From the NCBI RefSeq assembly GCF_030348945.1, contig NZ_JAUCEN010000002.1, positions 3,472,001 through 3,536,000 of the forward strand: 64,000 nt of DNA. Reading direction: 5' to 3'. This stretch comes from Peribacillus sp. ACCC06369. GTDB taxonomy: Bacteria; Bacillota; Bacilli; Bacillales; DSM-1321. Shown here in pieces: positions 1 through 64,000 of the stretch (positions are counted from its first letter, which is position 1; every line of letters starts with the position of its first letter). The position numbers and the translations under genes are program-made. The notes beneath the pieces were generated by a model. It had not been told where the DNA came from. It saw only the letters and a list, made by a program, of their open reading frames with translations, and did no database searches.

Positions 1-389
1 GAATGATAAAGAGCTCCATGAATCCCTCCTCCATAAGGAGCACGGATTACCATAGGACAGCTCCAGTCATTATTAGAACGGTATCTAATTTTAGCTGCCT
101 CTGAAACAATTTGGTTAATGGCAGGCATGATGAAATCAGCAAATTGCATTTCAGCTATTGGCCGAAGCCCGTACATGGCGGCTCCAATTCCCACTCCAGC
201 AATTGCAGATTCAGCGAGCGGTGTATCGATGACCCTGGCTTCACCAAATTGGTCGTATAAACCGTTAGTGGCTTTAAAGACCCCACCTTTTTTTCCAACA
301 TCCTCTCCCAATACGAATACACGGGAATCACGTTCCATCTCTTCCCTCATTGCCATTGTCACGGCATCTATATAAGAAATCACTGGCAT
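1..389 (-). CDS. bkdAB: Branched-chain 2-oxo acid dehydrogenase E1 beta subunit (3' end outside window)
   Basis: E1 beta subunit of the branched-chain 2-oxo acid dehydrogenase complex, which pairs with BkdAA to decarboxylate the keto acids of Val, Leu and Ile and so feeds branched fatty acid synthesis. Only the first 129 codons are present; the family is usually about 325 residues, and the gene runs off the left edge. The N-terminus reads MPVISYIDAVTMAMREEM, followed by VLGEDVGKKGGVFKAT and the conserved DTPLAESAIAGVGIGAA segment typical of transketolase-type beta subunits. The ATG at 389 follows a GGGGGT Shine-Dalgarno, 12 bases downstream of bkdAA, as expected for an operon. Identification is seen in sequence and family-based; very sure. 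Confidence 0.95.
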   Translation of the reverse strand, partial: MPVISYIDAVTMAMREEMERDSRVFVLGEDVGKKGGVFKATNGLYDQFGEARVIDTPLAESAIAGVGIGAAMYGLRPIAEMQFADFIMPAINQIVSEAAKIRYRSNNDWSCPMVIRAPYGGGIHGALYH

Positions 390-401
390 TCTATTACCCC
401 C

Positions 402-1400
402 TTACTTTTGTGCATACACATGATTCATAGCACTTTCAGCCTTCGGATATGGAGCATTTTCAGCATAATCAGTTGCTTCGTTGACTATCTTCATGACTTC
501 ATCATTCATTTGTTTCTCAAGATCATCATCCATGATTCCCGCTTCTTTTAAATACGCTCCAAATGTTATTATGGAATCCTTCGTTTTGGCTTCGGCCACT
601 TCGTCCGCTGTCCGGTAGCTTCGGTCATCATCATCACTTGAATGAGGAGTGAGCCTATATGAGACGGTTTCTACAAGGGTAGGCCCCTCTCCCCTTCGTG
701 CACGGTCAGCCGCTTCTTTCACTGCTGCATACACTTCCAATGGATCATTGCCATCCACCGTTATTCCAGGCATCCCATAGCCAATCGCCCTGTCGGAAAC
801 ATTCTCACATGATAGTTGTTTCGAAATAGGAACGGAAATCGCATATTTATTATTTTCACACATGAAAATGACCGGCAGCTTATGTACACCTGCAAAGTTG
901 GCCCCTTCATGAAAATCGCCCTGATTGGATGAACCTTCACCAAACGTAACGAATGTTACTAAATCCTTGCTTTCCATCTTCCCAGCAAGGGCAATTCCAA
1001 CTGCATGCGGGACCTGTGTCGTTACAGGTGATGAACCAGTGACGATCCTATTTTTCTTTTGACCGAAATGGCCAGGCATTTGGCGTCCGCCTGAATTGGG
1101 ATCTTCCTCTTTCGCAAAACCTGAAAGCATCAAGTCTTTTGCTGTCATTCCGAAGGTAAGTACCACACCTACATCCCGATAATAAGGAAGTACATAATCC
1201 TTTTGCCGATCCAGCGCAAACGCTGCCCCAACCTGCGCAGCTTCTTGCCCCTGGCAGGAAATCACGAAGGGAATTTTCCCGGAACGGTTTAAAAGCCACA
1301 TACGCTCATCAATCCTGCGGGACAAAAGCATTGTCCGGTACATATCTAAAACAGTTTCCTCATTTAAGCCTAATTGTTCATGACGTTTTTCTACCATCAT
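402..1400 (-). CDS. bkdAA: Branched-chain 2-oxo acid dehydrogenase E1 alpha subunit
   Basis: E1 alpha subunit, carrying the thiamine diphosphate site of the branched-chain keto acid dehydrogenase complex. Residues 1-332 match the full family length. The ThDP/Mg motif is visible as TFGEGSSNQGDFHEGANFA and ends near CENNKYAISVP. The phosphorylation-loop region appears as YRLTPHSSDDDDRSYR. An AGGAGG lies seven bases before the ATG at 1400; a second ATG follows immediately, so the exact first residue is uncertain by one. It sits 22 bases after lpdV and 12 bases before bkdAB, so it is almost certainly co-transcribed from the sigma-L promoter upstream of bcd. Confidence 0.96.
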   Translation of the reverse strand: MMVEKRHEQLGLNEETVLDMYRTMLLSRRIDERMWLLNRSGKIPFVISCQGQEAAQVGAAFALDRQKDYVLPYYRDVGVVLTFGMTAKDLMLSGFAKEEDPNSGGRQMPGHFGQKKNRIVTGSSPVTTQVPHAVGIALAGKMESKDLVTFVTFGEGSSNQGDFHEGANFAGVHKLPVIFMCENNKYAISVPISKQLSCENVSDRAIGYGMPGITVDGNDPLEVYAAVKEAADRARRGEGPTLVETVSYRLTPHSSDDDDRSYRTADEVAEAKTKDSIITFGAYLKEAGIMDDDLEKQMNDEVMKIVNEATDYAENAPYPKAESAMNHVYAQK

Positions 1401-1421
1401 AAAACCTCCTGACCTTATTCT

Positions 1422-2843
1422 TTATGAATGAATGGCAAGTCCATCGACAGCAAGCGCCGCCTCTCCGATTGCTTCAGAAAGACTTGGGTGTGGATGAATT
1501 GTCTTGGCTACCTCCCAAGGTGTCGCATCAAGCACTTTTGCAAGTCCCGCTTCTGAAATCATATCCGTAACATGTGGACCGATCATATGAACGCCCAGTA
1601 TATCATCCGTTTTCTTATCTGCAATGATTTTGACAAAACCATCCGCTTCCCCGAAAACCAGGGCCTTACCAACTGCACGGAATGGGAATTTTCCAATTTT
1701 AAGCTCATAGCCTTCCTTTTTTGCCTGTTCTTCCGTCAAACCGACACTTGCCGCTTCAGGGCTTGAATACACACATTTTGAAATGAGCGAATAATCCAAG
1801 CGTTCCGGTTTTTGGCCTGCCATATGTTCAACGGCAGTAATACCTTCATGGGAGGCAACGTGAGCCAATTGCAGACCGCCGATACAATCACCGATCGCAT
1901 AGATATGCGTTTCCTTCGTTTGAAAGAAGTCATTGGTTTCAATAAAACCTTTTTCTTTCACAATTTCTGTATTTTCAAGGCCGATCCCTTCAACATTTGC
2001 TGTTCTGCCTACGGATACCAGCATTTTTTCAGCTGTGAATTCCTCTACCGATCCTTTTACTTCAGCAGAAATGGATACTGAAACATCCGTTTTCAGGGTT
2101 TCAGGCAATACCTTGGCACCTGTAATGAATTTGACGCCTTTTTTAGTTAGGAGACGAAGCATTTCACTGGAAATATCCTGGTCTTCAGTCGGAATGATCC
2201 TATCGGCATATTCCAGTACGGTTACTTCCACACCAAAATCATTCAGCATCGAAGCCCACTCAATGCCGATAACCCCACCGCCTACAATAATCATTGATTT
2301 CGGCAGGATCTCAAGCTTTAGAGCTTCATCCGATGTAAGCACCAATTCCCCGTCAATTGTTAAACCGGGCAGTGTTTTCGGACGCGAACCGGTAGCAATG
2401 ATAATATTCTGAGGAATGAGCATTTCATTTTCACTGCCATTATTCATTTCCACTGAAATTGTCCCAGGCATCGGTGAAAATATAGATGGACCAAGTATAC
2501 GTCCTAAACCTTCATAAACCGTTATCTTCCCTTGTTTCATCAAGTGCTGAACACCTTTATAGAGTTGATCGACGACTTTATTCTTTCTTTCTTGTACCTT
2601 AAGGAAATCCACCTTTACATCCCCGGTTACAATACCGAATTCCTCACTTTTCACTGCAGTCTGATAAACTTCTGCACTCCTTAAAAGTGCTTTTGAAGGG
2701 ATACAACCTTTATGTAGACACGTTCCGCCGAGCTTGCCTTTCTCCACGACAGCCGTTTTCAATCCTAATTGAGCAGCCCTTATTGCTGCCACATACCCGC
2801 CTGTTCCTCCTCCGAGGATAACGAGGTCAAATTCTTCAGCCAA
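1422..2843 (-). CDS. lpdV: Dihydrolipoyl dehydrogenase E3 of the branched-chain keto acid dehydrogenase
   Basis: FAD flavoprotein that reoxidises the dihydrolipoyl arm of the E2 subunit with NAD+. N-terminal FAD motif VILGGGTGGYVAAIRAAQ, the redox-active disulfide GGTCLHKGCIPSKALL, an NAD-binding Rossmann motif IIVGGGVIGIEWASM and the C-terminal interface motif HPHPSLSEAIGEAAL are all present. Length of about 473 residues fits the family. The reading frame is open to a GTG at 2849, but that codon overlaps the GAGGAG ribosome site. The TTG at 2843 gives the correct spacing and the family N-terminus (AEEFDLVIL), so it is preferred. Second gene of the operon after bcd; ptb and buk, which border bcd in B. 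subtilis, are absent. Confidence 0.95.
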   Translation of the reverse strand: MAEEFDLVILGGGTGGYVAAIRAAQLGLKTAVVEKGKLGGTCLHKGCIPSKALLRSAEVYQTAVKSEEFGIVTGDVKVDFLKVQERKNKVVDQLYKGVQHLMKQGKITVYEGLGRILGPSIFSPMPGTISVEMNNGSENEMLIPQNIIIATGSRPKTLPGLTIDGELVLTSDEALKLEILPKSMIIVGGGVIGIEWASMLNDFGVEVTVLEYADRIIPTEDQDISSEMLRLLTKKGVKFITGAKVLPETLKTDVSVSISAEVKGSVEEFTAEKMLVSVGRTANVEGIGLENTEIVKEKGFIETNDFFQTKETHIYAIGDCIGGLQLAHVASHEGITAVEHMAGQKPERLDYSLISKCVYSSPEAASVGLTEEQAKKEGYELKIGKFPFRAVGKALVFGEADGFVKIIADKKTDDILGVHMIGPHVTDMISEAGLAKVLDATPWEVAKTIHPHPSLSEAIGEAALAVDGLAIHS

Positions 2844-2921
2844 AACCACTCCTCCTCACAAATACACACTATTGTCACCGTTATTACTTGTCCTATGTTT
2901 CATTACATTATCCATGTTGAA

Positions 2922-2955
2922 ATTCCTGTGTTTATATTTAAAAAAACACAGGAAT
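2922..2955 (-). other. Intergenic hairpin between bcd and lpdV
   Basis: Perfect 12-base inverted repeat (ATTCCTGTGTTT and its complement, 10-base loop) in the 126 to 132 bases between bcd and lpdV. On the minus strand it is not followed by a run of U, so it is not a convincing terminator. It may be an mRNA processing or stability element separating bcd from the dehydrogenase genes. It lies where buk is found in related operons. Confidence 0.5.
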
Positions 2956-2975
2956 CCATATCTTGTCAATTATAT

Positions 2976-4073
2976 TCATTTTCTTCCATTCAAGATATGT
3001 TTTTCATTTTGCAAGAATTGACTTCTTGAATTCCGCATACGAGCAATGCGCTCCTCTGCCATCCTGTCCGCTGCTTTATAAGTTGGAATTTGATCGCGTT
3101 TGGCAATCTCCATGACTCGTTCAATCGTATCATAAACCATTTCCACTTTCTTAAGGGCTCTTTCTCGATTATACCCTAAAAGTTCATCAGCCACGTTTAT
3201 GACACCACCTGCATTAATTACATAATCAGGAGCATATATAATGCCTTTTTCATGAATTTGATCACCATGAACAGGATCCTTCAATTGATTATTGGCTGCA
3301 CCTGCAATGACTTTCGCCTTAATTTGATTAATTGTTTGATCATTAATGACGGCACCTAATGCACAAGGAGCATAGATATCACATTCAACCCCATAAATTT
3401 CATCAGTATTCACTGCAGTCGCCCCAAAGGATTCAACCGCACGTGCCACGCTTTCTTTATTGATATCGGTAACGATCAGCTTAGCGCCCTCCTCATGAAG
3501 GTGACGGCATAAGTTATAAGCTACATTCCCGACGCCTTGGACTGCAACAACCTTGCCTTCTAATGAATCAGTGCCGAATGCTTCTTTTGCAGCAGCTTTC
3601 ATACCGCGGTACACCCCATATGCAGTTACAGGCGAAGGGTTACCTGAAGAACCGAATGCAGGGGAAATCCCAGTGACAAAATCCGTTTCCTCGTGGATGA
3701 GATCCATATCTTCAACCGTGGTCCCTACATCTTCAGCAGTTATATAACGCCCATTCAGCCCTTGGATATACCTTCCGAATGCACGGAACATTTCTTCATT
3801 TTTATCCTTGCGAGGATCGCCGATGATGACGGTTTTTCCCCCGCCTAAATTCAAGCCGGCCGCTGCGTTTTTATATGTCATTCCTTTCGAAAGCCTTAAA
3901 GCATCTTCTATGGCATCTTCTTCGGAAGCGTACGTCCACATCCTTGTGCCACCAAGTGCTGGTCCTAATGTCGTATCATGAATGGCAATAATCGCTTTCA
4001 AACCCGATTGTTTATCCTGACAGAATAGCAGTTGTTCGTAATCATACTTCTCAAGATATTTAAAAATTTCCAT
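2976..4073 (-). CDS. bcd: Leucine (branched-chain amino acid) dehydrogenase
   Basis: NAD-dependent oxidative deaminase converting Leu, Val and Ile to their 2-oxo acids, the substrates of the BkdAA/AB complex encoded downstream. 365 residues, the usual size. The N-terminal dimerisation and substrate region contains [10 protein letters not shown] and the catalytic-lysine region [20 protein letters not shown]. The Rossmann motif is [18 protein letters not shown]. The start ATG at 4073 follows GGGAGG; the frame remains open 21 codons upstream but that stretch has no family resemblance or ribosome site. First gene of the operon, about 155 bases behind the predicted -24/-12 promoter. Confidence 0.96.
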
Positions 4074-4236
4074 ACAGGAATCCTCCCTAGATGTTTTAAT
4101 AAATGTCAGATATGAGGACACTGAATCACTCCTCATTCTTACTGGTCACTACGTTCATTTTAAATAAAATCCGCTAATCACATGATATTTTCCCCATTGG
4201 GAATGGTTCCCTTGAAAAATCCATGCACCTTTAAAT

Positions 4237-4254
4237 ATGCAAATAACATGCCAA
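4237..4254 (-). promoter_or_regulatory. Sigma-54 (sigma-L) -24/-12 promoter of the bcd-lpdV-bkd operon
   Basis: On the minus strand the sequence TTGGCATGTTATTTGCAT matches the sigma-54 consensus, with the invariant GG and GC dinucleotides exactly 10 bases apart. It lies about 165 bases before the bcd start. The adjacent divergent-in-function regulator gene bkdR encodes a sigma-54 activator, which supports the call. Known in B. subtilis: the bkd operon is sigma-L and BkdR dependent. Confidence 0.85.
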
Positions 4255-4416
4255 TAAATTAAATAATGAGAGCCTTTTCACCCAAAAAAAGGAGATGCTG
4301 GTTAATATATTGAGCAACTATAGCCTATAACAAATTCAAAAAAATTTCATGTTGGAAGTGAACTCTCGCTTAAATTAAAATAAATCAGAAAATTCTGTGC
4401 AGTTTTTTTCATACTA

Positions 4417-4435
4417 TGCAATTGCTTGCATGCAA
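4417..4435 (-). promoter_or_regulatory. Candidate BkdR upstream activating site
   Basis: Overlapping inverted repeats (TGCAA, four bases, TTGCA; and TTGCATGCAA) between the bkdR stop codon and the -24/-12 promoter, about 165-180 bases upstream of the promoter. Position and dyad symmetry fit an enhancer-type binding site for a Fis-type HTH activator. The assignment to BkdR is inference. Confidence 0.45.
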
Positions 4436-4441
4436 ATATTT

Positions 4442-6499
4442 TCACAATTTTAATTTTTCCATTTTATAATATAGATTTCTAACTGAAATACCCAACGCTT
4501 TTGCCGTAATTGTTTTATTTCCCTTGTGGGTATCGAACGCTTGCTGAATGATTTCGGCTTCATACTGGTCTATTATCTCCGAGAGCGGTTTACCCGATAC
4601 GTAGCCAGAAGGCTCCATTAAGAGTTTCTCCTGTTTTAATGGAATCTCTTCGATAAAATCAGGAATATGCTGTATATCAATGATTGTCTCGTTCAATTTC
4701 ATGAAAATGATAGCCCGTCCCAAGATATTTTCCAGTTCCCTTACATTCCCTGGCCAGTTATAGATTTGCATCTTATGTATAGCTGCTTCAGTAATCCCCT
4801 CTATGCTCCGTCCATACTCCTGATTGATTTTATGAATCAAATGCTCCGCCAATTCCCTCAAATCTTCTTTTCGTTTTCGTAAAGGAGCAATGAAAATAGG
4901 CATGCGGTTCAGCCTGAAATATAAGTCTTCCCTGAATGATCCGTTTGCAATGGCGTGTTCAAGATTGATATTCGTGGCGGCTATGACACGGACATTGATG
5001 GAAATCGGCTTTGTCCCCCCCACTCTGATGATTTCCCGTTCTTGTAAAACCCGAAGTAATTTAGCTTGGATGTTAGCTGGTAATTCACCAATTTCATCTA
5101 AAAAGATGCTTCCTTGATTTGCCTCTTCAAAAAAACCGACCTTTCCGCCCCTGCTTGCCCCTGTAAACGCTCCCTCATCATAACCGAACAGTTCACTTTC
5201 GAGTAATGATTCCGAGATGGCCGCACAGTTTACACGAACGAATTTATTGAATTTCCTATCACTCGCATTATGGATGGCGTGGGCAAATAACTCTTTGCCG
5301 GTCCCTGATTCCCCTCTTAATAAGACGGTAGCCGGTGTCCTTGCCGATAATTTCGCCTGTTCGATGGGAAGCTTCATCTCTTCGGAAGCCCCTATTATAT
5401 CATCAAAGGAATATTTAGCCTGCAATGTCCGGATAATCTGTCTTGCCCGATTCAATTCGTGAGTCAAGGTTTGAATTTCCGATACATCATGAATGACGCC
5501 AACGCTACCTTTCAGGCACCCATCCACAATGATTGGAGCAACATTAACAATCACTTCCTTATGTTTTGGGCCGACACGCATATTGACACCCCGAACAGGC
5601 TTTTTTGTCTGAAGCACTTTCATATGCATGCTATCACCTTCGTAAATATCGATGGAAGCCGGCTTACCAATCACTTGGTCCTTGGTTAAGCCAGTGATTC
5701 TTGTATATGCCGGATTGATCAAAAGTCCCCTCCCTTGATCGTCCACGACCGAGATGGCTTCATCACTGGATTGGATGATTGCCTGGAGCATCGTCTGTAT
5801 CTCTTTTAAATCAGTGATCTGCTCCGCCAATTGTACAGCTTCCGTTTTATTCCGAAACACGGAAAAAGCCCCTATGATTTCCTTATCGGCATTCACCAGA
5901 GGAATCCTTGTCGTTATGAGCTCCATCCCATTAGTAAGGGTAATCTCCTGATTCACTTCTTTTTGGTTCGTTTCCATCACTCGTAGTAATCCAGTTGAAG
6001 GAACGAAATCTTTGATATGTTTGCCTATCACGTCCTCGCGCTTTGTGTCAGATGCTCGTTCCGCACTATCATTGAACATGATGATGAATCCATCATGATC
6101 AATCACCACCATTCCTTCACTGGTCGTATTAAGGATCAAGTCCATTTTTGCCGAGGTATTTTCCAATTTATTTATTAAACGATTTTTCTCTTCAAACAAC
6201 TTTGTCATAATGAGGGCGACACTTCCAGGAATGAGTATCGTTTGATCGCTCATATCCCGTTTTATCTTACTATAGACAGTCGGGTCTCCAGTGGTATCAA
6301 AAATGATATCCAAATCCCCATCCAATCCCTCGCTCCAATCAGTCACTGTAGGAATCCTTCTTTCTTTTGCAGCAAGCATCCCTTCAGCGGATTCATTCGT
6401 ATCAGCCATACAAACAATTGAGAATACTTCACTTTCCGAGAGGAGTTTCAACACCGTTGTCCCCCCCACTCCTCCCCCTACTATCATGACTTTTTGCAT
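4442..6499 (-). CDS. bkdR: Sigma-54-dependent transcriptional activator of the bkd operon
   Basis: Enhancer-binding protein of 685 residues, close to B. subtilis BkdR in length. An N-terminal Rossmann-like segment ([17 protein letters not shown], residues 4-20) is followed by two PAS domains (about 118-210 and 235-345). The central AAA+ domain has Walker [12 protein letters not shown], the sigma-54 contact loop GAFTGA and a Walker B region [14 protein letters not shown]-terminal Fis-type HTH ends the protein ([17 protein letters not shown]). The ATG at 6499 has a GGGGGA ribosome site. It lies immediately upstream of bcd in the same direction. The PAS and N-terminal domains presumably sense branched-chain metabolites; the ligand is not evident from sequence. 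Confidence 0.93.
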
Positions 6500-6640
6500 G
6501 AGCCATCCCCCTTAAGATATAATTACCCTATTATTAGATATATCTCTGCAATTTTTTTCATACTTCACACCTCATTTTACCATATTGGCATCCTTTAAAA
6601 ACAGCCTCTAACTTCCAGTCATTTTCTAGTTTCCCGAAAC

Positions 6641-6668
6641 TTGACAAATATTTTATATCCTTTATCAT
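6641..6668 (+). promoter_or_regulatory. Putative sigma-A-type promoter of yqzF
   Basis: TTGACA at 6641 and TATCAT at 6663, separated by 16 bases and placed 38 bases before the yqzF start codon. Good -35, acceptable -10. Confidence 0.5.
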
Positions 6669-6705
6669 TTTTAAAAGACGGAATTTTCGGAAGGGATTTG
6701 GCCGC

Positions 6706-6942
6706 ATGAAACGTTTAATCGCTTTTTTGATTCTTTTTATACCCGGGGCCTTTGCTGCCTATGGCATTAAAATAATGAGGGACATGGTGTTCGGTATTTT
6801 ACAGCCTCCCTATCCAGTCCTTTGGCTGCAATTTTTAATCGGACTGCTTATTACGATTGGCGGAATAGCCTTTATCGCAGGCTTCGTCCTTCATCGAGAT
6901 CGAAAACAAAATAAGGTCCAAAGCAGGTTCAATAAATTTTAA
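6706..6942 (+). CDS. yqzF: DUF2627 small membrane protein YqzF
   Basis: 78-residue membrane protein with two hydrophobic segments (about 4-22 and 38-62) separated by MRDMVFGILQPPYPVLWLQF, ending in a basic tail (HRDRKQNKVQSRF). It resembles B. subtilis YqzF (DUF2627), whose gene also lies between bkdR and yqiK. Its function is unknown. The ATG at 6706 follows GGAAGGG. It is divergent from bkdR and convergent with yqiK, and ends at a shared bidirectional terminator. Confidence 0.85.
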   Translation: MKRLIAFLILFIPGAFAAYGIKIMRDMVFGILQPPYPVLWLQFLIGLLITIGGIAFIAGFVLHRDRKQNKVQSRFNKF

Positions 6943-6945
6943 ACG

Positions 6946-6985
6946 TAAAAAGAAGGTGCCATGTATAATTGGGCACCTTTTTCTT
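6946..6985. terminator. Bidirectional terminator between yqzF and yqiK
   Basis: AAGGTGCC / GGCACCTT stem flanked by an A-run on the left and a T-run on the right, so it can act on both strands. It sits between the convergent yqzF and yqiK stops. Confidence 0.85.
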
Positions 6986-7719
6986 TATGTTGATTTAAGT
7001 CCTTCTCTGACCCGTACGGCTGCCTCAGGAAAATCGGTAATGATGCCACTGCACCTCAATTTGAATAATCGCTTCATATCGGCTTCCTTATTAATGGTAT
7101 AGGGCCGTACAGGAACACCCAGGCTCAACGATGCTTGAATTAGTGCATCAGAGGCAGACCTGATATTTGGATGGATTGCGGTCGCGCCTATTGCCTTGGC
7201 ATATATCCATGGCATGTATAGACCATCCCTATAAAGTAGTGCCGTTTCCAGTTCAGGTGCCAATTGATGACAATTAACCAAACTATAATGATTGAAAGAA
7301 GAAAGGATTATCCTTTCCTTCATTTCGTAGGCACGAATGAGCCTTATGACTTTCTCTTCTAAGCCTGGATACAGAAAAAGCGTGTTTTTCAATTCAATAT
7401 TACAAACAAGCTGGTTATCTTTAAGCCATATAAATAGTTCTTCTAGCGTCGGAATTTTTTCTTTACCCAATTTACCCTTAAAGTTTGAGGACGCATTAAG
7501 AGTTTTCAACTCCATCAAGGTCCGGCCTTTTACATACCCTGAGGCATTCGTGGTCCGATCGAGCTTTTCATCGTGAATGATGACCACTTCTCCATCTTTC
7601 GAGAGTTGGACATCCGTTTCAATACCGTCCGCCCCAACACGGGCAGCTTCTTTGAACGCCGACATCGTATTTTCCGGATGTGTTCCTGCAGAGCCTCGAT
7701 GTGCAAAGATTAAGGTCAT
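6985..7719 (-). CDS. yqiK: Glycerophosphodiester phosphodiesterase YqiK
   Basis: Cytoplasmic GDPD-family enzyme of 244 residues that hydrolyses glycerophosphodiesters to glycerol-3-phosphate and an alcohol. The family signatures are near the N-terminus: FAHRGSAGTHPENT, then EAARVGADGIETDVQLSKDG and the HDEKLDRTT catalytic segment. Metal-binding Glu/Asp and the two catalytic His are present. No signal peptide, unlike secreted GlpQ. The ATG at 7719 gives the family N-terminus; 13 further codons upstream are in frame but unlike the family. B. subtilis has the same gene at this position. Confidence 0.92.
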   Translation of the reverse strand: MTLIFAHRGSAGTHPENTMSAFKEAARVGADGIETDVQLSKDGEVVIIHDEKLDRTTNASGYVKGRTLMELKTLNASSNFKGKLGKEKIPTLEELFIWLKDNQLVCNIELKNTLFLYPGLEEKVIRLIRAYEMKERIILSSFNHYSLVNCHQLAPELETALLYRDGLYMPWIYAKAIGATAIHPNIRSASDALIQASLSLGVPVRPYTINKEADMKRLFKLRCSGIITDFPEAAVRVREGLKST

Positions 7720-8211
7720 GATGAAACGCCGCCTCTCCCAAAAATTGTTATAACCCAATTTTATGAACAGAAACGATAAATTATTTTCATCTTCTTTAAT
7801 CGAAATAGAGGTGATTATTTTCTTCGTAGAAGGTTTTCTAAAATATCCCCCATAATAACTGAAAAGTTCCCTTAAGGTAGTTATCCGAACAATTGAGTTT
7901 TACACTTGCGGACATTTATCAGCAGCTATTGTTTGACATTCTCCAGCATGATTTGCGGAAAATTCAATAGGATGGGGATGGGATTAAATTGAAGAATGGA
8001 AAAAGCCTTTTTAAAAACGGTAAAATACCATTTCAATATCCACTTCTAATGCAAAATACTTATTTTTTTCATAAATCATTTGTTTACCCCTTATTCACTA
8101 TATATATACCTATAATTATAATCTAAAAATTAAGAAAAGGACCCATAATGCCAAAATCCGTTTAAAAAATTAGTGATTCAGATAATTAGTGTCGCTTTTT
8201 CACGCAAACAA
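7720..8211. other. Intergenic region yqiK-spo0A, nothing coding seen
   Basis: About 490 AT-rich bases with no supported gene on either strand. One plus-strand frame (8173-8544) overlaps the spo0A 3' end and is judged a shadow. The spo0A-distal half ends in the long perfect hairpin described separately. The promoter of yqiK should lie in the first 150 bases but no strong match was recognised. Confidence 0.6.
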
Positions 8212-8264
8212 AAACGCCTTTTATTTATTGGATTTCCTGCAAATCCAATAAATAAAAGGCGTTT
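8212..8264. terminator. Perfect 24-bp inverted repeat downstream of spo0A
   Basis: Two perfect 24-base arms (8212-8235 and 8241-8264) around a 5-base loop CCTGC, about 170 bases beyond the spo0A stop. T-runs flank both sides, so it could terminate transcription from either direction. The stem is unusually long for an ordinary terminator and is AT-rich in the middle (TTTATTTATTGG). Confidence 0.7.
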
Positions 8265-8436
8265 AATTTTTTTAACCGGCAGCGTAAAAAAATTGAAGTT
8301 GCCGATTAGAAAAAATCACAAAGCAACTTCTTCCTGTCCATACCACCAGACGGAGAGTTCCTATTTATATTTAGTGGCTCTAGCCTTTATTTGGTCAATT
8401 GTTATCCTGAATCCGAACACCGGTGTTCCCCTACTG

Positions 8437-9228
8437 TCAAGAAGCTTTATGTTCGAGACGAAGCTTATCGGCAACCATGGCAATGAATTCGGAATTTGTA
8501 GGTTTTGCCTTAGTCATGCTGACAGTATAACCGAAAAGAGATGAAATGGATTCTATATTGCCACGGCTCCAAGCCACTTCAATCGCATGTCGGATGGCTC
8601 TTTCAACACGGCTGGCCGTAGTATTGTATTTTTTTGCGATATCCGGATATAAAACTTTCGTGATCGAACCCAATAGTTCAATATCATTATATACCATGGA
8701 TATGGCTTCCCTTAAATACAAATAGCCCTTGATATGTGCAGGCACTCCAATTTCGTGAATGATGCTTGTGATGCTGGCATCCAGGTTTTTCGGCTTGGCT
8801 TCATTTTGGGGACGATAGCTAAACTGACTATGATTTTTTAAAACCGACTGCCCTTTACCGCTTACCTGACGAATGTGATTGGCCAGATTTTCCATATCAA
8901 AAGGTTTCAGGATAAAGTAAGACGCGCCCAAATCAACAGCTTTTTTCGTTACATCTTCTTGACCAAAGGCAGTAAGCATAATGACATTAGGCATAGCACC
9001 CCGTTTTACTTCACGAAGTTTTTCAAGTACACCTAATCCATCTAAATGAGGCATGATAATATCGAGAATCAATATATCCGGATCAACACTTTCAAGCATA
9101 CCCAGGCAATCTTGACCGTTATGTGCCACCCCAATTACTTCCATGTCTTCCTGTGCTGAAATGTATTCTTCCAGAAGGCCAACAAGTTCTCTATTATCGT
9201 CTACAACGCACACCTTAATTTTTTTCAC
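8437..9228 (-). CDS. spo0A: Sporulation master response regulator Spo0A
   Basis: 263-residue phosphorelay response regulator that binds 0A boxes to start sporulation. The receiver domain (about 5-125) has the acidic pair DDNREL, the phospho-acceptor region [11 protein letters not shown] and the conserved Lys in [11 protein letters not shown]. After a short variable linker (about 125-150), the C-terminal effector domain from [14 protein letters not shown] to the end is nearly identical to B. subtilis, including the recognition helix region [15 protein letters not shown]. Start is GTG at 9228 behind GAGGAGG, as the family N-terminus ([14 protein letters not shown]) requires. Preceded by spoIVB in the same order as B. 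subtilis. Confidence 0.98.
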
Positions 9229-9297
9229 GCTTGATTTCCTCCTCAACTACAATTGGTCTTTTTTTCTATATGACTAAATTCTATTGTAATTGAACTT

Positions 9298-9415
9298 TTC
9301 GACAATGGAAACTAAATTCCTTTTATTTTTGAAAAAATATAAGGAATTCAATATTATTCTCCGGATATCTCTTGTTTTCGACTTCGTTTGCTATTCGAAT
9401 AAACCGATTGTCGAA
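9298..9415 (-). promoter_or_regulatory. spo0A regulatory region with 0A boxes and a possible sigma-H promoter
   Basis: Two exact 0A-box heptamers (TTCGACA at 9298-9304 and TGTCGAA at 9409-9415) and one near match (TTCGACT, 9377-9383) lie in the 320 bases upstream of spo0A. Between them the minus strand has AAAGGAATTT (9323-9314), a sigma-H-type -35, followed about 13 bases later by GTCGAAAAG, a weak -10. This mirrors the autoregulated sporulation promoter of B. subtilis spo0A. Boxes are seen directly; the promoter call is tentative. Confidence 0.6.
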
Positions 9416-9516
9416 AAATCTTCATTTCGTTATCATTTTATCACAACGTTTCAAAAAAACCTCTATTTTTTGAAGAAATCATATTTAATTACCATCCATG
9501 ACCTGGGCTAATCAAT

Positions 9517-9545
9517 TAAAAAGGGGCATCCAAAAGGATACCCGG
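9517..9545 (-). terminator. Terminator of spoIVB
   Basis: On the minus strand GGGTATCC, a four-base loop, GGATGCCC (one G-U pair) then a T-run, starting 6 bases after the spoIVB stop. Confidence 0.8.
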
Positions 9546-9550
9546 TTTCT

Positions 9551-10852
9551 TTAGCTTGCCTTTTCATAATTATCTTTGTCGTATATATTTATACCGGCTT
9601 CGTTTAACATCCATTCGATATGGACTCCATACCCACTTGTAGGATCATTAACAAATACATGGGTGACTGCACCGATTAATTTCCCATTTTGTATGATAGG
9701 ACTGCCGCTCATACCCTGAACGATCCCGCCCGTTTTTTGAAGCAGTTCTTTATCCGTCACTTTTAAGACCATTCCTTTAATCGCAGGAAACTTCTGTGGT
9801 ATGGAACTGACGATTTCCACATCGAATTCCTCCACTTTAGAACCATCCACCACAGTCAGGATTTTTGCTGGTCCTTCCTTTACCTCATGGGAAAGGGTGA
9901 TCGGGAGAGCCTTGTCATTAATCCCATTTTTAAAATCTTGATTTAATTTCCCAAAAATCCCAAAGGGACTATTGCGATTGATATTTCCTATTTTTTCTTT
10001 GTTGGAAGAAAAGCGTGCCAATTTTTCTCCAGGATCACCATTGCTTCCCTTTTCAATGGACGTGACCGTCGATTGAACAATCTGTCCATCTTTTACAACA
10101 ATCGGCTTTTTGGTATCCATATCGGAAATGACATGTCCCAATGCTCCATATTTTTTCGAATCAGGGTGATAAAATGTCATCGTTCCGATGCCAGCTGCTG
10201 AATCACGGATATACAAACCCAATTTGTAAGTTCCTTCATTCTTATCTTTTAGAGGTAAAAGGGTGCTATGAAGCACTTCATTATCACGGTTTATGACTAG
10301 ATTCAACGCCTCACCCTTTTCACCTGCCTGCTGAACAAAAGGGGTTACATCCCCCATCTTCTTTATCGTCTGACCATTGATTTCTGTAATAATATCACCG
10401 ATTTCAATTTTCGCTTTTTCTCCTGGTGATTTTTTCCCCTGCGCAGTATCAATAAGATGATGACCTACTACGAGCACTCCGAGAGTATTTAGCTTCACTC
10501 CAATGGATTGGCCTCCAGGCATGACTTTAAAGTCTTTCAACACCCTAATGTCGACCTTTTTGGCGGGCAAGCCTGCTACATCCAGCAACACTTCATTCGT
10601 ACCTGGTTTCTCAGCACCAAGCGTAATTGAAGCTTGCTCATCATGAAGCGAAATCCCATCACTGAATCCCGAAGCTTTTGCAGAAACAGGCAATGATTTG
10701 GAAATACTATATTGACTTCCTTCAAATAGTACAAGATGATTTGGAATTAAAAAATATTCACGAGATGGCTGGTATAACCCTAATGTTAATAGCGAAACAA
10801 GGAGAATTCCACCGATGATCCTGTTTATCCATACAAATTTCAACCCATTCAC
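9551..10852 (-). CDS. spoIVB: SpoIVB serine peptidase, sigma-K checkpoint signal
   Basis: 433-residue S55 protease secreted from the forespore into the intermembrane space, where it cleaves SpoIVFA and so activates SpoIVFB processing of pro-sigma-K. An N-terminal membrane anchor (about 11-27) precedes a PDZ domain (about 120-210: [26 protein letters not shown]). The peptidase domain contains [18 protein letters not shown] (His) and the nucleophile motif [16 protein letters not shown]. The C-terminus is nearly identical to B. subtilis. GTG at 10852 follows GAGGAG with short spacing; the in-frame TTG four codons later is an alternative. Lies upstream of spo0A, as usual. Confidence 0.96.
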
Positions 10853-10927
10853 TCTCCTCGCTCTCTGAAACTTTATGGCTACACCTTTAATTTAGCCCTC
10901 AAGACAGTCATTTATAACAGATGCACA

Positions 10928-10963
10928 AAATAAAAGCTATCCGTTTTTGGATAGCTTTACAAT
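10928..10963 (-). terminator. Terminator of recN
   Basis: AAAGCTATCC and its perfect complement around a six-base loop, followed on the minus strand by TTTTATTTT, about 45 bases after the recN stop. Confidence 0.8.
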
Positions 10964-11005
10964 GGATGCTTATGATAAGTTTAAATTATCTACTTTACCT
11001 GTCCA

Positions 11006-12721
11006 TCAAGATGTGATTTTCAACCTTTTTGCCAGCTGGATTAATTCATTGGCATGCTGCTTCGTCAAATCCGTAATCTCGACTCCAGAAATCATCCTGC
11101 CAATTTCTTTTATCTTTTCCGTTTCAATTAAAGGCTTTACCGAGGTATTCGTGCGTCCGGCCCTTACATTTTTCGCTATGAATAAGTGAGTATCCGCCAT
11201 AGCTGCCACTTGTGGTAAATGGGATATACACAGTACTTGAGATCCCGTTGCCACTTTATAGATCTTTTCAGCGATGGATTGTGCAACCCGTCCGCTCACA
11301 CCGGTGTCCACTTCATCAAATATAATGGACGTTATGCCTTGGTGCTTGGAGAAAATGCTTTTCAAAGCCAGCATGATCCTCGAGAGTTCTCCACCCGATG
11401 CGATTTTAGATAGAGGTTTTAACGGTTCACCTGGATTTGTGGAAATATAAAATTCCATCGAATCCAGCCCCGACTGATTAATGCCCCTATCTGACAACTC
11501 ATCGAAAGTATAAGCCGTTTGAAGGAAATGTGGTTCAAAAATGGTCTTTTCCATGTATAAATCTTTTAATTCCTGATGGATCTTTTTGGTTAACTGCTGA
11601 GCGAATGTCTGACGAAGTTCAGACAGATTCTTTGCTTCAACAATTAAATCGGCCTTGATGGATTTCATTTCCTTTTCAAGCTTCGCTATATGCGTTTCCC
11701 TATTTTGCAGCTTTTCGACTTCCTCTTCTATGCCTGCACCATATTCCAGGATTTCCTCGATGGTCCGCCCGTATTTACGTTTTAATTGATTTATTTCATT
11801 AAGGCGGCTTTCAATGAATTCGACACGCTCTGTATCATAGTCCAAAGAGTCTAATTGATCCCGGATGTTTGACACTGCCTCTTCAAGCAGGAAGTAACTA
11901 TTTGAAACGGTTTCGGAGCTGTTTTTTAAACCTTCATCAAGGCCTGCGGCTTCTTCCAGGTTATTCATGGCTACGGAAAGCCAATCAATTGCATGCTGCT
12001 CTCCATTTAAAGCATTATAACTGGTTTGCAGCGCTTCATGAATTTTTTCAAAATTATTAATTTTCTTTCGCTCTTCCATTAATTCTTCATCTTCACGTAG
12101 TTTCAAATCAGCTTTTTGAATTTCATCGAATTGAAATTGGATCAAATCAAGACGGTGGACCATTTGCTGTTCATTTTGGCTCAAACCATTCAATTGTTTT
12201 GAAGCGGTTTCATAACGTTTATAGAGCTTTTGGTATTCCGTGAGTGCAGAGGCGATTTTTTCACCGCCGAATTGATCCAGCAGAGGAAGATGGAGTCGTT
12301 CATCCATTAATTCCTGATGTTCATGCTGACCATGAATATCTATCAATGTCCTTCCTATCTCGCGTAAAATGGCAATCGTTACAAGTTTTCCATTTACTCT
12401 GCAAACGCTTTTGCCGCTCTGTGAAATATCCCTTCGAAGAATGGCCATCCCATCATTCATATCCAGTCCAAATTCTTCTGCTTTGGCAAATACCGGGTGT
12501 TTTTCATCTTCAATTTGAAATAATCCCTCTATTTCGGCCTTGGACTCACCATGCCGAATGAATTCTGCCGAACCACGTCCCCCAACCAAAAGATGAACGG
12601 CATCTATAATGATTGATTTCCCTGCCCCTGTTTCTCCGGTCAAGACAGTCAAGCCTTTCTCAAATGAAACGGACAGGCTTTCTATGATCGCAAAATTCCT
12701 AATCGATAGTTCTGTTAACAA
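11006..12721 (-). CDS. recN: DNA repair protein RecN
   Basis: 571-residue SMC-like ATPase that gathers at double-strand breaks and holds DNA ends during recombinational repair. Head domain halves at each end: Walker A LTGETGAGKSIIIDAV (about 29-44) and C-terminal signature SGGELSRIMLALK with Walker B SIIFDEVDTGVSG. A long coiled coil (about 150-390) lies between, with the short hinge typical of RecN. Start is TTG at 12721 behind GAGGTGA. The argR gene lies 22 bases upstream, the arrangement also seen in B. subtilis. Confidence 0.96.
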   Translation of the reverse strand: MLTELSIRNFAIIESLSVSFEKGLTVLTGETGAGKSIIIDAVHLLVGGRGSAEFIRHGESKAEIEGLFQIEDEKHPVFAKAEEFGLDMNDGMAILRRDISQSGKSVCRVNGKLVTIAILREIGRTLIDIHGQHEHQELMDERLHLPLLDQFGGEKIASALTEYQKLYKRYETASKQLNGLSQNEQQMVHRLDLIQFQFDEIQKADLKLREDEELMEERKKINNFEKIHEALQTSYNALNGEQHAIDWLSVAMNNLEEAAGLDEGLKNSSETVSNSYFLLEEAVSNIRDQLDSLDYDTERVEFIESRLNEINQLKRKYGRTIEEILEYGAGIEEEVEKLQNRETHIAKLEKEMKSIKADLIVEAKNLSELRQTFAQQLTKKIHQELKDLYMEKTIFEPHFLQTAYTFDELSDRGINQSGLDSMEFYISTNPGEPLKPLSKIASGGELSRIMLALKSIFSKHQGITSIIFDEVDTGVSGRVAQSIAEKIYKVATGSQVLCISHLPQVAAMADTHLFIAKNVRAGRTNTSVKPLIETEKIKEIGRMISGVEITDLTKQHANELIQLAKRLKITS

Positions 12722-12743
12722 ACTAGGTCACCTCACAAAATTA

Positions 12744-13193
12744 TTAGAGCATGTCCAAGAATTTGCCGGAAATGATCTTTGCATCTTCCTCAGAACGGCA
12801 GATAATTAAACAAGTATCATCGCCGCCAATCGTCCCGAGTATCTCTTGCCAATTCAAATTATCAATCAATGCACAAATTGCCTGGGCATTACCCGGGAGC
12901 ATCTTCATAACCAGTAAATTATTGGCTGCGTCAATACGTACAAATGCATCAACCAGGATTCTCTTTAATTTTTGAAGTGGATTGAAACGTTGGTCGGCTG
13001 GCAGGCTGTATTTATACCTTCCATCCGTTAAAGGGACCTTAACTAGGTGAAGCTCTTTAATATCCCTTGAAACAGTTGCTTGAGTTACATTGTATCCAGC
13101 TAATTTCAGTTCTTCAACCAGCTCATCCTGGGTTTCAATATCGTTATTAGTTATAATGTCCCTTATTTTTATATGTCGTTGTCCTTTATTCAT
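12744..13193 (-). CDS. argR: Arginine repressor ArgR/AhrC
   Basis: 149-residue hexameric arginine-responsive regulator, repressing arginine biosynthesis and activating catabolism. Winged-helix N-terminal domain (about 1-70) with the recognition segment [18 protein letters not shown]-terminal arginine-binding and oligomerisation domain with [17 protein letters not shown]. Length equals B. subtilis AhrC. The ATG at 13193 ([11 protein letters not shown]) follows GAGGTG; four upstream codons in frame are not family-like. Lies between yqxC and recN as in B. subtilis; yqxC is upstream, separated by about 320 bases that hold a terminator. Confidence 0.95.
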
Positions 13194-13459
13194 AAGTAGT
13201 AGCACCTCTTCTCATCTGTTGCTCATTTTATTGGCAATCGATATCATACTTAAGGAAGCTCCCAATATGGGATTGCTTCGGTAACATCCGTACGTGCAAA
13301 TAGGCCGCTCTAGAAAGTGGCTAAAATTAATGTTATCGGATTTTTATGCAATTGTACAACTTTTTCTCTAAAATGCATAACAAGTCTATTTTTTATTCTT
13401 ACCTATTTTATGTATCCACATTAAATGATTCAAGTGCATTTCAACACCATTTCAAGTTA

Positions 13460-13496
13460 AAAAGCTCCTTTAGCCAACCATTCAGCCAAAGGAGCC
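13460..13496 (-). terminator. Terminator after yqxC
   Basis: Twelve-pair stem allowing G-U pairs (GCTCCTTT / AAAGGAGC core) followed by five T on the minus strand, 14 bases past the yqxC stop. It separates yqxC from argR, so argR probably has its own promoter between 13210 and 13460. Confidence 0.85.
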
Positions 13497-13509
13497 GTAC
13501 AAGTTCTTG

Positions 13510-14337
13510 CTATTCTTTTTTAAATTGCGCATGGGCTTCCCCAACGATGTCATCAACGGTTTTCGAAAGCAATATCGCTCCATCTTCCTTTGACCCTTGC
13601 CAGTATAAATGAAGTAAAAATTCAATATTTCCATCACCGCCGGTAATCGGTGAGAATGAGGCATCCTTAATATCGTAGCCTTCCTTTTTAGCAAAAGAAA
13701 TGATCTTATCCAACACTAGTTTATGGATTTTGGGATCACGAACAATCCCTTTTTTACCCACCTGATCCTTCCCAGCTTCGAATTGCGGTTTAACTAAGGC
13801 AACGACGTCGCTATTCGGAACGAGCAAGGTCTTCAGCACCGGTAAAATTAACGTTAGGGAGATGAAAGAAACATCAATGCTTGCAAAGTTAGGCATCTCC
13901 CCATCGAGATCGGCGGGTGTAACGTAACGGAAATTCGTCCGTTCCATTACTTTCACCCGTTCATCCTGCCTAAGCTTCCAGGCAAGTTGATTATATCCTA
14001 CATCAAGGGCATAAGACATTGTGGCACCATTTTGCAAGGCACAATCCGTGAACCCTCCTGTTGATGATCCGATATCAAGCAGGATTTTTCCGTTCACTTG
14101 TAAATCGAATTCCTTTAAAGCCTTCTCAAGTTTAAGTCCGCCTCTTGAAACGTAAGGCATGACTTTTCCTTTAATAGTAAATTCGAGATCGACCGGTACT
14201 TTTTCCCCAGGTTTTTCGTACCTCTCTTCATTCGCGTAGACAAGACCAGCCATAACCATACGCTTTGCTTTTTCTCGTGTATCTGCCAAGCCTTGTTCTA
14301 CAAGTAATACATCTACTCTTTCTTTCATCACTTTCAT
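13510..14337 (-). CDS. yqxC: TlyA-family rRNA (cytidine-2'-O)-methyltransferase / YqxC
   Basis: 275-residue protein with an N-terminal S4 RNA-binding domain (RVDVLLVEQGLADTREKAKR, about 5-65) and a FtsJ-like SAM methyltransferase domain. The SAM site is ILLDIGSSTGGFTDCALQNG and the KDKE-type catalytic scaffold lies around VGYNQLAWKLRQDERV and IDVSFISL. Homologues methylate ribosomal RNA and are often called hemolysin A; the substrate here is inferred. The ATG at 14337 overlaps the end of an operon with dxs only five bases upstream, as in B. subtilis. Confidence 0.92.
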   Translation of the reverse strand: MKVMKERVDVLLVEQGLADTREKAKRMVMAGLVYANEERYEKPGEKVPVDLEFTIKGKVMPYVSRGGLKLEKALKEFDLQVNGKILLDIGSSTGGFTDCALQNGATMSYALDVGYNQLAWKLRQDERVKVMERTNFRYVTPADLDGEMPNFASIDVSFISLTLILPVLKTLLVPNSDVVALVKPQFEAGKDQVGKKGIVRDPKIHKLVLDKIISFAKKEGYDIKDASFSPITGGDGNIEFLLHLYWQGSKEDGAILLSKTVDDIVGEAHAQFKKE

Positions 14338-14341
14338 ATTG

Positions 14342-16234
14342 TCAGGCCCTTTTTTCTTTTTTGGGTGTTATCATTTTAATCTTTTTGATGGCTGTTTCAG
14401 TCGTTAAACCGATCTCTTCAAGAAGTTCATCGACACTGCCATGTTCAATGAAATAATCAGGTATTCCCATTCGATCTATAATTGCCCCATAAAACCCTTG
14501 GTCATGAGCATATTCTAGTACAGAACTGCCAAAACCACCTTGAAGAACCGCTTCTTCTATTGTCAAGATAGGCATTTTTTCACCAAGTAGGCTGCTTAGC
14601 ATGTTCTCATCCAAAGGCTTAATGAACCGGGCATTGATCACCTTAACTGAATAATCCTCTTTCTCTAGCAGTTCTGCCGCTTCAAGGGCCATTGGAATGG
14701 TGGTACCGAACGTTAAGATGGCAGCATCCGTTCCTTCTTTAAGAACTTCCCACGAACCGATTGGAATCTGCTGTAATTCAGCATCCATCACAACACCCCA
14801 ACCATTCCCACGAGGGAATCGCATAGCGATTGGACCATCATTATAGCTTAAGGCCGTATTGACCATATGCTGGCCTTCGTTTTCATCTTTCGGCATCATC
14901 AACACCATATTAGGAATGTGCCGTAAGAATGCAATATCGAAAACGCCTTGATGCGTTTCACCATCGGAACCAACCAATCCGGCACGATCGATTCCTATGA
15001 ATACGTTCAAATTCTGTCGGCAGATATCATGGACCACCTGGTCATAAGCCCTTTGCAGGAAGGTTGAATAAATGGCCAGGAACGGTTTCATTTTTTGCGT
15101 TGCCAATCCAGCTGCAAAAGTTGCAGCATGCTGCTCGGCAATCCCTACATCATAGAAACGCTCTGGGAACTCTCGGGAAAACCCCACCAATTTCGAACCT
15201 ACGGGCATTGCAGGTGTAATCGCGACAATCCGTTCATCTTCACGGGCGAGCCTGCTGACAGTATCGCTTACAAGGGCACTCCATGCAGGAGCTTTACTAG
15301 TGGATTTCACGAAATCGCCTGTCTCTATCTTGTAGGGGCCTGTCCCATGCCAATTTCCTGTTGTATCCAACTCGGCAGGTGAATAGCCTTTGCCTTTTTT
15401 CGTGATGACATGTAGCAGTACGGGTCCCTTCGTTTTCTTGGCATATCTTAAATTCTCCAGCAACTCTTCATAATTATGACCATCGACTGGTCCAAGGTAT
15501 GTGAAACCGAGTTCTTCGAAAAAGATTCCTGAGACCAATAAGTACTTCATGCTATCCTTCAAGCGTTCAGCGGTAGCTGCAAGCTTACCACCGACTGCAG
15601 GAATTTTTTTCAAAAGTAACTCCAATTCATCTTTTGCCCAGTTATATTTACCTGCGGTCCGCAATCTTCCCAATATCGTGTGCAAAGCCCCCACATTAGG
15701 CGCTATCGACATTTCATTATCATTCAGGATAACGATCATGTCCTTTTTTTCATCACCGATATGATTCAATGCTTCAAGTGCCATTCCGCCTGTTAGAGCC
15801 CCGTCACCGATTACAGGCAAAATGAAACTTTTTTCACCTTTTATATCACGGGCAGCGGCCATTCCCATTGCAGCTGAAAGGGAAGTCGAACTGTGACCGG
15901 TTTCCCAAACATCATGGGGGCTTTCAATCATTTTAGGAAAGCCGCATAGACCTTTATATTTCTTTAAGGTATTGAACTCCCCTGCTCTGCCAGTCAGGAT
16001 TTTATGCACATAGGATTGGTGACCAACATCCCATAATATTTTATCATTCGGACTGTCGAATTCTTTATGCAAGGCTATAGTCAACTCGACTACACCTAAA
16101 TTGGGACCGATATGCCCACCGGTCACCGATAATTTTTCCACAAGGAATTTACGTATTTCCACACTTAACTCGACTAGTTCTTCATTATTCATCTTCTTCA
16201 AAAAAGAAGGGTCTTTTATAGATAGAAGATCCAA
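14342..16234 (-). CDS. dxs: 1-deoxy-D-xylulose-5-phosphate synthase
   Basis: Thiamine-diphosphate enzyme condensing pyruvate and glyceraldehyde-3-phosphate, the first step of the MEP isoprenoid pathway. Residues: [17 protein letters not shown] early, the ThDP/Mg motif [19 protein letters not shown] to [11 protein letters not shown], and the transketolase motif [15 protein letters not shown]. About 630 residues, normal length. Homologues begin [12 protein letters not shown], so the TTG at 16234 is preferred; the ATG at 16258 has no ribosome site before it. It is directly followed by yqxC and preceded by ispA, so this block supplies isoprenoid precursors. Confidence 0.95.
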
Positions 16235-16333
16235 ACAGGACCACTCACTTTCTGTCATTTTCGGTTGTTAGCATAAACAAAGCCTCATAAAGAGGGCTAT
16301 ATGGAAGACTTGACCGAAAAATTGGTTTTAAGT

Positions 16334-16374
16334 TAAAAAATAGCCGCCAACACCCAGGTGATTTCGGCGGCTTA
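16334..16374 (-). terminator. Terminator of ispA
   Basis: Seven-base GC stem AGCCGCC / GGCGGCT, 17-base loop, then TATTTTTT on the minus strand, about 110 bases past the ispA stop. It separates ispA from dxs. Confidence 0.75.
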
Positions 16375-16484
16375 ATATACCTATTTTATCACGTAACTCA
16401 ATTAAAAAATCCATTTTGATTTTCGCATATTTTTGCACAATGAGTATACCATAAAACCTCAATTGATAACAAATTTAGCCACAA

Positions 16485-17378
16485 TCAATGATTACGGTTC
16501 GCTATTAAATCGGTTAGTTCATTCAACAAAACCGTTTGTAAGGTTGTTTTTCCCAAAGCGGCATGAGCAAGTTCAATATGATGGTTCAACTTTTCCTTTG
16601 CCCCTTGAAGCGAAAGTAAAGAAGGATATGTGCTTTTATGATTTCCCTCATCACTGCCAACCGGCTTGCCGATCAACTCGACTGACCCTTCAATATCCAG
16701 AATATCATCCCGAATCTGAAAAGCAAGCCCCAGGTGGTATGCAAAGTCACGTAAATGGAGTCGCTGTTCTTCATTCGCACCGGCTAATATAGCACCGGAA
16801 AGGATGCTTGCAGTCAATAACTTCCCTGTTTTATGTTCATGGATATACTCCAATTCCTGAAGGGTCAACTGTTTATTTTCACCTTCCATATCGGCAACTT
16901 GACCTCCAACCATCCCTTCGGCACCGGCAGACTTAGCAATTTCACTTACAAGGTTCAGCTTCATTTCAGCCGTCACATCTGGATCGTTCATATCCGTCAC
17001 CAATTGAAAGCTATATGTAAGGAGGGCATCACCTGCCAGTACTGCTACCGCCTCACCGAACACTTTATGGTTCGTCGGTTTTCCGCGGCGGAGATCATCA
17101 TCATCCATCGCTGGAAGATCATCATGAATCAAAGAATATGTATGAATCATTTCAATGGCAGCAGCTGCAGGTATCCCCATCCTCAAGTTTTTTCCAAAGG
17201 CCTCCAGAACCGCAAAGACCAATAAAGGGCGAATCCGTTTACCGCCTGCCTCCAATGAATAGATCATGGCATCTTTGACCACAGCAGGAGCATTAAGCTT
17301 ATTGACATATTCAACGATTTCCCGTTCTATAATCGCCTTATATTCTTTAGAAAACATATCAAAGGACACCGTACCCAT
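16485..17378 (-). CDS. ispA: Farnesyl diphosphate synthase
   Basis: 297-residue trans-prenyltransferase that builds farnesyl diphosphate from IPP and DMAPP. First aspartate-rich motif HDDLPAMDDDDLRRG, second aspartate-rich motif FQIRDDILDIEG, and the upstream substrate motif EAGGKRIRPLL. The ATG at 17378 (MGTVSFDMFSKEYK) follows AGGAGG, one base after the xseB stop; an upstream in-frame ATG at 17420 lies within xseB and is not used by the family. Part of the xseA-xseB-ispA-dxs run. Confidence 0.95.
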   Translation of the reverse strand: MGTVSFDMFSKEYKAIIEREIVEYVNKLNAPAVVKDAMIYSLEAGGKRIRPLLVFAVLEAFGKNLRMGIPAAAAIEMIHTYSLIHDDLPAMDDDDLRRGKPTNHKVFGEAVAVLAGDALLTYSFQLVTDMNDPDVTAEMKLNLVSEIAKSAGAEGMVGGQVADMEGENKQLTLQELEYIHEHKTGKLLTASILSGAILAGANEEQRLHLRDFAYHLGLAFQIRDDILDIEGSVELIGKPVGSDEGNHKSTYPSLLSLQGAKEKLNHHIELAHAALGKTTLQTVLLNELTDLIANRNH

Positions 17379-17379
17379 G

Positions 17380-17613
17380 TTATTCTTCCTCCTGTACAGT
17401 GAAGTTTTCGAGTTCCCCATCTTCGCGCAAAATTTGAGTCAACTGATCTTCAACCGCCTTAAGCTTTGAGTGACAAAGCCTGGATAAATCCATTCCTTGT
17501 TTATATATGGAGATGGCTTCCTCTAAGGGCACATCGCCTTCTTCCAACTGTTCTACAATTTTCTCAAGATTCTCCATTGCTTCTTCAAAAGTGGCTTCCT
17601 GTTTTTTTGTCAT
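17380..17613 (-). CDS. xseB: Exodeoxyribonuclease VII small subunit
   Basis: 77-residue, mostly helical, acidic subunit that binds XseA to form exonuclease VII. The family pattern [25 protein letters not shown] occupies residues 9-33, followed by [15 protein letters not shown]. The start overlaps the xseA stop by four bases (ATGA), indicating translational coupling. Normal family length. Confidence 0.95.
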
Positions 17614-18962
17614 GGTTCTATTCGCTCCTTTATTTCTTTAATTTCACATTCAAGTGTTCCATCTTTAATGGAAACGGCTATCTTATCCCCTCTGGATACT
17701 TGTTGTGTACTTTTCACTAACGTCTCATCCTCAGCAAAAACCAATCCATAGCCCCGTTCCATGATTTTTAATGGACTGAGGGCAGACAAAGTGGCTGTAA
17801 TATGAACGAACTGCTGTGATTTTTGCCGATAAATGGCTTCCATTGCCCTTCGCAATACTTTTGCATGCTGCAGCAATTCATCTTTGGAATTTTGCACCGC
17901 TTGTTCAGGATGCTGCTTTTTCAGAATATCGTTCAACTGATTCAGCTCATCCCTCTTTTTCATGAAATACCGCGTGCCGGTCCTCCCTAGCCTGTCCACC
18001 GTCTTGTCTAGCTGTTCAAGCTTCTGTTCATACATTTTATGTGGATAACGGAAAGCATAAGATCTCTCCATCCTGGTCAAACGGGTTCGTTCGAAATTCA
18101 CCAATTCACGAATGGAGCGGGTCAAGCGATTCTTACGGTTCATCAGGCGTTCAAGTATTTCATTAAGGTGGGGAACCGCTAACTCTGCTGCACCAGTCGG
18201 TGTAGGAGCCCGCATATCCGCGACAAAATCAGCAATTGTAAAATCGGTTTCGTGACCGACAGCAGAAATTATCGGTATATCAGAATCATAGATTGACTCA
18301 GCCACTATCTCCTCATTAAAGGCCCATAGCTCCTCGATCGACCCGCCGCCCCTTCCGACAATGAGTACATCGCTTTCCGCCCTAGCGTTAGCCATGGAAA
18401 TTGCCTTGGCAATCGATTTAGCGGCATTATTCCCTTGGACTAGTGCTGGGTAAACGATGACTCTGGCAATTGGATATCTCCGCTTGATGGTGATCAGGAT
18501 ATCTCTTAGTGCAGCTCCGGTCGGTGATGTTATAACTCCTACAGACTTAGGGTATTGTGGAATCTGTTTCTTATGCTCGGCCAAAAACAAACCTGCCGCC
18601 TCCAGCTTTTTCTTCAGCTGTTCATAAGCAAGATACAAATCCCCGACACCATCAGGGGCCATGCTTTTCACATAAAGCTGATACTGTCCGCCTGCCTCAT
18701 ATAATGAAATATCGCCCTTAACAAGTACCTTCATTCCATTTTCAGGCAGGAATTTCATCCCTTTGTTATTGGCGGCAAACATAACGGAGAGGAGTCGGGC
18801 CTTCTCGTCCTTTAGAGTAAAATACATATGTCCGCTTGTATGTTGTTTAAAATTTGAAATTTCGCCTTTTATGTATACATTTTGCAAATGGGGATCGGCA
18901 TCGAACTTCCTTTTGATGTATTTCGTTAAAGCCGATACACTTAAATATTGTTGGTTGCTCAT
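17610..18962 (-). CDS. xseA: Exodeoxyribonuclease VII large subunit
   Basis: Catalytic subunit of the single-strand-specific exonuclease VII, 450 residues. N-terminal OB-fold ([40 protein letters not shown]), central catalytic domain with [32 protein letters not shown] and [23 protein letters not shown], then a long coiled-coil region (about 280-400). The ATG at 18962 follows AAGGAGA. Stops four bases inside xseB. Functions in repair, removing single-strand overhangs. Confidence 0.96.
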
Positions 18963-19043
18963 ATAATGTCTCCTTCCGATGAAAATCGGATTTAAAGAAA
19001 ACTCACTTATAGGTTTTACTTAAAACTCGCTTAATCTATGAAT

Positions 19044-19090
19044 GAAAAAAAGCGGTCTCCCGTTATTATAAAACAAGAGGTCCGCTTCTT
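19044..19090 (-). terminator. Terminator of folD
   Basis: GCGGACCTC and its near complement around a 15-base loop, followed by seven T on the minus strand, about 20 bases after the folD stop. Confidence 0.8.
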
Positions 19091-19110
19091 TAAAATAATT
19101 TAACGTTTTT

Positions 19111-19986
19111 TTAGCTTTTTAAGGCTTGCTTATTCTGTTCAAGTGTTTTTTGAGCAGATTTAACCGTATTCTTCATAAGCATCGTAATCGTCATGGGACC
19201 AACGCCTTTAGGAACAGGTGTAATGTATGAAGCCTTGGTTTTCACTTCATCAAACGCCACATCACCGCAAAGCTTCCCTTCATCATTCCTGTTCATTCCG
19301 ACGTCAATGACGACAGCACCTTCTTTAATATGGTCACTCGTGATCGTGTCCCTCTTGCCGACAGCTGCCACAACGACATCAGCTTGCTTTGTATAATACG
19401 CAAGGTCCTTTGTCTTTGAATGACAGTATGTGACGGTTGCATTCGCATTTAGAAACATTTGTCCGGCCGGTTTTCCCACGATATTACTTCTACCTACGAT
19501 AACAACATGCTTACCTTCAAGGTCATAGTCGATATACTCAAGCATTACCATCACCCCGTATGGCGTACAAGGTAAATAAGCATCCTGCCCAGTCATCATC
19601 CGCCCAATATTAATGGGATGGAATCCATCTACATCCTTCTCGGGGGAAATCGCTTCAATGATCGCTTTTTCCTGAATATGTCCAGGTAACGGCAGCTGCA
19701 CCAATATACCATGAATGCTGTCATCCTGGTTTAATTCATCAATGCTCTGAATTAATTCCTCCTGAGAGAGTCCCGCAGGCTTTTTAATCAATACAGAATG
19801 CATGCCCAGATCTTCACACGCCTTTTGCTTATTGCGTACATAGGTTTGCGATGCTTGGTTGTCCCCCACAAGGATTACAGCCAAACCCGGAACGATATTT
19901 TTTTTCCGTAATTGTTGAACTTCCTTACTGATTTCTTGCCTAACTGCCTCTGCAATTTCTTTACCATTAATGATTTGAGCTGACAT
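19111..19986 (-). CDS. folD: Bifunctional methylenetetrahydrofolate dehydrogenase/cyclohydrolase
   Basis: 291-residue enzyme interconverting 5,10-methylene-, methenyl- and 10-formyl-tetrahydrofolate with NADP, supplying one-carbon units. Substrate motif QASQTYVRNKQKACEDLG (contains the catalytic Lys), the second signature IHGILVQLPLPGHI and the NADP motif VVIVGRSNIVGKPAGQM are visible. The ATG at 19986 follows GGGAGGAAT. It lies between nusB and xseA, as in B. subtilis. Confidence 0.96.
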   Translation of the reverse strand: MSAQIINGKEIAEAVRQEISKEVQQLRKKNIVPGLAVILVGDNQASQTYVRNKQKACEDLGMHSVLIKKPAGLSQEELIQSIDELNQDDSIHGILVQLPLPGHIQEKAIIEAISPEKDVDGFHPINIGRMMTGQDAYLPCTPYGVMVMLEYIDYDLEGKHVVIVGRSNIVGKPAGQMFLNANATVTYCHSKTKDLAYYTKQADVVVAAVGKRDTITSDHIKEGAVVIDVGMNRNDEGKLCGDVAFDEVKTKASYITPVPKGVGPMTITMLMKNTVKSAQKTLEQNKQALKS

Positions 19987-20057
19987 GTGTATATTCCTCC
20001 CAAGATAATTTTGCTAAAGAAATTGCTGAGAGAATCCCCTGGTTAAAGGCTGCAGCC

Positions 20058-20450
20058 TTAGCTGCCGCTTTTCACCTTAACTTTGGATAAAACGGCATTT
20101 ACAAAGCTGCTCGATTGATCATCACCGAATTTCTTAGCAATTTCAATAGCTTCATTCATTGCAACACTTACAGGAACATCTTCACTGTGAACCATTTCAT
20201 AAACCGCGATTCGCAGTAAATTCCGATCAATGTTCGCCAGTCTTTCCAACGTCCAATTCTCTAAATTGTCCCTGATCATTCCATCAAGTTGTTGACGATT
20301 TTCCGTTATCCCCATTACTAATTTCTTGAAATATTCATCAGTAGGAGCACCATCCAGTACGCTTTCCATTGCTTCTTCTGCATTCGACTTGGCAATATCT
20401 ATCTGATATAGTGCTTGAAGGGATTTTTCACGGGCTACTCTTCTTTTCAT
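20058..20450 (-). CDS. nusB: Transcription antitermination factor NusB
   Basis: 130-residue all-helical protein that, with NusE (ribosomal protein S10), binds boxA RNA in rRNA leaders. N-terminal RRVAREKSLQALYQIDIAKS and C-terminal VPVSVAMNEAIEIAKKFGDDQSSSFVNAVL are hallmark segments. The ATG at 20450 follows AAAGGAGT. Normal length. Followed 70 bases later by folD. Confidence 0.96.
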   Translation of the reverse strand: MKRRVAREKSLQALYQIDIAKSNAEEAMESVLDGAPTDEYFKKLVMGITENRQQLDGMIRDNLENWTLERLANIDRNLLRIAVYEMVHSEDVPVSVAMNEAIEIAKKFGDDQSSSFVNAVLSKVKVKSGS

Positions 20451-20848
20451 AATCTTACTCCTTTAACATCTACTATTATATATGAAAACGCTAGAACAAA
20501 CGAACATTTAATAACATTTTTTCAAAAATATTAAGATTTTCGCTTCATTTTTTATAAATTAAGCTGAATCCCACTTGAATTAAGGCCAAAAGACTCAAAC
20601 ATCTTGATTCAAGACAACATCTCAAGATTCATTTCCAGTTAAACGGCCAACACAGTCATATACTTTTTGAAAGTGTCAAAAAGCTCTTGCCTAGCTTTCA
20701 TGCTCATATTTCACCTTTTACACTCTAACAGAAATCACCCTTGAATTAAAGGGAAACTTCCAGATACCGCCTTATTATGTTCATTTAACGTAATATTATT
20801 AGCGGGCTCCAAAAGCAGGGTATCATTGAGTCAAGAATTCAAAAAAAC
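20451..20848. other. Intergenic region yqhY-nusB, no gene seen
   Basis: About 400 bases with AT-rich sequence and no credible gene. A 22-codon minus-strand frame starting near 20712 has only a weak ribosome site and was not accepted. The nusB promoter presumably lies near 20460-20560; no clear match was recognised. Confidence 0.5.
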
Positions 20849-20877
20849 AAAAACCCGGCTTTTTGCCGGGTTTTTGC
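20849..20877. terminator. Bidirectional terminator after yqhY
   Basis: AAAACCCGGC / GCCGGGTTTT stem with a five-base loop and A and T runs on both sides, 25 bases after the yqhY stop. Confidence 0.9.
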
Positions 20878-20901
20878 AGGTGTGAATCGAATGAAGCCAA
20901 C

Positions 20902-21315
20902 TTACACTTCTTGTTCGTAATCCGCTTCTTGTTTAGCGTTTTCAAACGCAATGCCCACTACATGTATGTTCACTTCGCCCGCGTCGATAGCGGTCATGTT
21001 CAACAAGGCTTCACGAATGTTATCTTGCACTTCCTGAGCAACTTTCGGAATTGAGACACCAAACTTCATGACACAATAAAGTTCAACTTTGATGGATTCT
21101 CCCGTTAAGTCAACTTTAACACCTTTACCGTGGTTCTTTTTACCAAGCTTTTCAACTACACCTGTAGCGAAATTCCCGCGCATATGTGCAACACCTTCAA
21201 CTTCCGATGCAGCGATACCCGCAATCACCTCAATCACCTCAGGCGCAATTTCAACTTTGCCCAAACCACTATTATAATCATTCATTTCGAGTAATTGGCC
21301 TTCCATTTCACTCAT
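20902..21315 (-). CDS. yqhY: Asp23/Gls24-family protein YqhY
   Basis: 137-residue DUF322 (Asp23/Gls24) protein. The domain begins GLGKVEIAPEVIEVIAGIAA and includes VEGVAHMRGNFATGVVEKLG and KFGVSIPKVAQEVQDNI. Low N-terminal complexity and an acidic C-terminus. Homologues sit next to accBC in Firmicutes, and in B. subtilis YqhY has been linked genetically to acetyl-CoA carboxylase activity. The ATG at 21315 follows AGGAGGTG. Lies 28 bases after accC, so probably co-transcribed. Confidence 0.92.
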   Translation of the reverse strand: MSEMEGQLLEMNDYNSGLGKVEIAPEVIEVIAGIAASEVEGVAHMRGNFATGVVEKLGKKNHGKGVKVDLTGESIKVELYCVMKFGVSIPKVAQEVQDNIREALLNMTAIDAGEVNIHVVGIAFENAKQEADYEQEV

Positions 21316-21343
21316 TCAAAAGCACCTCCTGTCTTCCTTTACA

Positions 21344-22696
21344 TTATGAGTTCATTACATCATATATTTCAAGGAATTTGGTATTAAATTCTCCGGAAAC
21401 AAATTGTTCATGCTGAAGTAACTTAATATGGAAAGGAATTGTCGTGCTGATCCCTTCAATGACAAACTCACCTAAAGCGCGTTTCATCTTCTCAATCGCC
21501 TCGTCTCTCGTTGGTGCGTGGACAATCAATTTAGCGATCATGGAATCGTAATACGGAGGTATCGAGTACCCAGGGTATGCCGCAGAATCCACACGTACTC
21601 CGTAGCCACCTGGCGGTAAATACATGTGAATCTTACCTGCTGAAGGCATAAAATTCTTTTCTGGATTTTCCGCATTGATCCGGCATTCGATGGACCATCC
21701 GTTAAACGTGACATCTTCTTGTGAAAGTGATAGTTTGTCACCTGAAGCAACTTTGATCTGTTCTTTAATCAAATCGACGCCCGTTACCATTTCTGTAACT
21801 GGGTGTTCGACCTGGATACGTGTATTCATTTCCATAAAGTAGTATTTTCTATTCACATAGTCATAAATAAATTCAACTGTACCGGCACCTGAATAGTTTA
21901 CGGCAAGAGCAGCCGTAACTGCAGCCTGCCCCATATCCGCCCGTGTTTCACCATCCAGGGCCGGAGATGGAGTTTCCTCAACAAGTTTTTGCAAACGTCG
22001 CTGAACCGTACAATCACGCTCACCTAAATGAATGGCGTTGCCATGATTATCTGCCATGACTTGAATTTCAACGTGACGGAAGTCCTCGATGAACTTTTCA
22101 ATATACACGCCTGGATTCCCAAATGCCGTCGCGGCTTCCTGTTGCGTGATGTTTATGCCTTTAATGAGTTCTTCTTCGGTCCTTGCGACCCGGATACCTT
22201 TACCGCCCCCACCGGCAGTAGCTTTGATGATGACTGGATAGCCCATTTCATTAGCGAGGGCTACACCATCATCCGTATCTTTAATTATGCCTTTGGAACC
22301 TGGAACGATCGGCACACCAGCTTTACGCATGGTTTCCCTTGCTACGTCCTTCGTTCCCATTTTATTGATGGCTTCTGGGCTAGGACCGATGAAAATGATA
22401 TTACATTCACGGCATAGCTCAGCAAAGTCCGCATTTTCAGCAAGGAATCCATATCCAGGGTGAATCGCATCGGATCCCGTTTTCTTGGCTGTACTGATTA
22501 TGTTCGTTGTATTTAAATAACTGTCTTTTGATAATTTAGGACCGATGCAATATGCTTCATCAGCAATTTGAACATGTAATGCTTCTTTATCCGCTTCTGA
22601 ATAGACCGCTACAGTCTCGATTCCTAATTCCTTGCATGCCCGGATGATTCGGACAGCAATTTCCCCACGATTGGCAATTAATACCTTTTTAATCAT
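21344..22696 (-). CDS. accC: Biotin carboxylase subunit of acetyl-CoA carboxylase
   Basis: 450-residue ATP-grasp enzyme that carboxylates biotin on AccB. Preatp-grasp domain [22 protein letters not shown], glycine-rich ATP loop [14 protein letters not shown], and the catalytic motif [16 protein letters not shown]. Normal family length. The ATG at 22696 follows GAGGAGC, 14 bases after accB. First committed step of fatty acid synthesis. Confidence 0.97.
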
Positions 22697-22710
22697 TTAG
22701 AAACAGCTCC

Positions 22711-23202
22711 TCATTCCGGCTTTACTAAAAATAATGGTTGTCCATATTCTACAAGTTGACCTTCTTTTACAAGGACTTCAACGATTTCACCGCTTACTTC
22801 GGCCTCAATTTCATTGAAAAGTTTCATGGCCTCCACGATGCAAACAATGGAATCCCCTGTTACTTTATCGCCTGCTTTTACGTATGCAGGTGAATCCGGT
22901 GCAGGAGATTGGTAGAATGTACCCACCATCGGAGAAGTGATTTTATGTAAATTTTCCTGTTCAGTGACGGCAGCAGCCGGTTTTGCAGGTTCAACAGCTT
23001 TTGGCGCTACAGGGACAGGAGCAGCTACGGGCTTGACCTCTGCATTGGCTTGAACAACTTCTTGAGCAGCTGATGGCTGTAATACTGTACCCGTTTCAGT
23101 TTTTTTCAATTTAATTTTCGTTCCTTCATTTTCAAAAACAAATTCACTGATATTTGATTGATCGACTAGCTTAATAATTTCACGAATTTCTTGCACTTTC
23201 AT
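22711..23202 (-). CDS. accB: Biotin carboxyl carrier protein of acetyl-CoA carboxylase
   Basis: 163-residue carrier. N-terminal domain (1-40), a Pro/Ala-rich hinge (about 50-80: [20 protein letters not shown]) and the C-terminal biotinyl domain with the biotinylation motif [11 protein letters not shown] near residue 127. The ATG at 23202 follows AGGGGTG. First gene of accB-accC-yqhY. Confidence 0.97.
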
Positions 23203-23736
23203 TTTGTGGCACCCCTTGTCTAATTTAATATGAGTTTGTGAGGCAATAATATTTTATGTAACCTTTTACCCTTAGCTTATCCTACTTTGTCCAATTCTGC
23301 ACAATGTAGCCGCCTTCTCCATCCGAAAGCGTATAAACTGAATACACCCTCCATCTGTATTATAACAGATATTTCATTTTCTCAAAATATTGTTCCCATT
23401 AGAGAATTGAAAAGTTTATGACCAGCTTCTAACATCATACAATATTAGCTTATACAAATTCAATGATAGATTAGTTGCAACTTGTTATCCATGCTTTTAT
23501 ATTACACCTTTATTATAATATTGTGAATGTTTTTCAACCGGGCACCCTTAGCGTTTCCACTTGAATTCTACTAATTCCCACTTTGAAACCTGCATTAATC
23601 TCCATCTAAATTACTTTTCTAGAATATTACGGATGATCATAATACCCATTTCTGTTTGAGTTCCTGGTATCAATTTACATAAAAAAACTTTTTCTCTAAA
23701 GTTTCCCGGTTGTATGTTAGTGAAAAAATAATAATA
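23203..23736 (-). promoter_or_regulatory. Long accB leader region with a candidate promoter
   Basis: About 530 bases without a gene. On the minus strand TTGAAT (23463-23458) and TATGAT (23439-23434), 18 bases apart, form a plausible sigma-A promoter, which would give a 5' leader of roughly 225 bases. No FapR-type palindrome was recognised. The remaining sequence is AT-rich and shows nothing else clear. Confidence 0.35.
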
Positions 23737-23770
23737 AAAAAGCCTCCCTTTTTTTATTTAAGGGGGACTT
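23737..23770 (-). terminator. Terminator of the spoIIIA operon
   Basis: AGTCCCCCTT and AAGGGAGGCT form an imperfect stem followed by TTTTTTATTATT on the minus strand, about 60 bases after spoIIIAH. Confidence 0.8.
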
Positions 23771-23826
23771 TCAAATTTTTACGATTATGAACTGTTGTGT
23801 ATCAGCCCTTATTTCTGTATCTGAGA

Positions 23827-24420
23827 TTACTTTTCCGGTTGGAAATCTACCACTACATTTTGTGCATCGCTGACTTCTTTCCTTACGAGGCGGATAATGT
23901 TATTGGCCTCTGTTTTCGTTTGTTTATCGGCCTTGACACTCACCTTTACATCCGTTCCGTCCACCCGGACCAGTGCGGCATTGTAATCCATGGCTACAAT
24001 TAAGTTTTCGATGATATTTTCTTTTACTTTCGTTTCACTTAATTGCTCGATTTTCGCATAAGCCTCATCTCGTTCTTCAGCGGATAGATCTGTATTGCCC
24101 ATCTTTGCAGTCAATTCTTCATTCAGCTTAGCCCGTTCATCTTCAATCTGCATCCTTAACGATTCGAACTCGTCCCCTGATGCAATGGTTACAGAAGAAC
24201 CTTCTGTATTTTTGGACGTTTCTTTTTCACTTTTATTTTCCCCTTTGGTATCCGCTTTGCTATCTGTTTTACTTTCTGTTTTATTTTCTGCCTGTTCCAT
24301 TTCTTCAGTTGCCGTCATATCGGCAGCATTTTCCTCAGGAGCTGTTAAATAATAGACTGAAAGTACAACGACCAGACTTAGCATAGTCAATAACCAAACG
24401 GTTTGTTTTTTTAATAACAT
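23827..24420 (-). CDS. spoIIIAH: Stage III sporulation protein AH
   Basis: 197-residue bitopic protein of the mother-cell membrane whose YscJ/FliF-like C-terminal domain (about 85-197) forms a ring and binds forespore SpoIIQ to build the feeding-tube channel. One TM segment (about 8-26) after KKQTVW. The linker is a Lys/Ser/Thr/Glu-rich stretch (about 45-72: TESKTDSKADTKGENKSEKE) that is repetitive. Somewhat shorter than the 218 residues of B. subtilis, the difference lying in the linker. Last gene of the operon; 14 bases after spoIIIAG. Confidence 0.94.
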   Translation of the reverse strand: MLLKKQTVWLLTMLSLVVVLSVYYLTAPEENAADMTATEEMEQAENKTESKTDSKADTKGENKSEKETSKNTEGSSVTIASGDEFESLRMQIEDERAKLNEELTAKMGNTDLSAEERDEAYAKIEQLSETKVKENIIENLIVAMDYNAALVRVDGTDVKVSVKADKQTKTEANNIIRLVRKEVSDAQNVVVDFQPEK

Positions 24421-24434
24421 GTAGATTTTCCCCC

Positions 24435-25103
24435 TTATTTTTTAGGCATGACAGAAACCCTGTGACTCGGTACATCAAGTGAACGTGTGACAGCCTCGAT
24501 GATCCACTTCTTTATTTGGATGTTTTCAGCCCCTTTAGCGACTACCAGGACGCCTCGTACACTAGGTTTTTTCGTTTCCGAAATGATCGGCCCTTCTTTT
24601 TCACCGCTTTTGACCAAAACGAGCTGTTCATCAACCGATGTGTCTTCGACCGTCCTTTTGCCGCCTTCCTGGTCGGTTTCTTCTGTGACTTGTTTTTGGG
24701 TGACTTTGTTTCTTTCATATACTTTTTTCTCGGATGCATCCACGTAGATTACGACTTTTACATCCTGGACGCCTGCGATGGATTCAAGCGCTTCCTTCAT
24801 TTCATTCTGAAGATATATTTCATAGTCTTTTGTCGTCTTGAATTCGGATTTCTTCTGGCCGAATGTTTCAACATCCCCTTCGTCATCTTGTTTATCATTA
24901 TTGAATACCGTCTTCACTTCAGGTGTTTGTCCCGTCTGGTTGGTGGTTAACAAATTCCCGGCCATCATAATTCCCGCTCCCAAAAGGACAACTATTAGAG
25001 CATAGACATACAGGGAAGGTTTTTTTTCCTTAGGCTCTTTTTGGTCAGGGTCTTTATTTAATAGTTTTTGCAGCCAGGATAATGGACCTTTGTCTTTGTT
25101 CAA
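24435..25103 (-). CDS. spoIIIAG: Stage III sporulation protein AG
   Basis: 222-residue membrane protein whose ring-building C-terminal domain oligomerises in the intermembrane space as part of the SpoIIIA-SpoIIQ channel. One TM segment (about 30-48: LYVYALIVVLLGAGIMMAGN). The soluble domain (about 88-215) contains YLQNEMKEALESIAGVQDVK and a beta-rich insertion with VYERNKVTQKQVTEETDQE. A 7-base gap separates it from spoIIIAF. Good family match. Confidence 0.94.
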   Translation of the reverse strand: MNKDKGPLSWLQKLLNKDPDQKEPKEKKPSLYVYALIVVLLGAGIMMAGNLLTTNQTGQTPEVKTVFNNDKQDDEGDVETFGQKKSEFKTTKDYEIYLQNEMKEALESIAGVQDVKVVIYVDASEKKVYERNKVTQKQVTEETDQEGGKRTVEDTSVDEQLVLVKSGEKEGPIISETKKPSVRGVLVVAKGAENIQIKKWIIEAVTRSLDVPSHRVSVMPKK

Positions 25104-25110
25104 TACTCAG

Positions 25111-25722
25111 TCACTTCCTTTCCCCGGCGATTTCAATGATCTCTTCATCAACGGACCAACTTGTTGCCAGAAACCTTTTGACAGCATCCAGATTGGCATC
25201 ATTCGGAGTGGAAGGTCTATCTGCATTGATATCAACCTTCGCTACTGCCTCTATCTCCGAGTCTTCTTTCCCCTCTGCCTTTTCCAATGATATGGTTATG
25301 TTTTGCAAATCATCAACGCCCGGCTTTTCCTCATTCTTGACTCCTACATCAATTGAACTAATCTTCATGTTATAATCCGCCATCAACTCCTCTTCCACTT
25401 CTGTCTGTAATTGGACAGCCATTTGTTCTAAAATATATGCACCCTGTGCTGCTTGTATTTCTTTTTTCTTCATTTCTGTCAAATTTCCTAAATCTTTTTT
25501 TTTCTGATCTTCAAATTCACTTGTAGCCGCAGAGAGGATTTCGTCGAAATCCTTATTGAATAATCCCAATATAGGAGTGATGATGATCGCAATCAGTAAA
25601 AGTCCGATTACCATTTTGGCATACTTCTGTAAAGCCGAATTCGGTAGAAGCATATCGATCACAGTAGCCAGCAATACAAATATGATGATGTTGGATACCC
25701 AGCCAGCTAAAAAACTCACCAA
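25111..25722 (-). CDS. spoIIIAF: Stage III sporulation protein AF
   Basis: 203-residue protein with two N-terminal TM segments (about 8-25 and 37-54: KMVIGLLLIAIIITPILGLF) and a soluble ring-building-like domain (about 90-203) resembling the SpoIIIAF periplasmic domain. Start ATG at 25722, 13 bases after spoIIIAE. Component of the mother-cell side of the feeding-tube apparatus. Confidence 0.92.
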   Translation of the reverse strand: MVSFLAGWVSNIIIFVLLATVIDMLLPNSALQKYAKMVIGLLLIAIIITPILGLFNKDFDEILSAATSEFEDQKKKDLGNLTEMKKKEIQAAQGAYILEQMAVQLQTEVEEELMADYNMKISSIDVGVKNEEKPGVDDLQNITISLEKAEGKEDSEIEAVAKVDINADRPSTPNDANLDAVKRFLATSWSVDEEIIEIAGERK

Positions 25723-25735
25723 GCCCTCCTCCTTT

Positions 25736-26944
25736 CTAACGAACCATCAATGTAATGTTTCCAGAGGCGATAATTACTGTGATACTTAAAAAAAACATGA
25801 GTGAGACAATGGCCAATGCTGCGAAAATATAAATCATGCTTTTACTTATAATGTCAAGGCACTTTATTACAGGCCCCCCGCCCAGCGGCTGCAAAAGACT
25901 CGCTGCCAATTTATAGACAAAAGAAATCATCAAGATTTTTATGGCGGGAAATGTGGTTATGAGCAAGAGAATAATGACGCCTGACAAGCCAACTGTATTT
26001 TTCAGAAGAACGGAGGCACTGATGACCGTATCCGTTGCATCTGTAAACATGCGCCCTATTACCGGTATAAAGTTACCTGTCACGAATTTGGCCGTTCTGA
26101 TCGTCACTCCGTCAGCTACAGCGGAGGATGCTCCCTGAACGGATATGACGCCAAGGAATATGGTCATGAATGCTCCAAGGATTCCGATGGCAAAATTACG
26201 GAGAAGCTGTGCCAGCTGTGTCACTTTATAATGTTCGGTCAGCGTGCTGACGATGCTTAAAATCGCTGCAAAGAATAATAACGGAAGGACGACAAACTGG
26301 ATCAAGATACCGCTTGTATTCATCAAAAACATTAATACCGGGTGAAAGAAAGCTGCTGATACAAGTCCGCCTGAAGCGGCTATTAAGGCCAAGAGTAAAG
26401 GGATGAGCGCCATTAAAAAGGAAATCATCAAATCTATCGTATCTTTTGTATATTCAATCGCCACATGAAAACTGTTAAGTGCCAAAATGATCAGCACCAT
26501 ATAAACGATTGCATAAGCGACTTTACTTACGGAGCTTTGTTCAAACGCATTTTGCAAAGACTGCAGGAACATGCTGAAAACTGTTAATAAAATGAGTGAT
26601 CCCAGCAGCTTTCCATTCACGAGCAGTTCATGAAAAATGAATTTTGTAATCCCCTTTATCCATTGCTCAAAGGAGAATTTCTTATCACCGCTTACAAAAT
26701 CCATGAAGCTCCCTTTCTGGCTTTCCGGTAAGAATCCTCCATATTCCGTTACAATGTCATCCCAATATTGTTTGAGTTCATCGACACCGAGCCTTTCTAT
26801 TTGGGCTTGTACCAGTTCCGACTGCATGATCGGCTCTTGATCGATTTCACCACTTTCAGGATCTTCGGCAGCTTGTCCAATAGATGTATGCAAAAAAAAG
26901 AGTAAAACGAATAGAATGGATAAGTAAGGCATCCGCTGCTTCAT
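25736..26944 (-). CDS. spoIIIAE: Stage III sporulation protein AE
   Basis: 402-residue polytopic membrane protein with an N-terminal signal peptide-like segment (about 5-26, ending near GQAAED), an extracellular amphipathic region and six to eight TM segments. It is thought to be the permease-like core of the SpoIIIA channel. Conserved stretches include SQKGSFMDFVSGDKKFSFEQ and VTGNFIPVIGRMFTDATDTV. The ATG at 26944 is 33 bases after spoIIIAD. Confidence 0.95.
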   Translation of the reverse strand: MKQRMPYLSILFVLLFFLHTSIGQAAEDPESGEIDQEPIMQSELVQAQIERLGVDELKQYWDDIVTEYGGFLPESQKGSFMDFVSGDKKFSFEQWIKGITKFIFHELLVNGKLLGSLILLTVFSMFLQSLQNAFEQSSVSKVAYAIVYMVLIILALNSFHVAIEYTKDTIDLMISFLMALIPLLLALIAASGGLVSAAFFHPVLMFLMNTSGILIQFVVLPLLFFAAILSIVSTLTEHYKVTQLAQLLRNFAIGILGAFMTIFLGVISVQGASSAVADGVTIRTAKFVTGNFIPVIGRMFTDATDTVISASVLLKNTVGLSGVIILLLITTFPAIKILMISFVYKLAASLLQPLGGGPVIKCLDIISKSMIYIFAALAIVSLMFFLSITVIIASGNITLMVR

Positions 26945-26977
26945 ACATTCACCTCATTGACTAGTAGAAGTAATCCG

Positions 26978-27367
26978 TTAACTTGGGAGCATCTGTAAAA
27001 TCGTTTCGATGATGACCGTCAAAATCGGAATCGCCATGGCAAGAATCAAGATTTTTCCGCTCAATTCTATTTTGGAAGCGAGCGATCCTTGCCCTGCATC
27101 TTTTGTAATTTGAGAAGCGAATTCGGCAATATAGGCAATTCCGATTATTTTTAGGATGGTCTCCAGATACACGGTATTTACATTCGCATTCACAGCAATT
27201 TTTTCTAACATCAAAATAATTTCGTATATCTTATCCGCTAGAAAAAGAAATATGGAGCAGCCTACAAAAACGACAAGCAGGAATGCGAAATTTGGTTTTT
27301 GCTCTTTGACGACTAGGGCCAAAAAGGTGGCAACTAGGGCAATGCCCACGATTTTTATGATTTCAAT
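26978..27367 (-). CDS. spoIIIAD: Stage III sporulation protein AD, probable non-AUG start
   Basis: Polytopic membrane protein (about 129 residues, four hydrophobic segments) of the SpoIIIA complex. Core sequence ATFLALVVKEQKPNFAFLLVV and NTVYLETILKIIGIAYIAEF is unmistakable. Alignment by eye with B. subtilis SpoIIIAD needs about six residues (EIIKIV) before the in-frame GTG at 27349. These are encoded, but no ATG, GTG or TTG precedes them. A strong GGGAGGG ribosome site (27381-27375) lies seven bases before an ATT (27367) and four before an ACG (27370). The ATT is taken as start; GTG at 27349 has no ribosome site at the right distance. Confidence 0.85.
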   Translation of the reverse strand: MEIIKIVGIALVATFLALVVKEQKPNFAFLLVVFVGCSIFLFLADKIYEIILMLEKIAVNANVNTVYLETILKIIGIAYIAEFASQITKDAGQGSLASKIELSGKILILAMAIPILTVIIETILQMLPS

Positions 27368-27381
27368 CGTGAATCCCTCCC

Positions 27382-27585
27382 TTACTGAAATAGGAATACA
27401 GATTTAATTTTTTGAAATAAATCCTCTACTACAGAAGCGACCATGAATAAAATATAGATAAATCCGAAAAGTGTGACCCACTGGGCATATTCCTTCTTCC
27501 CAACCTGATCGAGTATCGTGTGAAGAAATGCCACAACAAGCCCTACACCAGCTATTTTAAATATGATGTCCACATCAATGCCCAT
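27382..27585 (-). CDS. spoIIIAC: Stage III sporulation protein AC
   Basis: 67-residue membrane protein with two hydrophobic segments (about 8-27 and 39-58), nearly identical to B. subtilis SpoIIIAC across HTILDQVGKKEYAQWVTLFG. The ATG at 27585 has GGGGGGAA upstream; an earlier in-frame codon at 27600 lies on the ribosome site. Only 14 bases separate it from spoIIIAD. Confidence 0.94.
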   Translation of the reverse strand: MGIDVDIIFKIAGVGLVVAFLHTILDQVGKKEYAQWVTLFGFIYILFMVASVVEDLFQKIKSVFLFQ

Positions 27586-27606
27586 TTTCATTCCCCCCAC
27601 ATATTC

Positions 27607-28122
27607 CTACATCAGCAAGATGATCAATAATAGACCTGATAAAAAACCAAGACTTTTCATCATTTTTTCATATTTTCCCTGTCGGTCGAGTGCATCGCTC
27701 TCTTCCCGTTCCAAGTGTGCCATCGTCAGCATGATTTGCTTTTGCTGATGATATTTATCGCTTTTTCCAAGCGTCTCCCCAAACTGTGAAAGAATCTCGA
27801 ATTCTCCCTGTTTTAAAGCAAGGGATTGCCATATTTTCTTCAAACTATCATCCCATGCTTCTTTGACGGTGGTCTCACCTGATTCGAGTCGATTTGCAAA
27901 GGTATCGAAAAAGATGGATAAAGGTTTGGGCATCTGCTTAGAAAGTTTCCTTGCGGCTTCTTTCAAAGGTGTGTGACCATACATGATTTCTGCTTCAAGT
28001 GATTGCATGGCGACTTTTAGCTGCCTCAGTTGGCGGGGCCTCATACTTAATTTTTTCGCAGCTTCGAAACCTGCCCATGTCGTTGCAATGATAATGATCG
28101 CTGCTCCAATTAACTTAAACAT
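27607..28122 (-). CDS. spoIIIAB: Stage III sporulation protein AB
   Basis: 171-residue protein with N- and C-terminal TM segments (about 4-20 and 153-170) and a helical cytoplasmic domain, structurally related to GspF-type components in published work. Conserved stretch RPRQLRQLKVAMQSLEAEIMYG. The start overlaps the spoIIIAA stop by eight bases with little Shine-Dalgarno, indicating translational coupling. Confidence 0.94.
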   Translation of the reverse strand: MFKLIGAAIIIIATTWAGFEAAKKLSMRPRQLRQLKVAMQSLEAEIMYGHTPLKEAARKLSKQMPKPLSIFFDTFANRLESGETTVKEAWDDSLKKIWQSLALKQGEFEILSQFGETLGKSDKYHQQKQIMLTMAHLEREESDALDRQGKYEKMMKSLGFLSGLLLIILLM

Positions 28123-29047
28123 GCGGGTTCACACTTTCTCCCAAGAAAATGGGAACCCCCGCTGCATCAAGGACTTTGTAGCCCCTCTTTCCGGATTTAC
28201 TTCTCTGTAATTCTATAAAACGTTCAAAGATGTTTTGCTGTAATATTTCTGTGATGAAAGGCCGCTTCTTAACTTCAGCCAGTGTATGGCCATGCGTAGT
28301 TATCATGAGTTTAATACCTGCATTCACAGCTTCCAGCACAGCCTGTGTATCCTCCGCGCGGCCTATTTCATCCACGATCAATACATCAGGGGACATCGAA
28401 CGGATCATCATCATCATCCCTTCCGCTTTGGGACATCCATCGAGCACATCCACCCTTGTTCCAAATTCGAGCTGCGGCACTCCATGAACACACCCGGCAA
28501 TTTCTGAGCGCTCGTCCACTATTCCCACCTTTTGAGGGGGAATGCCCCGTTTTTCATCTCCACTGGATATCATTCTTGCGATATCACGTAATACCGTCGT
28601 TTTTCCTGTTTGCGGAGCACCAATCAACATCGTATGTTGCCATTCCCCATTATATAAATAAGAAGTGAGCGGTTCAGCAGCACCTATTTTTTCACGTGCA
28701 ATCCGAATATTGAATGAGGAAATGTCCCTGATCGCTTTGACCGCCCCATTTTCCAGGATAACCTTGCCAGCAAGACCCACCCGATGTCCACCCGCTATAG
28801 TTATATATCCTCGTTTTAATTCTTCCTCAAGTGTATATAACGAAAATTGACCTATCTGATTCAATAATTGATCTGCATCCGAATGGGTCACTTCATAGGA
28901 AAAGAAGAAAGGTTCCCCACCTACAATGACTTCAAGCGGCCTTCCAACCCGAATCCGCAGCTCTTCCATCTTTTCGATCATCATCGGTGTCATACCCCGG
29001 AGTTGCTCGTATAATTTTTTCGGTAAAAAAGAAAGAATCGTTTCCAT
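28115..29047 (-). CDS. spoIIIAA: Stage III sporulation protein AA, ATPase
   Basis: 310-residue AAA/secretion-type ATPase that powers or assembles the mother cell-to-forespore channel. Walker A MLIGAPQTGKTTVLRDIAR, Walker B VLIVDEIGRAEDTQAVLEAV and a conserved ITIAGGHRVGLAGKV segment before them. The ATG at 29047 (METILSFLPKKL) follows CAGGAGGA; 17 further codons upstream in frame are not family-like. First gene of the operon. Confidence 0.95.
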   Translation of the reverse strand: METILSFLPKKLYEQLRGMTPMMIEKMEELRIRVGRPLEVIVGGEPFFFSYEVTHSDADQLLNQIGQFSLYTLEEELKRGYITIAGGHRVGLAGKVILENGAVKAIRDISSFNIRIAREKIGAAEPLTSYLYNGEWQHTMLIGAPQTGKTTVLRDIARMISSGDEKRGIPPQKVGIVDERSEIAGCVHGVPQLEFGTRVDVLDGCPKAEGMMMMIRSMSPDVLIVDEIGRAEDTQAVLEAVNAGIKLMITTHGHTLAEVKKRPFITEILQQNIFERFIELQRSKSGKRGYKVLDAAGVPIFLGESVNPHV

Positions 29048-29060
29048 TTTGACAATCCTC

Positions 29061-29091
29061 CTGTATACACCACTTTCAATAAAATATATGC
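29061..29091 (-). promoter_or_regulatory. Candidate sigma-E promoter of the spoIIIA operon
   Basis: Minus-strand GCATATATT (-35-like, around 29090) and GTATACAG (-10-like, around 29064) separated by about 15 bases. In B. subtilis spoIIIA is transcribed by mother-cell sigma-E, whose consensus is close to these boxes. The -10 would leave a very short leader, so the call is tentative. Confidence 0.4.
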
Positions 29092-29177
29092 CGACCACCC
29101 CACAATGATGACAGGCTATTAAAGAAACCGGCCATTTATTGATTTTTTTATTACTTCCTGGATCTAAAAAAGACCAA

Positions 29178-29216
29178 AAAAAAGACCGAGAAATTAATCT
29201 CGGTCTACAGTCTTTT
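29178..29216. terminator. Hairpin CCGAGA...TCTCGG, first copy
   Basis: GACCGAGA, six-base loop, TCTCGGTC, with an A-rich left flank and a T-run at 29211-29217. A near-identical hairpin occurs at 29751-29776. It lies upstream of spoIIIA and may stop read-through from efp. Confidence 0.6.
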
Positions 29217-29242
29217 TATTAAAAAAAGTTGCAGTTGATTTC

Positions 29243-29346
29243 AGAAATCCGCTCCCTTTCCGCCGACTGTCTGCCAAGCCTCCTCGGCGCAAGCGCCTGT
29301 GGGGTCTCGGCTAGCCAGTTATTCGGCAGGAATGTCGCAGATTTCT
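29243..29346. repeat. Inverted-repeat-bounded intergenic repeat element
   Basis: About 104 bases bounded by AGAAATCCGC and GCAGATTTCT (one mismatch), with an internal perfect palindrome GGCGCAAGCGCC and locally high GC. On the minus strand it carries the segments GAGACCCCACAGGCGC and GCCGAGGAGGCT. These strongly resemble a GC-rich intergenic repeat that I recall as being scattered through genomes of several Bacillaceae. Only one copy is in this window. Non-coding. Confidence 0.6.
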
Positions 29347-29700
29347 TCTATCCAGTGAGGGGTCCACTCCATAAAAAAGGTAAAACATGAAGGATAACCA
29401 AGTCTTCTTATAAAATCATGGTTTGGGATTAGACCAAACAGACCCTCCAGACTGTAGACAAATTTGAAGAAAGCCAGTTGCCTACAGACTTTTTAAAATA
29501 GAAGGATGAAAACTTGAGGTGATGAGGATGCTTTTTAAACATGATCATGATTCTATTCAGCGAGATCACTTGAAATGATTACTACTTTAGACCAATTGGT
29601 GCCAGCGAAACATTTGGTTCGTAAAATGGGGATTTAAAGTACACAACAACAAATAAAGAGGGCTATCGTGAGTACAAATCATCCATATCCAATAAAAAAT
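29347..29700. other. Rest of the efp-spoIIIA intergenic region
   Basis: About 350 bases without a supported gene. It contains CTACAGACTTTTT at 29482-29494, echoing CTACAGTCTTTTT at 29205-29217. This suggests that parts of the region arose by duplication of a terminator segment. Confidence 0.45.
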
Positions 29701-29740
29701 CAAAAAGGTTTCGGAATGAAACCATTCCGAAACCTTTTTG
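29701..29740. terminator. Strong bidirectional terminator after efp
   Basis: Perfect 18-base arms (29701-29718 and 29723-29740) with a four-base loop AAAC; core GGTTTCGGAATG. Outer A/T pairs give a T-run on each strand. Confidence 0.9.
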
Positions 29741-29750
29741 TCTACAAACG

Positions 29751-29776
29751 AAACCGAGAAATTCATCTCGGCCTTC
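29751..29776 (-). terminator. Hairpin CCGAGA...TCTCGG, second copy, directly after efp
   Basis: GGCCGAGATGAATTTCTCGG on the minus strand just past the efp stop, nearly identical to the 29178-29216 hairpin. It lacks a long T-run, and the stronger hairpin 15 bases further probably does the terminating. Confidence 0.55.
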
Positions 29777-29782
29777 TTTCAT

Positions 29783-30340
29783 TTATGCGCGTGATACGTA
29801 AGAACCTTCATTTGTATTGATCAATAATTTGTCACCTTGGTTGATGAAGAATGGAACTTGAACCGAAAGGCCCGTCTCAAGTACCGCTGATTTCGTTCCG
29901 CCTGAAGATGTATCGCCTTTTATTCCTGGCTCAGTCTCCGCAACTTCAAGTTCTACTGTGTTTGGAAGCTCGACCCCAAGTGTTTCGGCTTGGAAAGTCA
30001 TGATATGTACTTCCATATTTTCCTTAAGGAATTTCAGTTCACGTTCAATGCTTGAAGCTGGTAGCTCGATTTGGTCATACGTTTCGTTATCCATGAATAC
30101 ATGGCTATCTCCGCTTGCATAAAGGTACTGCATTTTGCGGTTTTCGATATGTGCTTTAGCAACTTTTTCACCAGCACGGAATGTTTTCTCCTGGATCGAA
30201 CCTGTACGAAGATTACGAAGTTTAGAACGTACAAAAGCTGCACCTTTACCAGGTTTAACATGTTGGAACTCGATAACCTGCCAAATTCCATTATCTACTT
30301 CAATCGTAACACCCGTGCGAAAATCGTTTACAGAAATCAT
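29783..30340 (-). CDS. efp: Elongation factor P
   Basis: 185-residue translation factor that rescues ribosomes stalled at polyproline. Three beta-barrel domains; the modification loop [15 protein letters not shown] carries the Lys that Bacillus modifies with 5-aminopentanol. The C-terminal signature reads [18 protein letters not shown]. Normal length. The ATG at 30340 follows AGGAGGAC. Located 26 bases after yqhT. Confidence 0.97.
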
Positions 30341-30366
30341 AAAATTGTCCTCCTACATGTACATGT

Positions 30367-31428
30367 TTACAGAATGATTAACTCTTTCGTTGAATGAGTA
30401 AGTGCTTCGTTACCTTCATTTGTAACGATTGTATCATCTTCAATCCGCACTCCACCTACCCCCGGTAAGTAAATCCCCGGCTCGACGGTTACGGCCATAC
30501 CTGGTTCTAAAATGATATCAGACCTTAAGGATAATGCCGGACCTTCATGAACTTCCAGACCGATTCCATGTCCAGTCGAATGTCCAAAATACTGCCCGAA
30601 TCCCTTTTCTTCAATTAAATTACGAGTTAGTGCATCCGCTTCCCTGCCCGTCATCCCAGGTTTAATCCCAGCCATTCCGCGCAGTTGCGCTTCTAAAACA
30701 ATGTCATAAATGTTAATAAGTTCTTCACTTGGCTTGCCAACTGCCAATGTCCGAGTTATGTCAGACACATATCCGTTATAGTATGCTCCGTAATCCAATG
30801 TGACAAAATCGCCTTTTTCAATGATTTTATCCGTAGCCACTCCATGTGGAAGAGCGGATCTTACACCAGATGCTACGATAATATCAAAGGATGAGGAAGT
30901 TGCCCCCTGTTTCCTCATGAAGAATTCAAGTTCATTGGATACATCCAGTTCTGAAATCCCTGGACGCATGTAATCCAGAATATGTGTAAAGGCAGCATCA
31001 GCAATAGCAGCCGCTTCCTTTAATATCTTAATCTCTGATGAAGTCTTTATCAAGCGTAAATTCTCAATAACTCCAGACACCGGCAAAAGTTGTGCTTCAA
31101 TGCCCGCTTCGTATGCCTTATATGTCGCAAAAGTCATATGCTCTTGCTCAAAGCCCAGTGTGCCGATATTCATCTCTTTTGCCTGCTTACCGACTTCTTC
31201 GATGATGGTTCCCTTATGTTGGACGATTTCATAGTCTGCAGCCTGCTTGCCCGCTTGTTCCACGTATCTGAAATCAGTGATGAATTTAGCTTCTTTTTGG
31301 GAAATCAGGACGACGCCTGCACTTCCCGTAAAATTGGTCATGTACCGGCGGTTATATGTACTGGTGATCAAAAAACCATCAATGCCCACCTTTTCCATTG
31401 AGGCTCTTAAGCGCATTAGTTTATTCAT
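30367..31428 (-). CDS. yqhT: M24-family Xaa-Pro aminopeptidase YqhT
   Basis: 353-residue metallopeptidase that removes N-terminal residues before proline. Creatinase-like N-terminal domain (1-125) and a pita-bread catalytic domain. Metal ligands appear in VTLDYGAYYNGYVSDITRT, HSTGHGIGLEVHEGP and AVTVEPGIYLPGVGGVRIED. The ATG at 31428 abuts the aroQ stop, with GGGGAGA upstream. The neighbouring efp is a common association. Confidence 0.93.
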   Translation of the reverse strand: MNKLMRLRASMEKVGIDGFLITSTYNRRYMTNFTGSAGVVLISQKEAKFITDFRYVEQAGKQAADYEIVQHKGTIIEEVGKQAKEMNIGTLGFEQEHMTFATYKAYEAGIEAQLLPVSGVIENLRLIKTSSEIKILKEAAAIADAAFTHILDYMRPGISELDVSNELEFFMRKQGATSSSFDIIVASGVRSALPHGVATDKIIEKGDFVTLDYGAYYNGYVSDITRTLAVGKPSEELINIYDIVLEAQLRGMAGIKPGMTGREADALTRNLIEEKGFGQYFGHSTGHGIGLEVHEGPALSLRSDIILEPGMAVTVEPGIYLPGVGGVRIEDDTIVTNEGNEALTHSTKELIIL

Positions 31429-31875
31429 TTAATTTCTCCCCTTTGCAATCTTTGTGATCGCCTGCAACGCCAATTCATAACCGTGTATCCCCAAGCCGAC
31501 AATCTGTCCCGCCGATACCGGCGCGGTCACTGATTCATGCCGAAAGCTTTCACGGGCATGTATGTTCGAAATATGCACTTCCACAACTGGAACATCAATT
31601 CCGGCAATTGCATCACGAATCGCATAGCTATAATGAGTAAAAGCTCCAGGATTAATGATAATCCCGTCGATCCCATGATCTTCTGACCAATGGAGCTTGT
31701 CGATAATCGCCCCTTCATGGTTAGATTGAAAAGAGGTAAATTCCACATTCAAGCCTTGAGCTTGCTGCAGCAATAGAGCTTCCACATCCGCAAGCGTCGA
31801 GGATCCATAATGTGCAGGTTCCCGCTTCCCCAAGCGATTTAAATTCGGACCATTGATTAGTAAGATTTTTGTCAT
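31429..31875 (-). CDS. aroQ: Type II 3-dehydroquinate dehydratase
   Basis: 148-residue dodecameric enzyme of the shikimate pathway (3-dehydroquinate to 3-dehydroshikimate). N-terminal signature ILLINGPNLNRLGKREPAHYG holds the catalytic Arg and Tyr; IINPGAFTHYSYAIRDA and VEVHISNIHARESFRHES hold the catalytic His and substrate-binding residues. The ATG at 31875 has AGGTG six bases upstream. Called yqhS in B. subtilis. Confidence 0.95.
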   Translation of the reverse strand: MTKILLINGPNLNRLGKREPAHYGSSTLADVEALLLQQAQGLNVEFTSFQSNHEGAIIDKLHWSEDHGIDGIIINPGAFTHYSYAIRDAIAGIDVPVVEVHISNIHARESFRHESVTAPVSAGQIVGLGIHGYELALQAITKIAKGRN

Positions 31876-31969
31876 CATCAACACCTGCTCATAATTAAAA
31901 GAATGCTTTCCATGAACATTCTATCATAATTACAAATTGTCTTACTACTTTTTTACAACCAAGAAGCAA

Positions 31970-32479
31970 TCAACTTTCCTTTCGTTTCTCAGCGTTTTTT
32001 TGTTGACGTATATATTCCTGATGATCGTATGATATAGAATACCCTACAAAAAGACCGTATAAAATAAAAATGCAGACACTGGTTATAATCGTATTTGCCG
32101 ACATTTTCGAAATGGTTGGCAAATCGGCGAACATCGGTTTCAGGACAAATACGAGCAACGCCCAGCAAACCACTCCCAAAAAAATACCCGAAAAAATACT
32201 CTTCATCCTTTTAAAAAGACCATAGTATATAAAAGCGATCCCCACGGATAGAATTCCGAACAAAAGTATGGTCATTACCGTACCAAGCCAGTGATCGATC
32301 CAAGTCATATTCGACCACGAAGTAAGTATGAATTTGGGGCTAAACCCCATAAAATTAACATAATGGGCGATGATTCCGGCAAAACTGGCTGCAGCCCCGC
32401 CAACAAAACCGATAGCTAGTACATTGTAGATCAAGCTTTGATTTTCCTGTTGAATTTGTCCATTTTCATTAGAAGACAT
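31970..32479 (-). CDS. yqhR: Conserved membrane protein YqhR
   Basis: 169-residue protein with four predicted TM segments (about 20-40, 60-85, 90-115, 122-148) and a charged C-terminus. It resembles B. subtilis YqhR in the fourth-segment region NTIITSVCIFILYGLFVGYS. Function unknown. The ATG at 32479 follows GGAGGTG at good spacing; the in-frame GTG at 32488 overlaps the ribosome site. Confidence 0.85.
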   Translation of the reverse strand: MSSNENGQIQQENQSLIYNVLAIGFVGGAAASFAGIIAHYVNFMGFSPKFILTSWSNMTWIDHWLGTVMTILLFGILSVGIAFIYYGLFKRMKSIFSGIFLGVVCWALLVFVLKPMFADLPTISKMSANTIITSVCIFILYGLFVGYSISYDHQEYIRQQKNAEKRKES

Positions 32480-32813
32480 ATCAAACACCTCCGCTACGTA
32501 GTATGCCCTTTGTTAAATAGAACTATTTTTTTTTATTCTTAAGGAGGAGAATCACTAGAGGTTTTGGGATTTATTCTGTATGATTAAATCATAAATATTG
32601 TACTTTTTTCAGAGGAAAATACCTATCCTCTGTTGAAGTTTATAATGTACACAGGATACTAACTTCCTGTGAGTCAACATTCATAAAGTAATCGCAGGGA
32701 TAAAGCCGCCATTCAATTTTGGAGGACCGCCTTTAAACCCTTGTGATGCTTGATAATAAACATGTTAGCACCCATGAGAGAGCTACGTGAATAACTATTA
32801 GGTTGGTGTAGAA
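32480..32813. other. Divergent intergenic region yqhR-yqhQ
   Basis: About 330 bases holding the two divergent promoters. No gene and no clear operator was recognised. AT-rich stretches near 32520-32600 are the likely promoter area. Confidence 0.4.
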
Positions 32814-33767
32814 ATGTCTGAGGTCCAAAAACCCGTTTATGGAGGGCAGGCTGTTGTGGAAGGCGTCATGTTCGGGGGCAAACATCACACAGTAACTGCG
32901 GTACGCCGCAAAGATTCAACGATTGTATATTATCACCTGCCGCGAGAATCAAAACCTGTTGTCAACCAATTAAAAAGAGTGCCGTTTCTAAGGGGTATCG
33001 TATCACTGATTCAGTCAAGTGCCACCGGCTCGAAACATCTGAACTTTTCCACTGAACAGTATGAAGAAGAGGACGGGGAAAAGCAGGACGAAAAGAAAAA
33101 AGAAACGAAAGAATCTTCTAAATTAAGTGTATGGCTTGGAGTTGCCGTAATCGGTGTTCTTTCCTTCCTATTTGGAAAGCTGCTTTTCACTTTGATTCCA
33201 GTCTTTCTTGCCGAATTGACAAGACCCATCTTTAATGGCCATATTGCCCAGGTTTTAATGGAAAGCTTGTTCAAGTTGATATTATTGCTGGTATACATTT
33301 ATGTAGTATCCATGACCCCATTGATCAAACGGGTCTTTCAGTATCACGGAGCAGAGCATAAGGTGATTAATTGCTTTGAAAGCGGAAAAGAATTGACCGT
33401 TGAAAATGTGCAGGCAAGTTCACGCCTTCATTATCGCTGTGGCAGTAGCTTTATTTTATTTACAGTCATTGTAGGTATGTTTGTCTATATGCTCGTTCCG
33501 ACCGATCCATTATGGCTCCGTGTCGTGGATCGCGTTTTACTTATCCCCGTAGTGCTAGGCATAGCCTTCGAGGTATTGCAGTTGACCAACAAAGTAAGAG
33601 ATATTCCCATCCTGCGTTACCTTGGCTACCCTGGCCTTTGGCTTCAGTTATTGACAACCAAAGCCCCTACCGACGATCAAGTCGAAGTCGCATTGGCGTC
33701 CTTCCACGAACTGTTAAAAATGGAAAAGAGAACTGAAAAAGATTTAGAATCGGATGTTATTGTGTAA
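32814..33767 (+). CDS. yqhQ: DUF1385 membrane protein YqhQ
   Basis: 317-residue DUF1385 protein with four or five TM segments (about 103-130, 150-168, 210-228, 240-255). Hallmark motifs are VYGGQAVVEGVMFGGKHH at the N-terminus and YHGAEHKVINCFESGKELT with SSRLHYRCGSSFILF. The Cys/His-rich pattern suggests metal binding, but no reaction is established. The ATG at 32814 has only a weak GGTTGGTG upstream. Confidence 0.9.
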   Translation: MSEVQKPVYGGQAVVEGVMFGGKHHTVTAVRRKDSTIVYYHLPRESKPVVNQLKRVPFLRGIVSLIQSSATGSKHLNFSTEQYEEEDGEKQDEKKKETKESSKLSVWLGVAVIGVLSFLFGKLLFTLIPVFLAELTRPIFNGHIAQVLMESLFKLILLLVYIYVVSMTPLIKRVFQYHGAEHKVINCFESGKELTVENVQASSRLHYRCGSSFILFTVIVGMFVYMLVPTDPLWLRVVDRVLLIPVVLGIAFEVLQLTNKVRDIPILRYLGYPGLWLQLLTTKAPTDDQVEVALASFHELLKMEKRTEKDLESDVIV

Positions 33768-33904
33768 AACATCTATACACATTTTGATTATGGAAAATCA
33801 TATACTAACTTAAGGAATGATCTTCATTTATTTCAAATATTTTACATGAAGAATGTTTAAAATAAGCAAAAAATGCTTATGATGCTCTTAAGGAGGTGTC
33901 TTTG

Positions 33905-34279
33905 TTGAAACGTTTCATATCTTTCATGATATACGGAATCATCGCCCTCGGAGTCCTCGGACTAATGAGCCGACTATTTAATGACCCGATTGGCTTTTTT
34001 AGAAACATTCTCATAATAGCCATTGTCGCAGGGATTATTTATATGATTTATACCGGATTAACAAAGGGAAAACCAGTTAAAAAAGAGCAGCAAGCATTCC
34101 GAAAGGCTGCCCGCCAATCGAAAAAAAGACTAAAAAACCGAACTTCGAAAAAGGATAATGTGGCTAGCTTCTCTGCAGCAAAATCATCAAAAAAAATAAA
34201 AGTGAGAAAGAAAACGGATAGTCACTTAACCGTCATCGAGGGGAAAAAGAATAAAAAGAAAAATCGGGCTTCTTTTTAA
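33905..34279 (+). CDS. yqhP: Small membrane protein YqhP (SA1362 family)
   Basis: 124-residue protein with two TM segments (about 3-22 and 33-52) and a long, very basic C-terminal tail (KKSSKKIKVRKKTDS). The position after yqhQ and before yqhO matches B. subtilis yqhP. The frame opens at GTG 33896, but AGGAGG overlaps that codon; the TTG at 33905 gives the right spacing and a typical MKRFISF start. The stop lies inside the following terminator. Function unknown; the basic tail could bind nucleic acid or acidic lipid (inference). Confidence 0.75.
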   Translation: MKRFISFMIYGIIALGVLGLMSRLFNDPIGFFRNILIIAIVAGIIYMIYTGLTKGKPVKKEQQAFRKAARQSKKRLKNRTSKKDNVASFSAAKSSKKIKVRKKTDSHLTVIEGKKNKKKNRASF

Positions 34280-34294
34280 GAGCCCGATTTTTTT
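34259..34294. terminator. Bidirectional terminator yqhP/yqhO
   Basis: AAATCGGGCT and its complement around about ten bases, with seven T downstream and an A-run upstream. It serves the convergent yqhP and yqhO. Confidence 0.85.
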
Positions 34295-34301
34295 ATGATT
34301 A

Positions 34302-35183
34302 TTAATATGTCCAATTCTTTAGGAATTCTTTAGTACACTGTCTGCCCTGATCCATCAATTCACCCTTTTTTTCATCATTCAGATTGAAATCCATTGCAGA
34401 AATTCCCTTCATCGGGATAAATACAATATTCTGGACGTGTTTCTTGGAAATATAACGTGCATCATGGGCATCTTTCATCGTTTTGAATAGTGCGGAGAAC
34501 AATTCTAACGCATTATCCACCTTATGCGGTTTCCATATCTCATCGACACTTAGTCGCAAGCCTATGACCGGTCGTTCCTTCCTTACATGATCTGAATTGA
34601 ATAACCACATTGGAAAATTGCTTAACACACCTCCATCAACAAAAAGGAACGTGCTTTTTCCGACATCAAGTTTTACTGGCTCAAAAAAATAGGGAATGCT
34701 ACAACTCATTCTCACTGCCTTAGCCACTGGAAATGTGAGCGGATCAATTCCATAATTCGGTAACTCATCAGGCAGTACCACCAATTTCCCATTTGTAATG
34801 TCAGAGGTTATGATACGGAGAGACTCCGGTCGAACATCCTTAAAGGTAACTACATTCCTTTTGGCAAGTTTACCGGCAACCCAGGATTCCAAAGCGTCGC
34901 CTTTATAAAGGCCTAGTTTCCAGTAAATAAGGAGCCACTTAGCAAGCGGGATAGGCAATAGACCACGCCTTTTATCCAGCATGCCGCTTAAATCTATATC
35001 AAGAAAAAGCTCTTCCATTTCTTTACCTGTGTATCCAGCGGCTACGAAAGCTGCAATTATGGAACCAGCACTTGTACCCGCTGTCCTATGGAATACAAAT
35101 CCTCGTTCCTCTAATTCCTGCAGGGCTCCAACTAAACCATATCCTTTAATCCCGCCTCCGGAAAAAACGCCGTCAATAATCAT
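34302..35183 (-). CDS. yqhO: Patatin-like phospholipase YqhO
   Basis: 293-residue patatin/RssA-type acyl hydrolase. Oxyanion glycine motif FSGGGIKGYGLVGAL (residues 8-22), nucleophile elbow AGTSAGSIIAAF with Ser in G-x-S-x-G, and the catalytic Asp in FVDGGVLSNFP. No signal peptide, so a cytoplasmic or membrane-peripheral lipase is likely; its substrate is unknown. The ATG at 35183 follows AGGGGAGGG. Confidence 0.9.
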   Translation of the reverse strand: MIIDGVFSGGGIKGYGLVGALQELEERGFVFHRTAGTSAGSIIAAFVAAGYTGKEMEELFLDIDLSGMLDKRRGLLPIPLAKWLLIYWKLGLYKGDALESWVAGKLAKRNVVTFKDVRPESLRIITSDITNGKLVVLPDELPNYGIDPLTFPVAKAVRMSCSIPYFFEPVKLDVGKSTFLFVDGGVLSNFPMWLFNSDHVRKERPVIGLRLSVDEIWKPHKVDNALELFSALFKTMKDAHDARYISKKHVQNIVFIPMKGISAMDFNLNDEKKGELMDQGRQCTKEFLKNWTY

Positions 35184-35267
35184 AGCTGCCCTCCCCTAAT
35201 CCGGTCTTTACATTTTTAAGCAGGATTAGAGCGATTTATGACAGTTTTATATGAAAGATGGCCTTCT

Positions 35268-36293
35268 TCAGGTAAAATACTGAATTTCCGCTTTAGGGAA
35301 AAATTCCGCTATATACCCACGAATTGCCGTTTCCAGTTCTGCGGCTTCTTCGGTTTGGTAAACATATTTACCAATACCGTATCGGCCCCATTTATATTTA
35401 CGCTTCGTTTCGTCCAGTTCCAATTTCGTTTTCGGGTAGTTTTTTTGAATCACTTTTTTGGCAGGGCCAGTAAACCGATGCTGGATTAATTCGAAAGTCA
35501 AGTCTGGGATATCCACGCCTTTTAACGCCTCACTTAACCGTTCGAATAATTCACGGTAGCCCTCTTTCCATGCTTCATGACGATATATTGGAGCTACGAT
35601 AAAACCCAAGGGATATCCGGCACCTGCCACTTTTCGAGCCGCTTCCATTCTTTCTTCAAAGCTCGAAGTGCCGGGCTCGAAATTCTTTATCACGTAACGT
35701 GAATTTATACTGAACCTAAATCTAGTTTTTCCATTATGCTCAGCATCCAACAGGTGGTCGACATGATGAAATTTAGTTACGAACCTTAGGACCCCATATT
35801 CACTTTTCCCAAAATATTCTATAGCCCTTTTTAACGAATGTGTCAAATGATCAATTCCGACGATATCTGATGTACAGGCCGCCTCAAAACGTGTAATTTC
35901 AGGCTTTCGCTCATTGATATAATTTTCGGCAGCCTCGAAAATCTCCTCGAGATTCACGTATGTCCTAATATATGGCTTTGTTCCGAGTGTCGTCTGTAAA
36001 TAACAATAATGACAATGCCCCATACACCCGGTTGCAAGAGGGATGGCATATTCAGCAGATGGCTTTGAAGAATCGAATTTCAATGTCTTTCTGATCCCTA
36101 CCACAAGCGTGGACTTGGCGACACGATATTTTTGTAAATCATTTTCTCCAGGTAGATCCCTAATTTGGTTATGTGAGGTAGTCTCACGGATTTCAATGTT
36201 CAAATCCTCAAATTTTTTTTTCAATTCCCGCCCAAGCGGGTATTCCAGTGCCCTGGGCTCGATATATACTAACTGTGGCATAAATGGTTTCAT
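35268..36293 (-). CDS. splB: Spore photoproduct lyase
   Basis: 341-residue radical-SAM enzyme that directly reverses 5-thyminyl-5,6-dihydrothymine in germinating spores. The [4Fe-4S] motif is CMGHCHYCYLQ (CxxxCxxC). The conserved Cys that supplies the hydrogen atom is in EAACTSDIVG. Normal length. No splA-like gene precedes it here, unlike the splAB operon of B. subtilis, and no sigma-G promoter was clearly recognised. Confidence 0.95.
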   Translation of the reverse strand: MKPFMPQLVYIEPRALEYPLGRELKKKFEDLNIEIRETTSHNQIRDLPGENDLQKYRVAKSTLVVGIRKTLKFDSSKPSAEYAIPLATGCMGHCHYCYLQTTLGTKPYIRTYVNLEEIFEAAENYINERKPEITRFEAACTSDIVGIDHLTHSLKRAIEYFGKSEYGVLRFVTKFHHVDHLLDAEHNGKTRFRFSINSRYVIKNFEPGTSSFEERMEAARKVAGAGYPLGFIVAPIYRHEAWKEGYRELFERLSEALKGVDIPDLTFELIQHRFTGPAKKVIQKNYPKTKLELDETKRKYKWGRYGIGKYVYQTEEAAELETAIRGYIAEFFPKAEIQYFT

Positions 36294-36436
36294 TTCGTTC
36301 TCCGTTCTTTTCTGTATTTGTTCATACTTTCAATCGAACTACACAATCTAATTAATAAGGATAGTTTTTCTTTATTCTGTTATCCTCATGATTGTTTTTA
36401 ATTGGAAAATCCAAAATAAAGGAGATGCGATATGGT

Positions 36437-36622
36437 ATGGCTAATAAACGAGACTTCTTGACAAATGGAATGGGGAAACAATCGATAACTGTCCAAACAG
36501 ATAATAAATATCCAAATCCCAGGAATATACCTGGAGACTCGGTCGATGAATTTTCGGTATTAAAGGATGGAAACCAATATCTAGCCGAAAAGGAAATAGG
36601 CCAGCAAAATGAAAATGGATGA
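36437..36622 (+). CDS. Small hypothetical protein between splB and nrdJ
   Basis: 61-residue hydrophilic protein reading MANKRDFLTNGMGKQSIT onward, rich in Asn, Gln, Asp and Glu, with no TM segment or recognised domain. The frame extends 15 codons upstream, but the ATG at 36437 is the better initiator (AAGGAGATG about ten bases before). It is immediately followed by a strong terminator, so it is very probably expressed. Divergent from splB, which suggests a sporulation-related role, but this is only context. Confidence 0.6.
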   Translation: MANKRDFLTNGMGKQSITVQTDNKYPNPRNIPGDSVDEFSVLKDGNQYLAEKEIGQQNENG

Positions 36623-36630
36623 ATGAACGC

Positions 36631-36666
36631 AAAGAGAAGCCGAATCCAACGATTCGGCTTCTCTTT
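36631..36666. terminator. Strong terminator after the small orphan gene
   Basis: Perfect 16-base arms (36631-36646 and 36651-36666) with loop CAAC; core GAGAAGCCGAATC, ending in TTT. Confidence 0.9.
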
Positions 36667-36734
36667 ATTTAAGTTCAATGGAATGTAAATTGAACAGAAG
36701 TTAAAAACCTACAAGCTCAATCCAATATGTTTAT

Positions 36735-36780
36735 ATAAAAAAGCCGTTAAGATCAGCTTTTCAGCACACTTAACGACTTC
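36735..36780 (-). terminator. Terminator of nrdJ
   Basis: AGTCGTTAAG and CTTAACGGCT (one G-U pair) around a 17-base loop, followed by TTTTTTATAT on the minus strand, 16 bases after the nrdJ stop. Confidence 0.75.
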
Positions 36781-36795
36781 TTCTATCAGCTTAGC

Positions 36796-39366
36796 TTATA
36801 GCCCACATTTTAATTGTGCTCCACAATTCGTGCAAGTATTACATCCGCCCATTTCCTGGACTTCGCCTTTACGGCAGACCGGACAAGTGTTGCCCACTTC
36901 CGACCCAATCGTAACATTAGTCGAACGGAGTTCATTTATCGTATCGACCAATACGACTTTTTTCTTTACTTCCACATCTGTCAATTCGTCCATCTCTAGC
37001 TGTTCGTCCATTTGGTTTTCTTCCGCTTTGAGCGTGAGAACCTGACTGTCACGGCTGCCGTCCACATAAACGGTACCGCCTTTTGCTCCGCCTTTGTATA
37101 GACGTTCATATACTTTTTCAACCTGTTCGACAGTATATCCTTTTGGAGCATTGACCGTTTTACTGATCGAACTGTCAATCCAGCGTTGAATGATGCATTG
37201 AACATCCGCATGGGCTTCAGGTGCCAATTCCATAGCGGAGATGAACCATTTTGGAAGCTCCTCTGGATCAGCTTCTGGATGACGGTCCAAGTATTCCTGA
37301 ACAATATCAGCCTTAACTTCAATGAATTTGCCAAGTCGGCCACTGCGGAAATACGTGAAGGAGAAGTATGGTTCAAGACCTGTAGATACCCCAACCATCG
37401 TTCCTGTGCTTCCTGTAGGAGCCACTGTCAATAAATGAGAGTTACGGATTCCATGTGCAGCAACACTTTCCCTGATGTCTTCCGGCATTTTTTCCATAAA
37501 TCCGGTTTGTGTGAAACGCGTTCTAAGCTCATCGGTTTCTTTATCATTTGATCCGATCAGGAATGGGAAACTGCCTTTTTCTTTAGCAAGTTCCACGGAT
37601 GCCCTGTAAGCCGTAGTCGCAATCGTTTCAAACACCTTGTCGACCAGGATGTTTCCTTCTTCAGATCCGTATTCCGTTTCACAGTAGATCAACAGGTCAT
37701 GCAGACCCATTACACCAAGTCCAACCCGTCGCTCGCCCAGTGCCTGTTTTTTGTTTTCATCCAAGAAATAAGGAGTTGCGTCAATGACATTGTCCTGCAT
37801 ACGCACACCGACTTCGACGGTCTGCCTAAGTTTCTCGAAATTAACGGTTTTGTTATCTTTATCGGCCATTTCAGCCAAATTGACAGCAGCAAGGTTACAT
37901 ACTGAATATGGGGCCAATGGCTGTTCGCCACATGGGTTCGTAGCTACGACCTGTTGACCGTATGCTTTGGCGTTCGTCATTTCATTAGCATTATCGATAA
38001 AGAAAATACCTGGTTCAGCAGAATATGTTGCACAAATGTTTATTAAGTTCCAAAGCTCTTTAGCCCGGATTTTACGGTAAACACGAACTTTGTGACCCAT
38101 TCTCTCCCATTCGCGAACATCACCGACATTATGCCATTCGGCATTATAAATAGCCATTTCTTCGGCATTATAGCTTTCAACATCAGGAAAACGCAATTCG
38201 TATTCCTCATCTTTTTCTGCCGCTTCCATAAATTCCTTAGTTAAGCAAATCGAAATGTTGGCGCCAGTTAGAAAATCGGAATTATGGACACTGTACGTTC
38301 CGCCTGTACGGATCTTTTCCTCTGCATCCCTAATGATTTTCTCGCTAAATCCACCTAGACCAGGAATCTCTTTATAATTGATGATTCCTTGATACATAGC
38401 CGTTTCCTGTTCGGTGTGCGGCGTGAATTTCAATTTATCCGTCGCATATTTCTTGATGGCCTCATCTTTAGTGTTTTCCACTAGATAACGAAGGATCCTT
38501 GGATTTTGCATTTTAGAGATGATAAACTCTGCAATATCAGGATGCCAATCAGCGAGCATGATCATTTGCGCACCGCGTCTGCTACCGCCCTGTTCAACAA
38601 GATGCGTCAATTTCGCAATATCATCAAGCCATGACACTGAACCCGAGGATTTTCCATTTACCCCTTTTGCCAGAGTGTTCCTTGGACGCAATGTCGATCC
38701 GTTCGTACCCACTCCGCCGCCGCGGCTCATGATTTCCATCACTTGTTTCCTATGTTCTGAAATTCCCTCACGTGAATCAGGTACGAATGGCATCACATAG
38801 CAGTTGAAATAAGTAACATCCGTATTGGAACCCGCACCATATAATACTCGACCTGCCGGGACAAAATTAAGGTTCTTTAATTCTTCATAGAATTTATTGA
38901 ACCATTCCGTTCTTTTTTCTTCAGTGGTTTCCACTGAAGCCAAGCCTGTTGCATTACGTTTCGCAATTTGTTCATAGTATATTTCAAGCGGTTTTTCGAT
39001 AATATCCAGCGGACGGTTTACAATCCCCGTCTCCACTTCTTCCGGATTATCCAATACGCCGCGGAATTCTTCATCCACCAATACCTTGGCTTTTTTGGTT
39101 TCCCAATCTATTTCAACGATGTGACCGAGACCCCGTGCTGGGAATTTCGGATCTTCCTTGATCGTCAACACTACGAAATCGCCTGCCGAGAGTGTGATTT
39201 TTTCAGTATCCTTAAAAGAATAGCGGTCAAGCATGACTAGACGGGACACTCCCTTATGCGCCATTTTCATATCAGCCGTTACAGGGTGAACCTGGGGAAA
39301 TAAAGAAATATCCTTATTCAACCTTTCTAGATCAACCTTTAAAGCTTCTTTTATTACAACCGACAT
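36796..39366 (-). CDS. nrdJ: Vitamin B12-dependent (class II) ribonucleotide reductase
   Basis: 856-residue adenosylcobalamin-dependent ribonucleotide reductase. The catalytic barrel has VMSRGG-like GGGVGTNGSTLRPRNT, the active-site Cys/Glu loop NPCGEQPLAPYSVCNLAAVN, and the phosphate-binding TVAPTGSTGTMVGVS. The C-terminus ends in a zinc-ribbon/redox tail, CPVCRKGEVQEMGG then CNTCTNCGAQLKCGL. The ATG at 39366 follows AAAGGAGAG. Monocistronic, with its own terminator and NrdR-type boxes upstream. It lets the cell make deoxyribonucleotides without oxygen provided B12 is available; B. subtilis lacks it. Confidence 0.93.
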   Translation of the reverse strand: MSVVIKEALKVDLERLNKDISLFPQVHPVTADMKMAHKGVSRLVMLDRYSFKDTEKITLSAGDFVVLTIKEDPKFPARGLGHIVEIDWETKKAKVLVDEEFRGVLDNPEEVETGIVNRPLDIIEKPLEIYYEQIAKRNATGLASVETTEEKRTEWFNKFYEELKNLNFVPAGRVLYGAGSNTDVTYFNCYVMPFVPDSREGISEHRKQVMEIMSRGGGVGTNGSTLRPRNTLAKGVNGKSSGSVSWLDDIAKLTHLVEQGGSRRGAQMIMLADWHPDIAEFIISKMQNPRILRYLVENTKDEAIKKYATDKLKFTPHTEQETAMYQGIINYKEIPGLGGFSEKIIRDAEEKIRTGGTYSVHNSDFLTGANISICLTKEFMEAAEKDEEYELRFPDVESYNAEEMAIYNAEWHNVGDVREWERMGHKVRVYRKIRAKELWNLINICATYSAEPGIFFIDNANEMTNAKAYGQQVVATNPCGEQPLAPYSVCNLAAVNLAEMADKDNKTVNFEKLRQTVEVGVRMQDNVIDATPYFLDENKKQALGERRVGLGVMGLHDLLIYCETEYGSEEGNILVDKVFETIATTAYRASVELAKEKGSFPFLIGSNDKETDELRTRFTQTGFMEKMPEDIRESVAAHGIRNSHLLTVAPTGSTGTMVGVSTGLEPYFSFTYFRSGRLGKFIEVKADIVQEYLDRHPEADPEELPKWFISAMELAPEAHADVQCIIQRWIDSSISKTVNAPKGYTVEQVEKVYERLYKGGAKGGTVYVDGSRDSQVLTLKAEENQMDEQLEMDELTDVEVKKKVVLVDTINELRSTNVTIGSEVGNTCPVCRKGEVQEMGGCNTCTNCGAQLKCGL

Positions 39367-39484
39367 AATTCCCTCTCCTTTATATGTTTCAAGATCCGTT
39401 CTTGCCGCCGCAAAAATCTATATGTAGCCTTACATGTCCGTTTCGCTTAACAAGTACCCTAAATTTATCATAGCGAAACTCAAA

Positions 39485-39533
39485 AATCAACATATAGTGT
39501 CGCATTAAATATTTCAACTACTATATATTGTGT
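39485..39533 (-). promoter_or_regulatory. nrdJ promoter with two NrdR boxes
   Basis: On the minus strand TTGAAA (39517-39512) and TATGTT (39494-39489) are exactly 17 bases apart. Two sites resembling the NrdR box overlap this promoter, ACACAATATATAGTAG (39533-39518) and ACACTATATGTTGATT (39500-39485), their starts 33 bases apart, about three helical turns. NrdR is the known deoxyribonucleotide-sensing repressor of nrd genes. No cobalamin riboswitch was recognised in the 116-base leader. Confidence 0.7.
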
Positions 39534-39756
39534 TTGTTTTGAATGACTTTTAATTTTGTCAAACGATAAATCAATTAATATAGTTAGCAAAAGGGAGGAA
39601 AATGTCGATTTACAATAATTTTTCATCAGATTTCAATTAATTTGGACCTTGCTTTTTCCCCATCCCTTTTAGGACTTATTCCTGCAAGGAATAGCTTATT
39701 TGGTAAACAAATCTGAAAAAACTTTTTTATTTTCCACTTTAATTATTCTGCTTCTT
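39534..39756. other. Rest of the lipM-nrdJ intergenic region
   Basis: About 220 AT-rich bases, no gene seen and no good terminator after lipM (only a weak AAAAAAGTTTTTT dyad near 39718-39730). Confidence 0.4.
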
Positions 39757-40593
39757 CTATCTCATGAAATTCCATTCATCGCTTTCATATTTGCTTTCTG
39801 CAATGGCCTTCACTTCCAGCAATTGTTGTTCAGTGAGGACGTATGGTTCTAGATCGATCGATAGTCCTTCGGCAAAACCTTTTTCAAAAGCAACTTTCGC
39901 TTCGGGGATGGTAATCTTTCTTCCGGCAATGTCATTCATGGCTACAGCTTTGTTTTTTAAGTTTTTTTGCATTCTCTCTTTAACCCTGTCATTTGAAAAT
40001 TTAAATACGCTAAAGAGCTTTTCATCATCAAGTTCAAGCAAAATGGCCCCGTGTTGAAGGATGACGCCCTTTTGCCTGGTTTGTGCGCTGCCAGCGACCT
40101 TCCTGCCCTCAACGACCAGTTCATACCAGCTTGGAGCATCAAAGCAGACGGAAGACTTGGGCGCTTTTAAAGCCGCTTTTTCCTGCTCGGTTCGAGGCAC
40201 AGCAAAATAAGCATCCAATCCAAGATTCCTGAACCCCATTAATATTCCTTCAGATATGACACGATATGCTTCAGTAACGGTAGTTGGCATTCCCGGATAG
40301 GATTCTGGAACGATTACGCTATAAGTCAATTCATGCTCGTGCAGCACCGCTCGCCCTCCTGTTGGTCTGCGAACAAAACCGAGGCCTTGCCTTTTGACCT
40401 CTTCCATATCGATTTCCGCTTCTGCCTTTTGAAAATAACCAATCGACAATGTCGCTGGATCCCAACCATAAAAGCGTATGATTGGCGGAATTTCCCCTTT
40501 GCTTTGCCAATTTAAAAGCGCTTCGTCCATCGCCATATTAAAAGCCGGTGAACAATTTCCAGAATCTATAAAACCCCATTTTTCTTTAGTCAT
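39757..40593 (-). CDS. lipM: Octanoyl-[GcvH]:protein N-octanoyltransferase LipM
   Basis: 278-residue LplA/LipB-family octanoyltransferase, the same length as B. subtilis LipM, which moves octanoate from ACP to GcvH for lipoate synthesis. Conserved [19 protein letters not shown], the nucleophilic Cys in [20 protein letters not shown] and [17 protein letters not shown]. The ATG at 40593 is chosen because 54 upstream in-frame codons do not resemble the family. Fits functionally with the gcv genes 1 kb away, since the glycine cleavage system needs lipoylated GcvH. Confidence 0.92.
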
Positions 40594-40807
40594 CCTAAAC
40601 CCTCGTTTCAATAGACTGTTTTTCAGTAATTCCGTTATACCCCACAAAAAACTCACATGTAGTAGTTTAACAGACTTTAACACTCTAAAAAAGAAAGTGC
40701 TATCAAGTCGATAAAGAATTTGATGAAAATTCTTTTTGATTATTAAGTAAAGCAATTATATAATAAGTATTGTCTGTATTCGTTAAGGTAGAAGGGAGTT
40801 TTAATGT

Positions 40808-41191
40808 TTGGAATTATTATATACACTGCTCATCATCTTGGGAGTGGTTATTGCGTATTCACTTTTTAATTGGTACCGCCAGCGTAAAATCGTTAAAACA
40901 TTAACACAGGACGAATTTATCGCTAACTACAGAAAAGTGCAGCTGATCGATGTTCGGGAACCGAATGATTTTGATAATGGTCATATCTTAGGCGCAAGAA
41001 ACATCCCTATGACGCAAATGAAAACTCGCTTGGTCGAAATTAGGCCGGACAAGCCTGTATACTTGTACGCTCAAAGCGAAATCATCAGCGGAAGAGCTGC
41101 AGCCATGCTATACAAAAAGGGCTACAAGGAACTTTTTCACCTAAAAGGCGGTTTCAAAATGTGGACCGGGAAAATCAAAGCAAAGAAATAA
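40808..41191 (+). CDS. yqhL: Rhodanese-like protein YqhL lacking the catalytic cysteine
   Basis: 127-residue protein with an N-terminal TM segment (about 2-18) and a rhodanese fold (about 35-122: LIDVREPNDFDNGHILGARN). Rhodaneses have Cys at the start of the active-site loop; here the loop reads YLYAQSEIISGRAAAML, with Ala (codon GCT) in place of Cys and no Arg two to five residues later. It is therefore probably catalytically dead or regulatory. Start is TTG at 40808 with GGGAG nine bases upstream; an ATG at 40804 is out of frame. Divergent from lipM. Confidence 0.85.
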   Translation: MELLYTLLIILGVVIAYSLFNWYRQRKIVKTLTQDEFIANYRKVQLIDVREPNDFDNGHILGARNIPMTQMKTRLVEIRPDKPVYLYAQSEIISGRAAAMLYKKGYKELFHLKGGFKMWTGKIKAKK

Positions 41192-41219
41192 GACCCCATC
41201 TCCGCATGGGCTCTTTTTA
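41190..41219 (+). terminator. Terminator after yqhL
   Basis: AAGACCCCAT and ATGGGCTCTT (one mismatch) with a six-base loop, then TTTTTAATT. Confidence 0.75.
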
Positions 41220-41311
41220 ATTAAAACGTCTACATGTTCAATGCGGGCTCAATGAAAATGAAAATGAAAGTTAACTTATTGACTTTGATTAGTTCTTTAC
41301 AAGATACATAA

Positions 41312-41353
41312 ACATGAAAAAACCCCCGCCGGCAGGCAGGGGTTTTTTCATGT
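41312..41353. terminator. Strong bidirectional terminator after gcvPB
   Basis: CATGAAAAAACCCC and its complement around a short GC-rich top, 11 bases after the gcvPB stop; T-runs on both strands. Confidence 0.9.
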
Positions 41354-41364
41354 AAGCTTTCAGT

Positions 41365-42822
41365 CTAGGCTTGAAAACGCAGAACCGGTTTTCTTGCAGC
41401 AAGAGTTTCATCAAGCCGCTTTATAACGGTCGTATGCGGAGCTTCCTGAACGATTTCCGGAGTTTCCTCCGCTTCCTTGGCAATCTGGATCATTGCATCG
41501 ATGAATGCATCCAGAGTTTCCTTGGACTCCGTTTCGGTCGGTTCTATCATCATTCCTTCTTCCACGTTCAACGGGAAGTAAATGGTTGGAGGATGATACC
41601 CGAAATCCAGCAATCTTTTGGCTATGTCGAGAGTCCTGACTCCCAATTTCTTTTGCCGACGTCCGCTTAATACGAATTCGTGCTTACAATGACGATTATA
41701 TGGTAGGTCAAAATAAGGTTCCAACCTACGCATCATATAATTTGCATTGAGGACCGCATTCTCGGTGACGGCTTTAAGGCCATCAGGACCCATTGAACGA
41801 ATGTACGTATAAGCCCTCACGTTTATCCCGAAATTCCCATAGTAGGGTTTTACCCTGCCAATGGATTGCGGGCGATCATAATCAAGAACGAATTGCTCAT
41901 CTTGTTTGACCACAAGCGGTTTAGGCAAGTAAGGAATCAAATCCGACTTTACCCCTACAGGGCCAGAACCCGGACCGCCGCCGCCATGCGGGCCAGTGAA
42001 TGTTTTATGGAGATTTAAGTGAACCACATCAAAGCCCATGTCACCCGGGCGTGCTTTTGAAAGTACTGCATTCAGATTGGCACCATCATAATAAAGCTTC
42101 CCACCGGCATCATGGACAAGTTGTGCCATTTCCAAAATGTTCTCTTCAAACAATCCCAACGTATTGGGGTTCGTCAGCATCAAAGCCGCCGTATCCGGTC
42201 CCACAACACGCTTTAAATCCTCAAGGTCGACTAACCCGTTTTCATCGGATTTCACTGTTATCGTTTCAAGTCCGGCCACAGTGGCAGAAGCTGGATTCGT
42301 ACCGTGTGCAGAATCGGGTACGATCACTTTCGTCCGTTCTGTATCGCCATTAGCTTCGTGAAAAGCGCGAATCATCATCAACCCTGTCCATTCACCGTGT
42401 GCACCTGCTGCAGGCTGTAATGTCACTTGATCCATCCCAGTGATTTCCGTTAGATGTTCCTGCAAATCAAATAATAGTCCCAAGGCTCCCTGAACAGTAC
42501 TCGGATCTTGATATGGATGGATATGGGCGAAACCGTTAAAGCGTGCCACATTTTCATTTATTTTCGGATTATATTTCATCGTGCATGAACCCAGCGGATA
42601 AAAACCCGAATCCACTCCATGATTCCGTTTGGAAAGTGCTGTATAGTGACGCATGATATCCAATTCGGACACCTCAGGAAGCTTAGCCTCTTCTTCACGG
42701 ATGTAGTCGGCAGGAAGAATTTCTTCGAGCGGAGTAGTTGCAACATCCATTTCTGGCAGACTATACCCGATTCGACCGGATGTACTGATTTCAAAAATGA
42801 GTGATTGATCTTGATTATTCAT
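41365..42822 (-). CDS. gcvPB: Glycine dehydrogenase (decarboxylating) subunit 2
   Basis: 485-residue PLP-dependent subunit of the split P-protein. The PLP Lys lies in [32 protein letters not shown] and [10 protein letters not shown] are further signatures. The ATG at 42822 follows GGGGGAT; the frame extends 11 codons upstream without family resemblance. It overlaps the gcvPA stop by eight bases, so the two subunits are translationally coupled. Confidence 0.96.
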
Positions 42823-44161
42823 GTTGATCCCCCAATTCCTGCGCAAGTGCATCAATTTCTTCTTTTGTTCTAAGTTCCGTTACCGCGACCAGCATATGGT
42901 CTTCCAGCTCAGGATATACCTTTCCTAAATCAAAGCCGCCGATCATCCCTTTTTCAAATAGGTTTTTATTGATTTCTGAAAACGAAGCAGGCAGTTTAAT
43001 GACAAATTCATTAAACGAAGGACCGTCGAACATTACTTTTATCCCTTTTGCCTCAATAGCTTTTTTCGCATAATGCGCTTTTTGAATATTTTGCACGGCC
43101 ATTTCTTTGACCCCCTTTTTCCCAAGAGCGGTCATTGCAACAGAAGCTGCCAAGGCGTTCAACGCTTGATTGGAACAAATGTTGGATGTGGCCTTATCAC
43201 GGCGAATGTGCTGCTCACGAGCTTGAAGCGTCAGCACAAAACCCCTTTTTCCATTTTCATCCACTGTTTGACCGACGAGTCTGCCCGGAACTTTCCGTAC
43301 AAGTTTATTCGTAACGGCAAAATATCCACAATGAGGTCCACCGAATGCTGCTGGAATGCCGAATGGCTGAGCATCCCCCGTTACGATATCTGCACCGAGG
43401 GCACCAGGGGATGTCAAGGCTCCCAGTGCAAGCGGATTACTGGAAACGATAAACATGGACTTGACGCCATGAATGATTTCTTCCATTTCTTTCAATGGCT
43501 CGATGCGGCCAAAAAAGTTCGGATATTGCACAATCACTCCTGCAATATCATCATTCACCAACTCCCTTAAGGCCGCCATATCCGTCACACCGTCTTTATA
43601 AGGAATTTCGATCACTTCCACGCGTTGTCCTTTCGCATAGGTCTTTACGACTTCTCTTGATTCAGGATGGACCGTCCCTGAAATGAGAATCTTCTTGCGT
43701 CGTGTGTGACCTGAAGCAAGCATGGCTGCTTCAGCTAGCGCTGTCCCGCCGTCATACATGGAGGAGTTAGCCACATCCATACCCGTCAATTCACAAATCA
43801 TCGTTTGATATTCAAAGATGGCCTGAAGCTCGCCCTGTGAAATTTCAGGCTGATAGGGTGTATAAGCCGTATAAAACTCAGAACGGGAAAGAACATGATC
43901 GACGATGACCGGTGCATAATGGTCATAGACACCCGCACCAAGGAAGGAAGCATAGTTTTTAAGATCCGCATTCTTGGAAGCAAGCCTTGATAATTCTTTC
44001 ATTAAGGCAGGTTCCGATTTAGCGGGCTTGATATCGTATTCGCCTTGAAAACGAACACTTTCAGGGATATCATTGAAAAGTTCTTCAACAGTAGGTACAC
44101 CTATCACTTCAAGCATTTCTTGTTTATCTTGCTCTGTCATGGGTAAATAACGATGTTTCAT
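42815..44161 (-). CDS. gcvPA: Glycine dehydrogenase (decarboxylating) subunit 1
   Basis: 448-residue N-terminal half of the glycine cleavage P-protein, forming a heterotetramer with GcvPB. Typical segments are [39 protein letters not shown] and [18 protein letters not shown]. Lies 17 bases after gcvT. It decarboxylates glycine onto lipoyl-GcvH; gcvH is not in the window. Confidence 0.96.
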
Positions 44162-44178
44162 CTAATGACCATTCCCCT

Positions 44179-45285
44179 CTATTTACGTGGTTTTTTATAA
44201 AAAGGTGTTTGTATGATAACGGCTTTCAAACGTTTGGATCGGATTTCCACTTCGACTTCCGCATCCAGCACCGAAAATTCCTTATCGATAAGTGCCAATC
44301 CTACGTTTTTCTTCAATGTTGGTGATTGGGTACCAGTCGTGACCTCGCCAATGACTTTGTCCCCGCTGTAGACCTTATACCCATGACGTGGAATACCACG
44401 GTCAATCATTTCAATTCCCATAAGCTTGCGGGGAGCCCCTTTCTCCTTTTGTTCAGCAAGAACGGCTTTCCCGAAAAAATCTGCTTCCTTATCCACTTTT
44501 ACCGCAAAACCGATCCCGGCTTCTATTGGGGTGATGTCCGCTGAAAGTTCCTGCCCATACAGCGGCAGTTTCGCTTCAAAACGCAGGGTATCACGAGCTC
44601 CTAAACCAATCGGCTGAATCCCTTCTTCCTTGCCGGCATCCAGAATCGCCTTCCAAAGGGCAGGACCGTTTTCACTGTCGCTATATATCTCAAAACCATC
44701 TTCACCAGTATATCCGGTACGGGATACCATCGTGGAGATACCATTTATCATGACATTTTCCTTGAACTTGAAAAATCCAATTTCACTTAAGGCAGTATTT
44801 TCTGATAGTTTTTGTAATATCTTCTCTGCAGATGGCCCTTGAAGTGCTAGCTGTGTATAGTGACTCGATACATTCGTGATTTGGACATCTTCCGGTAGAT
44901 TAGCTTGCAGCCAATCGAAATCTTTTTCTGTATTCGCTGCATTGACCACGAGCAGATAGTCGTCTTCAGCCCTCTTATAAACGATGAGATCATCAACCGT
45001 CCCGCCGTTTTCATAGCACATAGCCGTATATTGGGCACCGCCCTGTTGCAGCTTTGATATATCATTAGTCAGCATCTTCTGTAAAAAGGAAAGGCTCGCA
45101 GGACCCTTAACATCAACTTCCCCCATATGGGAAACATCGAATAACCCCGCTTTTGTACGTACGGCTTCATGTTCGTCCTTTATACCCGAAAATTGGACAG
45201 GAAGTTCCCAGCCGCCAAAATCGATCGTTTTACCGCCGCATTCACGATAAACTTCAAATAGTGGTGTTCTTTTTAAATTGGTCAA
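44179..45285 (-). CDS. gcvT: Aminomethyltransferase (glycine cleavage T protein)
   Basis: 368-residue T-protein that transfers the methylene group from GcvH to tetrahydrofolate with release of ammonia. Signatures are [35 protein letters not shown] and [15 protein letters not shown]. Start is TTG at 45285 behind GAGGGGGG. First gene of gcvT-gcvPA-gcvPB, controlled by the riboswitch just upstream. Confidence 0.96.
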
Positions 45286-45387
45286 AAAATGACCCCCCTC
45301 AGATTTTTTAATTTAAATGGCTTCATTATCAAAGCTTCTTGTCATTACGCATCAGATATCCTGATTCATGAAGTGAAAAAAGCACAA

Positions 45388-45605
45388 AAAAGGACAGAGA
45401 AAGCCCGTTTGAGCTTTTTCTCTGTCCTGAAACCTGAAAGTTTACCTATATAATAGGTTTTCCCCTTTGGTGGCCGTCCCAAAATGGGCGGCGCTCTCCA
45501 GAGTTGCGTCCAATAAGAGTTCTTTTGCCTGAGAGATTCACTGCTAAGTTTGCTCCTTCGGCGCTACATCCGTAGTCTCTCCCCTTATCTTCACCCGCAT
45601 ATAAA
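45388..45605 (-). promoter_or_regulatory. Tandem glycine riboswitch with downstream terminator
   Basis: The minus strand carries two glycine aptamers: the first from GGGGAGAGACTACGG (about 45584) with GCCGAAGGAGCAAA and CTCTCAGGCAAAAGAAC; the second from CTCTGGAGAGCGCC (about 45503) with CACCAAAGGGGAAAACC and AAACTTTCAGG. Both have the diagnostic glycine-binding core segments. They are followed by the perfect stem GGACAGAGAAA / TTTCTCTGTCC (45428-45391) and six T. Known glycine switches of this type turn on gcv when glycine binds. Confidence 0.95.
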
Positions 45606-45640
45606 TGGCCTACCAATGAAAGTAAGCGAATAAGCCCCAA

Positions 45641-45968
45641 GCATTAGTAAAACCTTTGAGCATCATGGAATGCATTCTCTGCCAACTCTCCTAAAACTTC
45701 AGGAACCGTTTGAATGATCTCCTTCAGTATCTTGGATAAAATAGGAGCCTGTAGCGCATACTAAGAAAACGCGAACTGCAAAACCGAAATACAAAGATTC
45801 TTTATAGCGTTTGGAAATTGGAATTTTCTAAATATACTTATATCCTACCCTAAGAAACTTATCTCTGCAATATCTTTTGAAGAGAAATATTTTTCTTACT
45901 TCACATATGAAATGTTCGGGTTTTGACCTTTTATTAAGGAAATTATGATTTAAGAGGGAGTTATTTCT
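45641..45968. other. Intergenic region between the glycine riboswitch and yqhH
   Basis: About 330 bases that must hold the divergent gcv and yqhH promoters. A 36-codon open stretch on the minus strand (45644 to about 45763) looks protein-like but has no start codon. No promoter was recognised with confidence. Confidence 0.4.
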
Positions 45969-47657
45969 ATGAAAATCAATATATCCTTCAATTCTGAATG
46001 GAATGACGAGTTTCTGCAAAAGATGGAAAATGACGGTCCATGGGGAAATTGGGAGCTTTATAAGTTGGCGGTTCAAATGGAGGAAAATCTCATCATCCCT
46101 GATTTTGAGGGTTTACAGGCGCCCAAGCACCTTCCGCAGTTAACCCCGCTTCCCCACCAATTGGAAGCAGCAAAGCAAGTGGTGGAAAAGATGAATGGAA
46201 AGGCCATTTTAGCTGATGAGGTAGGGCTCGGAAAAACAATTGAAGCCGGCTTGATCCTAAAAGAATATATGATTAGAGGCCTTGTAAAAAAAGTATTGAT
46301 CCTTGTACCGGCTTCACTTGTAACACAATGGGCTTTTGAATTGAATACCAAGTTTCATATTCCGGCAGTCGTTCAGAGAAAAAGTTATGTTTGGGACTCC
46401 TGTGATGTGGTCATTTCATCCATTGATACAGCGAAACGCGCTCCACATCGTGATATCATTTTCAATCAGGAATATGACTTCATCATTATTGACGAAGCTC
46501 ATAAACTTAAAAATAATAAGACGAAGAACTATGAATTCGTCCAAAATCTGAAAAAGAAATTTTGTTTACTCCTGACAGCTACTCCCATTCAAAATAAAGT
46601 CGAGGAAATTTTCCACCTCGTTTCGTTATTGAAACCAGGCCACTTGGGAAATGCCACACTCTTTTCGGAAAAATATAAAGGGAAAGGCCGGAACATAATT
46701 GAAGATGAACACCTTAAGGAACTGGTCAACACTGTTATGATACGAAACCGGCGGGCCGATACTGGTATTGAATGGACAAAAAGGCATGTGGAAACAATCA
46801 CCATTGAATTTTCTCCAACCGAGCAGGCATTGTACGATGCCGTTTCCAAATTCAAGCCTATTTCGGATGGAACAAAAGGAAGCGCCTTTTCAGCTCTCAC
46901 TCTCCAAAGGGAAGCCTGCAGCAGCAGGGAGGCAGTCTTTTATACTTTAAAAAATATGAAAGCAAAATACGACCAGCCTTCCCCTGACTTTTTGGCAAAG
47001 CTTGATGATTTATTTTCTAAAGTAAACGAAACGGTTCAGAACTCCAAAGCTGAAAAAGCTTTGGAACTGATCAAGAAAATTGATGACAAAGTGATTATCT
47101 TTACCGAATACCGAGCGACCCAGCTTTATCTGCAATGGTACCTGCAACAGAATGGGATTTCTTCAGTCCCTTTCCGAGGCGGATTTAAGCGTGGAAAGAA
47201 AGACTGGATGCGCGAATTATTCCAAAAGAAAATACAGGTATTAATCGCAACCGAAGCGGGCGGGGAAGGGATAAACCTTCAGTTTTGCCATCACTTGATT
47301 AATTTTGACCTGCCATGGAACCCCATGAGACTCGAGCAAAGAATTGGGCGGATTCACCGGCTTGGTCAGGAAGAAGATGTCATGATTTATAACTTTTCCA
47401 CGAAAAATACAGTTGAAGAACATATTCTGAAGTTACTATACGAAAAAATCAATTTATTTGAAAAAGTAATTGGTGAACTGGATGATATTCTAACCAAACT
47501 GGATATTAACAACATTGAAGAATACTTAATCGATGTAGTCGGCGAGTCCAAAACAGAGGGCGAAATGAAAATCAAGATGGATAATTTTTCATCGTTAATT
47601 CAATTCGCTCAATCCATGAAGGAAGGTGAGGTTCATGCAGCAACGGGAAATTCATGA
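45969..47657 (+). CDS. yqhH: SNF2-family DNA-dependent ATPase YqhH
   Basis: 562-residue Swi2/Snf2-type helicase-like ATPase. The motifs occur in order: Walker A ILADEVGLGKTIEAGLIL (motif I), VLILVPASLVTQW (Ia), IIIDEAHKLKNN (II, DEAH), LLLTATPIQNKVEEIF (III), IFTEYRATQLYLQWYL (IV), ATEAGGEGINLQFCHHLINF (V) and NPMRLEQRIGRIHRLGQ (VI). Role unknown; RapA-like remodelling of RNA polymerase or DNA complexes is possible. The ATG at 45969 follows GAGGGAG. Overlaps yqhG by 23 bases. Confidence 0.93.
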   Translation: MKINISFNSEWNDEFLQKMENDGPWGNWELYKLAVQMEENLIIPDFEGLQAPKHLPQLTPLPHQLEAAKQVVEKMNGKAILADEVGLGKTIEAGLILKEYMIRGLVKKVLILVPASLVTQWAFELNTKFHIPAVVQRKSYVWDSCDVVISSIDTAKRAPHRDIIFNQEYDFIIIDEAHKLKNNKTKNYEFVQNLKKKFCLLLTATPIQNKVEEIFHLVSLLKPGHLGNATLFSEKYKGKGRNIIEDEHLKELVNTVMIRNRRADTGIEWTKRHVETITIEFSPTEQALYDAVSKFKPISDGTKGSAFSALTLQREACSSREAVFYTLKNMKAKYDQPSPDFLAKLDDLFSKVNETVQNSKAEKALELIKKIDDKVIIFTEYRATQLYLQWYLQQNGISSVPFRGGFKRGKKDWMRELFQKKIQVLIATEAGGEGINLQFCHHLINFDLPWNPMRLEQRIGRIHRLGQEEDVMIYNFSTKNTVEEHILKLLYEKINLFEKVIGELDDILTKLDINNIEEYLIDVVGESKTEGEMKIKMDNFSSLIQFAQSMKEGEVHAATGNS

Positions 47658-48432
47658 TTTTTTATTAACTTACTTTAAAGCCAATGATTGTGAAATACTG
47701 GATAATACACCAACCCACCTTACGGTTCAACTGACGATTGAAATGGATAAAGAATTAATGAACAGACCCTTTTATTGGCACTATCTAGAAAAAACGGGTG
47801 GCATTCCGAACCCAGCCCAGATGACTTTCATTACCGACCCAGAACACGCTCCACCCGATTTAAAGGGAGAAATGATTCATTTTGGCTCCCCTCGCCTTCA
47901 TCAAATTATTCAATCAACAAAAAATCTGGCAGGGTATACTAGACTTTTTGAGGATACTCCTCCATCAAAAGGCGGGAATAATCCATTGTTTCCTTGGCTA
48001 ACCCTTAATGTGAAAATATCCTATCAATGCGATCGTAAAAAAGATACCTTTATGTCCATCGGATTGAATTTAATCTCAGGCGAGATCATGGAAAGCTTTC
48101 ACCATCGGGTTTTACCGGTTAAGGTCACCCCAAAAATACCGGATTATTCCTTTACGCTTTCACCGCTCATCATGCCCAAGAGTGGATTGGCCAGACTGGA
48201 TACATACATCAGAACCAGTTTCGAGGATGATGACCATTCTTGGGCGGAAGAAGCAATGCTTCGCTGGCAGAATGACTTGAATTTATTGGAGCATTTTTAC
48301 AAGGATATGGACGAAAAAAGTGAGAGCTATTTTACCGAAAAAGAAGCCTTAAAAGCACAATATGAACCGAACATCCGAATATCCATCATCAATGGAGGTT
48401 TATTTTACCTTTCAGATAGGGCGTTGGGATAG
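47635..48432 (+). CDS. yqhG: Conserved protein YqhG
   Basis: 265-residue soluble protein resembling B. subtilis YqhG, whose gene is also coupled to yqhH. The stretch MNRPFYWHYLEKTGGIPNPA is distinctive; no catalytic motif is recognised. The ATG at 47635 has GGTGAGG five bases before; a GTG at 47626 is in frame but overlaps that site. Overlap with yqhH implies translational coupling and a shared process. Confidence 0.85.
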   Translation: MQQREIHDFLLTYFKANDCEILDNTPTHLTVQLTIEMDKELMNRPFYWHYLEKTGGIPNPAQMTFITDPEHAPPDLKGEMIHFGSPRLHQIIQSTKNLAGYTRLFEDTPPSKGGNNPLFPWLTLNVKISYQCDRKKDTFMSIGLNLISGEIMESFHHRVLPVKVTPKIPDYSFTLSPLIMPKSGLARLDTYIRTSFEDDDHSWAEEAMLRWQNDLNLLEHFYKDMDEKSESYFTEKEALKAQYEPNIRISIINGGLFYLSDRALG

Positions 48433-48446
48433 GATCCTTAATAAAA

Positions 48447-48480
48447 AAACAGATGTCCTAATTTAAGGACATCTGTTCTA
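48447..48480. terminator. Bidirectional terminator yqhG/yqzE
   Basis: Perfect 11-base arms ACAGATGTCCT / AGGACATCTGT with a six-base loop, between the convergent genes. Confidence 0.85.
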
Positions 48481-48663
48481 TTTCTTGATATTTTTCCTTA
48501 AGAACATCGACAAAGCAAAAGGGACAATGCCAAACCAATGGGACATACCATGGTTTTTATCCTCTTTTCTATGACGTCGCTTTTCTTTTCGTTCTTTTTT
48601 GGTCAGATTAAAATATTCGACAAGCTGTTGCGTCAGATATTTAATATAAGCGTTTGTAGACAT
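48478..48663 (-). CDS. yqzE: Small basic protein YqzE
   Basis: 61-residue protein reading MSTNAYIKYLTQQLVEYF, then a Lys/Arg/Glu-rich middle and a short hydrophobic end (SHWFGIVPFALSMFL). It matches B. subtilis YqzE, which lies immediately after the comG operon. Function unknown. The ATG at 48663 follows AGGGTGA. Confidence 0.8.
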   Translation of the reverse strand: MSTNAYIKYLTQQLVEYFNLTKKERKEKRRHRKEDKNHGMSHWFGIVPFALSMFLRKNIKK

Positions 48664-48768
48664 ATAAAAATCACCCTAAACAAAGTATGCCCGGTTTACG
48701 CTTGTTTTATTCCTTCACTTGTTCCCTAAACACGCGAATCTATCGCTTGAACATGATTGAGCCTTTAT

Positions 48769-48802
48769 AAAAGACTGTGTATTTTACGTATTACACAGCC
48801 TG
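48769..48802 (-). terminator. Terminator of the comG operon
   Basis: GGCTGTGTA / TACACAGTC stem with a ten-base loop and a short T-run; the comGG stop codon lies within the stem. It separates comGG from yqzE. Confidence 0.7.
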
Positions 48803-49177
48803 CTTTTCTATCCATTGTATCACTCGCCCCGCTTCTGTATCGTATTGAATGATGACCCTACCCCTTCGGTCATTTTTAGTCGTCGATGAAAATTCGATAT
48901 AGACGTAAGGACCGTCTTCCTCCGTTAAGGAATATCGCACCGTACCATTGGGGTAGAAAATTTCCCCCTGGATGATTTCCGGGACCTCTTCCCCCCACTC
49001 TGACGTCACATCCTTAACGGCAAGGTGGACAAGATGATCGGCCACAAGCGATTCTTCCACTTCTTTATAAAACATTTTATCGATGATAAATTGATCGATC
49101 ATTAATATCGTGAACATGATGAAAACACTCGCTACAATCATGATCATCGGGAAAACGACTCCTTTTTGATTATTCAT
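48791..49177 (-). CDS. comGG: Competence pseudopilus component ComGG
   Basis: 128-residue minor pseudopilin-like protein with a hydrophobic N-terminal helix (about 5-25: KGVVFPMIMIVASVFIMFTI). Unlike the other comG pilins it lacks a classical prepilin peptidase site, as is known for ComGG. The start overlaps the comGF stop by eight bases. Intact. Confidence 0.88.
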   Translation of the reverse strand: MNNQKGVVFPMIMIVASVFIMFTILMIDQFIIDKMFYKEVEESLVADHLVHLAVKDVTSEWGEEVPEIIQGEIFYPNGTVRYSLTEEDGPYVYIEFSSTTKNDRRGRVIIQYDTEAGRVIQWIEKQAV

Positions 49178-49649
49178 CGACTTTCGTCACATGTCTAAAG
49201 AAAGGATGAAATCTACGACTGAAAGTGGTCCCTGCTTTATCCGTTATATTTAGAACAATGACACTTCCATCCTTCTCAACCTGGAATTCCGAAATGTTCT
49301 GCAAGATGACCTCATGCCCCTTACCATTCACTCTCCTTCGAACCTTATCTTCATATTGTTCAATGGATGATAATTGTTCACCTGAAAGCAAATATAATTT
49401 ATTTCCCATTACATCCTGAACTTTGGAACTCCGGACCTCCTGCTTCATTTGCATGGTAAAGACCTCCCACTCTTTAGGATGCAATTTATCAATGGATCTC
49501 ATCTGGGTGTGAATGATTGAAAAAAGCTGTAGGACAAAAAGGGACGTCGTCATTAAGATCATTAAAGAAAAAAGCAATTCTATCATCGTAAAACCATCAT
49601 CTTTTCGCAGCATCACAAATGGTTTCAAATTTACCCGATTCATTTTCAT
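49170..49649 (-). CDS. comGF: Competence minor pseudopilin ComGF
   Basis: 159-residue prepilin-like protein with a type IV prepilin motif DDGFTMIELLFSLMILM. The start chosen is ATG 49649 (MKMNRVNLKPF) with GGGTG about nine bases upstream. It overlaps the 3' end of comGE by about 50 bases, as in B. subtilis. Intact; required for transformation in B. subtilis. Confidence 0.88.
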   Translation of the reverse strand: MKMNRVNLKPFVMLRKDDGFTMIELLFSLMILMTTSLFVLQLFSIIHTQMRSIDKLHPKEWEVFTMQMKQEVRSSKVQDVMGNKLYLLSGEQLSSIEQYEDKVRRRVNGKGHEVILQNISEFQVEKDGSVIVLNITDKAGTTFSRRFHPFFRHVTKVDE

Positions 49650-49935
49650 AACGTACACACCCTTCAATCATCCCCGGGAAATCCCCATGATCCTTCCAAA
49701 TCAATTCATAGGATTTTTTTTTGTTGATGATTTCCTGTCCAATTGCTTGTATCTCCCCATCCATGAAAGCCGTCAATCTTTCATATAATAAATGGTGGGC
49801 TTCTGTCCTGATTACGATATCTTTCCGATGCGTGATTAACTCGTCAATAATCGGTAAAATGGAAAGGATCAAGAAAATACAAACTGAAAATGCGGCCATC
49901 AGCTCAAGGTAGACGTAACCTTTACAATTTCTCAA
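49597..49935 (-). CDS. comGE: Competence minor pseudopilin ComGE
   Basis: 112-residue protein with a prepilin-like N-terminus GYVYLELMAAFSVCIFLILS. Start is TTG at 49935 behind GGGAGG. Overlaps comGD by 14 bases at its start and comGF at its end. Confidence 0.85.
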   Translation of the reverse strand: MRNCKGYVYLELMAAFSVCIFLILSILPIIDELITHRKDIVIRTEAHHLLYERLTAFMDGEIQAIGQEIINKKKSYELIWKDHGDFPGMIEGCVRYENESGKFETICDAAKR

Positions 49936-50365
49936 TCCTGAACCTCCCTTTACCTATATTGAGGACCAATTTATACTGTCCTTTTGAAGTGTCAATGATC
50001 ATCGTTCCTGCTTTTGAAGCATTTCCAAACTGATTAAAATGAAAGCTGAACCCTAATGTGCCATTTAAAAACTGTATATCCTTTGGTATGCTTCTCTCTA
50101 GAACGATTCCCTCCTTATAAGACAAAATGGTATAAACCTTTTTGTTATTATCAATCTGGAGGTAAATCAGGCTCTCATGACTGATGGCATACTGCTGTGC
50201 ATGGAAAAGATCTTCATGGAACCGGGAAATGAATAGCCTATTTTCCATTCCTTTAGTGAAGCTTGGATATAAATTTGGACTGATGGAAATCAGGAGTACA
50301 AAAATAACGAGGACTATAAGGGTTTCAGACAGGGTATACCCGCCATTGGAGCGCCGTGCATTCAC
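49922..50365 (-). CDS. comGD: Competence minor pseudopilin ComGD
   Basis: 147-residue pseudopilin with prepilin motif GGYTLSETLIVLVIFVLL and a beta-rich C-terminal half. The GTG at 50365 has AGGAG four bases upstream, overlapping the end of comGC; the in-frame TTG at 50380 is an alternative five codons earlier. Confidence 0.88.
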   Translation of the reverse strand: MNARRSNGGYTLSETLIVLVIFVLLISISPNLYPSFTKGMENRLFISRFHEDLFHAQQYAISHESLIYLQIDNNKKVYTILSYKEGIVLERSIPKDIQFLNGTLGFSFHFNQFGNASKAGTMIIDTSKGQYKLVLNIGKGRFRIEKL

Positions 50366-50372
50366 TTTTCTC

Positions 50373-50684
50373 CTACTCAACGACCGTTATCTTTCCTTTG
50401 CTATCCAAACTAATATCATCCCCATTAGGACAGGATGTCTGTTTGAGATAGCCTTGGCTTTCCAATTCATTGATACTTACGGGCAGTTTAGCATTGTCGA
50501 TCTCATATGCCTGAACCTGTGCTTGAGCCATCTTCACGAATGCTTCACACCCTTTAGACTGGATTGTCGATTGGTTCTTCGTGATATTGGGTATTGTAAT
50601 AATCAAAAGAATGGATATTACAAGTAAAACAATGAGCATCTCAATTAGTGTAAAACCTCGTTCATTCATCACTTTCTTCATCAT
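50373..50684 (-). CDS. comGC: Major competence pseudopilin ComGC
   Basis: 103-residue major pilin of the DNA-uptake pseudopilus. Prepilin cleavage motif RGFTLIEMLIVLLVISILL, a second Cys-containing segment (QSKGCEAFVKMAQ, KQTSCPNGDD) expected to form the intramolecular disulfide. The ATG at 50684 follows AGGAGCAGG; a second ATG follows directly. An unusual hairpin abuts its ribosome site. Confidence 0.93.
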   Translation of the reverse strand: MMKKVMNERGFTLIEMLIVLLVISILLIITIPNITKNQSTIQSKGCEAFVKMAQAQVQAYEIDNAKLPVSINELESQGYLKQTSCPNGDDISLDSKGKITVVE

Positions 50685-50696
50685 ATCATCCTGCTC

Positions 50697-50736
50697 CTGA
50701 AACCATCTGAATACCAGATGGATTAGATGGTTTCAG
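50697..50736 (-). promoter_or_regulatory. Hairpin directly upstream of the comGC ribosome site
   Basis: Perfect 12-base arms CTGAAACCATCT / AGATGGTTTCAG (16-base loop) in the 86-base gap between comGB and comGC. On the minus strand the stem's 3' arm runs straight into the comGC Shine-Dalgarno (CAGGAGCAGG). No T-run follows, so it is not a terminator. Possible role in mRNA processing or in setting the high ComGC level. Confidence 0.55.
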
Positions 50737-50770
50737 AGCAATTTCACCTCCAGAATGCAAAAATCAAATT

Positions 50771-51805
50771 CTATATACCTTCGAGCAGAGAGAACATCGG
50801 CAGCAAAACCGCTAAATAAATGGACACGATCACAATACCTATCAGTAAAAACATAAGGGGCTGAATGATTTTCAAGACTGCATTCATTCTCTCTTCAATT
50901 TTCTCCAGTAAAAAACGACTGTAATGAAGTAGCTCCGCATCAAGTCTGCCATATCTTTGACCATTTGCAACGACCACCGGTAAATTCCCATCAAAATAGG
51001 GGAGTTCACGAAAGATCATTTCAAGCGATCTGCCCTCGATAAGGTCATCCTTAATGATCGAGCATAGTTTTTGGTAAAAAGGCTGCTGCTGATTTATAGA
51101 GAATAATTTGATGCTGTCGTTAATCGATAACCCTCCGGAAAGTAAGCCACTGAATTGGCTTGCAAAAAAATAAGTTTCGTATAACTTGATGAAGGTTCCT
51201 AATATCGGAATTCCCATCAAAATCCTCCGCTGCCGTAATGGGCATAATCCGTTAAACCAAAATCGTTTGAGTACAAACAAGAATAGGAGCGATACGAGAA
51301 AAATCAAGGGGAGAGCCGGAAGAATGAATGTGGAAGCTGACAGTAATTTCAAGATTGTATTCTGTTCAACATCCATCGTGAAATAGATGGTCTGGAATTT
51401 AGGAAGGAGAACACTCTGAAGAATGTAAAAAACGATGCTTACAAAAAAGATTAAGAATACGGGATACACCATTAACTTTTTTACTTTATCCATATCCTCC
51501 GTTCTTTTCTTCCAATATCGCCCTCCCTCTTTCAATGCCCGATCCAGGTCGCCGTATTGCTCGCCATAAAATATATAACTTACAAGCTGCGGATGAAAAT
51601 TAAGATGGGTTAGCACTTGATGCAACGGGTAACCGTTCCTTAATTCCTTTATGGCCAGAGTGAAGTCTTCCGCTTTATTCTTTGATTCCTGAAATTCGAG
51701 AAAATGTAAAGCTTCCGCCAAGGGATAACCATGATGTAATAATTCACCTAGCTTCGAAATAAAGACCGCCTGTTCTTTTAACTTCCATTTAGTTTTTAGC
51801 TTCAT
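50771..51805 (-). CDS. comGB: Competence pseudopilus platform protein ComGB
   Basis: 344-residue PilC/GspF-type inner-membrane platform protein. Three TM segments (about 115-140, 170-195, 315-340) and conserved segments LGELLHHGYPLAEALHFLE and FSGLLSGGLSINDSI. The ATG at 51805 overlaps the comGA end by 17 bases; an in-frame ATG at 51823 is an alternative. Intact, but its partner ATPase ComGA is broken. Confidence 0.9.
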   Translation of the reverse strand: MKLKTKWKLKEQAVFISKLGELLHHGYPLAEALHFLEFQESKNKAEDFTLAIKELRNGYPLHQVLTHLNFHPQLVSYIFYGEQYGDLDRALKEGGRYWKKRTEDMDKVKKLMVYPVFLIFFVSIVFYILQSVLLPKFQTIYFTMDVEQNTILKLLSASTFILPALPLIFLVSLLFLFVLKRFWFNGLCPLRQRRILMGIPILGTFIKLYETYFFASQFSGLLSGGLSINDSIKLFSINQQQPFYQKLCSIIKDDLIEGRSLEMIFRELPYFDGNLPVVVANGQRYGRLDAELLHYSRFLLEKIEERMNAVLKIIQPLMFLLIGIVIVSIYLAVLLPMFSLLEGI

Positions 51806-52430
51806 GGTATACAAGCCGTTCATATTCCTGCGAATCCACATAGCCCATCGCAACAGCTTTTCCTATTTCATCCTTCAATAGGCGGTAGCTGGCCGTTGCC
51901 TTTCCTTTTTCATCCCCCATCATCCGGAGAACCTCGGCCAGGCTTTTTCCGTAAAGCAATTCATATACACTTGCCCTTTTATTCCTGGCAGTCATTTGGC
52001 AAGCAAAAGCACAGTCCCCATTACATGGAAGACACCTCAATTCAACCAGCCGCTGTGCTGTCACGCCAATCAAACTCTGTTCAATCTCAAGCAAGCTGAC
52101 ACCAAATTCAAGTAACCTGGAGATAGCACCCTGTGCATCCCTTGTATGCATGGTTGTAAGTATCAAATGGCCGGTTAGAGCTGCACGCACTGCGATTTTG
52201 GCCGTTTCGGCATCCCTGACTTCCCCTACCATGATCACGTCGGGATCATGCCTTAGCACAGCTTTAAGACCGACAGAATAAGTAATGCCCGCCTTTTCAT
52301 TGATTTGGACTTGCAGTACCTTTTCAGATACATTTTCAATGGGATCTTCAAGCGTTATGATATTTCGATTGATCATCTCATGGGCATGATGAAGCAGGGA
52401 ATATAGTGTCGTGGTTTTCCCACTGCCGGT
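51789..52430 (-). pseudogene. comGA: comGA, 3' fragment cut at the Walker A motif
   Basis: Competence type II/IV secretion ATPase that drives pseudopilus assembly. Only the C-terminal 213 residues remain, beginning TGSGKTTTLYSLLHH, followed by IITLEDPIE, the Walker B region DPDVIMVGEVRDAET, and the Cys-rich zinc motif CLPCNGDCAFAC. B. subtilis ComGA has about 356 residues, so the N-terminal part up to the residues preceding TGSGK is missing. Just upstream in the frame the codons read S-L-Q instead of the expected G-P. Frame remains intact up to the junction, and no ribosome site precedes the first in-frame ATG at 52376. The lost 5' part presumably lies beyond the mobile element. Confidence 0.9.
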
Positions 52431-52497
52431 TTGTAGAGAATTTAGGGACTATTTTTCAATTATCACTGTTAATTAACAATGTTGATATTACATCAAA

Positions 52498-52525
52498 AGA
52501 AAAAGGACCATTTTTTAGTCCTTTC
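52498..52525 (-). terminator. Hairpin near the left element end
   Basis: AAAGGAC / GTCCTTT stem with T-rich flank on the minus strand. Similar in sequence to the hairpin at 53314-53342. It would block element transcripts from entering the comG remnant. Confidence 0.55.
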
Positions 52526-52673
52526 ATTTGTTACCATCTTCAAATCCCGCCCCATCATAAGCTTTGCTATGTATGATAGACAATTACCCAATTACGCATG
52601 GACAATTACCTAAAAAGTATACAGCTGAATATACTGTCGAGAAAAATAAGATTAAGATAAGGAGTGATTATCT

Positions 52674-53033
52674 TTGTATCGTCAACCATTTTCACCTTGG
52701 AATTATACCTCTGAACCTAATCCTAAATATAGCCAATGTATGTGGGATTGTTTGGCCACTCCTGGAACGTCAGAGCAGGAATGCCATGGATATTGCAGCG
52801 GGTATGCCTCAATGCCAATAGCATATAGCGTACCGATGACATATGGTGGCATGAACCAAGCTGTACCTTACAGTCCACAGCCATATTATTATTATGGGAG
52901 TTATCCATATTCCTATCCTGGAACGGTGCACGGAAATCCGTATAGTTTCCCTATAAATGACCCTTGTATGAAACAATGCTTAAAAGGTGGAAGCAGTTAT
53001 TTAGATTGTTGCTATTACTGTGGATGGTGCTAA
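52674..53033 (+). CDS. Cysteine-, proline- and tyrosine-rich protein with twin CX3C motifs
   Basis: 119-residue protein of unknown function. Start is TTG at 52674 behind AAGGAGTGA. The N-terminal third carries CMWDC then CHGYC (two CX3C pairs, 11 residues between), and the C-terminus carries CMKQC then CCYYCGWC, a second similar pair. The middle is rich in Tyr, Pro, Gly and Ser (PYSPQPYYYYGSYPYSYP). No signal peptide or TM. Composition recalls cross-linked spore-coat or structural proteins, but no family is recognised. It is the first gene inside the element, pointing away from comGA. Confidence 0.65.
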   Translation: MYRQPFSPWNYTSEPNPKYSQCMWDCLATPGTSEQECHGYCSGYASMPIAYSVPMTYGGMNQAVPYSPQPYYYYGSYPYSYPGTVHGNPYSFPINDPCMKQCLKGGSSYLDCCYYCGWC

Positions 53034-53360
53034 TAGACATGCTTAGAACCAAAAAGAACCGGTAACATTGGGGACGTATTGCACCACAATAAAAAATCCC
53101 CTTTTCTAAGGTGGTTTTTTATTTTAACGAATAAACACATTTACATAAAACATTCTTTCTTTGATTTAGATATCATGCGATTATGAAGGACTTAAAAATA
53201 CAAGCTATTATAACCATTAGAGTTTTTTCCGTTACAACTCTATAGTTTCATTTTCACACACACAGTTTGGTTGAGTAATTGGTGACAACTTAATTATCAG
53301 TTATGTTTTAACAAAAAAAAGGACCCATTTTGGTCCTTTTGTAATTCTTTTATTAAGTGT
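53034..53360. other. Intergenic region between the Cys-rich gene and the S74-like gene
   Basis: About 330 AT-rich bases with a plus-strand terminator-like dyad (CCCCTTTTCTAAGGTGG then TTTTTTATTTT, 53097-53123) and the S74 gene terminator at 53314-53342. Nothing else recognised. Confidence 0.55.
53314..53342 (-). terminator. Terminator of the S74-like gene
   Basis: AAAAGGACC, a short loop, GGTCCTTTT, then a T-run on the minus strand, 20 bases after the stop. Confidence 0.8.
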
Positions 53361-54389
53361 TTAGCCCTTAGACTCAAGCGCGGAAAGACGTGCCTCGAGG
53401 TTAGCTAAATTCGCATGTAACTGAGCATTTTCAGCCATGAGTTTCTCGTTTAAACCTTGTATAGCAGCCAATGCTACCCCCTGTATATCTACGCTTGAAA
53501 TATGTTTATTATCATCTCCATTTAAACCGAAAGCGGCATGGAAATCCTGAGCAGTCGGACCAATGTGCCGCATACTGGACGGGTCCTCTTTAAACTTCCA
53601 AGACTGGATTGAAATGGTTGCTAATTTGTCAAGGACCTGGAGTGGGTTGACGCTCGAGAAATTTTCCTTAGAGTTCTTATCACTAGTGAGCGTAACCCCG
53701 CGTACCTTGACTTCACCATTATTAAGGACCCGGAAGACCTCGACATTTCTGTTATCAATGCCGCTGATGAGGTCTCCTGTACCCCGGTGATTGACGAACA
53801 AAGCTGGTGACTCCCCATGATGACTTCTAGCGCCAAGCGCGCCGTTCCAATTGCTCTCGGCATAGACACCAGTCCCTCTATCGCTCTTTCCTTCTACTCC
53901 ACTGTTAACTTGGCTATCACCAGAGACCCCAATGCCTTGTCGGCTCTTACCTAATACTCCATAACCAATTCCATCATTAGTTATTTGTTGGCCCAAAACA
54001 CCAACTCCTGCTCGGCTAATCCCTACTACACCTGTACCCTGACCTTTATGTTCACCCCAAACGCCAGCTCCTCCATTTGTGCTTGGAGTCTCTCCGTAGA
54101 CACCATTCCAGGTCTTGCTGACACCTACCACACCTGAGCCAATAGCCTCTCCATAAACACCAAATCCGCCAGTTGGACTTTTGCTGGCACCTACGACACC
54201 ATGCCAAGTTTCGCTCTCACCCCAGACACCAGTGCCTCTGCTTTTGCCGTGAACACCAACCCCTGCGGCGTCTGTTTGATTTGTGTTTTGTCCAAGAACA
54301 CCTGGGGTCCTCGGTTGGTCTGTAATACCTTCCACTTTTTCTCTAATTTGAAGCCCTCCTTTATTTTTACAGTTTTTATTAACATACAA
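53361..54389 (-). CDS. Gly-Val repeat protein with C-terminal peptidase S74 (tail-fibre chaperone) domain
   Basis: Up to 342 residues. Residues about 28-215 consist of about a dozen irregular repeats built on G-V-x-G-x-S (for example GVWGES, GVVGAS, GVYGEA, GVLGKS), suggesting a repetitive beta fold. The C-terminal domain (about 240-342) matches the S74 intramolecular chaperone: LTSDKNSKENFSSVNP, then HIGPTAQDFHAAFG and a terminal coiled coil (EKLMAENAQLHANLANLEAR). Such domains trimerise and cleave themselves off phage tail fibres. The start is uncertain: ATG 54389 has no ribosome site, while AAAGGAGGG lies just before an in-frame ATT about 15 codons later. Confidence 0.8.
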   Translation of the reverse strand: MYVNKNCKNKGGLQIREKVEGITDQPRTPGVLGQNTNQTDAAGVGVHGKSRGTGVWGESETWHGVVGASKSPTGGFGVYGEAIGSGVVGVSKTWNGVYGETPSTNGGAGVWGEHKGQGTGVVGISRAGVGVLGQQITNDGIGYGVLGKSRQGIGVSGDSQVNSGVEGKSDRGTGVYAESNWNGALGARSHHGESPALFVNHRGTGDLISGIDNRNVEVFRVLNNGEVKVRGVTLTSDKNSKENFSSVNPLQVLDKLATISIQSWKFKEDPSSMRHIGPTAQDFHAAFGLNGDDNKHISSVDIQGVALAAIQGLNEKLMAENAQLHANLANLEARLSALESKG

Positions 54390-55015
54390 GTTCTTGGTCA
54401 GGTAACGTATCTAACTTAAATTTGTTTCACAATCACATTCCAATATATTGAAAAAAAATTTTAAAAGAACTAAAAATCCAGCGTATACCAATTAATGTGT
54501 AAAAAGTAACACCTACTTTAGTGCTACTTTCGATAAATATTCCGCTAAATTTTTAATCGCCTCTGGTGATGGTGCATTTCTAATAATCACTTTAATTTCC
54601 TTCATTTCGATTCTCCCTCAAAACATTTAACGAGATTGTATTGAGAAGAATTAAAATGTAAGGTAAAACCGCAAATTTGTGGATAACTTTATTTTGATTA
54701 TTAATATCCAAAATAAATCGATGGTCTTATTTCATAATCTCGAGCTAAAGTAAACAAAATGTTTACAATATTCTAAATAAACGCTTGATTTCCGGCAATT
54801 TTGTGAAACATTAAAATTTTAGTTATCGAGATTTATACACTTCAATCTTTGCATGAACCAAGACGCTCCCTGAAAATTAAATAAAAGATGCCATAAAAAA
54901 AGTTAGGGAATCAGATATGGACTCCCTAGTAAAATTACAATTTTAGTAGAACCTATATTATCTATATCATAAATACAAAAAAAACCAATGCTCATGCACT
55001 GGTGCGTTTTGATGG
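54390..55015. other. Region holding one tiny gene, otherwise non-coding
   Basis: About 620 AT-rich bases. Apart from the 30-codon gene at 54513-54605 no frame is supported. A weak dyad near 54900-54930 (AGGGAATC ... GACTCCCT) may end that transcript's neighbour. Confidence 0.4.
54513..54605 (-). CDS. Very small protein (30 residues)
   Basis: Reads MKEIKVIIRNAPSPEAIKNL with a short amphipathic end (AEYLSKVALK). The ATG at 54605 has GAGGGAG eight bases upstream, an excellent ribosome site. Codon pattern and helix periodicity look protein-like. I recall similar KVIIRNxPSPEA peptides in Bacillus phages and plasmids but cannot name a family. Function unknown. Confidence 0.6.
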   Translation of the reverse strand: MKEIKVIIRNAPSPEAIKNLAEYLSKVALK

Positions 55016-55318
55016 TTATTGTACATACATAACATTTTGAATTACTGTTTTAACATGTCTTGGTGTACTTGAACCAAAATGAATATTAAAACCTTTTTTA
55101 TCACATCTAACGGTTGTCATTGATATTGACATATCATAAATCTGAAATAGGAAATAAGGCTCACCATTTTCATCGGTTTTTTCTTCAAACTCAATGTAAT
55201 CCACAGATTCATCTTCTTCAAATGCGTCATCGAGTTCAGAAAGTTTCCACTCAACCAAACGCAACAAATCTTTACCTTGAATAATAACCGATTCTTTGTC
55301 TTCAATAATACATACCAT
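55016..55318 (-). CDS. Acidic hypothetical protein
   Basis: 100-residue acidic protein (notably DDAFEEDESVDYIEFEEKTD, about 30-49) with a beta-rich C-terminal half (GFNIHFGSSTPRHVKTVIQN). The ATG at 55318 follows GGAGGTAA. No family recognised. The acidity could mark a DNA-mimic type protein, but that is speculation. Confidence 0.6.
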   Translation of the reverse strand: MVCIIEDKESVIIQGKDLLRLVEWKLSELDDAFEEDESVDYIEFEEKTDENGEPYFLFQIYDMSISMTTVRCDKKGFNIHFGSSTPRHVKTVIQNVMYVQ

Positions 55319-55668
55319 CTTGCATTACCTCCGTAAAATAGTTTGTCTTGTCTTATGCAATTGGAGGATTTTATGTAATTTTCAAAAAATATCCATCAGT
55401 TCAGGGGAGAACTGATGGAGACGAAACTTAAACGCTATCATAATCGCTTGTTTCCGCAAGTATTATACAATGTAGATAAAATAAACAGTCGTCCAAAGAG
55501 ACGAACACTGGAGCGAGTCGCCATGACAAGCAACTCAATAAAGTAATATTATCACGATAGGCGAACAATGTCTATCATTTTTTTGCTTTTTTTGAATATT
55601 TTTCATTGAATAACGAACTATATTGACTTTTGTAAATAAGTTTGTTCGTATTTTTTGAATATTAATAT
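55319..55668 (-). other. Intergenic region with a terminator hairpin
   Basis: About 350 bases. At 55393-55418 the perfect stem CCATCAGTTC / GAACTGATGG (six-base loop) followed on the minus strand by ATATTTTTT looks like the terminator of the 55669-56373 gene, although it lies 250 bases downstream. No gene seen. Confidence 0.55.
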
Positions 55669-56373
55669 TCAATCCCATAAATTGGAATCATCTATAAATG
55701 TATTAATAGAATAATAATCAACTTCTTCGCCTTCTGCCATAAAATCAAGTAATTCTTGTAAACTGTCCCATTCCTGTAAAATATCAGCAAAATAAACAAC
55801 ATCATCTTTTACAAAAGTAGCACAGGTATGTTTTTCAGTAGTCCAAACGTTGACTTCCACGTTTAATGCTTTTGATATTAAAGCAGCAGTGAACTGATTA
55901 ATCCAATGACAACCATGAATGAATTGATACCATTCTATCGTGCTTTCTTTGGGAGCGTGTTTGTCCCAATATTTTCTTTCCAATAGTTGATACTCTTCTG
56001 TTCCGTTCAGTTCATACCAGAAATCAACTTCATCTTCATCATCTTCATCTTCATCTTCATCTTCATCACCATAAAGTTTTTGGTACAATTCCTTTTGCTC
56101 TTTTTGAAAATCTTCATCTTCTTCATATGCTTCTATGATTTTCATGTCCCAATAGTCAGTATGAGTGTATTCCCAAGGTGCATTACCTGGCATCCACGTT
56201 TCACATCTATATGAATACTGTTCGGAAAATTCCGTCATTGCGCTGTTGAGAACTGCCTGTACATCTTTATCATTTAAATATGGTTTTAATAAATGCCAGT
56301 TATCACGAACGGAATATAGTTTTTCTTGTAGTTCAATTTCTTCCTCGATTTGCGGTGCTAATGTAGTTGTCAT
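55669..56373 (-). CDS. Acidic protein with a Glu/Asp repeat tract
   Basis: 234-residue protein. A central tract of alternating Asp and Glu (around residues 110-125) is encoded by tandem GATGAA hexamers (plus-strand TTCATC repeats, about 56034-56071). Flanking regions are rich in Trp, Tyr and acidic residues. The N-terminal part is helical (TLAPQIEEEIELQEKLYS). The C-terminal half (about 135-234) looks globular: STIEWYQFIHGCHWINQFTA and VEVNVWTTEKHTCATFVKDD. No family recognised. The ATG at 56373 follows GGAGG; 18 upstream in-frame codons lack a ribosome site. Confidence 0.65.
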   Translation of the reverse strand: MTTTLAPQIEEEIELQEKLYSVRDNWHLLKPYLNDKDVQAVLNSAMTEFSEQYSYRCETWMPGNAPWEYTHTDYWDMKIIEAYEEDEDFQKEQKELYQKLYGDEDEDEDEDDEDEVDFWYELNGTEEYQLLERKYWDKHAPKESTIEWYQFIHGCHWINQFTAALISKALNVEVNVWTTEKHTCATFVKDDVVYFADILQEWDSLQELLDFMAEGEEVDYYSINTFIDDSNLWD

Positions 56374-56605
56374 AATGTAATGCCTCCATGTTTTGTTGTT
56401 AATTACATTATATTGAACAGATTTCATTCGGTAGGAAGCACCGATGAATTTGTCCGTAAACCAAAAAAGAATTGCACCCTTGGTAAAGGATGCAACTTGA
56501 AGTTGTTGAAAGTGTGCTTTGTTCCGTCAAAGCAAATGAGTAGGCGTTTGTTCGCCTCCTTCCTGAGAAAGACCATTTCCGTGGCCATATACTATTAATA
56601 AAATA

Positions 56606-56632
56606 ACCACCTTGCGATTAAACAAGGTGGAA
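56606..56632 (-). terminator. Hairpin after the 56639-56845 gene
   Basis: CCACCTTG / CAAGGTGG stem with a nine-base loop and TTATTTTATT on the minus strand, just past the stop. Confidence 0.75.
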
Positions 56633-56638
56633 TGCTGT

Positions 56639-56845
56639 TTACTGCGGAAATTTAACATTCACTGGTCGTTTAGGATTGGTTTCCCAACCGACAAACGGAA
56701 TCGCCCAACCTTTAGCGATGTAGTCATTTGCTACTGTATCTGCCAAATCGTGGACGTAAGAATAAGCGTAACTAAGTCCGGCTGGTCCTTGGTTGTATGT
56801 CATAATGCTAACCGATGTAATGAATACTACTTTCATATTTGCCAT
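56639..56845 (-). CDS. Small hypothetical protein
   Basis: 68-residue protein, MANMKVVFITSVSIMTYNQG, with a hydrophobic N-terminal strand and an ending rich in Pro and aromatic residues (AIPFVGWETNPKRPVNV). The ATG at 56845 has AAGGAGAT upstream. The frame stays open to 57058, but that extension runs through tandem repeats. No family recognised. Confidence 0.6.
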   Translation of the reverse strand: MANMKVVFITSVSIMTYNQGPAGLSYAYSYVHDLADTVANDYIAKGWAIPFVGWETNPKRPVNVKFPQ

Positions 56846-57165
56846 GGTTATATATCTCCTTCCTGAGTTGATGTACAGTTGCTTCATCAAAATGACGATA
56901 TTTTTGATGCTTTTTGATAGTTTTTGATGTACTTTTGATGCCTTTTCGATAGGTTTCTGACGTACATTTACGTTAAATGCTCGTATAATCCATACGATTT
57001 GCTTAATCCCAAACTGAAAGTGCGAATCAAACAGGATAGGAATGCAACAGAAACCCATTGGTAGTGCGGTTTCTAAAAATCGGTTTTTTTTTGAAGGGGA
57101 TTAACAAGACTAGAGGGTGACGAACAAGGAAAAAATTTTTCCCCGTAATTTAGATTTGGCACCTT
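56846..57165. other. Control region with phased repeats upstream of the 56845 gene
   Basis: About 320 bases. Contains the TTTTGAT repeat cluster described separately and, at 57080-57160, G/A-rich sequence near the end of the terS-like gene (GACTAGAGGGTGACGAACAAGG) where a packaging site could lie. No gene is supported. Confidence 0.45.
56902..56950 (-). repeat. Five phased TTTTGAT repeats
   Basis: On the plus strand TTTTGAT occurs at 56902, 56912, 56922 and 56933, then TTTTCGAT at 56943. Spacings are 10, 10, 11 and 10 bases, one DNA turn each, so all face the same side of the helix. They end about 60 bases upstream of the minus-strand gene starting at 56845. Operator or replication iteron are both possible. 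Confidence 0.7.
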
Positions 57166-57690
57166 TCATCCCCAATCACCAGTTTCATCTTCTTTTTTCA
57201 TGTCTGCCAATAGTTGAAGAATTGGATTGACTTCTTTCGGTTGATTGTCCTTTTCCATTTGCTCTAATTTTTTCTCTTCAATCATCACTTTCGCCATATC
57301 ATTGGCAAGTCTGAATCGTTGAGATAACGGAATACACAATTGACTCATGTGTTGGCTGATTTGTTTATCAATCGCAATCATGCGTTTTTCGAAGTCCGAA
57401 GCACGCTCATCAGTTATGTCAAACTCGTTGTGTGCTTGTTTCAATTTCGTCCACATATGCAAATACTGTGAGAGCAAATTCAATGATTCCGAGTCGTTTT
57501 CTGTGTAATTGTCATTTCGTTTCCTTAGTTTGAAGAATATTTTCCGTTCTTCGCTATTCAATATTGACGATGCTTTGGGACTGGTTTGATTCGTCACCAC
57601 TTCGGCTTCAGCCTGTTGCCGAGCAGATATTTCAGCCTTAGAAACTTTACGTTGTAGTTGATTCGTGCTCGTTCTTACACCTCTAGCCAT
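57166..57690 (-). CDS. Phage terminase small subunit-like protein (P27-type)
   Basis: 174-residue, mainly helical protein resembling P27-family small terminase subunits. A basic N-terminus (MARGVRTSTNQLQRKVSKAE) is followed by a helical core with a typical QYLHMWTKLKQAHNEFDI segment and SQLCIPLSQRFRLANDMAKV. TerS recognises the packaging site on phage DNA and recruits the large subunit. The ATG at 57690 follows AAAGGAGAA. The HNH gene immediately upstream is the usual companion. No large terminase follows within the window, which is unusual for a complete phage. Confidence 0.7.
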   Translation of the reverse strand: MARGVRTSTNQLQRKVSKAEISARQQAEAEVVTNQTSPKASSILNSEERKIFFKLRKRNDNYTENDSESLNLLSQYLHMWTKLKQAHNEFDITDERASDFEKRMIAIDKQISQHMSQLCIPLSQRFRLANDMAKVMIEEKKLEQMEKDNQPKEVNPILQLLADMKKEDETGDWG

Positions 57691-57806
57691 ATTGATTCTC
57701 CTTTCTAAAAGTAAAGATGGGGAAATGGATTTTCGAACTTCTCCTACCCTCTTGTCTTGAATGTTACCTACATAAAAAAAACCCACCTACATTTAGATGG
57801 ATTTTC

Positions 57807-58202
57807 TTACAAAACGTATATGTCACCTATTTCTTTAGGTGTGAAATCAAAGTCCAACTGCTCTTTAGTTCCATATTCTGTATTGCATTGCTGACATAAT
57901 GTCACACAGTTGGTTGCTTCATAGGTCAACTCAGGGTATCTGATACGTGGTTTGATATGATGTACTTGTAATGTGAATCCTCTAATAAGATTGTATTTTG
58001 CCAAACAACGCTGACAATGAGCACCATCACGTTCAATTATTTGCTTCCTAAACTTTTTCCATTTAGTTGTTGTTAATTCTTTATTTTGCTCAATATCTTT
58101 CTTTGGTCTGCGCTGTGTCCTCCACGCACATTTACAGTTCATCACTGAACCTTCTACCATTGTGTTGCAATAATCGCATATTGTTACTCTTCTACCGCCC
58201 AT
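57807..58202 (-). CDS. HNH endonuclease
   Basis: 131-residue HNH nuclease of the type found beside phage terminases. A CxxC pair (TICDYCNTM) and a second zinc or Cys pair (CQRC ... CQQC) frame the HNH core LQVHHIKPRIRYPELTYEATNCVTLCQQCN. The ATG at 58202 has AAAGGAG nine bases upstream; ATG 58208 is an alternative two codons earlier. Such nucleases assist terminase-dependent packaging. Confidence 0.82.
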   Translation of the reverse strand: MGGRRVTICDYCNTMVEGSVMNCKCAWRTQRRPKKDIEQNKELTTTKWKKFRKQIIERDGAHCQRCLAKYNLIRGFTLQVHHIKPRIRYPELTYEATNCVTLCQQCNTEYGTKEQLDFDFTPKEIGDIYVL

Positions 58203-58313
58203 TATCATCTTCTCCTTTAATTTCGATAATTTCCAAACGCTTGTCTTCATAAATGCTTTTCTTTGGTTTGATTGTTAGACCACTAATTATTTGAATATTT
58301 ATATTCAATTTCA

Positions 58314-58547
58314 TCAATAATCACCAATTTGTTCTAATGCGGTTAATTGTCGTTCGGTCTGCTCTACAGACCCCTTACGGTTCTGCCTTTTGATTTGTGC
58401 TTGTTTCCTAGCATCAGCCCTGATTTGTGCTGTGGGACTAACATCGTAACCAAGTTCTTTTGCTTTCTCCGCCTCAATCTCATATTCTTTAAAATCTTCT
58501 ATTGGTAATCGGAAACGGATTTCCACGTATTTCTTTTCATCAGCCAT
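58314..58547 (-). CDS. Small charged hypothetical protein
   Basis: 77-residue protein, MADEKKYVEIRFRLPIEDFK then a strongly charged helical remainder (QIRADARKQAQIKRQNRKGS). The short beta-strand opening followed by helices resembles ribbon-helix-helix regulators, but the match is weak. The ATG at 58547 follows AAGGAGG. Three phased 10-base repeats lie directly upstream. Confidence 0.6.
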   Translation of the reverse strand: MADEKKYVEIRFRLPIEDFKEYEIEAEKAKELGYDVSPTAQIRADARKQAQIKRQNRKGSVEQTERQLTALEQIGDY

Positions 58548-58580
58548 ATTAATGTACCTCCTTGTGTCTAATAAAGTGTA

Positions 58581-58610
58581 ATCACGCCTGATAGCGTCTG
58601 ATTGCGCCTC
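58581..58610 (-). repeat. Three tandem 10-bp repeats upstream of the 58547 gene
   Basis: ATCACGCCTG, ATAGCGTCTG and ATTGCGCCTC follow each other without a gap (pattern AT, two variable bases, CGYCTS). The 10-base period places each unit on the same helix face, 34 bases before the start codon. Looks like an operator array. Confidence 0.65.
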
Positions 58611-58733
58611 ATAGTATATATACAGTTCTTACCTACTTTGTAAGGCGTTTCTAAACGATTTCGGCATCTTTTTTGAGGTACAAAAGAACCTATTTTTCTA
58701 AAAAGAAAGGACGAGCATCAGCCCGTCCCGTTT

Positions 58734-60068
58734 TCATATTTCAAAGTCCGCCCACCGTTTTAACAAAGTCCTCATTCGTTCTGCAGGTATATAACAATTC
58801 ATTTCTTCATCGTTACGGATACAACCTCGGAACAAGAACTGGATTAAATCCGATACCGCCAATCTATCTTCGTCCACTTCAATCCCATATTCACGAAAGA
58901 AATTCTTTTCTAATGGATTAACAAACCGATTATAAACGTATGCCATACTCGTACAGTTTCCATATGAATTTGTTGCCCTGGCATTAAGTGCAACAAAATT
59001 ATCACTGGAACGGTCATTATTCTTGTTCCATTTACATTTTGCATTTTTCAGAGTCGGAGCAAAATCCGATATTGTCGTCCAAAAGATGTATTCGTTTTCG
59101 GTTGGTATCACTTGCCTGAAATAATTCCGCAGATTATTGTTCAATTGCTTTAAATCTTTTGGGGATGCAGTGTATCGAAACCATGTTGATGATAATTGAT
59201 AGTAACGCTGCTGATTCGTAAGTTTTTCACGAGAATCATAATTGGAGTTCAAAGGACTCTTTTTCCTATTGCTTTCATCATCCAAATATATATTTAATTT
59301 TTCATAGGTTTCTTTACGAGGTTCTTTGGTTGGGTCATAATCAATCAATTCATAATGACCGTCAGTGTTTTTTACGCTGTGCTTCTTGAACTTAATATCG
59401 TTCGCCATGTAGTATCTACACTGAGTTTGACCATCGAACATATATGTTAAAACATAAACTTCATCGAATGCTTCAAATGCTCGGGTATTCATTGTCCAAA
59501 ACATGGCGATTCCATTTTGAAGGATTAAATTATCACTCTCGGCCAAAATCTTCATATCGGAAAATTTACCAGTGTAATCATCATCCAGCCATATAACTTT
59601 GTCATTCTCACCAATTTCGATGGTGCCTTGACCTATTAACATTTGAATATCACTCTTGGTGATATCGTATTTTTCCAGAACACTGGCGACTTCATCCATA
59701 ATCAATGTGTAACCTTTTCCCTCGATAACATCCAAAATATCCAAATCAAGTTTTTTGAACAGTTCATGAGTAGTTGCCACTGATTTTCCAAGTGTTATTA
59801 ACGCTTCGAAACTCTTAATTTTGGTTCCTTTGACTTCTGGTTCAAAAAAATCAATATCAGTTGCTTCCCGTATACGCTCTACTTCCTTCAAAAATGGAGT
59901 CACATATATGTATTTCAACGGTTCCCCTGAATCACCGAATGCCAATTTCCTTTTTTGTCCCACATTTTCATTTATTTGTTGGATAGCCCATGATGTCTTT
60001 CCTGCTCCACACATGGCATCCACTACATTTATAGTTTGAGTCATATTAAATCCAGTTATTTTTCTCAT
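58734..60068 (-). CDS. P-loop NTPase / superfamily 2 helicase-like phage protein
   Basis: 444-residue protein with Walker A VVDAMCGAGKTSWAIQQ (about 13-29), a motif-Ia-like YIYVTPFLKEVERI, Walker B YTLIMDEVASVLEKYD, and a later segment WTMNTRAFEAFDEVYVLTY resembling SF2 helicase motif III to IV spacing. Similar proteins occur in phages and in origin-binding (herpes UL9-like) helicases. Likely a replication helicase or NTPase. The ATG at 60068 (MRKITGFN) follows TGGAGG; the frame is open 21 codons more without a ribosome site. Confidence 0.65.
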   Translation of the reverse strand: MRKITGFNMTQTINVVDAMCGAGKTSWAIQQINENVGQKRKLAFGDSGEPLKYIYVTPFLKEVERIREATDIDFFEPEVKGTKIKSFEALITLGKSVATTHELFKKLDLDILDVIEGKGYTLIMDEVASVLEKYDITKSDIQMLIGQGTIEIGENDKVIWLDDDYTGKFSDMKILAESDNLILQNGIAMFWTMNTRAFEAFDEVYVLTYMFDGQTQCRYYMANDIKFKKHSVKNTDGHYELIDYDPTKEPRKETYEKLNIYLDDESNRKKSPLNSNYDSREKLTNQQRYYQLSSTWFRYTASPKDLKQLNNNLRNYFRQVIPTENEYIFWTTISDFAPTLKNAKCKWNKNNDRSSDNFVALNARATNSYGNCTSMAYVYNRFVNPLEKNFFREYGIEVDEDRLAVSDLIQFLFRGCIRNDEEMNCYIPAERMRTLLKRWADFEI

Positions 60069-60137
60069 GATTTGCCTCCAAATTGTTTTTGTACCGTCAT
60101 TGTATTGAATACATCTGCAATCCGTAGGCAAGCCAAT

Positions 60138-60432
60138 AAATATTTTTATGAAAATGAATATATCCGCACAAAAAGTGTGCCAGCAACGCTTAGAAACCCA
60201 TTCATACCAACGTTAGTTCGAGGTCCTCTTTAAAAAGAAATAGTGTATTTGTGCCAGAAGAAAACCGACCCCATCAGGGGAAGGCATTGCGCTGTAGTGA
60301 ACGCAGTGAACGTAAGCAAGGAAGCACGCTAGTGATTCCCTCAATTATTTTAGGTTCGCAACAAGTTGCTCCCTGCGCTTAGAACACTGCGTGTTCAGAC
60401 TGCTCAACGGTTTCCCTTCGGGGTGTTTTCAC
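60138..60432. other. Non-coding, structured region, possible origin or small RNA
   Basis: About 300 bases, locally GC-richer than the surroundings (60240-60430). It contains the repeated word GAACG in GTAGTGAACGCAGTGAACGT and dyads such as CCCTTCGGGG. No gene on either strand is credible. It lies upstream of the P-loop NTPase gene, so a replication origin or regulatory RNA is conceivable. Confidence 0.4.
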
Positions 60433-60468
60433 GAAAAAACGCTTGCCCATATAATAGGACAAACGTTA
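60433..60468 (-). terminator. Terminator of the two small genes at 60474-60801
   Basis: AACGTTTGTCC / GGGCAAGCGTT (two G-U pairs) with eight-base loop, then TTTTTT on the minus strand, right after the stop at 60474. Confidence 0.75.
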
Positions 60469-60473
60469 ATGAT

Positions 60474-60677
60474 TCATTGCTTTTCTTTCTTTTGTTTTTT
60501 CTCCATTATGTGCAGGATGACTGTACAAATCAGCATGTAGCCCGTCAATGATATCCAATAGTAAATTGGAAAATCATCGTTTCCACTCGATGACCATGCC
60601 CATATGCCGAATATCAAATATGGCATGAACAATAAGAATCGGAGTTTCCATAGGTATGTTCCCCATTTACTCTTCAT
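60474..60677 (-). CDS. Small membrane protein
   Basis: 67-residue protein with two TM segments (about 9-26 and 39-57: RFLLFMPYLIFGIWAWSS, WISLTGYMLICTVILHI) and a Lys-rich tail. Its ATG at 60677 lies 11 bases inside the preceding small gene, so it is probably translationally coupled. Function unknown. Confidence 0.6.
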   Translation of the reverse strand: MKSKWGTYLWKLRFLLFMPYLIFGIWAWSSSGNDDFPIYYWISLTGYMLICTVILHIMEKKQKKEKQ

Positions 60678-60801
60678 GAATCAGCACATCCAATACTTGA
60701 GCGAGATTGAAATCCTTCTCGGCAATCGCATTAATTAAACTTTGACAATTCAAAACTTCTGCTAATAATTGTAAATCCGTTGTCACTCCTGACTGTCCCA
60801 T
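60667..60801 (-). CDS. Very small protein (44 residues)
   Basis: Reads MGQSGVTTDLQLLAEVLNCQ then SLINAIAEKDFNLAQVLDVL, a predicted helical peptide. The ATG at 60801 has a strong AAAGGAGGA upstream. It overlaps the following gene by 11 bases. A palindrome shared with 61540-61570 lies immediately upstream. Confidence 0.6.
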   Translation of the reverse strand: MGQSGVTTDLQLLAEVLNCQSLINAIAEKDFNLAQVLDVLIHEE

Positions 60802-60816
60802 ATAATTCCTCCTTTA

Positions 60817-60845
60817 TCATCTCCCCATAATTGGGGACATCTAAC
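60817..60845. promoter_or_regulatory. Palindromic element-specific motif, copy 1
   Basis: TCATCTCCCCATAATTGGGG followed by ACATCTAA. The palindromic centre CCCCATAATTGGGG (one central mismatch) is flanked by CATCT on both sides. A related copy lies at 61539-61568. It sits just upstream of the start of the minus-strand gene at 60801. Confidence 0.6.
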
Positions 60846-61134
60846 TGAATGCCCATAAAACGCACATAGTCACGTTGTACAGCGTTTTAACACATTCTAT
60901 ACATAAACCCTTTCGAATATTATTAAAACATCGTGGCGGTACGTTTAAATGGGTCTTTTTCATTTAAAACGGATAAAAATAGATATACAAAACCAATATC
61001 CACCATCCTACCCACGCCAATCTTGGCAGTATTGGCCTATCATTGTATTTAGATTGACAGCATTTTCCCTGTAATTCATACTATTGTAGTAACATAAGTA
61101 TCAGAATATTTAGTATATTAGGGGGGCGAATGCC
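60846..61134 (+). promoter_or_regulatory. Divergent control region with a sigma-A promoter
   Basis: About 290 bases between minus- and plus-strand gene sets. On the plus strand TTGACA (61054-61059) and CATACT (61077-61082) are 17 bases apart, a good sigma-A promoter for the genes from 61135 onward. No other signal recognised. Confidence 0.6.
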
Positions 61135-61449
61135 ATGAAACCAGAAATCTTATGAACAGCCATCGAAACATTATCAGATTTATTTTTCCACAAGAATAAC
61201 GGAACGGATTACCTCGCACTCAGAACCACAGAGTTGTACATTAGCGACCTTGATTTGTTGGGTGATACCAATGCTGTTGCTGTTGAAATAGAACGTCAGC
61301 GTGCATGGGCTCTGGTGCCAAAACTACGTCTATTCGATAACAAGAGCGCTGATGAAATCGAGGCTGTGCTCCATTGGGGCGGTTATACGGAAGCTGAAAT
61401 CATTGCAAGTGAAAAGGTTTTTGAGGAATGGAAACGAAAGCAACTGTGA
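61135..61449 (+). pseudogene. Hypothetical gene with an in-frame TGA at codon 7
   Basis: Behind GGGGGGCGA the frame starts ATG AAA CCA GAA ATC TTA then TGA, and stays open for a further 98 codons to the stop at 61447: TAIETLSDLFFHKNNGTDYL onward to WKRKQL. The downstream part has a sensible protein sequence (SADEIEAVLHWGGYTEAEII). No ATG or good GTG/TTG with a ribosome site lies after the TGA; TTG 61234 has none. Either a nonsense mutation, a sequencing error, or read-through. The intact form would be 104 residues. Family not recognised. Confidence 0.6.
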
Positions 61450-61538
61450 ATTTTCTTCACAGTTCAAATGTGATTTTTTTTCACATTTGGTAACTCAATT
61501 TTCCGCCGCCAAAATCTCACGGCACAAAATTATGCCTC

Positions 61539-61568
61539 CAACATCTCCCGAAAATTCGGGACATCTAA
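61539..61568. promoter_or_regulatory. Palindromic element-specific motif, copy 2
   Basis: CATCTCCCGAAAATTCGGGA then CATCTAA, palindromic centre CCCGAAAATTCGGG (two central mismatches). Same flanks as the copy at 60817-60845, but with compensating changes that keep the dyad. It lies about 47 bases before the gene starting at 61615. Confidence 0.6.
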
Positions 61569-61614
61569 ATTGCAGGTATCTAACGAAACGTTATACCCCT
61601 GAAGGAGTGATTCC

Positions 61615-61809
61615 ATGGAAGAAAAAATGAAGGTGAAAATTATTTACAAAAAATCGCTTTTCGTTGAACTGGTAAGGCGACACCATAATTTTTTGTACAC
61701 CACGCCTAACAGGGAAAATCGAAAATACCAATGTTTCATGTTCGAAGATACCGAGGAACTGAACAAAGATTTGGCGGAGCTAACGGGGAATAAATACGAA
61801 AGAAGGTGA
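61615..61809 (+). CDS. Small DUF5659-like protein
   Basis: 64-residue protein, MEEKMKVKIIYKKSLFVELV, with FLYTTPNRENRKYQCFMFED in the middle. The YxxxN-R-x(6)-FxFED arrangement resembles short phage proteins assigned to DUF5659, but this is from memory and not certain. The ATG at 61615 follows GAAGGAGTG. Function unknown. Confidence 0.6.
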   Translation: MEEKMKVKIIYKKSLFVELVRRHHNFLYTTPNRENRKYQCFMFEDTEELNKDLAELTGNKYERR

Positions 61810-61813
61810 TACG

Positions 61814-61984
61814 GTGAGCTTAAGAACATTGCAGATTCTGCTGACAATTCCACCATTGCTGTTTCTAATATGGCTATTCGCATTTGATGTAGAACCTAAT
61901 GTTTATTTCATCCTCTTCATAGCAATTTACTCGTGGGTTTCTATGTTTATCGTAGGGCGAAAAAGGAGGAAAGAGCGTGACTGA
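61814..61984 (+). CDS. Small membrane protein (56 residues)
   Basis: GTG start at 61814 behind AAGGTGAT. Two hydrophobic segments (TLQILLTIPPLLFLIWLFAF and VYFILFIAIYSWVSMFIV) joined by DVEPN, then a basic tail. Its end overlaps the start of the next gene by eight bases. Function unknown. Confidence 0.55.
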   Translation: MSLRTLQILLTIPPLLFLIWLFAFDVEPNVYFILFIAIYSWVSMFIVGRKRRKERD

Positions 61985-62222
61985 TTATTATATTATGGAG
62001 AAATTCGACCCGGAGCAGTTCGTGATGAATGAAGTTTTGACTTCTGCGGAATGTATCGAGCTGCTCGACATTACTCGTGCTAGGTTGAGTTCGTTGATTA
62101 GAAAGAAAAAAATCGTCCCAATCAAAAAAGGTGGCGTTCAGCTGTACTTGAAGCAAGATATGCTGAAGAAAAAGGCGGAACTTGAAGCGCTCCGATTGAA
62201 GTACAGACCGTATGAATATTGA
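61977..62222 (+). CDS. Helix-turn-helix DNA-binding protein
   Basis: 81-residue protein. LTSAECIELLDITRARLSSL followed by IRKKKIVPIKKGGVQLYLKQ is a winged-HTH/MerR-excisionase-type motif (about 21-60). Likely an excisionase-like or phage regulatory protein. Start is GTG at 61977 behind AAGGAGG, overlapping the previous gene by eight bases. Confidence 0.7.
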   Translation: MTDYYIMEKFDPEQFVMNEVLTSAECIELLDITRARLSSLIRKKKIVPIKKGGVQLYLKQDMLKKKAELEALRLKYRPYEY

Positions 62223-62240
62223 TGGAAAGTAGGAAAAGCC

Positions 62241-62447
62241 ATGGACAAACTAAAGAATTTACAAGAAATCTATAATGCTAACAGACCGGAAAATAATGAG
62301 TTGTTCCGAGCCATTCAAGCTCACCTGCAGTTGAAGTATCCAGACAAACGAATGACCGCCACGAGAACCTTGCAAATAATTGTGGCGGACAGTGTAGCAT
62401 CTGGAGTGCTGCTTAATGTTGAAAGCAAGCTTTTACACAGCTCTTGA
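62241..62447 (+). CDS. Small hypothetical protein
   Basis: 68-residue helical protein, MDKLKNLQEIYNANRPENNE, then FRAIQAHLQLKYPDKRMTAT. The ATG at 62241 follows AGGAAAAG. The last codons enter the 5' arm of a strong hairpin (62431-62480). No family recognised. Confidence 0.55.
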   Translation: MDKLKNLQEIYNANRPENNELFRAIQAHLQLKYPDKRMTATRTLQIIVADSVASGVLLNVESKLLHSS

Positions 62448-62480
62448 AAGTGCGTTGTGCCACGATGGAGCTGTGTAAAA
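62431..62480 (+). promoter_or_regulatory. Hairpin whose 3' arm abuts the ribosome site of the next gene
   Basis: Perfect 13-base arms TTTTACACAGCTC (62431-62443) and GAGCTGTGTAAAA (62468-62480) with a 24-base loop. The 3' arm runs directly into the AGGAGGTGAA ribosome site of the 62494 gene, and the 5' arm overlaps the end of the 62241 gene. No T-run follows. It could couple or limit translation. Confidence 0.6.
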
Positions 62481-62493
62481 AGGAGGTGAAACA

Positions 62494-62658
62494 ATGACTG
62501 AACGTTTATCTATCGGTATTATAATCTCCTGTGTAGCTGTAGTAATGGGCATACTGATTGACTTAGGAGAGCTGTATATTGCATTCATACTTTTTGTAAT
62601 TTGTGTATTGGCTGCTCTTCCTGCTCAATGGTTTCGTGACTGGCTTTGGAAGGACTAA
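62494..62658 (+). CDS. Small membrane protein (54 residues)
   Basis: Reads MTERLSIGIIISCVAVVMGI, then IDLGELYIAFILFVICVLAA, ending FRDWLWKD. Two TM segments with a short acidic turn. The ATG at 62494 follows AGGAGGTGAA, a very strong ribosome site that directly follows a hairpin arm. Possible small toxin or holin-like protein; not proven. Confidence 0.55.
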   Translation: MTERLSIGIIISCVAVVMGILIDLGELYIAFILFVICVLAALPAQWFRDWLWKD

Positions 62659-62718
62659 AAATATGCTGGTTGCACATCAATTGAATATAAAGATTTAAAA
62701 ACTGGGAGGTATGTCACC

Positions 62719-62940
62719 ATGAAAAAATACATAAATATAGTACCGGTGTTGGGCTTAATCGTGTTGCTTATGGCAATGCCCTTATTCTACGGAGCCATTT
62801 TCTTGGGTAGTTTTATCTTGGATGTTACGCCAACTGTGCATCCTCAACCAGGTCATGAAGACCATGGGCCAAATATTTGGAATGGCATGCCTAAAGCTGA
62901 ATACGAAAAAATCAAGTACTTGGAAGAGCATAAATATTAA
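62719..62940 (+). CDS. Small membrane protein (73 residues)
   Basis: N-terminal TM or signal-like segment (about 8-36: VPVLGLIVLLMAMPLFYGAI) followed by a hydrophilic, His- and Pro-rich tail (TVHPQPGHEDHGPNIWNGMP). The ATG at 62719 follows GGGAGG. The tail would lie outside the cell if the first segment is a signal anchor. Function unknown. Confidence 0.55.
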   Translation: MKKYINIVPVLGLIVLLMAMPLFYGAIFLGSFILDVTPTVHPQPGHEDHGPNIWNGMPKAEYEKIKYLEEHKY

Positions 62941-62972
62941 AAGTGCCCCGCCGATTATGCGGAGTACTTTTT
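62941..62972 (+). terminator. Terminator after the 62719 gene
   Basis: AGTGCCCCGC / GCGGAGTACT (one G-U and one mismatch) with seven-base loop then six T. Confidence 0.75.
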
Positions 62973-62992
62973 TCGCATTTGCATGATTATTT

Positions 62993-63020
62993 TTGTATCA
63001 ATTTAACAGTTTGATATGGT
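62993..63020 (+). promoter_or_regulatory. Weak promoter candidate of the 63103 peptide gene
   Basis: TTGTAT and TATGGT separated by 16 bases, just upstream of the structured leader. Confidence 0.3.
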
Positions 63021-63033
63021 AATATTTAGCTAA

Positions 63034-63091
63034 CCGATTTAAAGCTTTTGTTGTGAATGCCTAACACCGCAAAGGTGTAATTTTAAATCGG
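63034..63091 (+). promoter_or_regulatory. Structured leader that can mask the ribosome site of the 63103 gene
   Basis: CCGATTTAAA (63034-63043) pairs perfectly with TTTAAATCGG (63082-63091); inside lies a second stem ACACC-GCAAA-GGTGT. The outer 3' arm includes the first bases of the GGGGG ribosome site (63090-63094). The layout resembles the masked leaders of type I toxin mRNAs. Confidence 0.5.
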
Positions 63092-63102
63092 GGGTTGATG
63101 GC

Positions 63103-63207
63103 ATGATAGTATTACAGATTGTAGATGTTTCGGTGAACATTCAGTGGGAGTTACTTGCCGGAATTACCATTGCATGGACATTTAGAAACAGGAAGAACCC
63201 TCAGTAA
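63103..63207 (+). CDS. Short hydrophobic peptide, type I toxin-like
   Basis: 34-residue peptide MIVLQIVDVSVNIQWELLAG then ITIAWTFRNRKNPQ: a hydrophobic, potentially membrane-inserting segment and a basic C-terminal tail. ATG at 63103, GGGGGT eight bases before. The stop lies in a short terminator (CCTC-AGTAAT-GAGG then CTTTTCTTTT, 63199-63223). Small size, structured leader and own terminator fit a type I toxin; no antitoxin RNA promoter was identified. Confidence 0.5.
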   Translation: MIVLQIVDVSVNIQWELLAGITIAWTFRNRKNPQ

Positions 63208-63251
63208 TGAGGGCTTTTCTTTTGTTTGCTAATTAAAAGAAAGGTGATGAG

Positions 63252-63713
63252 ATGATGGATATTTACATAGCTGCATTAATTGGTGCTACTGGTTCTATAA
63301 TTGGCGGTTTATTTACTTTGATTGGTGTTTACCTCACTTTAAACCATCAAAATAAAAATGAGAGATACAAAAAGTTGCCTAAAAATATTATTGACAGTTG
63401 GAAAATCCATAAGCAGTTTGCTTATATAGCAGGATTAAGCTTAGCTTTAGAAAAAAAACCTGAATTAGACGATGTTAAAGAAGTTGACGAGTTTTATAAA
63501 AAAAATGAAGAATGGGTTACTGAGCTTTCAGCAACTATAAGTCCTGAAATGTATAATTTGGTCAATTCTTTCTTTACTCACGTATCTGATTATGATTCAT
63601 ACAAAACGAAAAATAAAAATAATGAATGGTTTGAAAAAACAGAGGATTATTCAAATCAAATACATATAATAATTGATTCGCTGGAAACGGAATACAAAGA
63701 AAAATCAAAATAA
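63252..63713 (+). CDS. Membrane-anchored hypothetical protein
   Basis: 153-residue protein with an N-terminal TM segment (about 5-30: YIAALIGATGSIIGGLFTLI) and a hydrophilic helical remainder rich in Lys, Glu and Asn (KTKNKNNEWFEKTEDYSNQI). Likely a cytoplasmic domain tethered to the membrane. Two ATG codons at 63252 and 63255 follow AAAGGTGATGAG. More AT-rich in codon choice than its neighbours. Superinfection exclusion is possible for such architecture but not shown. Confidence 0.6.
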   Translation: MMDIYIAALIGATGSIIGGLFTLIGVYLTLNHQNKNERYKKLPKNIIDSWKIHKQFAYIAGLSLALEKKPELDDVKEVDEFYKKNEEWVTELSATISPEMYNLVNSFFTHVSDYDSYKTKNKNNEWFEKTEDYSNQIHIIIDSLETEYKEKSK

Positions 63714-63726
63714 AACAGTTGAGCGC

Positions 63727-63745
63727 CTACTTAGGCGTTTTTTAT
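63727..63745 (+). terminator. Terminator after the 63252 gene
   Basis: CGCCTACTTAGGCG, a five-base stem with a four-base loop, followed by TTTTTTATTT. Confidence 0.75.
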
Positions 63746-63867
63746 TTGTTCACTAAACCGCACTGGTTGACGTGCTACGGGTAGATAATGAGAACTTCAT
63801 GTAATCCTATGAAAACGGACATAAACACGCACTAACGGTACAACTAATAGTTCAATAATGAAAACAA

Positions 63868-63895
63868 AAAAGACGCCCCGCTGTGGGACGCCCGA
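63868..63895 (-). terminator. Terminator of the gene at the right edge
   Basis: Minus-strand GGCGTCCC / GGGGCGTC (G-U pairs allowed), then TTTTTTG, just past the stop at 63897. Confidence 0.7.
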
Positions 63896-63896
63896 T

Positions 63897-64000
63897 TCAT
63901 TCACGTGCAAGTTTGAATGTGTCGTTTAGCTGTTTGATATTAGCTTGACCTTTTTTATAATTCGCCCAAATATCTTCAATGTCTTCCGAATGGTTTGCTT
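63897..64000 (-). CDS. C-terminal fragment of a protein entering from the right edge
   Basis: The last 34 codons read ANHSEDIEDIWANYKKGQAN then IKQLNDTFKLARE and stop. Helical and charged; too short to assign. The start lies outside the window. A terminator follows. Confidence 0.5.
   Translation of the reverse strand, partial: ANHSEDIEDIWANYKKGQANIKQLNDTFKLARE

Follow-up and report, generated by a model that had tools for sequence, protein, structure and literature searches.

The DNA-uptake pilus motor gene comGA is interrupted inside its P-loop codons in Peribacillus sp. ACCC06369 by an element of 18,109 bp, with an uninterrupted large serine recombinase (LSR) gene adjoining the 5' part of comGA. 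The two junctions share a two-base core, rejoining the flanks gives an open comGA frame, and the same site is occupied in six hosts. Very probably this is a site-specific insertion of an LSR element at the comGA P-loop which turns the comG pilus off, and one case of a family of elements with a shared site. We infer from the sequences that the recombinase would have performed the integration, that integration would disable transformation, and that excision could restore comGA.

The interrupted comGA and the element between its parts

The window, the whole stretch of 64,000 nucleotides analysed, contains the following features (positions counted from its first letter).

50373..50684, minus strand: comGC, an open frame, compared with genome G024
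50771..51853, minus strand: comGB, an open frame downstream of the split comGA, compared with G024
51789..52430, minus strand: comGA 3' part, from the P-loop Thr codon (T-G-S-G-K-T-T-T) to the stop, covering PF00437 positions 150-370
52429..52430, minus strand: attachment core, AC on this strand, the sole letters common to both junctions
52431..52452, minus strand: attP inverted-repeat arm of 22 bases beside the core, with 18/22 matches to the other arm
52431..64000, no strand assigned: portion of the element within the window, continuing to window-equivalent 70538, from the junction comparison
52674..53033, plus strand: 119-residue Cys-rich ORF, no Pfam match
53361..54389, minus strand: 342-residue tail-fibre-like protein with a C-terminal Peptidase_S74 chaperone domain (PF13884; PHROG tail fibre families)
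57166..57786, minus strand: 206-residue protein, candidate terminase small subunit (34% over 143 residues to a protein of contig L091)
57807..58250, minus strand: 147-residue HNH endonuclease (PF01844; phrog_144)
58734..60131, minus strand: 465-residue phrog_2467 protein, common by BLASTP to the G024 and G388 elements
61977..62222, plus strand: 81-residue excisionase-family HTH protein (phrog_4691), 84% identical in the G024 element

The break in comGA falls at 52429-52430, inside the codons for G-P-T-G-S-G-K, and foreign DNA runs from 52431 onward. The missing 5' part is found on the same contig at a distance of 18.1 kb (C2:3542531-3542986, window-equivalent 70531-70986). In a search of the genome with PF00437 the 5' part ends at profile position 151, and the 3' part begins at position 150. 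The AC core falls in the P-loop Thr codon; its second copy is at C2:3542538-3542539 (window-equivalent 70538-70539). The interrupted 5' frame currently terminates in ...FTGPTC followed by a stop, while the flanks rejoined by script yield a single open comGA frame with its P-loop intact. Of the three PF00437 matches in this genome, two are the parts of comGA and the third, in an 865-residue frame, falls below the cut-off; thus no second intact comGA was seen there. The genes comGB to comGG are open frames. No tRNA or Rfam feature was found at the insertion site in the scanned locus (L004).

These results bear out most of an earlier note on the window, which had described comGA as in frame from TGSGKTTT to its stop, the sequence upstream of TGSGK as foreign and comGB to comGG as undamaged. 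The note had suggested looking beyond the right edge of the window for a comGA 5' part ending in G-P beside a recombinase, and both are present there. The duplicated core that it expected from aligning the junctions turned out to be two bases long. Its proposal that the P-loop DNA of comGA serves a mobile element as attachment site gains support from this shared core and from the open joined frame. An assembly artefact, named in the note as a join between unrelated contigs, is rejected because both comGA parts are on a single contig, and five relatives show the same junctions.

The recombinase (504 residues, window-equivalent 68992-70506) carries the resolvase domain PF00239 and the Recombinase domain PF07508, both over Pfam cut-offs, and matches the integrase family phrog_95. 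A protein with these two domains beside the attachment site places the element among LSR-type integrative elements. When the element is circularised, its ends form an inverted repeat around AC with the 18/22 matches given above; none of 2000 shuffles was as good (0/2000), and no other centre within 120 bases scored above 13. A two-base core within an inverted-repeat attP is therefore found here, and it is weaker in the elements of G024 and G281 (13/22 in both, with other centres there scoring 12 and 14).

A simple script chose 24 ORFs of at least 60 residues in the element, and 20 of the 24 were scanned against PHROGs and 19 against Pfam. The phage-like genes that the earlier note saw following the junction are there in so far as they comprise the tail-fibre-like S74, HNH, phrog_2467 and excisionase-family proteins; no capsid, portal or large-terminase match was found in these scans, the few unscanned proteins having 67 to 119 residues. 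Prophage identity of the element is rejected, since the virion genes that mark a temperate prophage were not found among the ORFs scanned against Pfam and PHROGs. A NUMOD-like endonuclease domain and a second HNH protein, of 282 residues, were also matched; the latter is similar to type IV restriction enzymes, with the likeness confined to its HNH part.

The 206-residue protein has no significant Pfam or PHROG profile match, and one of its 47 homologues carries the UniRef name "Terminase". Its match in L091, an IMG/VR contig, lies directly before the large terminase, and for this reason the protein may be a terminase small subunit. The 465-residue phrog_2467 protein, some homologues of which are named DEAD/DEAH box helicase by NCBI, is probably a helicase-like ATPase. 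The excisionase-family protein also matches HTH_17 of Pfam, below the cut-off. The ORF beside the junction at 52674-53033 is small and rich in Cys and Tyr, and is perhaps a surface or spore protein. Elsewhere in this genome there is a second large serine recombinase (G000:C2:5051407-5052864, locus L089), 31% identical to that of the element.

Relatives of the recombinase

We searched for relatives of the LSR in 43 genomes of the family, 397 genomes of the order, and collections of genome contigs and viral contigs. They were detected in three of the 43 family genomes (E <= 1e-60) and at three loci in genome contigs, and are rare in the order (6/397 genomes at E <= 1e-80). Leaving out a 44-residue fragment (L011), identity to our LSR is at least 55% at eight other places: G024 (95%), G424 (Neobacillus sp. 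DY30, 74%), G042 (Bacillus sp. CECT 9360, 67%), L091 (66%), G152 and L092 (59% each), G281 (56%) and G388 (55%). Six of these eight places adjoin comGA cut at the same codons, one adjoins a 31-residue comGA-like P-loop and one lies elsewhere.

Including our strain, six genomes (with G024, G424, G152, G281 and G388) have comGA parts on both sides of the element, an AC core and an open joined frame. The cut in the five relatives is GGN CCN AC/N GGN, the slash marking the break, and their elements measure 17,715 bp in G024, 5,891 in G424, 13,022 in G152, 11,255 in G281 and 10,160 in G388. As to the comparison with relatives suggested in the earlier note, comGA is in one piece in 40 of the 43 family genomes, split at the P-loop in two (ours and G024) and split elsewhere in one. 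Two details count against our explanation: the junctions share six letters in G024 and nine in G424, versus two here, and in G424 the LSR is at the opposite end of the element.

The LSR is the sole protein found by BLASTP in all six comGA P-loop elements. Restriction or abortive-infection-type genes were identified in four relatives, namely a type III restriction-modification pair in G152, a type II restriction-modification pair in G281, an McrB-N/HNH protein beside an HATPase protein in G388, and a putative AbiC protein with a pPIWI-associated nuclease in G024. In the G424 element no such match was found among the proteins scanned (two by Pfam, one by PADLOC). Defence cargo as a general trait of the family is rejected, as our element has only the 282-residue HNH protein of this kind and the one protein of the Neobacillus element (G424) scanned by PADLOC gave no match.

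The remaining relatives are less regular. The LSR of G042 is broken by stops, and next to it lies a 540 bp piece with 90% identity to the comGA region; since an intact comGA is present on another contig, this piece is a remnant or duplicate (the two loci are L042, on G042:C14, and L041, on G042:C6). The L091 record starts with 31 residues of a P-loop ATPase. The scores of this piece range from 46 to 64 for 30 intact comGA and from 19 to 53 for 20 windows of other secretion ATPases, and PF00437 found nothing in this record at E <= 10. The piece appears nearer to comGA than to the other secretion ATPases, not decisively so; because the score ranges overlap, it could be a paralogue. The 59% relative in L092 (an IMG/VR contig of 56,481 bp; with L103-L105) is not beside comGA, and by our reading of motifs it would belong to an element, about 10.7 kb long, that occupies a different site within a viral contig. 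In L011, from Peribacillus butanolivorans, just the 44-residue LSR piece is present, and no comGA match was found in that locus.

Wider searches gave mostly distant proteins. In a sample of the class, 12 of 398 genomes match the LSR at E <= 1e-50, all but our own at 30-32% identity, and comGA lies within about 1.5 kb of none of the 14 LSR loci in this sample. No further carriers were found in the families of G388 and G152 (1/36 and 1/16 genomes carry the LSR), and a comGA query of the viral contig collection returned no contigs flanked by comGA. Plasmid carriage was dismissed, the plasmid search having returned a single distant match at 29%. The protein collection holds at least 120 homologues, 119 of those listed being at least 46% identical; where named, those listed come mostly from Bacillus, Peribacillus, Priestia, Neobacillus, Metabacillus, Rossellomorea and others. 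Among phage records the nearest LSRs are the SPbeta-type serine integrases of Bacillus phages (31-37% identity). Excision of SPbeta in sporulation restores a gene; SPbeta differs from our element in having another target and in being a large phage.

Other insertions in comGA and the choice of target

The comGA 5' part, used as query, matched 396 of the 397 genomes of the order, and the matches listed comprise 149 genomes, counted by eye. Among these, the comGA frame is shorter than 300 residues in 12. The matches listed include interruptions at the P-loop in our strain, G024, G152, G281, G388 and G406, at about residue 239 in G289, G255, G203, G369 and G245, and at about residue 257 in G045. 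The missing 3' part was located in all seven newly found split cases. The insertion in G406 is 35.7 kb long, with genes for DnaB, an HNH protein and a terminase small subunit, and encodes a 469-residue LSR that is 19% identical to ours over 355 residues; its junctions share AC in the same codon. This locus (L106, G406:C20:26001-45500) is a prophage that carries a distant serine recombinase and sits at the P-loop dinucleotide used by our element.

The five insertions near residue 239 are 38.8 to 47.5 kb long, and near each junction there is a serine recombinase 22-27% identical to ours, confirmed by Pfam in both of the two scanned (loci L107-L110 and L112 for G289, G255, G203, G369 and G245). 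In G028, of the same genus as our strain, and in G281, comGA is cut near residues 253 and 257 by 32 kb insertions with TniQ, TniB and Mu-type transposase genes. Tn7-like elements are thus found in comGA at about residues 253-257 in three genomes, two assigned by genes and one, that of G045, from its ends alone, which have an inverted terminal repeat and a five-base duplication. The Tn7-like transposon of G028 (L075 and L076, G028:C23:846501-880000) shows the five-base duplication TCCAG and carries OLD-like and other large cargo genes. The comGA of G281 holds two elements (L035, L036 and L037, G281:C4:36001-86000), the P-loop LSR element and, about 107 codons later, the 32 kb Tn7-like transposon. 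comGA is a wider insertion hotspot, with at least three kinds of element.

The earlier note described the attachment site as highly conserved P-loop DNA. In G424, G281, G388 and G152 an uninterrupted PilT-like frame also encodes G-P-T-G-S-G-K, with AC in the corresponding position; over the inner 34 bases it matches the comGA site of its own genome at 22-26 positions, as compared with 20-28 between the comGA sites of five hosts. This frame is equally similar yet whole, and conservation of the P-loop by itself is therefore insufficient to explain the preference for comGA. One could still argue that conservation is the sole reason for the target and that any effect on competence is a by-product: 30 genus members with intact comGA show good conservation of the attB, and one LSR relative (L092) is located elsewhere. 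With the PilT-like frame spared in the four genomes looked at, and with further comGA sites struck by other elements, we regard this as distinctly unlikely.

Probable consequences for competence

The LSR would insert its element by site-specific recombination between attP, the imperfect inverted repeat around AC, and an attB formed by the P-loop codons given above. Our element would then be one of a family of 5.9 to 18.1 kb elements with the same recombinase, the exact comGA site and differing cargo. With the insertion, the frame of ComGA stops a single residue beyond G-P-T, and 18 kb separate the comGA start from comGB-comGG; with the frame truncated and the genes so separated, the uptake pilus should not be built while the element is inserted. 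ComGA is required for transformation. The insertion probably switches off natural transformation, and it might be reversible; excision, and hence an on/off switch for competence, is plausible.

Divergence between our strain and G024 bears on this. For the two comGA parts dN/dS is 0.097 and 0.131 (dS 0.21 and 0.26); pairs of intact comGA range over 0.026-0.449 and 0.035-0.217, with medians of 0.065 and 0.093. The LSR has dS 0.43 and dN/dS 0.057, the latter indicating that the protein is kept. Other element genes common to the two genomes have dS of 0.46 to 1.58, and comGB, comGC and comGD of 0.38, 0.21 and 0.27. Divergence is thus higher for the element genes (0.43-1.58) than for comGA and the other comG genes measured (0.21-0.38), which suggests that the two elements were acquired separately, although the comGA tree pairs the two strains as sisters (support 0.726) and the value for the LSR is near that of comGB. 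A vertically inherited insertion under long selection for excision is not borne out by these values, the closeness of LSR and comGB notwithstanding. The divergence data would fit both recent insertion and repeated restoration.

How such elements persist may be viewed in several ways. It is an even call whether there is conflict and no switch, elements that break comGA persisting because transformation can no longer replace them once the host has lost competence, with comGA staying off in that lineage. Multiple unrelated element types strike comGA in this order, the general argument has been made by Croucher 2016 (PMC4774983), and competence genes are enriched among LSR targets (PMC10083194); the targets could, however, also be chosen as conserved and dispensable. 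We consider it unlikely that comGA is temporarily restored in some cells or conditions through excision by the LSR and the excisionase, as in the Listeria comK prophage. The precise core, the uninterrupted LSR, comGA parts free of stops, an excisionase-family gene kept in both our strain and G024, and comGA dN/dS values within the range of intact pairs would all agree with it, yet the same signature is expected from a recent insertion, the carriers' values exceed the intact medians, and the divergence of the element genes points to separate acquisitions even in strains that are sisters in the comGA tree.

A broader proposal, in which a defence-bearing element controls competence by stopping the uptake that could remove it, bringing anti-phage genes and restoring competence on precise exit, seems quite unlikely. 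It is a tentative idea, and rather unlikely, that we are dealing with a phage satellite which depends on a helper phage for packaging: an HNH gene followed by the candidate terminase small subunit, together with helicase-like and excisionase-family genes where capsid, portal and large terminase were not found, is suggestive of a satellite, but the assignment of the 206-residue protein is weak and the other family members read do not have this set of genes in common. Site-specific insertion of an LSR element at comGA, our preferred reading, has several parallels. The prophage SpST71A in comGA of Staphylococcus pseudintermedius (44.3 kb; 5' part 509 bp, 3' part 479 bp; PMC7029219) likewise lies inside comGA with both parts kept and a proposed loss of competence; it differs in being a 44.3 kb prophage, and the text of that paper mentions neither attB nor serine. 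Listeria comK prophages, summarised in part in PMC7029219, excise in the phagosome, as shown by experiment. They resemble our element in the insertion in a competence gene and the possible restoration by excision, and differ in that another gene, a full prophage and experimental excision are involved, whereas our element is known from sequence.

Insertions of mobile elements in comYC, comFA, comM and comK at orthologous sites across species (Croucher 2016, PMC4774983) are similarly site-specific and in competence genes, and we found no mention of comGA among the genes that this paper gives as disrupted. The LSR survey of Durrant 2022 (PMC10083194) describes LSR families tied to one target gene, with targets enriched in DNA competence genes; its main text does not contain "ComG", and its supplement may list LSRs of the comGA family. 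A prophage at comG in Macrococcus and other competence-gene insertions have also been described (among PMC7029219, PMC4774983, PMC10083194, PMC6008420, PMC8297860 and PMC3948429). Our literature search, which had subscription papers and supplements outside its scope, found no report of a P-loop-specific family of comGA elements and no paper linking comGA with a serine recombinase, while two papers matched comGA together with Tn7.

Insertions in comGA, as in the Staphylococcus pseudintermedius prophages, and the preference of LSRs for competence genes are therefore already known. What is added here is a recombinase family whose one precise target lies within comGA, the gene for the DNA-uptake pilus motor, with both junctions seen in six hosts, and the landing of two distant serine recombinases, that of our family and that of G406, on one dinucleotide. 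The findings make it possible to test, in relatives of Bacillus, whether mobile elements and transformation are in conflict. It may also offer a natural genetic switch, a reading which is itself plausible, together with a new LSR with a defined attB.
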